Positions 1-64,000 of a stretch of 64,000 nt of DNA are shown in pieces. Location: contig AP031356.1 of NCBI GenBank assembly GCA_037833965.1, forward strand, positions 6,222,501 to 6,286,500, in the 5' to 3' direction. A model generated the notes under the pieces. That model saw nothing but the letters and a program-made list of their open reading frames with translations. It was not told where the DNA came from and ran no database searches. The stretch comes from Marchantia polymorpha subsp. ruderalis. Its lineage: Eukaryota > Streptophyta > Marchantiopsida > Marchantiales > Marchantiaceae. A program made the position numbers and the translations under genes. The number at the start of each line of letters is the position of its first letter. Position 1 is the stretch's first letter.

Positions 1-2880
1 TCACGTTGCAACATAATGAAATCGTGTACGGTTGATAAGAGAAAGATAAGAGAAAGATTGTGAGCCTGATTCGCTTTTGCTTCTTGATCGCCCCAATAAC
101 ATAGTGCATTCCGTCGCTTCAATTTTTTAATGATTGCTCCTATGCTCTCCTATCCTTGTCCATGATCGACGACTCTCTTCCCTTCTGCCCACATCGACGT
201 CACCCTGGGGCACCACAGAACAAATGCATGAGGTGCATTTGCCTTGTCCTTAGAAGCTCGGCTAAAATCACACCATAAAACTGCTTCCTTAGCTGGAGTG
301 ATTGTCTTGAACACTAATCAACGATTCCCGTCGCAATTTATCTTGACTACTTGACGACGCTTGTTGGATGTTGCATGTTGGCTTCAGTCTCTAAAAATTG
401 CTCTTCAATGGAAGACCGCGATCACGATCATTGAATATATTCTAGTCTGGTCCATGGTCAAGGGCCAGGACTGAATGTCTGTGAGGCCAACAGCTAATGC
501 TAAATTATCTCGATAAACTCAACTTTGCAAGGTTCTTTATGACACAACATGTCCTTTATCAAGCTAAGTATGTCTAACAAATCGCATAATCACATGAAAG
601 GATGAGGAATAAAACAAGGAACAATCGTTCACTTTAGTTGTAGTTAGCTTATTGCCAAAGTCTTGGTCATTTGACCATATTCTTTTTACACCATTACTTG
701 AAGGTCTTGGGTGAATAACTCCATAGCCACGAACCACCACTAGGAACCAACTCGAGAATTTGTCTAAAAAATTGCTGAAGTGTTTCACATGTGCGAGTGT
801 TTTGGATTTTGCTCAAAAATCGCTGATACGAATTGGAGTCGGAGCTCATTCTGCATAAGATAAGTGTTCCAGATGTTAGATTAAAATTTTTAAATGAAGC
901 TGCAATTCAATGAAAATAAATTCAAGTATTTTATATCAAATTTCCACATATGAAATACGATGATCATTGATTTCAAACTTTATTACAAGGAAAAATATTT
1001 TCAGTAACATATTAAGCAACGATATGTATTATCTACGCAGTAAGTAGATATGGAGGCAAATGCAAGAGATAGTCAGATACCGGCTTCGTGGACTGCAAAT
1101 CATTGACGTACATTTTTCTGTTCTAAATGTCTGCACATGACTGTACATAATATTTTTGAAGTTTTGAGAGGGTTGAATGAAATTTAGGAATGAACTAACT
1201 CGATAGTATACTCATGAAAATCTGTTGTAGTGTTCGCTTATGTGAGTACATATATTGTAAGTCGTACGATTCTAAAGTTGTACTTTTTGTTCTTCTCAAA
1301 GTTAAACCACAACCTGATGCAGGCATGTTAGTAATCGGACGTATGGCAGAATAAGCTGAAGCTACATGAGTATCAGCAACTAGAGCATGCTACTTCAGTG
1401 TTTGTTAGAGAAAGAAATATCGCGTGCATGGATTAGAACAACGCTATGAATAAAAGACCAAAGAGGGCTGAACAAAAGCAATAAGAAAATCCTTGTCATT
1501 TGAATATCAATTTCCAATCCTAAATTTCTGTTGGGATCATGCAACCAGTTATTGCTAATGGGTGGGAAATTTTTGTCCGACATTAAGTCACAATTGGAAC
1601 GTAATTTTCCAGGTCTTCAAGACTATTCATCTCGTTGCAGAAAAAGAGATTATTAGAGTAAAAAAATACCGCTAGAATCGTATTTCAGTTACAACGTGGT
1701 GGTTGCCTCGAATCTAAGCTGCAAAGTCACCGTGATTTATCTGTCATTTTCACGGTCTTATTATCGTACTCATTGAGAAAAGAAAGTCATATTCTTGAGA
1801 AAGGCGCAGTCTCTCTACTTTCAAAGAAAGCAGGGTTCCTACCTTTTCTCCTAATTGTATTATGCTTCAAATTTCCTGTGCAAACAAGTCGTGTTTTTTT
1901 GGAGAATGTGCACCCTCTTGTAATGGAAGCATTTGGCTTATCCTCTGTCTGCTTAGTATATCGTGCTAGTTGTCTATCCATCGACAAGCACCTTGAAAGT
2001 CCAATAAATATGAAGATCAAATAAGTCGTGAGTTTATAATCCACAAAGCCAGACATAACTAAAAAATGTACAGTCTAAGCTGATTCACACTTGGAAAGGA
2101 TGGTTATACAAATCAACCGATCGGAAAAGATTCCTGGACATGTTTTGTATGGAATCCCATGTTCTCGATTTGGACAAATTTGGCCAAGATTAAATTTTTT
2201 GGTGGACATTATAATACGACTACCTCGTTTCTCAGGTTCATTTTCCATACCTCATCTACGTTGGTTCACGTAGCCCAAGATAGTAAAGGGGATATTATGG
2301 GAAACGTGGCCAGAGGTGCTAATCTTAGACAAAAAGACTTCCATCCAGAAAGGAGATTGGCATCGGGTTTAAAATACCGGAAGTAGAAGCGAGAAGACTT
2401 ATTAATGAAAGATTAGATATGAGTTTGGGAGGGGGCAATTATTCAGAATAGTGGGGAAAGGAGAAGGAATCTGAGAGCATTAGAAAACTCGGCATCCTTC
2501 GACCTCGCCCTCCTGTAGGACAGGTTCCGGTCCTACGAGAGGTCAATCAATACTCGCCGGCGTTCTGTCCCCTCTTTCGCCGGTTGGTGGCCCAACACCG
2601 ACGCCCGCTGCCGGTGCCGGGAAACCTCCCCTCCTTTCCAAGCCCTTGCTGCCCGCCACCTTTCTAGAGTTTCGTTCCCCCATGGATGTACATATACTCG
2701 ATACATCCAGTCACATGTATGATATCTGTATGGGATGGGATGGGTGCTCGGCACCCAGGAGCAGAAGCAGACAAAGGTAGAGTTACCGGTAATCAATTGG
2801 CTGGTAACTGGACAATAACTCGCGCTACTCAATAAGTCAATCTTTACTCACCTGCTTTACTGCAGTTATTATAAATTTCC
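1..2880. other. Intergenic stretch, no gene recognised
   Basis: I see no open frame with a recognisable domain and no chain of exons with consensus splice sites. Base composition is moderately AT-rich with stop codons in all frames. The short open frames (up to about 100 codons) have no family resemblance. G+C rises sharply near 2880, where the Aux/IAA upstream region starts. Confidence 0.5.
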
Positions 2881-3050
2881 AGGAACCCTAACGCTCTGAC
2901 GGCCCGCACGTTTTTCCCTCGCCCTCCGCTCGTCGCCTGCCCTCGCCGTCTTGTCGACGTCACCTGCGTTCGCTCGCCATCTTTTTACCGCGCGGCTATT
3001 CCCACCGTAATCTTGCTTAATTAGCCTAATTTCAGACAACGTACTGCGCT

Positions 3051-3056
3051 TGTCTC
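3051..3056 (+). promoter_or_regulatory. Auxin response element core TGTCTC
   Basis: An exact TGTCTC hexamer lies about 1.9 kb upstream of the Aux/IAA start codon. ARF transcription factors bind TGTCNN cores, and TGTCTC is the classical form. A single hexamer can occur by chance, so only its position upstream of an auxin co-repressor gene makes it notable. Confidence 0.35.
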
Positions 3057-3656
3057 CCCCTCCCCCTTTTGGCGAGGCCTGTCTTAGTAAATCGCTCGTG
3101 TTACTCTCACGCCCCCTTCCCCCCCCCTCTTACCTTCCCTCCCGGCCCGGCGCGGCCCGGCGGGAGTTACCATGCTCATGCGAGGGCGATACGAGATCAA
3201 AATCTTACCCGCACGAATTTACGGTCCTCGAGAGCCTATGGGATCGCTCTTGTTGGAAAGCAGGAGATAGAGAGAGAGAAAGGGACGGGATAATCAAGGA
3301 GGCGCGAGGCCCATCGGTCGGAGCCGAGATCCGACGTATAATCCTCCCCCGGATGCTTCGCTGCTTCTTCCGGGGGCTCGCGCCCGAGCCTGTGTTCCTC
3401 GTGGCGCGTGGGAGTCAGGCCCGGTGCGAGGCTCGGGCGGTCCGGGACGCCTGCTGGAGCCAGCTTGAAAGACAGCCCCCAGAAAGGGAGTCTCTGCGGA
3501 CGACGGAGTTCGCGGACAGTCGCCCCGCTGCTCGCATCCGGTTCGTGGACGAGGACCGTTCACAGACAGAGCGAGCGAATGCAAGAAGTTGGTGAAAACG
3601 GTTCCCCCCCTCCCCCCCGCGGTCCCTCCTCGTGCCTAGTCTAGTTACCCCACGTA

Positions 3657-3797
3657 AAGGCATCCCCGCCGAAGGGTAATCACGACCTTACCGGTCGAGC
3701 GTCAAGGCATCCCCGCCGAAGGGCAATGACGACCTTACCGGTCGAGCGTCAAGGCATCCTCGCCGAGGGGCAATCACGACGCGACCGGTCGAGCGTC
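3657..3797 (+). repeat. Tandem repeat, three copies of 47 bp
   Basis: Three head-to-tail 47 bp units run 3657-3703, 3704-3750 and 3751-3797. Copies 1 and 2 differ at two positions; copy 3 differs from copy 2 at six. Every unit ends with the same ACCGGTCGAGCGTC block, which contains the palindrome ACCGGT. The array lies about 1.2 kb upstream of the Aux/IAA start codon in the leader/promoter region. It could be a simple minisatellite or a repeated protein-binding site. Confidence 0.95.
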
Positions 3798-4683
3798 ACG
3801 GGGCAGGGCAGTGGAGTCCGGTGGCAGGACAAGGGCTAGGCCAGGGCCAGGGCCGAAGGAGGGGCTGCGGGGGAGACGAATGGGGGAGGTGGGGGGAAGG
3901 CCTGGCTGGCTGGCTACTGGCTGGGGTAGAGGTCCGGGGCTGTCCGGTCTGGGCTGGTGGCAATCCACAGCAATCTTACCTCTTTTTGCCCGCAGCTCCG
4001 CCCGCTTGCCATTTCATTCATGCTCTTCTTCTTCTCCTCACTCGCCCGACCATTCTGTCACTCGCGCTCGCCCACTCTCTTCATCTCTCCCTCTCCTCCC
4101 TCTCTGCCACTCTCTCGATCCCACCCCGTGCCCCGGGGAGGCTCTGAGCCTCATTATCTTCTTCTCCTTTCGTCGTGGTCTCATCTCTCGCGAGACTAGG
4201 TCTTATCTCTTCCTTCTTTCGTCGTCCAGACAGCGAGCGAGTAAGCAGGCGAGCAAGTAGAGCGAGCTCACGCGGAGCGACGAGCGAGCAGCTCAATCGT
4301 TCAATTTGCCCGACGAGTGTGGGGCACATCTGCCCGAGTGCGCGGTAGGATTGATTGTAGTGCGTCGCGTCGTCCGACGTTGGGGTAGACGAGAGCCTGG
4401 GAAACGGAGGCGAGCAGGAGAGAGTAGTGGGGTGAGTGATTGTGCGAGGGGTGCAGGGGCAGACGCAGGCGAAGGACGGCATTCCGAGGTCCCGAATGAT
4501 CAGGACCTGACAGCCCGGGGTGGCGCTGCGGTAGATGATTTACAGGGTCGCGTGTCAATTTGCGGGCTTGATTGATTGAGTGACCGACGTTCGCTCGGAG
4601 GGCCGGCTCATCGATCGATTCTCAGCTGTGATTTCTGGTGAAAGCAAGCGGAGTGGGGACTGGGTTGAGCGGGGAAGAGGAGG

Positions 4684-4800
4684 ATGAAACGCAGGAGGAC
4701 TGGGGAACAGGCAGCATCAGCAGCATTTCAGTTTTCGACGGTCGTGGAGGTGGTTGGGAATCTGCGGACCAAAGTTGCCCACACTCTTCAGCCCGCTTAA
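4684..4800 (+). CDS. Upstream ORF (38 codons) in the Aux/IAA leader
   Basis: An ATG at 4684 opens a 38-residue frame that begins MKRRRTGEQ and stops with TAA at 4798-4800, about 195 nt before the Aux/IAA start codon. A minimal five-codon frame (4496-4510) lies further upstream. If transcription starts before 4684, both would be scanned before the main ATG and could reduce translation. I see no conserved peptide signature, so it may be incidental. Confidence 0.3.
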   Translation: MKRRRTGEQAASAAFQFSTVVEVVGNLRTKVAHTLQPA

Positions 4801-4995
4801 GCTCGAGCATCTCGCTCTGAGGTACGAGAGGGCAAGCCTCGGGTAGTCCAATAGCTGCGGTCGGTCGCCACTCGAGCTAGCGCCTGTAGAAAGACGAAGA
4901 CGAAGAAGAGAAAGAAGTCTCACGACGAGGGAGAGAAGCTCAGCTGCGTGCCTCACTCGCCCCTTTCTCACCTCGCGAGGTCGAGCTTGGGCACA

Positions 4996-7991
4996 ATGAG
5001 TCAAAATGCGCATGCTGCCGTGCTTAGTCGAGGTTCAGGTGCAGGGGGAGCGATTGGGTTAGGTCACAGTGTTAGTAATCCCCCGGGGAGTAGCAGCAAC
5101 ATGAATCTGAGCTCTGCGTCCTCCGTGTCGTGGAGTCTTGTGAACAATGGCGCTCTGACATCTGGAGCTTCCGGAAACCAGAACATTTCGGCCTCCGCCA
5201 GCCATCAGCAGCAGCAGCAGGATGCCAAGGCTGCTGCTTCTCCGCAGAACAGCAATCAGAGCGGCTCCACGCTGAAGGAGCACGACCTCCTAGGCTTATC
5301 GGAGGTCTCGTCCTCGACCAGCCGAGGAAGCCCCGTCACCCAGGACAGTCTGCAGGACGAGTGCAATGATTTCGAGGAGTTGAATCTGAAATTGGGTCCT
5401 CCAGCAGTCCGCAAGAACTCGTACCCAAGAACTCAAGCCTCGGAGCCGCAGCCGCAGCAAGCTCCGGCAGTGCTCGAAAGTGGAAACTCCCACGCAGGCT
5501 CGGAGGTGAGCCAGCAAGCCACGGAGCAGGGGACGGCCTTCGCGGAGAAGAGCCCCTCGAGCGCAGAACAGAACGCCGCAGCCAACGAGCAGCAGCAGCA
5601 GCAGCAGGCCGATCGAGGCCTGGCCAGCTATGGCGTGCGCGGGGGTGGCGACATGTCCCAAGCGGGGATGGCCGATGCCGCCTCGGGCAACCAGGGCTGC
5701 CGACCCTCCATCGACAGCGAGGCCCTTATGAAATGGCACGCCGAGCAAGTCGGCGATCGCAAGACGTCGAACGAGTCTCTCCGACTCGGAATCTCTCTGC
5801 ACTCGCAGCAGCGCGGGCCGGCGCAGGATGGAGTCAGCGAGAAGAAGCCATTTCTCAGCTCCGTCGACCCCAAACAGCAACAGCAGCAGCAGCAACCACA
5901 GCAAGACGATCCATGTTGGCAGGCAGACCGCAATTTCCAAGACGACGTCTCGAACATGGACAACAACATCATCAGCAACAAGCAAGAACGCCCCTCCGTG
6001 GTCCAGGAGCAGCAGCAACAACAACAACAGCAGCAGGTCGCCAAGCAACAACAGCAGCAGCAGCAGCACCTCGAGAGGCAGAAGCAGCAGCAGCAGCACG
6101 AGGCGTATCAGATGACGGAGAAGAGACCGCTCATCGAGAGGAAGTGCCTGCCGGCGCTGCAGCAGCCGGAGCAGCAGCAGAGATTTCAGAGCGTGCCCGA
6201 GCGGAGCCCACGGCTGCAGCAGCAGCAGCAGCAGCAGCAGGAGCCCAACGGGGGCAACAGATTGTGGTCGAGCCAGATGAAGTACCGCGAGTGCATGGTG
6301 TCGTCGACGGCCTCGGACTTCCAGGCGCAGCAGGATCTCGAGAGCAGGGCCGGCTACGCGGTCGCGGCGCAGGGCTTCGCCGCGCAGCAGCGCAACGTGT
6401 ACGCCGCTGCCCCCTCCAACAAGCTCGGGGCTGTGGCCGGCGCCAAGCGCAACTTCGACTCCATCACCGGCTCCGACGCCCGCAGCGCCAACGGCTCCGA
6501 CGCGCGCAGCTTGCCCCTGCCCCTGCCCCTGTCCGGCGGAGGCCCCATGAGCTCCAGCAACAGCCCCTCGTCCGAGGCCGAGGCCAAAGCCCTGTGCCAG
6601 CAGCAGATGAAGGCGCAGAGCGGCCTGCCCATGTACCCCTGGGGGCCTAAGGCCGCTATCCCCAGCCAATGGCACATCGGCCTCGAGCAATCCGGTGGCT
6701 CCTTCGGCCCCTTCCCCTCTCAGAGACCCGGCCGTGCCCCGATGAGCAAGCCCCCGTCCGAGGCTGGCGTCGACGCCAAGGTCTGGGACGGCCAAGCCAA
6801 GAGCCACCAGGAAATCGTCTCGACCGCCTCGCAGCAGCAGCAGCAGCAGCAGCAGAAGATGTCCGCCCCTGCCGAAACCAAGCAGCAATCGTCGAACGAG
6901 GCCGCCCCGTCGCCGGCTGCCGATGTCGCCGTCTCGTCTGCCCCCAGGTGAGGAAATTTTCTCCCGGCTGCTCTCGTTCTCTGTGGCCCGGCTTCAGGCA
7001 GATTTGTGCGATTGCCATGGTCGTCGTCGTGTGACGGGGCTGACTTGATTGTTCGTTTTGTGCGAATGCAGAGCTGCCGCAGCCCCTCCTGCCGTAGGTT
7101 GGCCTCCCATTCGATCGTTCCGGAAGAACTTGGGCGTCACGCCGCGACAAGTGCCTCCCGAGACCCCTCCTCGACAGACCGCCCCACAACAACCAGCCGT
7201 GTCCACACCATCGGTGGCTGGCCAGTCAAACTCCTGGTTTGTGAAGGTTCACATGGATGGTGTCCCAATCGGGCGCAAGGTCGACCTGAGGACCAACAGC
7301 TCTTACGAGAAGCTCTCGCAAATGCTGGATGAGATGTTTCGGACTTTTGTCAATGGTGAGCCTCAGTCTAAGCCTCACCTTCGTTCTTTCGTTCTTGTCC
7401 ACTGCATCTTGGGCGTCGTGCGTTGATGTCTCTCAGATTTGGCATTCCAGCGCGTGCTTATTGTTAACGAATGCGTGTGTCGTGTTCTCAGGGCAAAATG
7501 GATCGAACAGAATAACCCTCGCCTCCGATATTAAGCGCAATTTCCTCCAAGGACCAGACTACGTCCTGACGTACGAAGATCAAGATGGAGATCTCATGCT
7601 CGTCGGAGATGTGCCTTGGACGTGAGTCATCTGATCTCTTCGTGATTTTAGAGTTCGTCGTGGAAATCGGATGCTTCTCTTTTTTTGCTTCGACGAAGTG
7701 AAGAGAAATGTCTCTTTGCCTCCTCTATCGATATATTCACTTCTGACGGGAGCTACGTTCATCTTGCAGGATGTTCATTGACACCGTGAAGAGATTGCGG
7801 ATAATGAAGGGATCTGAAGCTATTGGTCTCGGTAAGTTGCGATTTGGAGAACGAATTTGGCTGAAATGGAGTCGATTTGTATCGTTGGCCTCGTCGCCTG
7901 CTCTTCAGAAATTTGACCATTCGTGTGCCACAACTGTGCAGGGACCAGAGCGGCCGAGAAAGCAAACAAGACGACTCAACCGAACGTGTGA
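4996..7991 (+). CDS. IAA: Aux/IAA auxin co-repressor, long Gln-rich form
   Basis: This is the Aux/IAA repressor of nuclear auxin signalling. It holds ARF factors inactive, recruits TOPLESS, and is degraded through TIR1/AFB when auxin is present. The coding exons are 4996-6947, 7072-7355, 7492-7621, 7770-7831 and 7942-7991, all with GT-AG borders and consistent phase, giving 825 residues. Visible parts are the EAR motif LNLKLGPP (from residue 129), a Gln-rich low-complexity linker (about 190-620), the degron VGWPPIR (659-665) and a C-terminal PB1 domain (about 704-805) ending in the [12 protein letters not shown] region. Angiosperm Aux/IAAs are usually 150-350 residues, so the linker is exceptional; liverworts are known for one long Aux/IAA. 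I chose ATG 4996 (MSQNAHA) because the frame upstream has no other ATG. The first exon carries everything N-terminal of the degron. Confidence 0.97.
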
Positions 7992-10424
7992 GCCATGAAG
8001 TATTAGTAGTAGATTTTGTATTTCTTTCTGAGAGGTGAACAGCCGTTGAGTACAAATCAACCCAGGGCTCTCGTAACGGGAGCCAACAAATTTTCACTAT
8101 CCTCTTGTGCAGCAGGGTTTGTAGGGGATGAGGGCGAGACCAGCTTGGAACTGAACATAGAACAAATCAATTAATCAATGGGCCCTAGTTTTTTGCCCGT
8201 TCTATCTATGACAGGGTTTTCTCCATGGTCAGAACTTCTATATAACCTGAGGATTTTACTGTATCATTCTACTTACATCTGTAATGTCAATCAAGCGGCA
8301 CATAAGTAATTAAGTTCATGGAATAGAGGATATATGACCCTCCGCCTTCTCCAATTTCTTCTTGGGACTTCCTTCCAGAGTACCAAGCTTTTAGCTTAGA
8401 TCCCCTTCCAGTTTTTGCTGAGGTTTCTAGAGAACACAAGGTAGGGCATTGAAATTGTAGAATGAAGGCAAAACTGAAGTCTTCCCTGGGATTCTTCCAT
8501 GTACCAGAGTTCTTAACTCATAATTTCGGTTTCAGAACACGGTTTCTGAATTGTTTACCATCATTCACCGATTGCGTCGCTTTGTGCTCGAAGACACCAG
8601 TGTATACTTCATGTTATTCATTCATATACGATGTCTCTCTGTCCTCTCTTCTCTTTATTTCTCCCTCTCTCCTCCTTGAGCACGAAGTGACAGTCTCGTA
8701 TCGCCTCGTCTCGTCTTCGTTGTTCGCCGTAATCCGATGGGCTAGTACTCTACTTCTGCTGTCGTCTACTTGTCCCAAAGTCTTCCATCTCCTCGCCTCT
8801 GACCAAACCAGACCAGCTCTCAAGTCTCTCCCTCAGAGCCACCCACATCCTCGCCTTTACTCAGTGCGCCCGACGAGTCCCCACCGGTGACGTATGTCTG
8901 TGCAACACCACTAGCACTCAATGGCTGCACACATGCCTGTGTTCCTCGGTCGGCGAGCTCCGATTCTATCTCCCCCACCTCATCATGAAAAAATGAACAC
9001 GGTAAAAACTTCCAACTCGCCTCGACATCTGCTCCGACTTGAAAAACGCACTGATTCGAGAATTTCTTCACCCACTTCCTCACCCTCGAGTCCGACAGAG
9101 GAGCTTGGCCTCGGCCACTTTGGCGAGTACAAGATGCAAATTTTCATCTCGATTAAAAGTCTTCCACTTTTTAGAAAGCCGGAATTTCTTCATCCCTGCA
9201 TCTGCTTTCCTCTGCCTCCTAGCCATGGTCGGTATGGAGAGACAGTAGCCCCACGCCAGCATGATTGTACATGGTGATCTAAGCGAGCGATCGACCGATC
9301 GATCGAGCCTGCTCTCCTCATGCCGATGGGAATTGACAGCAGTCCACATCTGAGCCGCAGTGGGAAACACCAATGAAGCCGAATCCTCCGCGTCCACTCT
9401 GCAGTGCAACTGACGATGCTCCCTCCCCTCCGATCGCGCCCTGACCCCATCGGACTGAATGCACGCACATCAAACCCCCAGCCGGGGATCACACGAATAC
9501 GATGTGGAAAGTGGACAGTATACTACTACTGCTGCTGCTGATGTTATTACTACGACATCTACAGCCGCAGCTGCTTCCACTGGAGCCCCAAAATCTCTCG
9601 ATGGCTCCGATCGTACACCTCTGCCAGCGTCAATGCGAGCGAAGATGCCGCTCTGCGGGCCTCGCTCGCATCATCGTCGACAGTGGAATCGGTACTCTCG
9701 CAACAACACAACACAGAAGAAGAAGAAGGCTGGCACCAGCAGATGCGGTCTGCGCGAAACCGAGAGCGAGCTCCGATTTCTTTAATCATCCGATTCTCAG
9801 CTCCGCACGTTTTCCATGAACGGAACGGAATGGGGATGGTGATGATGTTGATGATGTCTCCGGGAGGAAACGGGGAGCGAAGGCAAGGCAAGGCAGTTCC
9901 TTGCCCATCTGCTGCCGCCATTTGCTATCTCAGATGGGCATGATTTTTACGAGCCTCCTGGCCCTTACCCGGCGGGAGGGAAGATCTCCGGGGGCGGTTC
10001 GAGCAGTATTTCGTTTAATTATGCATTCGATTGGACGCGGCGATGGTGTGGCAGACGTCATCGGCCACCATTCTTCCTTTTCAGGTCCCGCAGAGGTTCG
10101 CTCGTTCCAGGGAGAGGGAGAGGGAGAGAGAGGAGAGAGGAGAGGGAGCAGAGCACCCACTCTCGCTCTGGAGATGAGGACATGTTGCACTGTGGCAGCA
10201 GATCGCAGATCAGATCGATCGCATCCCTCTCTCGCCCTCACAATGTGCTTCCGTGCCTCTCTCGCTACCAGCTCTCACTACTGCTCTCACTGCTGCTACT
10301 GCTGCTGCTGCTGCAGACAGAGAAAGAATTCGTCTCGAGCCAAAGTCCACGAGGAAGCCTTTGGCTGGAACAGAAAATGGGACGGGAGGGGAGGGGGGAG
10401 GATAGGGAGAGGGTACTGTAAAGT

Positions 10425-10460
<36 letters not shown>

Positions 10461-10476
10461 CAGGAGCAGCAGCAGG
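10425..10476 (+). repeat. CAG/TAG trinucleotide repeat
   Basis: A CAG run passes into a TAG run and then back to CAG/GAG units. The change of unit within one period suggests point mutation followed by slippage. Read on the opposite strand it gives Leu runs in one frame, which explains the long artefact frames here. Confidence 0.95.
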
Positions 10477-10514
10477 AAAGCGAAGTCGTCGTGTGTAGGG
10501 ACGACTGACGGACT

Positions 10515-10537
10515 GACAGACAGACAGACAGACAGAC
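10515..10537 (+). repeat. GACA tetranucleotide repeat
   Basis: About six GACA units run in a row, 40 bp after the CAG/TAG tract. It is a simple-sequence repeat with no coding signal. Confidence 0.9.
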
Positions 10538-11008
10538 GGGGGATGCGATGCACCGATCTATCTGCGGACCACCGAGACATGTCAGCCATGACATCTGCTT
10601 TTCGAGCTGAGTGGTCTGAGCGAGAGCTGCGAGCTGCGAGACGACCCCCACTACCACAACATACCACTGTAGATTGCCGATCTAGCGTGGTGGTATTATT
10701 GGCATACCACCTACCTCCTCCTCTCTTTCTCCTCTCTTTCTCTCTCTCTCTTTCATGATCGACGCATTCCTCTGCTTCGATCCCTCCCTCGCCCGTATCC
10801 CATCCAACCTCCGTACTTTTACCCCTCCCCTCCCCTTTCCTGCTGCTGTGCTCAGCCGAGACATGCCGTCCTCTACCTGGCAGCACTTCTGAGCTGCAGG
10901 GCAGTGCAGGCTCCTGCTGTCATGTCATGCCAACCGGTGGGGCTACAAAACTACGACGACGACGACGTCGTCACTGATCTTCTTTCCTCTTTTCATACGC
11001 TCTGGCAG

Positions 11009-11034
11009 GCATCGCATCGCATCGCATCGCATGG
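11009..11034 (+). repeat. GCATC pentanucleotide repeat
   Basis: Five near-perfect GCATC units are seen in a non-coding stretch. Confidence 0.9.
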
Positions 11035-11728
11035 CGTTCCACACCAACACACGAAACCAAAACCCAGCTCGGACTCCGATGTCGTCTGGAATATGGGGGG
11101 GCTCGTATAATCTATAAGATGGGAAAGGTAGAAGACGAAGATGTGAAAGGCCACTTGTTTTTGACATGGACCCAGTCGGAGCCCGTTCCTTCGACCTGTC
11201 GGTTTATTGGTTTATTGCGACGGCCATGTCGAAAGTTTGTGGCAGCAGGGGAGTGAAAAAAGTGACTATGTCGAAAAAAAATGTAACCACGTCTGACTCA
11301 AAAGACATCATCCCCTTCCCTCCCCCCACCCTTGGGCGAGAAGAGGCACTGGAGGGAGTAGTGCACTATTTCGTAAAATAAAGCACATACCAGTTTCTGA
11401 GCTAGAGCAGATATGATTTGCATTGATGTGAAGTGAAGTGAATTGAATCTCGTTGAAAAGTCCACAGTCGCAAAACAGCAGCAGGGCCCATGGAGACAGA
11501 CTCACAGACAGAGATACATGTAAAGTGGAGTGGAGTCGAGTGGACAAGAGCAAAGCCATGCCAAGCGGGCGAAGAAAGTGAGCAAAAAGAGCTGGCAAGT
11601 AGAGCAGCAGCAGACGAAGAATGGTTCTGTGTTCTCTCTTGGAACACACTTCGACACGGCTCCATCTCCTCAACAGAGCCGCAGCGTTTGTTCAGTTTTT
11701 AGTTCCTCGCACTCTAATCACTCACTTG

Positions 11729-11777
11729 CTCAGCTCAGCTCAGCTGAGATCAGATCAGATCAGATCAGATCAGCTCA
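11729..11777 (+). repeat. GCTCA / GATCA pentanucleotide repeat
   Basis: Three GCTCA-type units pass into five GATCA-type units, and the two blocks differ by a single base per unit. The array looks like slippage after one substitution. Confidence 0.9.
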
Positions 11778-12794
11778 AGTCAGAAGCTTTTTCCGAGTAA
11801 CTTACTTGGAGCGAATGCATTCACCACCTCCAGCACCACCTCATCAAACCACATCAATCCGAGAGAAAGGCGAGGGCAGAGAGTGACCATCTCTGAAGCC
11901 TCTAACTATCTCTGACTCTGAGGACGCAGTGAGCTACAGTGGCTGGGCTGTGGCTGGGCTAACACCCTCTGACTGGAGAAGGCGCATATCATTGGGGTCG
12001 TGTCCTATCTTCGTGAATAGGATCGAAGTGTCTGAGGTGCAAACAATGATACTCTGCGGAGCCTGTGAGTGTGTTCTGTTCGGGTCATGTTTGTTTGGGC
12101 AGTTAGTTGCCTCTTTGAAGCTTCGAAGCAGACAGTTATGGCCACATCGGATTGTAGAGAACTAAACATTATTATAAACCTCGACGTTTCTCTGCCATGT
12201 TCCCTTCCAAATTTGGGTCTGCAGCTGCTGTGAAGCTTCAACGGAGCCAATCATCTCTGCCATGTCCGTAGGGATTTTTTCAAGTTCTCTGGATGAATAG
12301 AGAAAGCAATGCTTCACTCCTTCCAGACATATACTTGATGCGTGACCCCAAGCGCATGTCTGTCTATACTAGACGTACCAGCTCTGGCATCCCTCCAACC
12401 TCCCTCCCGATCTCCGACCACAATTGATGAGAAAGGTAACAACAGTATCTCTTCCAGTACGATACATGTCTGCAATCCCCATCACTTCTACAATCAGTCC
12501 ATGACTTACACCCATAGACGAAACTCGTCCAGCTTCTCTGAACCTTCTTCTTCTTCTTCTTCCTTCTTCTACAACAATTACTATTACTATCACCACCACT
12601 CCTCAATGAGTCCAATTGCGCCCACTTGTGCCCACCATATCCCATAATATAATGATATTCCAAATCAAAGTCCCACAAATACAAAACATCATTGTTATCC
12701 CGCCCCCTCCCCAAATCACTCTCATCCACCACAACATCCTCAAGGCAGACAGAGATCCCTCAAACGTCGCACACTCCATATCTGAGCTGCATTT

Positions 12795-12822
12795 GGGAGG
12801 GAGGGAGGGAGGGAGGGAGGGA
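12795..12822 (+). repeat. GGGA tetranucleotide repeat
   Basis: Seven GGGA units are followed at 12866-12920 by a second purine-only tract rich in AAAGG units. Long purine runs can adopt triplex-like structures, but no function is evident. Confidence 0.9.
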
Positions 12823-13400
12823 GCTGCGACCAGCTCCATGAGATGACCGGAAGAGAGCTGAGGACATAAAAAAGGGAAGAAAAAGAAAAAGGAAAAGGGA
12901 AAGGAAAGGAAAGGAAAGGACATGAAATATTCCGCTGCCACTCAGAAACTGTTGTCGTTGTGGTTGCTGTTGAGGAGGAGGTGGTGGAGGAGGAGGACGA
13001 GGAAGGAGGATTATGTCATGGATGACATAGCTTCGAAGACCAGTCCATGAATTATTTGTCAAATAGTCATTGATTCATGGCGCCAAGAGTACCATGTCCT
13101 GGGACGTCCACTTTGACCAGCATTTGTCAAACATGCTCTCTCATACACAGCAGAAGACGAAGTGTGGCTGTTCATCCAAACCCTCAGGAACTTCACTTCG
13201 TGACATGATGGACGGGCCGCTAAAGCAGAAACTTTTTGCTGCAAAGGCGCAGGCGCACTTCACAATGATGAGCCGGGAATATGTTGCGCGAGGCATTTGA
13301 GCGCAAGAGCGCGTGAGTGTTCCATTTTTCTGACTCACTCCCTCCCTCGCCAGTGGACACAATCATGATCCCCCAAACCTCCTCGCCCAACAAGTAGCTA

Positions 13401-13430
13401 CTCCTCCTCCTCCTCCTCCTCCTCCTCCTC
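13401..13430 (+). repeat. CCT trinucleotide repeat
   Basis: Ten CTC/CCT units run in a row, followed within 70 bp by a TCT-rich tract. Confidence 0.9.
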
Positions 13431-14410
13431 TGGGATCAGAAAGAGAAGCAGATCGACGGACTACTGCGAGGAAACCAAATCCAAATCGAAGTAACTCTCT
13501 TCTCTTCTCTTCTTCTTCTTCTTCTTTTTCTGGTCCTTCGTTTCTTTACACGATCTTCCAACGACCGCGCGATGATCTGGAAACCATGATGATGGCATTC
13601 GGCGCACACCAACGAGATTCTCACATTCTGAAATCTTTGCCCTGTCTCCAGTCTTCACAACACCAACATCATTTCATCACGAATATTTCTCTTGCGCTAG
13701 GCCGGCCTCTAGGTCGAGGTCGAGGTCGAGATCGAGTCCATGGCATGATTGTATTACGCCTTTTGCCTAATGTTCCCAAGAGCAACATGTCACCGTTCCA
13801 AAAACAGCTCCAGCTGCTCTCTCGTATACAATTAATACTATTAGGTTCCTGTTTCTATACTTTTGTTTCTATAAATTTTTTAATGTACAGAATCGTACAT
13901 ACAGACGTACATTCATACTCGTACGGTGTAGTGATTGTAATAGAAGTTAGCACAGATGAAGTTTTGAACATGATTACAAGATGGGCAAGCAAGGGAGAGC
14001 TGCTGAACTTATATTATGAGAATGGATAATTTGTGTTACCATGACGGTCCACGACCTTAGGTAGATAGAAAAAGGTCACTTTGCCTAGAAAGCAATTTTG
14101 GATGACTTGATTTACAGTAAGAACTTGCACCGCCTGCTTTGTGGGTGAAAATTGCTCATCTCTCAAACCTCGATTGTACAATAAACTTTCCTTCGTAAAT
14201 GTTTTTTTTTTTCTTCATGATTTTTAAATAACGAGAATTATTCAGAACACGTTCGAAATTAATAATTAGAAAAACACTTGATTTCGCCATCATACGTCCG
14301 TCTGGATATCTGGATGGGTGCCGTACTCGCTTGCGAAACAAATTCACGAGCCCAACACGTCAGAAGGATTCGTCGTGTCGATCTCGTCCCAGAACAAAGC
14401 CCCCAAATAA

Positions 14411-14418
14411 TATAAAAG
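14411..14418 (+). promoter_or_regulatory. TATA-box-like element (TATAAAAG)
   Basis: An exact TATAAAAG lies in non-coding DNA with a second TATA-like run (ATATATAC, 14721-14728) about 300 bp further on. No coding exon follows on the plus strand before the AT-rich desert. If active, these boxes would drive a non-coding transcript. Chance occurrence is quite possible. Confidence 0.2.
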
Positions 14419-15128
14419 CCCCCAAAAAGACCTCAGAACAAATACCTTCGATAAAAAATCAAAAAATCCACGATAAGACGAAGCGCTCCGCTGCTGGAAA
14501 TGAAAAACGCGCAGCCATGCATCAAAAAAATTTGCTCTCCTGTAACGAGGCAGGCATTCATCGGAAAAAAAAAGAACTCGAAATCTTTCGCTATCCATCC
14601 CGCAAAGGAAGGTAAATCGAACAGAAGCCGAAAAGAAAAGAAAAATCTGCAAAGCAGACGCGGAGGCACAAAGCGAGAGGAGCCGTCTCATGCAGCCAGT
14701 GAACGGCGACATCGCCCGTCATATATACACAGGGGGGACTTTAATATTATTATATGATTTAATAATAATAATTACTATACGGGTCGGATAATAGGGAAAT
14801 GTAGACGAACGAAGGAAGGGGAAGGGAGGGAGCGCCACGTCAACGAGAGAGAGAGAGAGAGTGGGTAGGTGGAAGAAAAGGAATGTTCCCGCAAAAGGAT
14901 TCAAGCAAAAAGAAGAAGGCCCTCCCCTTAAAGGACTTAAATAAAGGGCGAAGGATTGAAGGAACGAAGGGTCACGGAAAACGAGGAAGGACGAAGAAAT
15001 CCGCTGATCCGCAAACTGTTGGTGTTGGTGGTGCGAGAAAGGCTCATTCCGCAGCGACGAGCATCGTCCAGGCGCGATGCGCCACGTGCATTCGAGGGCC
15101 TCCGAAAGCAGGAATTTATTAAAAAGGC

Positions 15129-15152
15129 GCTGCTGCTGCTGCTGCTGCTGCA
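15129..15152 (+). repeat. CTG trinucleotide repeat
   Basis: Eight CTG/GCT units end in a CTGCAG site. A short TTTA array follows at 15391-15410, close to where the AT-rich desert begins. Confidence 0.9.
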
Positions 15153-15839
15153 GAGCGAGGCGTGGAGGCGGAGGCGGAGGCAGAGGGCGACGGGTGCAGA
15201 TATTTGTGCTGCCACTGTCAGACTGAGCTCAGACGCCCATGGCCATGCCATGGCCTGCCATGTGAGTGCAAATCTTCCTCGGCCCTCTCACCACCCTCGC
15301 CACTGTGCTCTCTTATCGCACCCCGGGCACGATTTTCAATTCTGCGTTTGCATACATTTTCGCATTGTGAAGGCGGATTTTTGGGATTTTTATTTATTTA
15401 TTTATTTATTTCTCTTCGGATGAGGACCCTCCCTTCCCTTCCTCCGCACATTCCGACGCTTTTATTTTTTCAGCACTCCTATGGCCTTCGTCGGTAAATT
15501 CTTCTAGGACTGACGAAAATCTCCGTGAGATTGTGATAGAATGTCTCATTTAAGACGCAGTGATTCTAATATTTTGGGAAATAGCGTGGATTCATTAGTT
15601 GGATATAGTTACAGTTGACTTACAGGTCGTCATATCTATCTTGGAAATATACCACACAAGTCATTGGGAACTTTTCGCACTTTCCCTCTTGGTTAATCAT
15701 TCTGTGTTTCATATGCGAAGAATCGTGCCTCTCTCACATCTCTCTTATCTTAGAGTTATATTCCAATGAAACAATCAATTTATTTTTTCATGTGACACTT
15801 TCTCTCTTCTGCATAAATTGATCTGAGTTGTGGAGACAT

Positions 15840-18800
15840 AGCAACTGTTGATGTAAATCTATGCATAAATACAGAGCGTTAGTAGGATAGCGGCATGTGA
15901 CATATACATGTTAAACATTTTGGTCTCTTTATCAGCTTAAAATTTTCTACATTTGTTGGATTATGTAACTTTTTATTGTATATTCATGAATTAAATACTG
16001 AATTTCAATTTCAAATTTTTTTAAAAACAATTCAATTCAAAATGAATAACTACAAATTTCAATTCTTGTAACTATTTTATTTTTTATCTGATTATCATGA
16101 AGACTGCATGATAATTTATCCGTTCCATGTTATGTTGTAAACATCACAAATTAAAAATCTTCATATTTCTGAATTTCCTTCCAATCTATAAATATTTCGA
16201 TACATAATGTTTTCTGAAATTCTGATAAAAGGATTTTTTAAAAAATATTCATTATATATAACATCATAATACATTTGCTATCAATATGACATGCCAATCC
16301 ATAATCTAACTTCAATGATCTCTTTATGGTGATATTTTTTACAAATTAACTGAATTTCCAAAGTATATTTTTCCTAAATATCCAATTTTTTATATTATGA
16401 TATTTTTCCAAATTTTTCTTCCAATATTATCACATATCTTAATGTCAGTGATACAGAAATTGCAATATCTATAAATTGATTTTTAATTTGATCATTTAAC
16501 GAAATCTTTAACTTTAAAAAACGTACCTCAACATTTTATGCTAGATGATATATTATATGAAATATGATATGAACTTACACAATTATAATCTTGTTTTTAT
16601 ATAACTGTCCAAAATCTGTATAATTACAATTGATTACTTTAAAAACTTATTTTGTTATCATCCTCGGAAAGAAAATTTCTAAAAGTGATTTATCTTTAAA
16701 TATCAGATATTTGTTATTATCCTGGAAAACAAAAACTTCTAAAAGTGATTTATCTTTAATAATCTTATATTATTTCATTTCAAATAGAAAATAAAATTCT
16801 AAAGTAAACTAAGAAATAATTTAATTTAATAAATAAAATAAAATGTTTTTTATCTCAGTTATAAAACTAAAAATAAAATTTTTCTCAACAATCAAACATA
16901 AGAATGCTAAATTTTTTCGTATAAAGTGATTTGATATTCTGTACAACCATAAATTCAAGATTTAAGTTCATAATTAATCATCTGAAAAAAATTAAAAGAA
17001 AATTGTTTCAGACCATTTACAAAGTCATATGATCATAAGATATGTAAAATCTGTAAGCAAATATATATTTCAAATATCACATGATTTATGTATTTTATAA
17101 AAAAAAATGCCCTTTTCAGTGTGTATGCTAAAAAAAATTCTTTTCTTTATTAAATTAAAATGCATATACATAATCATAATCTAATATATGATATTGATTC
17201 AAGTACTATATAATTATTCATATTTACTCTCACTTTTCTTGAAATGAAACCTGATGAAATAAACCAAATTTAGGAACTTTAAGCATTTATTTTATTACAT
17301 GTATTTTTTAAAATTACATGTTTGAAATATTAAAAAAATTTAATTTAAATTTTATCAAATTACATGTTTTGAAAAAATCGACAGTTAAATCATGTAGTCA
17401 AAATTATTAACACCAATGAAGTTGTTCAAATATCATCAATATTAGATAGAACTTAGAAGAATTTTTAATTTTTATCCAATATATGCATATCTGTGTCTTG
17501 ATCCTTGGCGCCGCCAAAGTATGCGCTACGCACTGCAAGTTCAAATTGGAACTCTATAGCAGGAGTTTTTGCGGGAGGGGTCGCTTTGTAGAATATAGGT
17601 GCATAATTTTATTTTTAAATTTTTTCCCTAATATTTCTTTTAAAAATTTATTTCATTTCATCATTTAATCTTTATATAATCAATATATAAAAATAAATAA
17701 ATTACCTTATTTAATGTATTTTGAAAACAAAAATCTATTAAAATAAAATTTTAAATGTTTAGTTTTACTTATTCATACTAAAATATATTTTAAATTTTTT
17801 AAGTTTCTAAATCAAAAAAAATTAGTTTTTAAAAAATAACATGGAATTTTTTTTTTAAATGTATTAATTGTGAAAAAATCATAATTTTTAATAATTTATA
17901 TTTTTATCAAATTGATTGTTTGTATAATTTCTCATCATTTGCATCAAATTTGAACCAAGTTTTATTTATAATTCAAATTTTCAATATCAATGTGTCATGA
18001 AACTATATCTTTTTTTTTTCTATGTTATCTTTTTTTTAATATATATATTAAACTTGAGAATATGATTCAATTTTAAATGTATTTAAGTGATATTAAAATA
18101 TGAAAAATACGTTTTCACTTTTATTTGTAAAGTATAGGTGAGGTGAATTTCAAATTGCAAAATCTTTTAGCTTAACCCTTTTGAGAATAAAGATTAAAAT
18201 TTGAATTTTTTGATATGATAAATGAATTGATATTTTGATAATTCAATAAATGTGTAAATTGCATTTAAAACTATTATTTAAGATTTTCAGGACGATTTAT
18301 GGAAAGATTTGAACTTTCATCTTCTCTAACCATTATTAAATAATGTAGAAACTACATTTGTCAATAGAAGAAGTGAATAAACATTTCTATCTGTGTAAAT
18401 GTAATTATGCAATCATTTTGATGAACTTGGAATCTTGCTGTCAAGACATACCGGCAGATGAAAAACAGAAATTGCTCAACATAAGTGCGAGATGTTTAGG
18501 GAGTGAATATTGTTTCCACCCATTTCCATGAATTATTCGGTAAAAACTTCTGATATCTTCTACACATTTGGATTGAACTAACCCTGTATCTAAGACTTTC
18601 AAGTTCTATGTGTCGAGGTTTATAGAATAACAAGATAGAATAAATTACTGGAACTGAAAAACTACAAGAAATTCCAGTATAACAGGCGCCAAGATAGTGT
18701 GTCATAGTTACGAGACGAACAAGTAAAAAATTCCTAAAACGGTTACAGCATGATAATGTAGCCTCATGATGAAATGTTGCCTAAAATCTTCAAACCTTTA

Positions 18801-18960
18801 ACTAAGTTAATCGATGTCACTTTCCCTCTCGTCTTGAAATGACTTCTCTGAAGCTGCTTGATGTATTGTACGATTTATAATTCATATCAGGGTACATGTT
18901 CAGACCCAGGGTGATGTACAATATGTAGTCCCAATTGTGTATAGAATAGAATCACGTGTC
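15840..18960. other. AT-rich desert
   Basis: Composition drops to very AT-rich sequence with stop codons in every frame and few CG dinucleotides. No domain, terminal repeat or boundary is recognisable. A small G+C-richer islet at about 17500-17590 stands out inside it but encodes nothing I recognise. The stretch is best read as old, decayed repeat DNA. Confidence 0.6.
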
Positions 18961-19041
18961 AGACATAGACACGCACTGTTCCAATTTTCTGGATTTTAAT
19001 CCCGTCTCTCTCGGCACCCAACGACTTTCCCTTTGGTGTCC

Positions 19042-19102
19042 CTACCCAAACTTCTTTGGCTTTACTTAAAAAAAATTTCTACCCAAACTTCTTTGGCTTT
19101 AC
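19042..19102 (+). repeat. Direct repeat of about 23 bp, two copies
   Basis: The string TACCCAAACTTCTTTGGCTT and the three bases after it occur at 19043-19065 and again at 19080-19102, with an A-rich spacer of about 14 bp between them. It sits 60 bp from the rRNA-like scrap. It looks like a local duplication during insertion or repair. Confidence 0.85.
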
Positions 19103-19159
19103 AGGTCCTCTGGCCGACTTTACGATTTCCGCACACGAAGACCCGCCGGGTCTCTTTAC

Positions 19160-19214
19160 CCGTTTTAGTTACGGCCGCCGTTTAACTGGGCTTCCCTGTC
19201 ATCAGGTCACCAAC
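19160..19214 (-). pseudogene. Degenerate fragment of an organelle-type LSU rRNA gene
   Basis: Read on the minus strand, this segment contains GTTGGTGACCTGATGACAGG followed by the universally conserved LSU rRNA core CGGCGGCCGTAACTA (E. coli 23S region near position 1910). About 12 bases between the two blocks are missing compared with plastid and bacterial 23S as I know them, and the match stops after AACGG, just before the expected TCCTAAGGTAGCG. It is therefore a broken copy rather than a working gene. The organelle of origin, plastid or mitochondrion, cannot be settled by eye. Confidence 0.55.
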
Positions 19215-20608
19215 CTCATACAAGAGACAAGCATCCGTCTTTCTCCTATTTCTTCGAGGTTCCAACACACTGTCATGTGTAGGACAATATCAAAATGACT
19301 ACGAACAATAATTACAAACAACCTCTGCTACAACCACCAGTAGCCATGTTTCTTCAGTGCTGCAGATAAGTCCTTAGATTCGTCCCTAAGTTAAATTTGC
19401 ACCACACTCTGGATTCATAGACTTCGCAGTACATTACACAATATACGATCGCACACCAAATTGCATGAATGGAGCCCGTGAAGGCAATTCGGCTCCTAAC
19501 CGCTTTTCTTTTTCGTACATAGAAATCCTCTGGACCCTCGTGGTTATTGAAAAAACGGCGAGTGCAGAAAACGTTAAGGGAGTCGATTCTTGAGAATGAT
19601 TCCAAGGAATCCGGAGTCCTCGCTGGATAACAATTTTAAAAATTCAACAGTGTCTTGTTAGCTCTTTCAGATGGTCCATTATATCAAGAGGAAAGTGGCT
19701 CTACTCTTATCATAGCAACTGTGTGTTCCATAACTCGAGGAGTTACTACTGGTTTGTGGCGTAGATAGAAATTCTCAACCACTGAATCAGATGTTATGAC
19801 TTCTAGCTGCACAAGTTTACATAATCTAGTTTTTAGTGACACACAATGAGCCTCGAAATTTTAAGCAACAAAGCGTACAAAGCCAACAAAGTTGTATGCA
19901 ACAGAAACAGACAAATTTGTAAGGTGAAGAATGTTTTTCCTACTTCACACGAGTGATACGGCACTGCAAAGGAATATGACAATGACTTTTTACAAAACAA
20001 AATCCAGAAATTCGAGCAGATTTCGCAGATGAACTCCCGCGAGTCAATCATCGCGAAGCCTAGCTCGGATACTTCTGACCGCAGCTGCACAATGTCTGTA
20101 ACTCTAACAGGTCCAAATATGGAGCATACTCCAAAAATCTGTGCAAACTGAAAAACGTTCATATTCCTGCCTGAAGATTTGGAGTAACAGGACATCTGTA
20201 GATGACACGGCTGTGAAAGGGTGGATCTTTGAACATATGGTTTAAGACTAAAAATATTTAACTCACTACCAGGCCTACAAGATCAACAGTTTCGATTCAA
20301 AGCCGTCAAAGAACAACACAGATTTCTGCGCTAAGCATATGCTGCTCGGGCAAAAAGTTCTTCCCAACCTTCCCTTTCGACAAAAAAACCACCAACCGAC
20401 CTGTCTTCGTCAAAAGGATAACGTGGATTTCTAAACAATGAAACTACCAGGTGCTGTCATACCAGTAAACTACGGAGACACGCAACATACGGACAATCCC
20501 GTCCCATAGATAGCTATTGACACCCACATGGACCAATTACCTAGAATTCAGATACGCACATAACTGTTGTTGGCTATTCACTACTACCTTCTTCCATAGT
20601 TCTCCAGT
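19215..20608. other. Downstream flank of GDI, no gene seen
   Basis: This holds the 3' UTR of the minus-strand GDI gene and further sequence of ordinary composition. Short frames on both strands lack recognisable features. Confidence 0.5.
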
Positions 20609-23600
20609 TCACTCTTCTGCGGCACTAGCGTGACTCAAATCCACACTCAGATCCAATTCCTGGAAAATCACGTGAAACTCAATCAGTTAGTCTTGTTCAG
20701 ATTTCGAGTTGTTTCAACCTGAAACCTCGAACCAAAATATTGCTCATTACATTGAATAATTTCTCTCCACTCGAGACATCTAGCCAGAAGGAAAAGCAGT
20801 TGTGGCGTGATCATTAATAACGTATACCTTTCCAGTGATCCCTTTGTACATTTGAAGCACATCGGCCACAGTAGTCTCAAAGTGGGTAGTTGGATCATAA
20901 CTCTGCAATGAAAGGAACAAAATTAGGATCTTCCGCCTCGCCGCTTCATTGAGATTATCACCATTGGCGAACCGCAAACTTTACATAGCGTTAGCGCGAA
21001 CTTAAACTTCAAAATCTCGGGACTTACTTCAGATATAAAGCAGTTGTCTAGTGAACTTTCATTTACAGGTTTGAATCTCTCATAGGTGTCGATAATTTTC
21101 TCGTCAATGGGGCCAAGCAGTCTCAACCCTGCCTCCAATTCCCTCTCTGGGTTGTCTGTCTCAACTTCTGTTGAAACAAAGGCTATGTATTTGCCCTTTG
21201 GTGCAACATTATGAGAAAACGAGCAGCAAAATACATATCTGCAAACAATTAGAATTTGATCAGTCACATGTAAAGTGTACAAACTCCTCAGTGTTTGCAT
21301 AAAACATGGACATGTTACCGTACGTGATACTGGCTTCCTACAGTAAGATCCACCAATGCTTCAAGCTAAAATCTATGTAGAAGCAAAAGACTGGAAGAAG
21401 CTTACACATCGGACTTCCGATTCAACTGCTTTTGTGGCAAGATCACTTGGACAGACTGTGCGTCGTTGGTGTCTGGAATAGGATGGCTCATGATGCAGAT
21501 AGCTCGCACCACCTTGCCGACTTTCTTGACCTGGACAAATAACGTAGCACAAAAGAATGAAAGATATGCTCTCCTGGATGAACATCAGTGTAATTCAGTC
21601 TCGCAACTTCAATTTTCTTCCACTAACCGCGCGCAACTGCTTTCTACAAAGTCGAAAAAGCACGACGACTTGGCAGTTTTGAGCTTCCTACTCAATGCTT
21701 ACCTTATTGGGAAGGTAAGATGGATCGCACACGATCTTCTTAGCTCTCGCAGTTTCACCTTCGGAAGTTACACCCACGGCCTTTCCGGACTCATCAAACT
21801 CAACCTACAATCGAACAATGTCAAAATACGGGAAGTAAATAGAATACGAACATCTGCCTGGATGTACAGTTTTTTTCAAACCTTTCGAAAGTAACATGAT
21901 AGAAGAACTAACTCTTTTTATGAACAAAACAGGACGGTGGCACACATGAAGCACAACGAAGCTCCATCTTTGTACTAGTTGATTCATAGGAAGCAGCGCT
22001 GGGACCAAGATGCTTAACGGGTCTGATTATAAATATGTGAAATGAGAACATAATTGACAAGAACTTTCACCTTGCAATCAGGCTTTGCCAACATATAGGT
22101 ACCTCCGTACACAGCACTCAAACGGGCAAAAGCCTGCATCCAACAGGAAGAAAAATACGTTAACTTACAAAGAAGACAAAGTCTAAAATCCAAAAGAAAA
22201 ACTTGAACGGAAACCTCTTCGGCAAAATCAGTACTAAGCCTGTCAGTCAAACGATACTTTGAGAAAAATGCCCAAGGCAGTGCGATGCACTTATATTCCA
22301 TCTTCGACCACTCAAACTGGTTCAGGTAACTTCAAGTAGCTATACACTCACATGCTAGCGTAGGCTTCAGTGCCGCACAATAGGCATGGAATAGATGGAC
22401 ATAAATTACCATTAACATTATGACACATGCTCCATTCCCGAATCGGATTTGCCTGTCTACCCATGTTGATGAGAATATTTACTGACTGACAAGAGTGGGA
22501 ATCAGCAAATAGATGTAGTACATCCTCAAACATGACTTACCTGAGGCAACTCGCCAAGCCCGTACAGAGGGTAGATGTAGGGAGAACCACCAGCAAAACG
22601 CGCTAATGACTCTGCGTATAACTGCATTCAAAGAGAGGAATAATCTGTCAACTCAATATCACCACAACCCATCCGCATGATTTGAGGCCCAAAGAAGCTA
22701 TCAGTCTCAAGCACCCCATCGGCAACGAATATACAATGGGGGGAGGCTAGGTGTGTTGAAGGTCACTCCGAACTTTGCAACAATATTGTTTTTAGGAAAA
22801 GCGAATGACGGCCGTAGGGAGACGGCGGAAAACGTCTCTGTCAAGAATATTGCAAAAATCTCTGCACAAGTGCTACTTACACATGGCAACTATTAATCAT
22901 CCAGGTGCACAAAGGCAAATGGACTCGATATAATTGGGGAACACTAACCTCAGTGCATCAAGTTCAAAGAAAGAGGACTCCAGATACATGGTTATAATTC
23001 CAGACTATCAATCGGGGTCAGCTGATGAAACATACCTTGACCTTCATGACTGTGTCATAAGCAGGCTGGTTGAGATAATCATCATCTCGGTGAAGAGCCA
23101 AAGCATGACCAATGAAATCTATGGTATTCTCCTCAATACCGAATTTCCTGCATTTCCGAATTTCCCGCAAATACTTTATTAGCTCGCAAAACATAGAGTT
23201 ATAAATATTTTATTTTCAAAATATTATGAGCTAATGAAAGAGCTGAACAAACCAAAACCTCTATAGATTATCTCAAGGTGCCTTGAACAGAGTCGGTAAG
23301 TGCAAACAAGCCTTCGACAGATTATGACAAATGCAGGACTCGATTAAGATCTGGAAACATTAGGTTATGATTGTCTTACGCAAAGAGCTCCTTGGTTTTG
23401 ACCGCCCTGAGATTCATACCCTCGTGGGTCCTGGGCTCCTTCTCTTCGTAGTCCTGGACATAGATGAAGAACTTCCTGGCTCGACGCTTCTCGAATAACC
23501 CCATAAGGGGAGACTTAAGAGCCTCCACATCGGTTGCTGGAACCTTGTAGATCTGCATTCCAGGTCATTTTAACTAAGTCAGTCTGCTGGTTTTCAAGCA

Positions 23601-25571
23601 GAAATTCCCTAAAGGCCATGTATACCTTGAAGCTCGAGGAGCAATAAACGCTGCCCCTAAGCTCCACGAAAAAAAATGAGAATCGTAGCAAAGAGCTGCA
23701 ACAATCCACCTAACAAAAATTTAAAAATTTTACGCTCCAGATGAGCTCACCAAAACCAAGCAAACGACATTAACGATTCCGACTCTGCTCGATTCGTGCA
23801 AATTAGCGCAATGCTCTGAGACATCAATCGTGACATCGTCGATAGCAGTGTTCATAAGTACAATGGGCACTAAGACATACCTTTCCTTGCTTGTAAACGA
23901 AGCTCCCATCCACAGCCTTGAAAGACAGGTACTTCGTGACATCTGTGTGGATGAGCACTCGGACCAGAGTTCCATTCGCCATCATAAACTGCAGACAGAG
24001 GTAGATTGCTTCAACATGTGCTTGCAACATTAAATCATCCGTGGTGAGAAATCCACAAAATCGGATCTAGATATTTCATCTAGCAAACAAGAGAATATTG
24101 AGATCAGGAATCAGGAATCATCTCATGCGATTTGAGTAGCCCAAATGGGAAATCTAGTCAATAGTAGCAGCTCTGCAAGCACTTCTGCAACACAACAGTC
24201 CAACCATCTGCACAATAAACAGGACAATAACAGCTTACCTTGGGAACAAGATCCACGTTGTACTCCCTGTTAGACCCCAATGAAGCAGGGGGTTTTTCAG
24301 TGCCCCGATATTTGGCCCACAGCTGTCAAGATTGAACAACAATGATCAGATTCCCTGAAACCATGTGAAAATGACCTATCTTCCAGGCAACAAAACGCAA
24401 TGCTACCAGAGGTAAATGGTGTCAGGTGAAGATGCACACCTGGTTAAGAGTAAGCGAGGCAGAAGCCCCTCCGTAGTAGTCATTTCGATCCATGTGCAAG
24501 ACCTGGTAATCGGGCAGAGTTCGAATAGATCATGCGTGAGACTGAGAAAACTGAAAGTCACAGGAGCCTACGAAACTAGATTGATCGCCATAGAGAAAAT
24601 AAAAACAAAGCATACAAGGATTCCTGATTCCCCACGAAGTTCTTAAAACTGTTCTCTCTTCCCTCAAACAACTGCTTTGAAAGTCAATGCGCATATAGGC
24701 AAATAGAAGCATGTTAAATGTTACAACTGGATCCGTGGGTCTGCAGGATAAAAGCAACCACAACAACGTCATAGCCTGCGGCAGAAACGACTAAGAAAGT
24801 TGGAAAACTTCTTCTACCAGATTTAGCATGTGATTACCGTTCCAAATTTTCGTAAAGTTACACTGAAGCTATGCTGACCTAATGAACAGCAGGTACCAAC
24901 TCAAATAATCTACCTATCAAATGCGGTGTCTATGGACTCATAAAACGTAAAACAACAACCACGACATTCTCAGCTGCAAGTTACGAGTTTTACGAGGAAC
25001 CGAGCCGAAATTTAGGTTCACAGTGTGAGATACATCGAAATTACTTCTCGCCTGGCAAGATTAGGCAATTCTTCCTACCCTATCAGCTTCCATATCAAAG
25101 GGAGACGACCGTTTGCCTTGCTAGGTGCGGTTTTCACAGAGCCTACTTAAAGGGAACAGAGTCAGAAGTCGAACATTTGTACGAATACAGAAGGAGAGAT
25201 CGGCAGCGGACATGTTAAAACTGGAAACGGCAGTCTTTGTCATCATCTCGTCTGGTTTCTTCAACTTGTCATGGCTACGATGGGCAAGTCTTTCAAGAAA
25301 AAACCTATCCACTGGCGACTTGATCGACCGTTTTGTATCCAAACACAGAAAAATCTTGGATACTTGGACTAGGTTTGCGTCATTCCGGCTTCAGTTATGT
25401 ATCATTCCATGGCAGAGGTGGAGAGAGGCAGAGATGCTACAAGTCAGATGCTCCGGGGCAAAACCGTCGCGCATGCCAGATTACCTTGAGACGATCCACT
25501 GAGAGAAGACCACTGAGAATACATTCTTTCAAACCAGTTCCGAGAACGATCACATCATACTCTTCATCCAT
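20609..25571 (-). CDS. GDI: Rab GDP dissociation inhibitor
   Basis: Rab GDI extracts prenylated, GDP-bound Rab GTPases from membranes and returns them to donor membranes, acting in the cytosol in vesicle traffic. I splice 13 exons on the minus strand: 25571-25485, 24502-24440, 24322-24239, 23988-23881, 23552-23380, 23147-23036, 22621-22541, 22133-22071, 21804-21703, 21530-21406, 21238-21028, 20902-20828 and 20659-20609. All borders are GT-AG and the phases agree, giving 444 residues, the usual GDI length. The N-terminus has the family signature [20 protein letters not shown] followed within about 20 residues by [11 protein letters not shown]. The middle shows the [21 protein letters not shown] stretch and [18 protein letters not shown]. 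The C-terminus ends [10 protein letters not shown] without a prenylation motif. No broken or missing part is seen. REP (Rab escort protein) is related but much longer, which argues against that alternative. Confidence 0.97.
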
Positions 25572-26400
25572 GTTGACTCTCCACCGAAGATCAAATTCAG
25601 ATCCAGATCCCTCTCAACCTCGTTCGTCTCAATCCCGCAATTCACCCGACCCTAGCACGCCCCGCCTCGCTCCGTCGCTCCACGAATCCAATCGGCTCAC
25701 AGCCGGCCAGCCCGGAGCAGATACTCGACCGATCCTCGTCCCTCCTCTCTCTCTCTCTCTTTCTCTCGTCCAAATCCTCCGCTCCAATCCTCTCGATCCC
25801 AAATCTCTATCTCCTCCGCCCTTCGCACCTGAAGATCCAGTCGACCGCCACTCCCCGTCCTTCCTTCCGCTGACTTGCGAGGCAATAATCGGTGACGGCG
25901 CGGGCCCTGTCGAGCGAAATGATCACACCGCGCACAACAAAAGAGCGAAGCGAGCACGAGCAGCTAGTGGCACTCCAAGCCTCGCCGTCGCCCACTGTCC
26001 TCGTCCTGCCGATTGAGTGCTCCTCCTCCGTCCCTCCCTCGGTTCCTGCCTTCCTGCCTTTCCTTCCTTCCTTCCTTCCTTCCTCCTTTCCTTTCCTTTC
26101 CTTCCCTGCCCGCCCTCGCTCCCTCTCTCAGAGACTCAGAGCTCCAGAGTCCCTTGCCGAGTCTCGTCTTCTCTCGTCGTCTCGTCTCTTCTTCTGCGCT
26201 CCTCGTTCCTTCTCTTCTTGCCTTCGTCCCCCGGGCCCCGTCCCCCGGGCCCCCGACCCCGTCCCCTTCGCCCGCCCGTCCGCCCGCTTGCCAGTCCCTG
26301 TCGCTCATCTCCGCCAGCGCGTCATCCCTTCTCCTCTCCACGTCCCCTTCGTCATTCCTCCTTTTCCTCCTCTATTTTCCCCATGTTCCATTACACGTGA
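25572..26400 (-). promoter_or_regulatory. Upstream region and probable leader of GDI
   Basis: This is GC-richer sequence directly upstream of the GDI start codon, with long CT tracts on the plus strand (GA-rich on the transcribed strand) and a TTCC repeat at 26061-26105. Overlapping plus-strand frames of up to about 220 codons are Pro/Ser/Leu-rich by-products of these tracts. No TATA box stands out, so a broad TATA-less promoter is possible. Confidence 0.45.
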
Positions 26401-28139
26401 CCGAGCAAACATTTATGGTGGCTGCTCATCTATGTTGCATTGGGCTGGGATCATTGCAACATCGAGTTTATGGGTATCCCTGCTCTGGCTTTGAAACTCT
26501 ATGGAAATGTTATCAACAATTTCGATATGTCAGTGAGAGTTTACGATACCATTTGATATATATTATATTAATCTCCTTATTTTATCATAATGATGTTGTT
26601 GTTTTCCTTCCTATGCAGAATGCTAAATGCGCAATACACAAAATTCAATCACGGTGTGTGATGTTTTTTTAGAATTCTCTTGTTATGCTCTTTGTAGAAG
26701 AATTAAACCAGACTGGTCAAGTATTTTAGACACAAGAGGGTTCATTTGAGTTATATTGGCCTAGTCCATGTTAACCGTTTGGCTTCATCCGAATATTACC
26801 TTCTTTTTTCATATATAATATGCATATTTTATTCATGCCAACTTGAGCATCTCTAAAAACCTATTCACACATACTACTTATTTCCCTGGTCCCTTCCCTA
26901 CCTAACTTTGGGGACTTACTTTTCTTATTCTTCCATGCGTTTTTCCTTTTTCCCTTCCCCCTTAAGAACCGGATCCGTTGGATGCATACAATGCGAAGCT
27001 GCAAGCAACTTCTTCATACAGTCATGTCCTAGAATTATAATAATATTCAATTCGCAAAAGTCAAATTCAACTTATCCTCCTATTGTTGTCGAATCTTGGT
27101 AGCTATGTCATTGTGATAACCCGAAGGTGGTGTATAAGATTTCTTTTGATTCGCCAGTATGCAAACGAGGAGCTTACGTGGGTGATCCAAACAATCAACT
27201 CTCTCGAGAAACGGTGGCTTCTCATGACCAGTCTTCATATTCTCCACCATTTCTAGACAAGACACCCTATTATGTTAGCATTTCGTCAAATTTTATCTGC
27301 TCTATTTTTCAGATAATTTTTTATTTTTTTACACTTTTGTTTAAAATTGGGAGAAATTCCACCGATTATTTGGATCAAGCCATTTATGGACATGACGATA
27401 CGCAGATGCGTAAATCTTCACAAGAATCTGGTCTGCATAAGTAGATGAAAGAGACTCCGAATGGCTTCGAGCTATTATATATTAGTCTGCCGTTGAAAAG
27501 AAGGGATCCAAGCTGTGTATCTTTCCACGTCAATCTCAGGTGAGTAAAAGCCGCTTAATAATAATAAAGATTTTTGTTTGATCAGCGGCGTGTTCATCCG
27601 ATCTCTTCATCGGACGGTTCGAGGAGCTCCAGGTGGATGTGATGAAAGGATAGAGTGGTTGAAACCTGCGCATCCGTTCGATTCGACACTCGACGGTTGC
27701 GATCGACGTTCTGGCCCACGCAGTTCGACGCTCCGACATCTACTGGCCTACGCTCCTGTTCTGCTACATGGTACACCTGCTTCGATTCTGCCATCTAACG
27801 GCAGCCCAGGATGGCCTAATCGTGGACAGAGAAACGCCCTATATTCCACCAACTGAACTTCGCATGTTCGGCTTTCCACATGGCATCATTCCATTATGGG
27901 CAACGTGATTGGACTTGCATTCCGTGATTGTATTGTCGATCTTTTATTGGATGGTTGACGGCAAAGCGCGATCCGTATTTTCGAACAAAATAGTCCTAGG
28001 TATTGGGAAGAATATTAAGCACCCTCCTCACATCTTTGAATTCTTCGCCTCAATATCTCAACTGCGAGCGACTTTATTAGGCTTTAGTAAAATACATGTT
28101 TTGATTCTCATTCATCTTCAAAAGTTGTGAAGATGTGAA
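26401..28139. other. Decayed DNA, possible old coding fragment
   Basis: Composition varies here and no intact gene is visible. One plus-strand piece (about 27690-27908) stays open for some 70 codons and reads naturally (RRSDIYWPTLLFCYMVHLL, later YIPPTELRMFGFPHGIIPL). It lacks a start codon and a recognisable family, so it may be the remnant of a mobile element. Confidence 0.3.
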
Positions 28140-31100
28140 TAAATGTAAAGCGTAACACAAAATTTCCAGTGAAAATTTTAATAAACTTAGGGAATTAGTG
28201 TATCTTAAGTTAGTGTATCTTACTTAGTGTAATTTCATTGGAGTGAATATAGAGAGACAACGAAGTAGTGGAGAGCTAATCGAAAGAAACATAAATGGAA
28301 TTTATTATAATTTATTTACTTCATTTGTTTAAGAATCCTTTGTTATTTACATACTCACTGGAGAGTCATTTAAAGTGCGGAGATATATATACTCTTCTTC
28401 AAGTAGGCATCAAGACATGACTAAGGACATCAAGAAAAAACGAAAAAAACGGGAGCGATGGGGAGGGTAGTTTCAGCCCAACTTGCTATACATTGAAGAA
28501 ATTAGAGGAATAAGCGTTTTATCATAGTGAATTTTCACTCGATTAATTGACAAATCTATGACTAACCTTAGCGTTAGATGACAACTTTGTGAAGAATTTG
28601 AAACAAATCCATCCCTACAAGACTTGGAAAAAACTTTTTATACGTTAGTTACCTCGTGGAGCATAAGGGCATTATTACGCATTGAGCCTTGGAGTGAACA
28701 GCAGGGATACATCAATCTACCTAAGACAGCATGAATTTTTGAAATAAGAAACAATGTTCCAGTTTCCGAACATCTCAACCACCCCAAAAAACCTTCAGAT
28801 GACTAGTTACGATTAGCATAAAGGACGTCATACTAATATTGGGGAAACAAAATCCAAGATGTAGAAGATCGAGTGAACTCAAACCATTACTTCCTCAAAC
28901 AGGGGAAAAAAAGTGCAATTTTTTTCTAAGCAAAAAAAAATTTGTAATTTGTCATAGTGAAATATATTTCACGCAAGTACATTATTCAAAAAACAAGAAA
29001 TTTTTAAAGATCAATCTATGAATATATATAGAAATATGAAATTTTTACTTTAAATTTCAACATTCTGAATGGTCATCTACCTATACTTTTTGTGGTCAAA
29101 CCTAAATCTAGAAGATTGTATGTACGAGAAAACGTTATAGAAAGCATGATCTGGATTCTATACCATACACAGATTTTAATGAAGTTTTTTAAAATGACGT
29201 AAAAAAAATTTCACACGTACTTCAATTTTAATTTTGTTGTTTAATATGTATTGAATTTTAAACATTTTTTAAGTGGAAAGATGATTTAATATATAATATA
29301 GTACTAGAAAGAAAACAAATTTTTAACATTTTTTTCTATATGATATAGTTACTTTTATTTGTAATGTGAAATAGACTACATCAAAATCTACAAAGTAGAT
29401 ATGTTGAATTGAAATATTATACACTCTCTTGAAAGTAGTAGAGTATAGCAGTGTATAAGATAAAATTTAGAGCTATGAAGAAGTCATATTCATAGGTTTT
29501 GAAAACATACTTTGCATCAACTCTAATCCCATTCATCTTAAAGAAGTATAATGAGTTTTTAAAAATTTATGTCATGTGTCAGTTTATATGTCATCACAAA
29601 GGAATTTATTGCCTACAACCTACATTAATATCACATCCATGTGAAAAATCTAATCTCACACATCATTGCAAACATCATAATTCCAGTTTCAATATAAAAT
29701 ACTCTATATAGTAATATGATATATACTATAAATAAACGTTTTTAAAAAATCAGAATTCATCATTGATGAAATGTTGTGTTAGATAAAATTTTATTTATTT
29801 CAATATATTCATATATCAAACAAAATTATGATTACATATCAGCATTGATTCTGCATTTTACTTGTTCAATTAATAAACTGAATATTTAATTTCTAATAAT
29901 AACAATTGTTAATAGGATGCGTGTATTTAATTAATCAAGTCAATTTGTAGAAATTTGATCCAATATTTTATTTTTTGTATATATATAGTGTCATCCAAAG
30001 TAATGTAACATGAACAATATTAGCAATTATGAGTATAGAACATTTTTGGCAATAAATGTGTTATATAAATTTGTTTATTAAAATTATATGTTCTTATATA
30101 CTTCTTATCAATATTATGTTTGTATATATATGAAAACGGCTTGTATTTATATGTATGATACAATATGACTTAATTAGTTTTCATAATCGAATCTCCACAA
30201 GAATTCAAATTCAATGATCATCTTAAACAATAATCATTATTGATATATAAAGAATAGCTACAATTCTGTATGAAACTCAATGATAAATTAGTATAGAATA
30301 TGGTATTATGTATTTGTACAAATAAAATATTGAATTATACATGATATTGAAGCTCAATATATAGTAATGAAACAAAAATTGAACTAAATAATGTTTTGTG
30401 ACAAATAATAAATAGATGTTTAAAAACTAATATACAATGTATCTATATTTAAATCACATCTTTACACATATAATATAAAGATTCACATATAAGCACTAAA
30501 TAAATGCATATATGTGAGTGAAGATTTAAAGTAATTTCATATCATACTATTTGTATTCATACATTGAAATCATTGCAAATTTATAATGTACATGAAATTG
30601 ATATATTACTAAGTTTTATCCATTTCATTCAAATACAACCATAACATTAAGTTTGATATTTATTAAAGTTTGCTACTATTCATGCTCATCTAAATTTCCA
30701 ATGGAAAATAAATAAATAGTAATTTTTTATTCAAATTTCATAATTTGAATTTTTTAATAAATTTACAAATAGTATTGATGAAATGCTAGATAATCCAAGG
30801 GTTGTTAATACATAATTATATAAATTATTAATAAAACGCATCAATTTTGTTTAGATTCTTTTTTGTTTAGATTTGTTAGTATAATTGTATGAGTAGAATT
30901 ATATGTTAATTAATTGTTTGAAAAATGACTATATTTGAAGGGTTATGTAAATGCAAATTTATTTTAGTACTATATTGAGTAGAATGATGTTATTCAAACT
31001 TAAATTTTGACTATTGAACATTAATTCAAACCTTTTTTTTAATTTTTTGTGTCACACATTTTGTTTTATTGAAATACCAAATATTTAATTCTTGGTATAA

Positions 31101-34100
31101 AATTTTAGCATTTCATTTTGAAATTGGCATAATGATATCATCTTCATGATGTGTGACAAATCTAATTCATTGAAAAATCCCTTTAATAAATATCAAATAA
31201 CAATAAAACTTTTTAAATTTTAAATATTAAATTCCTATCATTGTTTTTTCATATCAAGAATCATCAATATGTTAATGAAATGAAAGATTTTTAAATTTTT
31301 TAATGTTATTTGACACAAAGTAAATCATATATATATAATATTTTGATTTAAATTCATCAACTATAATTCATATAAGCATGTATTTTTTTATTGATAAAAA
31401 ATATTTTATGAAAAAATTCTATTCTATTAATTTTAAGAAAATGTAATTTTTTATTAATTGAAAAACATATATCAATATAATATTATTCTGTATAAGTAAT
31501 ATTTAAACTCACATCTAAAATAAACCTCTAGTAAATTTAATTTGAAGTGGAAGGAGGTTTAAATTTAGTTGTGTTGATGATAAAATTATATATTATGCTG
31601 CCCATTTTATATAGAAGTATGAGAAGTAGACCGGATTAAATATTTTTTCATAAAGATCTTGTTGTTTTTGTGGATGTAGTACGACAATGAACAATCTAAG
31701 AAAATTATGTTCAACTACATGTATGTTTATTTGTGTATTATGCTGTTTGTTTTTTTATTCTTGCTTTAATATTTGATATTGGAGCGTATCTGCGTGCAAA
31801 ATATACTTGAACTTCTATGATAGCAAGAAATTTTGCCTTGTGGTTATGCGTAATCTAGATTTTGAAAGATGAGGAAATTGATGTGGGCTTGGATTGTCTT
31901 AGAGCTAGACCTGTGTGCTATGACACAATGTAATTTCAAAAAAATTAAATTTGAATACAAATTGATGATTGAGAGTTGATGATCCAAATTAATGATTGCC
32001 AAGTACAATGGCGAGAATATTTGTAAGAATTTATGTATGCTAACAATCACACAATTTCTTTACTCATCACTCAAGTCCAACACACATTGAAACTCCAAGA
32101 TGTTTTGTAAACTCATACTTTCATTGATAAAACAAAACTTCACACAATAAATTTTTTAAGCTTGCTTGAAAATATTTATTCATTCTATCTATTTTTTTAT
32201 CAAATAAAAAATATCATAGTATCATATTATTATTATTATATAACAAATTTTTACTAAGATAAATATTTGTAATAATAAGTTATGAACTATTATAAATGAT
32301 TATGAACAACATGTCATTGATCTAATTAAACCATCTAGAAGCTTTTGTCCTTGTGTTAAAATGATGAAACATTATTTAACACCTTAAAAATTCTAGAACT
32401 TTTAGTTTTTACTTGTAATAATTTTCATTTAGTTACATTTGAACTAAAAATTACTCAAGATGAAGATGTAAATACATTGTAATTGATTATTTATAGTTGT
32501 CACATCAACAATTTTTTTATTTTTTTATAACATTTGAGTATGTTAATTAGTGTGTTGATTGAGAATGACATAAGTGTGTTTAGTAAGTTTATCATCCATG
32601 TCATCAATTTACTAAGAGTGAAATGCATGATGAGGTGATATCTTATATTTTTGTTCTGGCTGTATATATATATATATATTTATTTATTTATTTATTTATT
32701 TATAAAATATATATAATATATATTTAACATGGTTTAAAATCATTCTAGATTTATCTCATATTCAACATTGTATTTTATATTTACGTGATTTTTTTTAAAT
32801 TTTTGGTGTTAGAAAATTTATTCAACTTTAATTTTGATATAATTAATGAATTTTATTACTAAATCAAAGCTAAAATATATTCATTTTATAATCCATATAT
32901 AACTTTCAAAAATATCATAATTATTTTATCTATTAAAAAGCTTGAAGAAGCAATGATAATCTAAGTAGAAATTTTTTATCACTTTTATATTGTTTTTGGC
33001 CAGATGCTTGCTTTGTTTCAATATCATAATGATAATAACACTATTAGTGAGCAATCTAATCTCCATGTAATGCAGATACATAAACCTCCCAATAGTCTTT
33101 AGCATAAAGTATATGATAGATCTGTGATTTAACCTTTTGAAGTACGTGGTTTTTGTAAAGAACTTCAAGAAGACCATTGAAAGTTTTTGAAGATCTTTCG
33201 AAAAGAAAATTGTGGATTGCTTTATTAATGACATGCACAAATAATTGTATATCAAACTTTTTTTTTATTTTTAGTCTAAAAATATATGCAAACAACAAGG
33301 TTGTCAAACCACCTATCATTTTAGAAATACTCTTTTTCATAAGAAGAGATCAAACTTTTATTGCATCATTTGTTTTTTGATCTGCATGATGAAATTATTG
33401 TCAAATCATCTATCATTTGTCTTAAAAAAATCATTAAAAAAAGTTAAATATTATGAAAATAAAATTACAATTCATAAACCCAAACTATTGGGGACAAGAG
33501 ACTAAACAACATAATGACTTAGAATAAAATAAAGATGAAATTATTTATAATATTAATTATTTTCATTAATTTTGATGAAAGTGATCTAAACATTCAAAAT
33601 TGTTAACTTTAAAAAATAAAATCATATCAACATTTTCACATCAAACTTTTACTTCCATCATACATCAATGACATCCAAAAAGTATAACAAGATTTGAGTT
33701 TTCACTTTTTGGATCAAATTATTCTTCTATGTATAGCAAAAGTATTAAAAATGTTTTAGATTTGAAGATGCAAAAACTAATAAGTTGCACACACAAATCA
33801 TCAATAAAAATGGTTAAAACTCACAATAACCTTTGAATATGAAATTTGCAAATTAGAATTGGTATGTTTGAGAAAAACAAACTTAATTAAGTCAATTCTC
33901 AAAAAGCACAATCAATTATGAAGCAAATGAGTTTTCAATTAATCTTAACTTTCAAGTCTTCTACTTTAATTTTGTGCAAAAGATTCATAATCATACTCAC
34001 TATCATTTCAGTGTCCGATACTCTAAACATACACCAATTTCATCATTGGTTGGGATTGACTTTCATCATGAGATTAAAAGATGTAGTAAAAATATATTTG

Positions 34101-36580
34101 TTATCATTATATGAAAAAGATGAAATAGAATAAATGATAGATATTACATAATGATAAAACATAAAACATGTTGCTAAGTTCTAGCAAATAAATACAATAT
34201 GTGATGTGTATAAATGCCTTAATAAGAATAATAAGCATAAAAATAGCTATATTATTATAAAAAAAACAATTTATCAATATAAAATTCAATTCAAGCAAAA
34301 GTTACATTGTATTTGATTATCACAAGTATATTATTTATCACAAGTTTCTCATTGCAAGGATAGTGGATCATCATGGTCAACAACCATTTGTATCTAACAA
34401 CAAACATAAAATTTTGACATCATGTATCAAATGTATAATGTTGTTGTAGAAAAACAAAGTGAAAAATCCGCATTTATCCAAATCTGCGCATTTTATTGAT
34501 TATTTGACAAAAACTTATAATTTTATATGTAATTTTTGCTGTGATGTCAACTCGTCATCTTTTTTTACTCTGATAGATCATGAAAGCAAGACATGATTAT
34601 TGACATTACAATTTAATCCTCTTGTTTGATTTTTTTGCTTCATGTACATATCAAATACTTATGCAACAATTTAATTCATCTGAAAATTTGCTTTATATTC
34701 TATTTAATCTCATTTGTGATTCTTTAAAAAATTCAAATTTGTAAATCCAAAGAGAACATATCATTTGTTGGAATACGTAGGTGATATCTTTCAACTTTAA
34801 TGCTATAATAGTTTTTGCAGTGCATATGTATGAATCAAAAAAGAAAAAAATAATTTAAAAAATAACAAATGCAAAAATACATCAAGTAGATTGAATACCT
34901 CATTTGTATTAACAAAAATAAATGAAGTAAACTAATATTGGCATGTAATGCCATGGATTCAGATTTGTAATGTGTTACAAATGAATGTAACAATACAATT
35001 ATATGCACATTTTTTTAAGATGATGATTACAACTAATTTTTTGATGTGCGTAGTCAAATTTTAACCTTTATTAAAATATATGTAAGTATTTTTTAGAAAA
35101 TTTATTTGTATTAAAGAAATAAATAGAATTGGATGCAAAATCACACCACTAAGTAATTTTCATAAGCATGCTCAATGTTGTTTAATAACATTTTATGTAA
35201 TAAAATATAACTTATATTTTGGAAAGATTACATATTGCAAATACTCATGTCCGCATATCATATATTAAACTTGCAACTTAAAGAATATTCTTCAAAATTA
35301 TGAAAATAAAAAACATGTATATTGACATTGATGGAAAAAAAAAAAAACCATAATGAATTTTTTCTCTTATGTCTTAAATTGAAATAACGAAATACGTGGA
35401 ACACCTGCCAAGAAAATCCAACAATGTATGAACTATACATTTGATAGTGTGTATAGATATATCAATAAATCTTATACTTAAAAAATAAAAAAAATAAAAT
35501 TTATATATGCTCATTCTATCTTTCATTTTATATTCATAATAACTATAGATCAATATATTTCATATAAACAAATCAAAATAAAAAAAGACATACATTACAA
35601 TTTGAGTCAAATGTGTACAAAAAGCATGCAATTGAATGATAATTTATACATAAAAAAAAATATAAAACACATATAACAAAAAAACACATATAAGGAAATT
35701 TTTGTCTGTGCATATATTTTGTGTTCTATGAATATACATATTTGTTAGTATTATAGGTTAGATATGTAATTTTCAATTTTAAATTTATTTTCATTTCAAT
35801 ATATCTTGATAATCTAATGTTGCAATGGATGTTTTTATTATGATGTTATTGATACATGATTTAAATTTGACATATACATGTTATACATAAATTAATTTTA
35901 AAAGACGACATCATAATCAAAATACGAGATTCTGCAATGAATGTGAAATATCATATCAATTTTGCCTGTGAATTGATTGAATATTTTGATCGCAAGAAAA
36001 TTGTATTTGTTGAATTTATAAACAAGAATTTCACATAATGTGGTGTAAGTATCTATCTATGAAACCATCAAAGCTTCCAGATTATGCCTAAAGACCTTGA
36101 TCCATTTTTTCGAAATCTTGATGGTTATTGCTATAATTTTTAGAAATCTAAACGTAATCTAATTTGAATTCTTGGTAAAAACTGCAAGACTGGTATGAAG
36201 TCTTTGAGTTACTAAAGTGATGTTGAAAACTTTGTATGTCAATGGATAAAGCTTTTGATAAATCAAGATTAAAACTTTTATGCACAAGTAGATTGATCTA
36301 AATCCTTTAACCATGAGTTTGTAGATTCATATACTTTATCACTTTATTATTTAGTGTGTATGTGTTTCTATTGAGAATTCACTAGAATTGAAGCAAGAAT
36401 TTCAGCTTTTTTCTCCATTACAGATTTATAATTTTTAATATATTTAAAATTGGATGATGTTCCATTCCACAAACACATACTATTTCATCTTTTGAATGTG
36501 CGTCGATGACACTAGTCAATTTACACCAGAAAAAAAACTAGTATGGTGTGCAAGTTCTTATGAATGTTGCACTACAAACC
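28140..36580. other. Long AT-rich desert
   Basis: More than 8 kb of very AT-rich DNA carries no gene. In 30001-30960 I count only three CG dinucleotides, and a line I counted has 15 G+C in 60 bases. A TA/TTTA simple repeat lies at 32664-32701. Minus-strand frames at 32926-33340 read weakly like a worn transposase, but I cannot assign them. Confidence 0.6.
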
Positions 36581-37214
36581 CATGGAACAACAATGCAGAA
36601 TTTGCTTTGATTCGCACGTCAGATTTGGGGAAATGAAGGGTCGGGAGTGTAGATTTATAATTAAATCTTCTGATTATTAACCTTTTTTGTCCGAATCACA
36701 GAGAAACGTTCGACTTTAGCATTCTTGTTACCTGTTAATACAGGAGGATGAGTTTCAGAACTTCAGTCTCTCCAGACTAAAGTTTTCACTTCGCAGAGCT
36801 GAAAAGCTAATGAGGAACCTGGAAATATAATAGAAATTAAGTTAATAACCACATTTAACGTAAGGAAATTGGATAAGAGAGAGCAACTCACCTTACCCAT
36901 AAATGTTGAGTCTGCTCAATATTTGAGTTTGCCGAATTGTCGGTTGCTCTTCCATACAAGAAATTTGTTTTGAGCGGTAGCAGCATCTGGACGTGATTTA
37001 CTTTTAATATTGATCGGTTGGAAACAAAGAGCCCTTCGGAACGTCGAGCAATCTATTCTGTTTATAAAGGCTTCCATGAGCTCGACAGCGTGAGGAAGTG
37101 CTTGATAGCCCCACATTGGTGTCGCCATAGCCGCACTTGCCACAAAAGACGATATAAACGCCTGGAAAGGATTGCGCTCCGGTCGCTAGGAGCATGCCGG
37201 AGTAGTGGCTGAAT
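36581..37214. other. Upstream region of the MnmE gene
   Basis: G+C rises again towards the MnmE start codon at 37215. Two overlapping minus-strand frames (62-75 codons) within 36916-37195 are not recognisable. The region presumably holds the promoter and short leader of the MnmE gene. Confidence 0.4.
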
Positions 37215-40200
37215 ATGGCTCGTGTGTTGCGGCACCTGTTTCCTGCCTGTCACTCAAGGTTCGAGCTTCAATTCCAGTTGATTGGTGTCTGTCACTTCTC
37301 GTTCTCGTGGATGGTGACGATCAGAGCAGTGCAACCAATTCAGGTGACGATTGACGCTCATGTGCAGCACATTTCTCGATTGAAAACTGAATTGTGTGGT
37401 GTTTTTCCTCAGAGTTTGGAGGGAATTTCGACAGCCCTCGCTGTCGTTCGGGAGCCGAATATGCGCAAGCTACCCGTATCAAGCTGCCTCTCATTCTCAA
37501 ACTGCTGAAAGTCCCGCAACCTCTTCTAGAAGATCTGGTATGCCCACTTAGCGAAGTGCTTATGCCTGTTGCATTTAACACTGAAACCAGGCTATGCAAT
37601 TATTGGTTTCTACGTACGGAATTATTTACAAGATTTTTTATTTGCAGGTGAAATTTCTATTGTTCACGGGGACTCAAGAACCGTGGACAACGAGAAAACC
37701 AATGGATATTCGGGTTCAACATATACTTATGAGGATACTATTGCCGCCATAGTTACTTCTTTAGGAGGTCAAGATGGTTCCGTAGCAATTGTGAGGCTAT
37801 CTGGATCATCTGCGGTGTCAATTGCCGGGCAGCTATTTCGGCCAGCAAGAAAGTCCAGAAACGGGGCTTCCTGGCAACCCAAGAGTCATAAAGTCGAATA
37901 TGGAACGGTTGTGGACTCTTCTGGAGCGATTATTGATGAGGTGTGTTGATCTTATACAGTAAAAGCTTTCGCTGTCATTTTTTCTCGTTGTGAGCATAGA
38001 AAGGAGACCCGTACTCTTGTTCGATTGTTCTAAGCCCACACTCTGCACCTTGGCAGGTTCTAGTCGTGCCCATGCTGGCTCCTAGGTCATATACAAGAGA
38101 AGATGTGGTGGAGCTGCAGTGTCATGGGGGTAGTATCTGTGTCCATCGCGTCCTTCAACTTTGTCTTCAATCTGGAGCAAGGCTTGCTAAACCTGGTTAG
38201 TTCTTCTACTGACTTGTTCTGAGAAATTGTGATCTGGTTACCATCTGCCTTTTCTGGATTAGAGGGGAGGAGTTGTTCGCCATTTTAGGATTGATACTTT
38301 TGAAGTCTTGTAATATTGTAATTAGCTGCCGCCGAAGTCATCACCTTTTTTTCCGAAGTGTATCTTGATCCTAGACCATGAGCATCGACAAACTCACCGG
38401 ACTGATGTTTACTTTTTGGTTGTAATAATAGGGGAGTTTTCAATGCGAGCCTTTTTGAATGGGCGTTTGGACCTTGCTCAAGCAGAGAATGTGGCCGAAC
38501 TTATTTCCGCGAAATCTTCAGTGGCAGCCGAAACTGCTTTAGCTGGAATGCAGGTTAGTGAACTCTGACGGGTTTGTATCTGGCATTCTTCAGTTGGGCG
38601 TGCTGGATAATAGCTCCGTCATGGCTGCATTATCCAGGTTTTACGCTTGTTCCTACGTTCTAAAGAAGTGAGGTCTCTAGTAGTTTCGATTACACTTCCG
38701 TATTCCGAAAACATATAGAGGGAATATTATGACTGCCGGAAGTGTTCATTTCTTGATTGTCAAACCTGTTGCATTTAGGGAGGGTTGTCATCATTGGTCC
38801 ACACCATCCGGGAACAGTGCTTGGAGCTGCTGGGGGACATCGAAGCGAGACTCGATTTTGAAGACGAAATGCCTGTTTTAGAACAAGCGGAAGTTGTAAG
38901 TAAAATTGACTCCATGTGGGAGCGTTTACAAGAAGCGTTAGGAACTGCCAGGCGAGGAGAGCTACTGCAAGCTGGTTTGCAGGTAAGACATGAAGCAATA
39001 TGTGTGGAGCGTGGCCGCACAGTTGTCAAGGCCTCGTCTATGACCACGCAGCTCTGACGGCAATCTTTAGAACATGTAGAAGTTCCCTAGAATCGAGTGT
39101 CAACATGTCACACATCGGTAGTCTTATACACTAGTGGTTGTGTGTAAGACTCATGTAGCTTGCATAGATCACTTCTAACCAGTGGCAGATGTTTCTCTTT
39201 CAATGGAGAAGTGCTTTTCAATTTACGGGGTTCATATGTACGTCCATCACATTATCCTTGTCAACGAACTTTAGTGGACTATCTATCTTTACAACGAAAC
39301 ATATGTAATTACGAGGGCCTGTTGCTATTTCCCACTTCCTCCTTTAACTGATCCAACGCATTGGGGACATTTTAGGTCGCGATTGTCGGAAGACCTAATG
39401 TTGGAAAATCCAGCCTCCTAAACGCTTGGAGCCAAGTAGGTGGGTTCTGCATCTTGTTACGATTTATGTTTGCGTATCTGGTCTAGCATTTCTCAACTCT
39501 TTCAATTTTGGAAGCATCAAGTTCTCTCTTATTCCCTCACAGTTTTTCCTGAGGAAAGTTCTCTTTCGTTGATGGATAGTTCTTCATTGATTGTGCAGAG
39601 TAGTAGAGCAATTGTTACAGATGTTCCCGGAACAACTCGCGATGTAGTGGAAGCAGATGTAGTGGTGGGCGGTATCAGCGTTAATCTTCTCGATACAGCG
39701 GGTATACGAGCCACTGATGATCTCGTGGAAAGCATAGGTAAAACAAAAGAGCTGTTCTTCTTTCCTTTGAAGATGGAGGGATAGATGAGAGAGCATTATA
39801 TGAGTGATCAATAAGGCTCATTCATGCTGCTCGGATATCCTTGACCAATGTATACGAAAGGTGTATCCGACTTCTTGCTAAGTGAACACGTGAACTGCAG
39901 GAGTACAGAGATCAAAAGCCGCTGCAAAAGGGGCCGATATAATTGTGATGGTCGTAAGTGCGTTGGATGGCTGGACACCACAGGACAATGACATCTTTGA
40001 AGAGATTTGGGAATGTCCTACAAGTCTCCAAGGAGGGACAGCATCCTATTCAAATGGGTCGTTGAGTTCCTCAAAGGTGAGAACACAGAAGCGGACATGG
40101 ACAAATAAACTTACTGATTTGAATACTTGTTACTCATCTTATCTCTTCTTTGTGAGGAAACTGACCTTTGTCGTTGCGGACTGCAGATCGCGCAGGTGCC

Positions 40201-41024
40201 ATCAATACTTGTTATCAATAAGGTGGACACAGCTTCTCCCACTTCAGTTATACTTCCAGAAAAAGTCAGCAACGCTTTTTCTACTATAGTCCCGACTTGT
40301 GCACCTCAGAGTGTGGGGTTAAAAAACTTGGAGGCCGCACTGCTGAAATTGGTTGGCTTTGGCGAGGTGACTACAGGTGGAAGGCAGTGGGCTGCAAATC
40401 AGGTATGCAATTCTTCTTCCACTAACTGCACCTGCTGTATATCGAGCTTTTTACTCTTCTCCTATTGTTCATGGACTGCAAAAGGTTTGCTCGTCGATGT
40501 GCGCAATAAGTCTAGTCGCCCGAGAATGTGGAAGGAGATAAGAGGGACAACTGTTTGCGGAGTAGACTTTTTGGTCTATGGTGGGGAATGAGAACACACG
40601 TGAATTCTCATGTTCAACGAGTGTATTCTACTCCTAAGGTTGGGATGAAGTATCTGGTTTGAACTTGTTATGTACCTGATTCTGAACGTAGATACTTCAT
40701 CCCAACCCAAGGCGTAGAATGTGTTGATGATGCACCGCCTCCCTTCAGAAATGACAAACAGTGTCATTTGTGGTTCTGTCTTGCAGTTTCTGATACAATG
40801 GCATTTTTCTTTCTTGGATGTGATGGCAGAGACAAGCAGAGCAGCTTCTACGAGCCAGTGAGGCTCTGGAGCGTGTCAAAGCTTCGGCGCAACAGGATTT
40901 TCCAATTGATATGTGGACAGTAGATTTGAAAGAAGCTGCCATCGCTTTAGGGCAGATTAGCGGTGACGACGTTACCGAAGAGCTGTTGTCAAGCATCTTC
41001 AGCCGTTTTTGCATCGGCAAGTAA
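37215..41024 (+). CDS. MnmE/TrmE tRNA-modifying GTPase, organelle-targeted
   Basis: MnmE works with MnmG on U34 of certain tRNAs, installing a 5-carboxymethylaminomethyl-type group; eukaryotic forms act in mitochondria or plastids. Eleven exons splice in phase: 37215-37258, 37413-37537, 37648-37940, 38057-38195, 38432-38553, 38779-38982, 39376-39435, 39599-39737, 39901-40076, 40187-40402 and 40830-41024, giving 570 residues. The N-terminus [20 protein letters not shown] is Arg-rich and lacks acidic residues before the final one shown, as in organelle presequences. The tetrahydrofolate-binding TrmE_N domain starts near residue 87. The GTPase insert has G1 GRPNVGKS (314-321), G2 TTRD (341-344), G3 DTAG (361-364) and G4 NKVD (445-448). 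The protein ends with the invariant CxGK motif as CIGK (567-570). Key residues all appear intact. Mitochondrion versus plastid cannot be decided here. Confidence 0.96.
40625..40720 (+). ncRNA. Intronic hairpin, candidate miRNA-like or MITE-like foldback
   Basis: The last MnmE intron contains a long imperfect hairpin. Positions 40638-40655 pair perfectly over 18 bp with 40690-40707. An outer 7 bp stem (40625-40631 with 40714-40720) and three further pairs are separated by small internal mismatches, and the inner loop is about 20-34 nt. The length of about 96 nt and the stem geometry fit a plant pre-miRNA, but a tiny MITE remnant would look the same. No known miRNA sequence is recognised in the arms. 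Confidence 0.45.
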
Positions 41025-42091
41025 AGTCGTGCATTTAAGCTTCACAATAATGCAATGTCTGCGACGAGTCCAAGGAACGAGTTAATGACCAGTTCAAACA
41101 GCAAATTTCGCCTCTTTCGGTTGTGTGCTCGAACTTGAAGCTTCTCTACGCACTGGGACAACACACTTATGCGCGGATGTCGAAAAGCATCTGAAAGTGC
41201 CGGGCAAAACTTCAAAGTCAGATTATGAATGACCAAAATTCCGTGTCCGTTCACAAAAGGTCCTATTAGAATCTCCTGATTTCTGAGCTTTTGGCAATCA
41301 TTTGCCAAAGATCGTCCCACATCAACAGCAACACTCGGATTTTTTCAAACCCTGAATGTCCCAGAAGGGCGATTTGTACTTCATCGAGCCCATCTTAACA
41401 AGTATGCTGGAGGGAGCCCTCTCGGAAAGAAAGTATCTCACCGGAAAGTATCAACAAAGCTCTAAAATATGGATGGCACGGCATGTGTCAGCAATTCAGC
41501 CTTGAAGTGTCAGTGAAACCCGAATACTTCTTGCAATGAGCTGCCAGACCTCGTGACAGCAGAAGTTCATCTGGAGTGTGGAGAAATGTTCTAGCGCATG
41601 GACCGAGTATCACAATGGCAACGGAGACCGAATGCGTACTGCGTTGAGTTTTCCGTGAGAACAGCACGACACTGCAGACGGAAGGTGGGCAGCGCCTACG
41701 TACACGCGAGGTCCTTCCATCTTATCCACAGCCCGGGTCTCGCAATGTGGCCGGCCTGCTCGACTTGGGCAATTGTTCAACCCCAGTCGCTGCGGCAGTA
41801 GACCACGTAAAGGGGAAGCGGTAGAGCAGGGGTCAGCGGATGTCGCCGTACTCTGAGTCAGGGCCAGGTTTCATCGTTGCACGTGAGAGAGGGGCATCGG
41901 CGGATCACACGGAACTGCGTTCCAGTAAATCATTAGGTAATGCGAGCCCATTGTTTGTCAAGAAATTGAAGGTTTTACGGTCGTTACCGCAAGCCGAAAA
42001 GCGCAGCTTAGAGGATCTTGGGCTGAAGACATCGAGACGCGAAGGACATCACGAGTAGAAAGTAGGATACTGGCAGTGAGTCAAAGTGGAG
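41025..42091 (+). other. Intergenic/leader region between MnmE and 4EHP genes
   Basis: About 1.07 kb separates the MnmE stop from the 4EHP start on the same strand. It must hold the MnmE 3' UTR and the promoter and leader of the next gene. Short frames on either strand do not resemble known proteins. Confidence 0.5.
41840..42058 (+). CDS. Possible upstream ORF (72 codons) before 4EHP
   Basis: A true ATG at 41840 opens a 72-codon frame that stops with TAG at 42056-42058, only 33 nt before the 4EHP start codon. The peptide is basic and Ser-rich (begins MSPYSESGPGFIVARERG) and matches no family I know. It would be a leader uORF if transcription starts upstream of it. It could equally be chance. 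Confidence 0.25.
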   Translation: MSPYSESGPGFIVARERGASADHTELRSSKSLGNASPLFVKKLKVLRSLPQAEKRSLEDLGLKTSRREGHHE

Positions 42092-45055
42092 ATGGATGTG
42101 GGAAGACAGGTGGAGAAGCGGCCGGGGGAGGAAGTCAAAAATGCCGCAGTCAATTTGGCCTCATCGGGAAACAATGCAGTGGTGTCCAGTGATCGACCTC
42201 CACTTCTTCCACTGAACAACGATGCCTCCTCGGAAGAGCGTCGAAACAGGGATGGGGAAGACAAAGAACGTCGCACCAGAGAAGCTGAAGAACGCGAGCG
42301 ACAAAGCAAAGAACAACGAGCTGGATTTCATCCCCTACAGGTACGACTGAGCAGTTTATCCAAGGCCTGAACTTTGTCTGAAATAATCGTAATTCAACCC
42401 TGGGTGCGCATCGAAGAAATGTGATTTGTATACCCGATTTCTTAGTCTGTTCGCTTCTTTCACGAAGACAATCAGCTGATGGGGTTCTCCAATTCTCGTA
42501 CGAGCTCATGGAAACAACTGCCACTCGAAGCTGTCTCAGATTGTCACTTCCAAAATGTTGCGGTGTATGAAGAAATATTCCCAGAGGTTCTGAAATTGGA
42601 GTTCAGTTGTACCTTTCTCTTCTCGGGGAAGATAATTCGGGGTCACAATCCATCTCTGATCCTGTGTTTGATGCCTTCTCTCTGATTCCCAGACCTAAAT
42701 TTCTCGATGCTATTTGAGCAATGTGTTAGGTTTTTCTACGTGTGATAATTTACATTTCTGAGCTTCGGAACGCTGGGTAGGTGTGTATTTATCCCTGCAA
42801 GCTTTTCTTCGAGGGTCTCATCCCCTTTGTCGTAAGCGAAATTTAGACCACAGATTTTTGAAATGTAGCTTCCACAGAAAACTTACAGAAGCTATAGCCG
42901 TGTTGTCTGCCTCCAACTGTTGGTTAGGCGAGCGATTATATTCATGTCCAATATCCATGTTGTCTGCCTCCAACTGTTGGTTAAGCGAGCGATTATATTC
43001 ATTTCCAATATCCAGTCAAAGTTTTATGTTGCCTACTTTTCGTGTCTTGCATTATATCACAGCTAGTACGCCTCGCGATTACCGTTATTTTGACTTTTGA
43101 CTTCTGCCATACATGACATGCAACGTAGTTGTTGTTGTTGTTGACGAAAGTCAGTCATGAAACTTTCCCTCGTGAGGGCAAAGGAGATAGGTTGACCGTC
43201 GAGCTTCGAGGCTTATGGGTTGACTTAATTCTCCTTCCCCTCGTCCCATACTCGTTGCTCTATGGAAGGAGATGGGATCTATGATCGACAGGATGTCGTT
43301 CAAACATGAGATCAACTCTGCAGAATTTTCGTAGTGTTCAGTGGGTGTTTCATGTAGATCATTAGATACAAATCGAAGTCACTAATCATGCAGTAACCTT
43401 GAAGTAGATTGGCATATTAGGTCTGAAACTACAGGTCTTGCACTATTTTGTTAATATTGCAGTTAATAATGACATCAATGAAGGCCTTTCCTTGAAGCAT
43501 AACTTGTTCCAATGTGTGAACTTGTGAACAGCATAGGTTTGTTTTCTGGTACACTCGGCGGACACCGGGAGTACGTTCTCAAACATCATACGAGGACAGT
43601 ATGAAAAGAATTGCCGAGTTCAGTACGGTGAGTTCAGATGAATTAGATAGGTTGTTCTGTTTGTCTTCAGTCATACTTCGAAAAATGGAAATGTTGTTAC
43701 TTTTCTTTGAAAGGCATAAGAGATGAGACATGCCAGAGTGTGGCATTGAGACATGCTGGAGTTGGGCATAAGCTTGGAGAAATTTGGGCAGTGACGAGCC
43801 TGGCTTATCACAACCGATTGCTAATGTAAATTCATCTATACAAAAGTAAAGCTCTCACATTAGTTGTGTAACGAGATTCAGGAATGTTTTAGATTTCTGT
43901 CATTCTCTACATGGAGGGAATACTTGTCGTACCACTTGCCTCTTGACGAAAGGAGACTTTGACAGGCTGAAGGGTTCTGGAGTTGTTACTGCCATTTAGC
44001 TCGCGCCTCTACGCTGCCGAATCCCACTGACTTCCATCTATTTAAGGAGGGGATACGACCATTGTGGGAGGTGAGTAGATCACATGCTATCAAGGGTGAA
44101 CTGTTATTGATGGGATTCATGTAATTTTGTTCTTGTTTTATCATTAGCAATGGGATGAAGACAGACCTTTATTGCTCGCATCTGATGAACTTCGTATTTC
44201 AGGATGCTGCTAACCGATCTGGGGGGAAATGGATTATACGATTCAAGAAATTGGTCTCAGGAAGATTTTGGGAAGATTTGGTGAGATAATTTCACCTTGA
44301 AGATCTCCTCCCTGTCCATTGAAGTTTGGTGTTCAGATTGATGTAATACTTCGACAATTTAGCCTTTTGACTAGAGGCTTGATGTAGATCAGATCGCGTA
44401 AATTCCGCCGTTGGCACATCTACCAGTTCAGTCTTTTGAGTATCTTTAAGCTACCTGATGTCAACCTAGTTTACTCATATGAGATGAACAAAACATGACA
44501 CGAGTATTTAGTTCCACAGGTACTGGCCATTATAGGGGACCAGTTAGAGTACGGTGATTCTGTATGTGGTGCTGTTCTGAGCATTCGTTATGGAGAAGAC
44601 ATCCTCAGCGTGTGGAATAAGAACGCGGGAAATAATCAGGTATGATCCCAACTGGGAACATATTTTTCAAATCATGTAGCTCTTGGTGGCCTTGCGATCT
44701 GCCCATCGGTGTGTAAGGATACACAAAGGACCTGTTGTAGTGTTGTGGCTTGTACACATCCTGTGCAAAAGATTTGGATAATTTTGTTGTCTTGACGCAA
44801 TTTCTTGTAAGTAATGATCAGGCTGGATGTGGACTCCATATCACTTACTACTAGTAGATTTGGTTTAAACTACAAATGGTTAACCTTTCGGCAAGGCTCA
44901 TTTTTGGTGATGTCCTGTTGCAGGCTGTTATGGCTTTAAGAGATTCAATCAAGAGACATTTGCATCTCCCCGTCAGCTATTTGATGGAATACAAACCACA
45001 CGACGCGTCCTTACGTGACAACTCCTCTTTCAGAAACACGTGGTTGAGGGGTTGA
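42092..45055 (+). CDS. eIF4E-family cap-binding protein, 4EHP/nCBP class
   Basis: This protein binds the m7G cap of mRNA; 4EHP (eIF4E2) and its plant form nCBP compete with or supplement canonical eIF4E. Exons 42092-42340, 43532-43627, 43966-44070, 44203-44280, 44520-44639 and 44924-45055 splice in phase 0 throughout, giving 259 residues. The class signature is clear: WYTRRTPGVRSQTSYED, FHLFKEGIRPLWED, GGKWIIRFKK, then WNKNAG and a C-terminal DNSSFRNTW. In the first cap-stacking position it has Tyr103, as 4EHP does, instead of the Trp of canonical eIF4E; the second stack is Trp149 followed by Glu150. The first exon encodes 83 residues, largely charged (EERRNRDGEDKERR), which is probably disordered or coiled. 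It follows MnmE on the same strand without obvious functional link. Confidence 0.95.
42901..43014 (+). repeat. Tandem duplication of 57 bp in the first 4EHP intron
   Basis: Two head-to-tail 57 bp copies (42901-42957 and 42958-43014) differ at two positions only. They lie in the 1.2 kb intron between exons 1 and 2. The near identity points to a recent duplication. Confidence 0.95.
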
Positions 45056-46209
45056 TACTAATCATGTACCATGCAGTGAAGAGGGGCAAACGTAGTCTGA
45101 GAGTTTCCTAGAGTTTGTTCAGTTCTAGTTAACACCGGTGGTTCTTCTACAATGCTCTTCGTAGTTCAGTGTACTCTATACCGCAAGTCTTGAAGCAAAG
45201 TGTACTCCGTGAAGCTGTGCTGAAGATATCGGGAGCGTTACGCATAGTTCCAGCACTTAAGCTCCTTTTCATCTTTGAAATCAAGTCTGCGAGAGATACA
45301 TTCTGTAGGAACAGGATTGTTTACAGCCATATTTCTAATGAAAGTGGTTCATTTTGGGTGCGCATTCTCAGCTTTGAAACTGGGCCATGAGCATGGTTTT
45401 GTACTTCGCAACATCATTCCGAGGAATTGAGTCTATGTTTGCACCCAAATCTCATTGATTCTCTGTCTCTCTATTCCATTTTTTTAATTTGTCATTTATT
45501 CGTCTAATTTTTCATTTTATCAAATTTTACAGTTCATAGCAGGATTAGAGAGATTTGTTTGATGGACCACTGCGGAAAGTAATTTGTCTGATGTGACCCT
45601 TCAGGTTTCATTTTACCGGATGGATCCCATGAACGATGCACCGTCATCCATGTTCTAATAACAACTAGAGAGAGTACAACGAGTCCACTGCGGGTGCAGT
45701 GGACTCGTTGCAGACAGAGTGTATTTCGCACTCCATCACACTCACTTGTTTTTATGTTATCATTTTGTATCTGGCCACTCTCCAAGGAGACGAGCAAAGA
45801 AATGTTCATCCGGAGTTTATTTGTTCGTCACAAATGGGTGATCGTGAGACTTGAGCTCGGACCATGCAGGGTTACGGAAGGAGTGTGCAGGTGGGAGGCA
45901 ACAGAAAAATTCGCGAATCTTTGCGATCGGAAGAATTGAAGCACAACAAATTACACTTCGAGCAAAATAGATCTTTGTACTCGTGATAATCCACCAGAAA
46001 TTATAATCAGGGATTGACCTACGATTGTAGTTCCCGCATTGTAACTAGTAGTAATCGTAGTTACAAGATGTCACACCGTTGTTGGGGTCCCATCGGGGGT
46101 ACCATCAAGCAAATCTCTCAGCAGTATTACATTATTGAACTTCTCAATCAAACAATTTTACCTATATGCATGCTATGTCAAGTCAGTCTCATCTATCATA
46201 CGAAATTTT
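45056..46209. other. 3' flank of 4EHP, no further gene
   Basis: The 4EHP 3' UTR lies at the start. Open frames of 65-91 codons on both strands show no family likeness. A perfect short hairpin lies at 45677-45710. The composition falls sharply to AT-rich near 46200. Confidence 0.5.
45677..45710 (+). repeat. Perfect 15 bp inverted repeat with 4 nt loop
   Basis: CAACGAGTCCACTGC at 45677-45691 is followed after GGGT by its exact reverse complement at 45696-45710. A stem this GC-rich would fold strongly as RNA. It lies about 620 bp after the 4EHP stop, so it may be in or just beyond the 3' UTR. Confidence 0.9.
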
Positions 46210-49200
46210 AATTGAAATTATTCATACAAATTCATAAAGATTTAAATTATAAATTAAATTTCAATTTATATTATTTCTCTATCGATCAAATTGACTCATA
46301 TCATGTAAATTGATGATTATTTTAAAATATTTTCATAAATTATACACTTTTATATATGAGAAATATATAATCAAATTTTGTCTGGCATTCAAAAATTAGT
46401 ATTTTTTATATTTAATATAATTTCTACAGTTTAAATCATAAGATAATTTAGAATTTAAATGAAAATTTAGTAATTTACTAATGTTTATGAAGACTAATCG
46501 ATAGGTTAAAAAAAATCCAGTATAAATGTTTGTTTGAAAATATTCATGATGAGATATATCATTATAAATTTTTATTTTTTGTTTAAAAGAAAGAAATAAA
46601 GTAGCGAGTTATCATTGGTCATAGAATAATCAATTGTAAAAATAATTGTATTATTCATAATTTGAAATTAATCAAGTTGGATTTAAATAATATATTAAAT
46701 TATTTATTTAAATTTCGAAATATTCTTTCATTTCATTCATAAAAAAAAATATTGATTTTAATATCACAATTCAAGATGACTGCGATGAATTGATATTGAA
46801 AAAATTTAAAAATTCATTTAAAAAGCCAAAATCTCATAATAAAATTTGAGCTGAATACTAATATGCAAAAAAGTATTTCTGTGAAATGAAATCGCTGATT
46901 AATATCATATATGTATTGATTAAAATCAAATGGATCTACAAATTGGAAGAAGAACTTAATGATATTTTTCAAATCAAATCGATGATTTACATTATATACT
47001 TCATTTCATATAAATTTTATAGATCATTTCATAGGTCATTTCCTAATAAATTTTATTTAACAAAATTTATTAAATTTGACTACCCTGTGCAATTCTTGGC
47101 AGATTTTGTTATAATGTATGATAGATTGATATTCTCACACACATCTTATAGATCTTTGCAATAAATAAAATCAGATGTATCAAAATTAAACATTAAAAAA
47201 TGATATGTATATTAATTTAAAAATTTAGATTTTGTATAAAGAATGTTTATTTACAAAATTTGATAAATTCTTAGAAAAAGGATTGAAAAATGTGTTTAAC
47301 TTATATTCATATGTAAAAATGAAATAATGAAAAGTTTAATTTCATCATTATAACAGTGAATGTACATTGAATGCTTATGTTGATAAATAAACAGTCTTAC
47401 ATCATTAGATATTTAAATTTATAAAAAATTGAATAAAATATGAAGAATTTGTAAAATTGCTCAAAATATTTTTAACAAAATTCTTGTAGAAAATTAAAAA
47501 ACTTGAAAAAATGTTGAAAGAGTACAATGATATTTAACATTTGGTTGACAAGTTTAACATGACACCTTCTAAAGAATTATAATATATTTTATCATCATAT
47601 TTTAAAGCATGAATAATTCATTTTATAATATTAAGAGTAGAATCATCTATTTCAACTAGTATAATTTTTTTTGCATAATCTCATGTAATATCTAATAGTG
47701 TTAAAATAGAGTTAAATAAATTCCATAAAGTAATATATTCATTAAAATATTATTAAAATATTTAATTCAATTTAAAAATATCAATAATCATATTTTTTGA
47801 TAGTCTACTCAACAGTGATATATCATTGTTAAGTTATTTTGTCACATGTACATAATTTTGCTTTCAAAACATTATAAACTTTTAATTAAGATATATTTGT
47901 TTTTACTTCTTTGTGTATGTTGTACATTTTGATTTAATTGATTGTAAGACTTTGCCATGGTAAATTTGCTTATAAGTTATTTGAATTCCCTTTATTTGAA
48001 AATAAATTATAACAAATTATAATTTATTTTTCAATTTTAATCAAAATTTCACCAAAGATTACAATTTGTTCTACTAATACTCTCAATTTACTTTTCTTTC
48101 AAAAAAAATAAGTTCAATTATTCACTTTTATCACAACTCAATATGGGATTTCAATTTTTGAGTCCATTGTTATAATCGAAATTAGATTTCACATGAATAT
48201 AAATTTACATAACTTTTAGTTTTTCCTGTTTAATCTTTGATAATTGAAGTAAACTCAAAACAGACATATTATTTGATCTTCTAAGATTTTTTATTTTCAT
48301 AACATACTTTTTTCAATCTTCAGTGATCAATGATGGTATTGCTTATATGTTAAATGTTTTAGAATCAATTACAGTCTATATCTTCGTATAAACTTCAAAC
48401 TACCAATTTTTACTCAAGATTAATACAACTGTATAAAAATCAGGTTAAAAATAAATGCATTTTATAAAATTTTGCAACCATCAAATCATAGTAATAAAAA
48501 TCATGTAATGTTGATCAATTAGTTGTTCTAAAACTCGATTGATCAAAAGTCTTGTAACAATATTTTAGTTATTCAAATTTGAATGTCAGAATTGATATTT
48601 CATTACATCTATGCATTTATATTTTTTCATAAGCTTTTTACAATCACATTTTATTCAAAATCAATCCAATTGAACTAACATTAAACATAGTACAGAAATT
48701 GCTTGATGTAATCTTTTGTTGGCTAAAAAAAATTTAAATAAAAACACTGTGATACTTGTATTGATCAATCAAAATGATTTTTTAGATGTGAATATTAAAC
48801 TCAAGTTCATGTAAAACTATATACTCTATCATCTCATAAATTTCTTTCTCCTATTACTATATGTCTATAAAAATCTCTACTTTCTTTATCTCAAATCTCA
48901 TTTCGATTTCATTTCAAAACTCCATGTTTTATGAGATAAAAAATTTTACACTTTTCTTATCAGGTCATTAGTTGAAGACAAATATACTATAATCTATTCA
49001 CTGGTTTTGAATGTTTTTGAATTTGACACTTTGTTTCAGTTGTATAATAATTTATTTCGTTTTGTATCATATAATTACTATCATTTGAGTATTCTTTGTA
49101 GCTAAAATACCTTTCATTACTTTTAAATTATTTATAGCAGTTTTTATATCCTTGAAATTCCTTGTATGAATTTTTGTAGTCAACTCTGAAGAATTGGTAA

Positions 49201-49690
49201 AGTTATATTTGTCCAATATTTCTACTCATGTAGATGTAAGTTATTTAGCTATTTTAGATAGTATTTGTGTTGGTACTGGACAATATTGACGTTACTTGTA
49301 GTAAATTACAATTTAATCAACAATTAGAAATATGCTTGTGTTTACTAAATGTTATTATCATATAAGAAAAAAATAAAAATATTTAATGATGATAGATAAA
49401 AGTTGTTTGTTTTATGAAAATATGTCTATAATCTTCATTATGAAAGTTAAAAGACATGACATTTTGCACTAAATCAGGTTATCAATTACACAACCAAGCA
49501 CAACATATTATCACCTATGTAGCTTATGATAAAAAATATGAGAAAATCAAAATATATAATGGTTTCAGTCAAGTTGATATCTTGATCGTGATTAATATTG
49601 AAAAAAATCTGAAATACATCATGTTATCATACAAGTTTTGCACAAATACTGTTGAAAAAAAAGGTTTCTTAAGATATACAAAATTAAAGT
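46210..49690. other. AT-rich desert
   Basis: This is very AT-rich DNA without recognisable genes, terminal repeats or conserved motifs. The frames present are short and Lys/Ile/Asn-rich as expected from composition. Confidence 0.6.
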
Positions 49691-50347
49691 TTTGATCCGT
49701 TAAGTCTAGTTTCTAAAGCAAATTTCTTCGGTTGGCAAATTGGTCTAATTCGTTGTTAAGAGATCTCCTCCCATATATGTATCTCATGTTTGGAATCTCT
49801 TCTATATCTCCAACATTAATCAAGAATGCCAGATCAAAATCACACCAAGCAAATCCGATGCGCTTAATGTTACTACTTTGAGAGACTTCAAAAGTGCGAG
49901 AACTTCGATTCAACTGCTGCAGAATCTATCAGAAGGAATATATATAGATGGAATCTAAAAATGTGAAAAAGATATTTCAGGGCGTACATGAAGAGGCTCA
50001 ACACAGAAACAGTAAGAATTAAATGACAACCGTAATTTCTACTGATGCTGGCTGTAGTGACAAGACAACCAGATCCACAACTGATACGCGAGGCTAGTCG
50101 TGATCCTTCTGGGTCGTAAAAAGTCATGCGAATAAACGTGAGCAGGCTTCAGGCAGAACAACCACAGACCTGATCAACGTGAAACACTTGGTGAAAACTA
50201 TAAACAGGACGATCGTGAATCGCGATAATCGAAACTGATTCTGTACATTGAATGATGCATCCTGAATAACCTGCAGGTATCACTCTCACTGTGTGATCTT
50301 CACATGATAGTGAGTAAAATTGGAGACTTCAAGTCTCTGCCGCACAT
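49691..50347. other. Downstream flank of KNL2
   Basis: G+C recovers towards the KNL2 gene. A 66-codon minus-strand frame at 49713-49913 is not recognisable. The KNL2 3' UTR is expected here. Confidence 0.4.
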
Positions 50348-53300
50348 CTAAACTAGAAGATAACTAAACTTCACGCTTGAATTCTTTCTTTTTCTGTACT
50401 CTGGAGCCATCTATGTCCTAGCAAGTTCTGCAGCCTTCTGTAACTTTCTCTGCATGGTTCTTGCTTCCTTATCTGTAGGTGGTTTGAAATTGTAGCAACC
50501 TGCGGAGAGCAACCGTGGCAAAAAATAGAGATGAGTTTCACGGCAGAGACTGAAAACAAAAGTGGTATGTAAACAACAGTAATATCCTACAACCCGTCAG
50601 CACCTACGCATGATTATTACAGAATTCGATAAACATCAATGCAACCTTATGCAGCAACAATCTGATAAGAGAAATCAATAAGCAACGCCTATATTTACGG
50701 AGGTGAGATGCAAACCTGTGCCCGATTCCCCTTCTGCCCCCTCAAAACCTTCTGCAATCGCAATGATGCTTCCATCCTGCAAATTGATTATTGATTTTAG
50801 CTACTTAACATGAACAATCTCATGAGTTTATTAAATATGGAAAAATAGAAAGAACATGGGCTTCTCCACAGGTTCAACATGATTCATTCCAGAAAAAAAA
50901 GGGAAACTTATTAGACTCAACCTTCTGGTACTTTTCACCAAGCACCCAATCCTTGTTTGGAGACCTATTAACCTATTAAGCTAATCACGCAGGACATTAT
51001 GTGAATTGGGTGTCAAGGAACAGCCATCTCTTACCATGTCATATTTTATTGACTGATTACGCCAAGTTGCCAAGCGAGGAACAAGAACTCTTCCTGAATA
51101 GATAGACCATGATCAGACGTGGACAAGGAGCTCAACTGCATGCCTCAGGAACTCTAAGCTTTCAGACTTGGCACTTTGGTTAGATAATCAATCACTTCAA
51201 AATTGCTTCCTCCATTCAAAAAGTTCTCCTTGCACTGACTGACTGTCGGGATGAAACAGGAGGGAAAAAGCCACAAGAACATCACAATATTATTCCACTC
51301 ACTCACGATGAGTACGTACCATGTCGTGATTTCTTCAAGCCAAAAGCTTCCGGCACTTTGGTCTTATCAACAACTCTCGGCGCGGGGGGAGGAGGTGGAA
51401 CAATCTGTGCAAAATATCAAAGATCATAAAGATCACAATTGTTTCATCTAGAATTCTTGCCTAGACAGAATTCTCGGGCGTGGAATCTAAACATTTGACC
51501 GCAGAACTCGATCCTTCACATGCGGGGCAATCCAATTTCAGCCTGCACTCTGTAAACTACGAAGCACAATTCACTTACAGAGGCACTGAATTTGTTCTTT
51601 CTCCTTTGAGGTTGGCTTTTTTGTATGACTCGATTGAGGACTTTCGGTGAAGCTCGTCGACTCCCCGAAAATGACCTCTCTGCAGTATTTTTCAAGCGCT
51701 TCGTCGACTTAGCCGCCTTATCAGCATCTTCGAGACCTTGGTTAAGCCCACCATCTGCCGCGTCTCCTTGGCCTTCGCCAGAAGTCTGCAAATCAGTCTC
51801 TCTGTCGTGGTCTTTCCTCCTCATTCTGTAGTTTCTCCTGCTCGAACTGCGCTGGTGCTTCTGACTGATAGGAGCTGGAATCTCTCTAGGTACCTGCAGA
51901 CAGTGATCTGTTCCTCCTTCGATATGGGTTTCTCCACAAGCAGAGGTACCAAGCGAGTCTTTGTGCAATTTACTCTTCAGCTCTTCGGGACGAGAACCTC
52001 CACTATGATGATTCATACCGGTGTCTTTCTCTACAAACCCGACTCTCTTGGTGCTCTTTTTTCTCCTGCCCTTATAATATTTTCTAGACTTCCTGCTCCC
52101 CTTGTTGTTACCAGGTGTGACGACTTGTTTATTTTCCTTGCACCCGTTCTCTTCATCTGTTTCTAGTTTCTGATCTGACTTCATTGCATGGTTCGACTCT
52201 GTACCTGCTTCATTCCGACAAGCTACAACTGGCACCCTAAACTCTTTAACGTCCTTGTGAAAGTACGTTACGTCGGCGCCCCCCTTGGGTTCCCTATTTG
52301 ACTTCAAAACATGGATACTTTCCTTGCCTCCTTCATCTCCTACAACTAGAACTTCGCTGCTCTCTTTGCCTGATTGGCTCCGAGAAGAGCTTTCAGCAAC
52401 ACTTCTTCGTCTACTTCTCCTCAAACTCACAAAAGAAGTCATCTGTGAGTTTGACGAGAAGACTTCGGTAGCAAGCAGACCGTCGTCCCTCGGCAACCCG
52501 GGATCACTATCGACAGAGTGTATGCTTGGTCTGCCAAGAGCAGCGCCTACGCTTTTCTTTCGTTTTTTCCGAGTTGTGCTTTCATCAACAGCCAATTCCT
52601 TCGCTGAAACAATTACCTCCTCCTGGCATGGCTCTACGGCTGTGTCAACAGATTCCCGATCTATATCATTCAACAAAATCTCCGACACCGGGGCATTAGT
52701 ACGGCTCTGACTAGGAAGAACTGAAGGGCCTGCATGGCTGAGTATATTGCACATGAGAATTGTTTCCTCAGTCGGGCCAGGTGTTTCCGTAGAATTCCTC
52801 GACCGCTTCTTGCTTTCTTGTAACGGGGTGCATGGTATAGAATCCTGCATCAGGCCAGCCTCTGTTCCAACTACAATTGGTTGACCTGAATCGCTTCCAT
52901 TCGCGTCATTTCCTATCGCAGCTGTTGCAGGCAACCTGATCTCTAAGGACGAAGCATGAGTTTCACACAACATCTTGCTGGGTTTCTCTTCCCCTTCTTC
53001 TGATACCGGCCCTTGAAACGGCCTCTTAGTCGTAAAATCACTACTGTCTTCTGATAACTCGGCACATCCTGCTGCAGGCTCATTTCCTCTATTAGGAAAC
53101 TCAATTGAGCTCACTTTGATGTTCAAGTCTGCCTTGCTTTCTCCATCCTGACTGGCCCCCGTTGTGACATCCAGATCAATGCCCGTGCAACCACAAGATG
53201 CACAGGTTAGCTTCAAGTAGCTGACACCAGGACAATTGCAATCCGTATCCACCGCTCCTACTACAGCTACGTGAACTGTGCCTTCTTGTGTAACATTCGC

Positions 53301-55650
53301 TTCGTCACACAACTTAAGCCCTGCTTCATACTCCTGATCTCTGGAATTTCCATCACCGAGAAATTCTCCCCAATCAATGTTAGGCTGGGCTTCTTCATTA
53401 GGAGTTCTTTCTGAGACATCGAGATCGACGGCAACGGCACCTTCAACACTCACTTCGTCCTTCGGAGTGGGAGAGCTGACAACATCTTCTAAGCCATCTC
53501 CTATCTCATCACCTTCCACAAGAACCACTTGAGTAGCACGTCTCTCGCTGAGCCGAGATGGCCTTGGATCGTGACTAGAGACTTGGTTTCGTGTATTTAT
53601 TGCATCGTAACATGAGTCGCTACCATTTCTGGTTTTGTTGTGATCTCCCAAACGTACAGAATGCTCTTCGCCACCTTCCGGAAGAACTTCTTGAGTAACC
53701 GCCCTTTCAACTAACCGAGATGGCATCGGGTCGTGACTAGCAGAGTGATTTCCTGTATTTATTGCGCCGTAACACGAGTTTCTATCATTTCTAGCTCTGT
53801 CGAGGCCCTCTTGAGTATTAACAGACTGGGGGGCTGAAGTAGCGTCAGATTCAACTCCACCTTGCAAATTGTTGCTTGAGGATAGTCTACGTAGTGCTAT
53901 CATCCGCGCTTCATCAGGAGCAATAAACAAAGATGAAGACAATATAATACGTACTGGATCTCCTTCCAAAGGTGCCGTATTCAGGAGAACCTCCCTCCGA
54001 TAGTTCCTTGGGTCCTGTGCCTGCCCGGTTGCATTGCTGGGAACGGCAGAGGATGAAGGCAAGTCCGTCTTATCATCACTCAAAGAGCCCATGCCGAAAT
54101 TTGAAATCATGTAGGACCAGGCGGAAGGAAAGCCGATCATGAAACACTGAACGAGCTGCAAACCAAAGACGACAACATCCGAAACGCGTGACTTCATAAA
54201 TGAGTTGTCAGTGGTTCAAGGTGGAAACGCAAAGTTGTGGACCGAGAGCAGAATATTAGAAAAGGGTTTATAGGACAACAGATTATGGACGGAAAATGCC
54301 GTAACAAAGTCGAGAAAGAACGAAGACTACTTCATGATAGGTAAGAAACCTTACCGCCTCGGGAAATCCGTTCGCAACAGATTTCGATACATTTATCATG
54401 CCCATAAGGCCCACCTCCAGCCCATGGCTGGTTTGAAGCCTCCACCTCTCGAGACGCTGTACGATAAGCCCGGATTCGAAGTAATCACTTTCTGACATCC
54501 TGGACAGGATAAAAAGAATCAAGACGCAAGATTACTCCGTAGCCATCGATCCAAAAGTCCAGCCAATCACCCAAATGAACTTTTGTAATATGGATGATAA
54601 CTAAGATATACAGAACCAGCCTTTGGCTGAGCAACAAAAGCCAGTGCTGTGTGCTTTCCTCATCGAGATTAACGGTGAGACAATTTACCCAGCACTCTTG
54701 TATCCACCAATAACTACTTGCGGTACAGCAGAACAGGATGCAGAGCCGTTGCTACTTGAGGGTCTTTTTAAGAACCATCCGTACAAGATCACCTGCGTGA
54801 AATTCGCTTCAATCAGGATCTCTCTGAAAGCTATCGAGCTGCAGAGCTGTGAATTGAAAGGACGTCATCAAGAGCGACACTCTGCTGGCTGGTGCATTAC
54901 CTGCTTCACGGACGCTTTCGTAGCGGCTAGAGCCCTGTGCATTGACTCAATTCTTGATAAGTCGGGTGAGCCTTTCCTCGACACAGAAGACGGCTTCGAC
55001 ATAAACGCATTCGCTGTGGCTCTATACGGTAAATCATCGGACAATGAAAAACAAGGAGTTCCACCAAGCGCCCGTATGCGATCATCGAAGTCATCTCCTC
55101 CGTCGTTTCTTCCTAAAACACTTCCACTCGGGTGACAGCATCCGCAACCCTCTTCCGCGTGCGAAGGTCCGGTTCCAGCTTGAGTATCTGGTACAGAGGC
55201 TCCTCTGCGATAGCGCACGTTTTCCTCTGAAACTTGGGCTTCACTGTCTTCACGGAGATCACGTCCTTGGCAGTGACCACAATCGCATGAAGACTGAGTT
55301 GCAGTTCTCCTATGACAAGACGTTTGAGCAAACTTCGCCGCTCGCCGGGCACTTTCAGCGTGCTCGTCATGCACGGAAAACCTTTCATGGAAGTGGCAAG
55401 AAGACCTACAATTGAAACTCGAGTGAGACCCATGCCTGCCATTTGGGAGATGGAATGGAGTTGCCACAGAATTGGCCGTTACGCCGGCATTATTTCGGGA
55501 AAACGTAGCCTCACAACACGGCTCTGACCTGCCCAACGTTCCAGAATCTCTACGAGAATGAAGGCCTCCATGCATTGCCATCAAGGTTGCGCGTTGTTTA
55601 CAGCTTCCTTCCCTCCTGCCAAGAGCATGACTTCGTTGGATGTTATCCAT
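50348..55650 (-). CDS. KNL2: KNL2/M18BP1-type centromere protein (SANTA and CENPC-k)
   Basis: KNL2 (M18BP1 in animals) marks centromeres and is needed to load the centromeric histone CENH3. Eight minus-strand exons splice in phase: 55650-54901, 54846-54689, 54499-54355, 54155-51579, 51404-51320, 51093-51035, 50776-50716 and 50499-50348, giving 1328 residues. The SANTA domain (about 269-364) is split over exons 2-4: VILYGWFLKR, VVIGGY, then the VANGFPEA/LVQCFMIGFPSAW junction. A CENPC-k motif (about 1231-1250) reads FGLKKSRHGRVLVPRLATW and is split between exons 5 and 6. The 859-codon exon 4 is acidic, Ser-rich and disordered, with basic NLS-like stretches and an internal repeat. The ATG at 55650 follows an in-frame TAG six bases upstream; the first 250 residues (Cys/His/Ser-rich) match nothing I know and are the least certain part. 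The domain architecture is that of the CENPC-k-bearing KNL2 type. Confidence 0.9.
53502..53777 (-). repeat. Internal protein repeat in KNL2, period 54 residues
   Basis: Two copies of a roughly 37-residue block lie in the large exon, starting SCYGAINTGN (codons from 53777) and SCYDAINTRN (from 53615). I count 25 identical positions out of 37, including the shared SHDPxPSRLxER core. The offset is exactly 162 nt, so the duplication kept the frame. No known motif is recognised. Confidence 0.9.
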
Positions 55651-57029
55651 GCTCTAAATCCCCACTACGAATATCCTACCAGGTAATCCTTCCTAGCGTG
55701 CTCTGTATCTGTTATCCTCCCAAGACAAACAACCTTCTCTTTGTACATGGCGGCATTATCCTTCAGAATGACAAGTAGCTCGAAGCAGCACCTAACCAAA
55801 ACCGCCTTTGCAGATGGCAAAGTTCAGTTGTAATTCGAGGCCCTACAAGCTACGGACATCAGAACACCCGCGAGAAGTCAAAATGAGTCCAATTGTGGTA
55901 ATCTCATGGCCGATATTATCATGACAGTAGAATCGGTTACAGCCTAAATACGTTCGGAGAAATTGAAGTCCATTATATGCAGCTCAAAACTCGCACGAGC
56001 AAAACGATCCGCGGCAACCTTCGTCATATTTCCACCCTATTCAATCACCGCGAGACCTAACAGAAAACACGAAAACGTAGAAGTTCCCGATACAGAGAAT
56101 GAATAAAAGCTGGAGCCGAAACAACCAAATAAAGAAAAGAAACCGACCGCACTACATCTAAGACATCACCAAGTGAGAAAGACATGAAGCGCGTTGGCGA
56201 AGACTTACATAGACAAGGAAATCGAGTCCGACGCGCTAAATCTATATGCAATCCAACTCAAGAGCAGCAAGAAACCACAATGGAAGCTCATCAAACAGCG
56301 CCAAAAGAAACCCAAGCCAGGGGAGCGGCAAGCACCTTAACTGGACGTCAATCACAACCTAACGGCGAGAATCGAAACCACGAAGCGAGGACTTCGGCGC
56401 GAGCAACAAACTGCAACAATTGCACCAATGCTCTCGCATTCATCAAGAACAGCCAAGAGCGCGGTGGAGGGAGAGATGCCCTCACCCGCAGGAACCATTC
56501 AAGCTTCAAAACAGATCCAGCGCCAAAACGAGGCAACACCCTCGCTGCCAGTTTCCACCTGTCGAGGTCTTGACCTGTCAGCGTTACCGGCAACGGAGGG
56601 TAAATAGACAGGAGCGTTCGGGCTTCGTCGGTGATAACCGGTCACCCGGTTAATCTATGTGAAGGAACCGGTGAGCTCGGGGGCGTGAGGTCCTAGAAAG
56701 ATCATGACCCTCGCACGTGTGATGCTAAATATAATGCTGCTCGCGGCATTAGAATTGGAAGAAAAGTGGAGAGTGTAGACGATATCATTTACCTCTTCAC
56801 GGTTCACGTATTGTAATTTATGTAGGGCATACAGTATTTGTCATCACGATCGAAGCCTAGAGATCTGGTTTCTTTTCTGCCCCGATTAATGGTTATTCCC
56901 TTGGCACCATGTCAATACCTTTTGATTTTCTGTAAACATTATACACTTCTAAATATGATCGGAACCTCACAACACCATTGCAAATATGTTCAGGTTACTT
57001 CCTCTCAACTACTGTGTTAATGCTTAATC
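55651..57029 (-). promoter_or_regulatory. Upstream region of KNL2
   Basis: This region precedes the KNL2 start and includes a GC-richer block at about 56340-56680 that could be a non-coding first exon or the promoter core. Short frames on both strands (up to 129 codons) have no recognisable domain. No other gene is seen between KNL2 and the following AT-rich desert. Confidence 0.4.
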
Positions 57030-57352
57030 CAAAGAATATTGACTGTAATACAGAATATTGATGATGATTTTATAACGAATTTCATAAGTGGTAATGAAAT
57101 ATAAAATTCATTAAAAATATTGATGGTGTTTCATAGAATCATTCAACTTGCTTAATACGAACTACAATGCATAATTCATGTTCAAATCTTACATTTAAAC
57201 ATTTCTAAAGTAATTTCATCAATATAATTTAAAATTAGTTCCAGAAAATAAAATAATTGTAATTCAAACTTTCAAATTATATATATATGTTTAGAACCTT
57301 TACATGTTTACAAGATATCATAGCTTCCACTTATGGAGCAAATTAATAAATG

Positions 57353-57391
<39 letters not shown>

Positions 57392-58489
57392 ATAATCATA
57401 CACACTCAATTTCATCTTTGATCTTAAATTTCATAATATTGAAGGAAACCAAACTTCTTTAATCCTTAAGATTCATACTTTAAAAAAGTATGAATCTTAA
57501 GATGTCACTATGTTTAAGTTTGTAACTTTTCTTCCAGTCCTCAAAAAAATATTGAGCATGCTTCTCTTTGAATGTTTTGATGACAGGTTTCAAGAACTCA
57601 AAAGAATCTAAAAAATAATTTTAAAATCAAAATTGAATAAAGAAATGTATAATTTCAGCTTGAACATTAAATTTTTTAACATATAGGATGATGGTATCTA
57701 AATTAATAGTGAAAAGCGGATATTTTTTTATTGTAAATCTTACTATAAAATTAATTTTTTTTTATAAAAATATATTGTATTTAGATTTTCTTGTGAATTA
57801 AATTCATACATAAAATTCAAACTTCTAATAACGTGAAGATCAAAATTTTCTCTATAAAAAATCATGATTAGAAATTTTACACATATACGAACAAATCAAT
57901 TTACATGTTATTGTAACTATTTCAAATTGTATCATAAAAGAAAAAATTTATTCTATAATTTGGAAACAAAGTTCACTGACATGTTAAAACTAGTCATTAA
58001 AATAATTGTGATGGAAAAAAAATTATTAAAAGAAAATTAATACAAATTCTTTAACATATAGCAAACATGAAACTTTAGATAATACATAGATTATTGAGGA
58101 TTGGAGACAGTATATTTCACTAAGAATAGAATTATATAAAAAATTGTTATATCAAAATTAAATTATTTATAACATCATGATTTGATAAATTTGGTTTAAT
58201 TTTAAATTTCATGATATTTTTAACATGGAAAAAAAACTTATTCAAAGATGATATAGAAATTTTGAAGATGTATGCATATTATTGTTGGCCTTTCGTTTAT
58301 AAATATATTTCCTCCAAGGACAAAAATATAAGATTTTATCACACTATGCATTGCACTTATTGTTTATCAATTCAAACTGATAATTTCATTGATTCAATAT
58401 TAATTCAAAATTGATTTTGATGCAAACTAGACTTTGAAGTCATAAATATGTCTGAAACATCACATGGATGCTAGTTTCTTAGTTATGGT
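57030..58489. other. AT-rich desert with simple repeats
   Basis: This is AT-rich DNA with no gene. It includes an AT dinucleotide run that passes into AC units at 57354-57391 and a perfect foldback at 57465-57501. Confidence 0.6.
57465..57501 (+). repeat. Perfect foldback, 17 bp stem and 3 nt loop
   Basis: CTTAAGATTCATACTTT (57465-57481) is followed by AAA and then its exact reverse complement (57485-57501). It is an isolated palindrome in AT-rich DNA, perhaps a replication or repair product. Confidence 0.9.
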
Positions 58490-58621
58490 ATGGTTTTTTC
58501 AGATTTAAATATTGGGGTTTTGTATCTATTTGCGATATCTTCACTTGGAGTGTATGGAATTATTACGGCAGGCTGGGCAAGTAACTCCAAGTATGCTTTT
58601 TTGAGAGCATTACGATCTGCC
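58490..58621 (+). pseudogene. Nuclear copy of a mitochondrial nad1 fragment (NUMT)
   Basis: The plus strand encodes [20 protein letters not shown] followed by [16 protein letters not shown] and RALRSA. This is the conserved transmembrane region of mitochondrial NADH dehydrogenase subunit 1 (nad1), part of complex I. The family has FLGALRSA; here GGA has become AGA (Gly to Arg), and the match ends abruptly after LRSA, where AQMVSYE is expected. It has no start of its own and only 44 codons of homology, so it is a dead fragment moved from the mitochondrion. The plastid homologue ndhA is related, but the wording is that of nad1. Confidence 0.9.
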
Positions 58622-60559
58622 ACTGGCAAGCCAAATTTAAAGTGCATTCAAAGCTCCTGTATTCACACAGATTTTAGTTGATTTTACTTTTTCTTGATCT
58701 TTGCCAATTCAATTGTATGAAAGATTTATAAAAATTTGTAGATTGATAATCTTATTCTTCTTGTCATTGTCTTGCGGTATCAAATCTTTTAGCTCTCCCC
58801 CAACACATCACAGCACTACTGTGGAAGTGAAGCCGGTTTTTTGTCCTTTTGATCTCTGATTTGTGAAACTAAATCACACAAAGTGCAATTAATGATTGAT
58901 CTTTCATATATATTATATTATTTATACTAACCAGTCAAATCTTGCATGTATAGCTTGAAATCATGGAATAAGTACTGCATCATCTTGTGAACAAGTGATG
59001 TAGTATTTCAAGTAAACGATGATAACAAATATGTTTTTCCATGAGACCACAAGAAAACATTAGACATCATTCTGATTTTTTCGGTTTGATGATTCCGCAT
59101 CTATTTTCTTTCGGTTTGCAGTTAGATGTTATTTTGATTAACGATGTCTACATTTGGAGGTTTAACAATATGCATTCACACTTGTTTCCTTCTACGATTA
59201 TCACATGATTAATATGATTGTTTATAAATAAAAATTGCTCAATCATTTTCTTATAGAGTCTTAAGCAGATGGTTTAGACATGACATCTACAATATTGATG
59301 GGAAATTTAAGTTCAAGGTAGGTGTAGATTTTAATCCAAAGCGTTAAAGTCGTCTTGGACTGCATAATCTTTGAGCTGAACCGACCCCACTGTATAATCA
59401 CCAACATTCTCTTCAAAAGGCTACAAGGCAACTTATTTAATAGAGCACCAGCCTTAAAATGGCGTAGAACCTCAACACTATACACATGAACGAGCAATAT
59501 CACAAAGAAGTTTCAAATTTTGCAGATTGATGTGTACATTTGACATAGAGTAACCACAGTATTGAGCACGATGCATATGTTGAAGATACATTGGATGATT
59601 GTCACAAGAAACCATGGATTTTTGGCTGGCAACGATGCAATACATTACATGATTCGTGTCTTAGAACACTCCTCATGTGCTTTCGTTTCCCTCGATAGAA
59701 CACTATGAGTACAGGATTGCCATGGACCGGCTTTGCGGAACTAAACAACAAGTTGAAGGTTGTTCCAATACACATTGAGGCACGTCAAGATGCCATACAC
59801 TAAGACTGGGGGCCCCGACGACTACGAACACGGTCGATGAACGAATCACAGATTGAGGTTTCTATGCTCACTGACAGTCGAGATCACGAAATCGCTCTAG
59901 TGCTTGAAATTGGACCTATGGTACTAAACAAAATGCTTGAAGTGCTTGAGCTCAGACCATGAGAAGAGCGCGGCCGCTGCAGAGATGAAGCCCGATATTC
60001 TTTCGAGTTCACGATGATCAAAGAATCCAAACCGCAATGCACTCATTGGAGAAACCAACTTTCAATTCATTCCGTCAAAAGATGGTGTATTTCTATAATC
60101 GGCGTAACGAACGAAATGCCGAGCTACATCATGAGTGGGGAGAAGAGATGGTTTGAACATCAGTGTGATGGTTAGAAACGTATGGGTACATAGTGGATGA
60201 TTTTTTAAAGTCCCCAGCCATTTTCATCATCTAGTACTCCTGTCCATTACCCTCATGTGGACTACATGCAGCAACCATCTATATTACAGTTCCCACACTC
60301 GAACTCATAACAGCTAGAAGTCAACAACAATGCTAACTCAACCTCCCACTTTTAAGCAATCCAACACTCAGCATCATGAATAACTCAAGAATTTACGGCT
60401 GGCAATTGAATTTTATGACTCTGATTACATTACCAGCTGATAGCAATAGATCAAGCTTCAAGACTCAACGTTAAGACTGGACATACAAACCCAAAACCTG
60501 AGCCAAAGTGGCTGGGAACTCATTAGCCGCAATAAACATACTTAATTCTTACATGAAAA
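58622..60559. other. Intergenic stretch of mixed composition
   Basis: Composition is patchy, with a G+C-richer block at about 59530-60540. The frames are short and unrecognised. Part of the first 200 bases after the nad1 piece could belong to the same organellar insertion, but I cannot identify it. Confidence 0.4.
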
Positions 60560-63480
60560 CCACACTGATTATTTTTATGTTGTTCTCAACTAAGAAATTC
60601 AATATATACTTATCCAGCATTTGTTAAAATGATATATTTTATATAGTTAATTATATATATATATAGTTGACTCTATCTTTATATTGCATAATTCTAATTT
60701 TTATTAGCAAAAGACAATTAAATCTCGACATCCATTAATTATTTTCCAACTTACACATCCATATAATATCACATAAATAATATATTGTAAAATCTTAGAA
60801 CAATTCAAGTTTTGATTTCAATAAAAAATGACATCTCACATTTCATACGAATATTTTTATTTTATTTTATTTTATTATCTACAAAGCATAAATTTTTATA
60901 CATCAAAATATTGACATAATAATTTATAGTTTAGACAATATTTTTAAAAAATATAAATTAATCAATTGAGATTCTATACCTTCTGCAAAATCTATCAATC
61001 TAATAGGATGAATTTATCAAAAATATTTTGGTTAAATTCTATCATTTAGTGCAAAATTTTGAGTTTCATCAACAAGAAATATTTCTGTCAATTTTGAAAT
61101 AAAACACTGGCTTCACATATATCAAAATATCTCTGTATGGCACATTATTAAATCCAGTAAACAATATATTTTGCAACTTTTATCAATAAGTAAAATAAGT
61201 ACATATCAGTTGGAAAAGACTACAAAATCTTTTACTTTCTAATAATCAGTTTCTTGAAAATATACTTTCTTATTTACAATAATATTACAGATTTTAACAT
61301 TGCTTACTCCATTATTTTTCATATCTAGATAATAAATAGAATAATTTTGTATAGAAAATAAGTTTTTTTTTAAATAAATGAGGACAAATTGTGGAATCAA
61401 AAGAAATTCAAATTGATCATCCTTTTGAGATTCAAATCAAACAATATCAAGAATTTGATTACATTTTATGAAGAAATAAACATTAAATTGCTTAAAAGTT
61501 GAACAATTTCAATTAAAAATGTGTATCATGATTTGGATTGATTCAAGAAATTAGAAATATTCTTCATCATTACACGATTGAGTATCTACATAGTTTTCTA
61601 GTCTTTGCCATTTTCTCTCGACTCATTATAAACATGTTTTTGCTCATAATCTGATAAATGTCAAATTTATATGTTTTCTTTTGTAATTTTATTTTATCAG
61701 TTTGAGTTTCAATCTCGAGTTCCCTCTAGTTTTTTTAATTACAGAAATTTTCACCATTTTCAAAATAAACTTATAAAAATCCTGAGTAATCAATATTAAA
61801 CAATACATAGTATTAGCTTCTAGAGACAAAAGGATAAAAACAAGTATTGTAACATGTCACTATAAACATATCCATATCAATATTTTGAAATATAGATAAA
61901 ATGATTTTCTTAAGTTCATCACTCATTTTACAAAAATCTAGTTCAGTTGTAAGTAACACATTTTATTTTCAAAAAATTTCAAGTAACTATTATTTATGTG
62001 TCTTATTTTATATTATCATACTTTAACAATTTCAAGTTAAGATATAGTAATTTGACTTCATCAATGATAATACTGCATTTTGGTATGTATAAGATTTTGT
62101 ATTTATGTGCTTTCTTCGTAATTAGATCACATATTTTGATAACTAACTTGACTTTCTTAAAAATTTTCTAAAAATGATTATATGTTTGATTATCCAATTT
62201 ATAAATTATATTTTTATAAAATACCTTCAACTTTACAAGTTCATATCATGTACAAGGTTATAGTCTCAAACCATGAAAGTCATAACTAAAAACTTCAAGC
62301 AAGTCAACTTAAAAAAAAGTTTTTTTTTAAACGTTCTTGCAATTGATAAATCATCGTAGAAACTCTAACAACAAAGTAAAATTGTTCCCTTTTTCGAATT
62401 GCTTCAAAATCAAAATATGTAGTAAAAAAATATTGACAGTCTATTTTTTCAAAATTGTATTGTTTTAATATTTTTAATGAAGTTTTTGGGCCTCAAAGAA
62501 TTGTTAAACCCTTTATCTTGAACTTGTCTTTGATTTGATTTATCAAAACTAGATATTGATTATGTTTATAGTATTTGAAATGTCAAATTCAACTCGTCCA
62601 ATCTTCAAAACAACTATATAGTTATCCAAGATGATGAAGTGTGTTTCTTGTGTTCAAACGGAAACTCAAGTTCATTCATATAAAAAACACACAAAATATA
62701 TCCCTAGATTGTTTTCATCATCACTGCAACAATAACCTTTTACGAAACTATTATTGTCATGAAATTTTAATTTTTGGTTTATATCACGTAGAAATTTTTT
62801 ACCATCATATATGTATAATTTTTTATCATCGAGCATTATGAAAACGTATTGATTTGTATGACTTATCATGAAAGCAAAACATTTGCTTTAACGTAGATCT
62901 GCTTCTTTTGTACTTAAACTTTAGCTTTATTTATGAATAGTCATAACTCAATGTATTCTAGTAGTATGTGTTACATTCAAGTAACTCTTCTACGGCAACA
63001 CTGAAGAAAGCAGCTCTTAAATGTAGAAAAAGATGAAAGATGTATCAAATGACACATTGATGAACAATATTACAATGGGCTAAGAATAATTGAATATTCT
63101 AAATTTATGAAACTATTTCTATGAGATTGTATTATACTCTATAAAAATAGCATGTATTGATTGAAAAAAAAATGTAAACAGGTTTCTTCAATATGGTCAA
63201 AATATATCATATGGATATTGATAAACATCATAAAGTATGTCATTCTCTCCTAAAAATATGCAAAAAAAGTCTTAGATCATATAAGCCCAAATCAATGTAA
63301 TAAAAAAAAGAAATCCTTTATCTTTTCATACGGCAAAAATCAAATAGGTGTGACCGTTGGATGTTACAGGTACATTCGTTGTCCATTTTGAGTATTCTTT
63401 ATATTTGAGAACGCGATGCTCTATATAGATAATCATTATATATGTAATATTGACATTGTTATCCTGAATAGAAGATAAAG
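60560..63480. other. AT-rich desert
   Basis: This is very AT-rich, CG-poor DNA without recognisable genes. Short frames at 62641-62869 overlap on opposite strands and have no family likeness. Confidence 0.6.
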
Positions 63481-64000
63481 TGTCACTCACTCTGGTCAAC
63501 TACAAGACACACCAACAGTCACCACTATTCATCTCATGTGAGTTACCAATCTACACATGGAGAATGAAATCGACAACATGATTGGACATATGATCATGTG
63601 AACTCTTGGAACTTCTTACGGAGTAAATTCTCGCACCAATGTATATTCTGCAACAAACAAAAATGGAAAGTACTAGTTCATCGACAGTTAACTCTTCCAA
63701 AGTAGTCAAATCCTCTTTTCGTGAAAAAAGTATAATTTACAGTAATTGTTTATGTTTGGTTTCTCGTTCGGATTGATACTGTACAAAAGAAGTAGTGGCT
63801 GCGCCATCCGTAGTGCGCCTCCTACTCATTACCCTATGAGTAGGATTTGGGTCACAACAAATTTGTTCGGGGCATGTCCATATAATATTAACGTATCAGA
63901 AAATTTACTCATATGGATATAAAGCACTCTTAGAAGTAGATCAATCAACAATAAAATGAAAGCCTAAAACCCAGAACCTCCATGTGTCTATTGAAGGAAT
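63481..64000. other. End of window, no gene seen
   Basis: G+C rises again. A 9 bp inverted repeat (CCTACTCAT at 63821-63829, partner at 63836-63844) lies in a more GC-rich patch. No coding exon is recognised before the window ends. Confidence 0.4.

Follow-up and report, generated by a model that had tools for sequence, protein, structure and literature searches.

The window analyzed here, a 64,000-nucleotide stretch of the Marchantia polymorpha subsp. ruderalis genome, carries a KNL2 locus on its minus strand. The locus comprises eight coding exons running from 55650 to 50411, with a product of 1,307 residues. All seven introns are GT-AG, the phases are continuous, and there are no internal stops. 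Exon borders were set by eye, followed by a check of their phase. The exons are as follows, with coordinates given in the window.

54901..55650, minus strand: exon A, presumed to be the first coding exon, with 250 codons and its ATG at 55650; no known domain
54689..54846, minus strand: exon B, first part of the SANTA domain (VILYGW...VVIGGYKSAG); an alternative phased acceptor would make it 54792-54689
54355..54499, minus strand: exon C, middle of SANTA; holds the internal ATG 54498 of a short frame
51579..54155, minus strand: exon D, final part of SANTA (LVQCFMIGFPSAW) followed by a long central region; nothing found in Pfam at E<=1 when scanned alone
51320..51404, minus strand: exon E, beginning of a C-terminal conserved block
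51035..51093, minus strand: exon F, core of a CENPC-k-like motif (GRVLVPRLATWRNQSIKYDM)
50716..50776, minus strand: exon G, last part of the CENPC-k-like block (DGSIIAI...)
50411..50499, minus strand: exon H, C-terminal end of the protein (CYNFKPPTDKEARTMQRKLQKAAELART), closed by a TAG stop

Judging from the sequence, we put at about 0.8 the probability that this is a complete liverwort gene of the KNL2/M18BP1 type, with eight coding exons and approximately 1,307 residues translated from 55650. The anatomy of the gene and its SANTA homology are both demonstrated. In order, the predicted protein would comprise an N-terminal extension of ~250-268 residues, the SANTA domain to which exons B, C, and D contribute, a central region of considerable length, and the C-terminal CENPC-k-like motif. 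Exon D also contains an imperfect internal duplication at 53510-53800, consisting of two 129-nt copies with 74% identity at a spacing of 162.

Elsewhere in the window, an exon encoding an AUX/IAA domain, as befits a land plant, lies at 7049-7420 on the plus strand (E 2.3e-27), preceded by a long glutamine-rich open frame at 4855-6951 on the same strand. The two probably form one gene at 4855-7423 (plus strand). Rfam gave no match in 50000-57500.

Reconstruction of the SANTA domain

An initial annotation placed the start of KNL2 in exons upstream of the obvious MSESDYF frame, and this reading is borne out by phased GT-AG exons and a longer SANTA match. The frame beginning with MSESDYF was said to be truncated, and the protein from ATG 54498 indeed matches the Pfam SANTA profile (PF09133) only at positions 33-90, with 46.1 bits. 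We ran the profile scan that had been suggested, taking in five proteins. The B+C+D join scored 54.6 bits (E 1.6e-14; cut-off 21) and covered positions 1-90 of 92, and the first 449 residues, including exon A, scored 50.8 bits over positions 2-90. The strong acceptor described before the MSESDYF ATG is present: TTTTTATCCTGTCCAG precedes G|ATG, and exon C begins at 54499. Read without splicing, the frame upstream of ATG 54498 meets a stop after 11 codons. The proposed join of exons B and C at 54689 is phased, has the donor GG|gtaaat after 54689, and restores both VILYGW and VVIGGY.

As controls for this join, we collected every GT or GC donor in 54540-55299 that was phased to exon C and had at least 25 open codons, giving 52 donors including the proposed one. 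Nine of the 51 alternatives were scanned. They scored 46.8-48.9 bits versus 53.7 bits for the proposed donor (positions 1-90), and their matches began at profile position 31-33 in eight cases and at position 14 in one. The gain from the B-C join is thus modest in bits, yet specific.

The restored domain also carries the SANTA motifs VxLxDW and GFxxxxxxxFxxGFPxxW, in the form published in PMC9210943. VILYGW differs from the first solely by Gly in place of Asp. The second is matched exactly by GFPEALVQCFMIGFPSAW, a sequence that crosses the C/D junction. A PDB search with the SANTA region returned 9r6h_A (Mis18-binding protein 1) at E 1.3e-6, a match confined to the second part of the domain. 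W467 of M18BP1 has been equated with W150 of Arabidopsis beta-KNL2 in PMC13294675. W467 would be the Trp of GFPxxW, given that a Lys follows it both there and in 9r6h_A.

The first coding exon and its borders

The 250-codon open exon claimed at 54901-55650 contains exactly 250 open codons, is phased, and has the donor CAG|gtaatg after 54901. An in-frame TAG at 55656-55654 lies two codons before its ATG, whose context, tagagcATGG, has A at -3 and G at +4. Among 3,000 dinucleotide shuffles of exon A, the given frame was fully open in none, while two had at least one sense frame open throughout; the longest open run had its 95th percentile at 142 codons. These figures are somewhat generous because exon A was picked for being open. 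The period-3 information of exon A (0.028) is close to that of exon D (0.0293), compared with 0.0127 for the 750 bases upstream. The observed values were reached by 0 of 2,000 mononucleotide shuffles for exon A, 0 of 2,000 for exon D, and 70 of 2,000 for the upstream bases. The periodicity of exon A may be due in part to its absence of stops.

Codon models gave a mixed picture. With models trained on exon D, the exon A frame was the best of six, at scores near zero (0.011, -0.003, 0.011). With a model built from other long frames it was the last of six, and 2,962 of 3,000 shuffles scored as high; the exon D frame was likewise not ranked first by this model. Models built from kinase and RRM exons did not favor the exon A frame either, and 4,372 of 5,000 shuffles reached its position-specific score. 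The synonymous version of the kinase/RRM model has little power (the correct exon D frame was best in 3 of 25 windows). The position-specific version recovered the correct exon D frame in 17 of 25 windows, and its failure on exon A is therefore mild evidence against coding.

Homology searches were negative for exon A: no relative in PDB at E<=10, no further copy genome-wide at E<=1, and no Pfam match at E<=10 in the first 449 residues, where SANTA was the sole match. A single-sequence fold gave no confident structure (pLDDT 33.9). Length, phase, start context, and periodicity support exon A, and we conclude that it is probably coding. In the 600 bases upstream of 55650 (55650-56250, minus strand) there are 11 ATGs, of which 10 open frames of 1-27 codons and one opens a frame of 42 codons; each of these frames closes ahead of 55650. 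A short or a spliced leader is therefore probable, unless translation starts elsewhere.

Where does exon B begin? The initial annotation joined exon A to exon B at 54901/54846. This junction is phased and its acceptor, TTCAATTCACAG, is present. It is not unique, as the acceptor before 54792, AATTTCACGCAG, has the same phase. Use of exon A with an exon B that begins at 54792 would leave 18 fewer residues before SANTA (KASVKQ-VILYGW), and we give it only slightly less than an even chance. It would lengthen the A-B intron from 54 to 108 nt, the six remaining introns being 174-258 nt each, and a branch-like CTGAT motif is visible by eye upstream of this acceptor. The pyrimidine tract speaks for 54846 instead, with 12 of 18 positions versus 9 of 18 before 54792.

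A different first coding exon, which would run from ATG 55748 to a donor after 55680 (MYKEKVVCLGRITDTEHARKDYL) and skip exon A, is rather improbable. Its frame is open, its GT is in phase 0 for exon B, its ATG stands in the context gccgcc, and the short N-terminus that it predicts would suit the N-terminal SANTA described for KNL2 homologues in PMC11879092. However, the donor CTG|gtagga appears weak by eye, and skipping exon A leaves its 250-codon openness and periodicity without explanation. Least credible by far is a protein that starts at 54498 behind a 5'UTR intron and holds only the second part of SANTA: its ATG directly follows an acceptor and its 46.1 bits still exceed the Pfam cut-off, but it discards a specific, phased first part of the domain that the nine tested alternative joins do not mimic. 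In our main reading the gene would be spliced as drawn and translated from 55650, with either of the two acceptors opening exon B.

The C-terminal block and a shortened paralogue

The gene continues past exon C to the CENPC-k-like motif and the stop at 50411; exons D-H, which lie outside the initial annotation, were traced in this analysis. The block KKSRHGRVLVPRLATWRNQSIKYDMDGSIIAI appears similar to the CENPC-k motif, as does GRVLVPRLATWRNQSIKYDMDGSIIAI, which spans exons E-G. In the last 126 residues, no Pfam model scored above its cut-off at E<=10. Herpesvir_UL11 appeared below the cut-off both here (E 0.027) and in the paralogue described next (E 0.015), and we judged it a chance match. 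The weak PDB matches of the C-terminus, the best of them a bromodomain at E 0.0073, were likewise judged to be chance because their alignments fall mostly outside the motif core.

A genome search with the C-terminal 125 residues (E<=10) returned 10 matches. Five lie in the KNL2 gene. Four cluster on the minus strand at C7:7379042-7379737, and one is at 7377915-7377974 on the plus strand. The cluster marks a KNL2 C-terminal paralogue on the same chromosome, ~1.1 Mb away.

L012:9021-10000 and L013:1-228, equal to C7:7379021 to ~7380228, minus strand: paralogue, open exons matching E-H

The cluster reads as four exons with the phases of E-H, GT-AG borders, and a terminal stop, the acceptor of the E-like exon having been chosen so as to keep phase. 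If started at the first in-frame ATG, the product would have ~180 residues. Of the 97 residues aligned with KNL2 exons E-H, 72 are identical. The NG86 estimates are dN 0.154 and dS 0.866, giving a dN/dS of ~0.18 (bootstrap 95% 0.08-0.35; none of 500 replicates reaching 0.5). The CENPC-k-like block is under purifying selection as compared between KNL2 and the paralogue, and, given this interval, both copies seem constrained. A weaker similarity extends into the last part of exon D, where 35 of 80 residues agree (dN 0.50, dS 1.44).

No SANTA was found in the 30 kb surrounding the paralogue other than a 12-residue piece with a stop (E 16). A search of the genome with exons C and D at E<=10 found no second SANTA elsewhere, although a diverged copy could escape such a search. 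The paralogue had no PDB match at E<=1. The isolated plus-strand match belongs to an inverted fragment of exons E and F at L012:7690-7971 that by eye appears decayed, the donor after its F-like piece having seemingly been lost.

Family-level searches of the genome were also performed. The SANTA family search found no match, the KNL2 gene itself included; exons were searched singly, so this result is not evidence of absence. No CENP-C_C match was found in the genome. Yippee-Mis18 matched twice. By eye these two resemble Yippee-like proteins, and they provide no evidence for Mis18.

Discussion

In plants, KNL2 is required for CENH3 loading. What would the protein described here contribute? From what is known of the family, we infer that it would bind existing centromeric nucleosomes through its CENPC-k part and assist in the loading of new CENH3, while SANTA would offer a surface for interactions.

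The closest counterpart is plant alpha-KNL2 as described in PMC9210943, which likewise has a SANTA domain containing both motifs, here with Gly for the Asp of VxLxDW; its CENPC-k may have an equivalent in the C-terminal CENPC-k-like block of our gene. The resemblance extends to the lack of any further Pfam domain above cut-off in the pieces scanned. There are also differences. SANTA starts here at about residue 251-269, in contrast to the N-terminal SANTA of the KNL2 homologues described in PMC11879092. Moreover, the 1,307 residues make the protein longer than Arabidopsis alpha-KNL2, whose CENPC-k is placed at 538-572 in the same article.

In its layout the protein is also like vertebrate M18BP1/KNL2, where many residues precede SANTA; in our protein the GFPxxW Trp stands at residue 364. 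However, the SANT/Myb domain of vertebrate M18BP1 was not found by Pfam in exon D (E<=1) or in residues 1-449 (E<=10), nor above cut-off in the last 126 residues (E<=10). The vertebrate N-terminal region binds Mis18 (PMC13294675). The N-terminal region here is without a PDB match and so gives no sign of a Mis18-binding region of the vertebrate type. According to that source, no plant Mis18 alpha or beta has been identified, so a role of the extension with Mis18 is not implied.

The shortened paralogue is a more unusual observation than the upstream start of KNL2, which is ordinary gene anatomy and probably already present in public annotation. beta-KNL2 and delta-KNL2 have SANTA without CENPC-k. 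The paralogue is likewise a one-half KNL2 duplicate, but it retains the opposite half, a CENPC-k-like block with no SANTA detected. We tentatively suggest, at somewhat less than even odds, that KNL2 is split here into a long gene with SANTA, CENPC-k, and a new N-terminal extension of ~250 residues and a separate, selectively maintained gene with the CENPC-k-like part only, the reciprocal of beta-KNL2. Zuo et al. (2022; PMC9210943) report one KNL2 copy in bryophytes, based on three sampled species that possibly do not include Marchantia. Our literature search found no description of a comparable split in other plants and no publication combining Marchantia and KNL2, and the word liverwort was absent among the matches listed. 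The phrase "lacking the SANTA" in PMC11879092, where it occurs, refers to a construct.

Why does the start of this gene matter? A construct or mutant built on the 54498 start would miss the first part of SANTA, and a correct KNL2 model is relevant to studies of how CENH3 is loaded in an early-diverging land plant. The N-terminal extension and the paralogue merit more study. The extension poses a question for plants, where no Mis18 alpha or beta has been identified (PMC13294675). If real, the paralogue lacking SANTA would stand beside beta-KNL2 as its natural separation-of-function counterpart.
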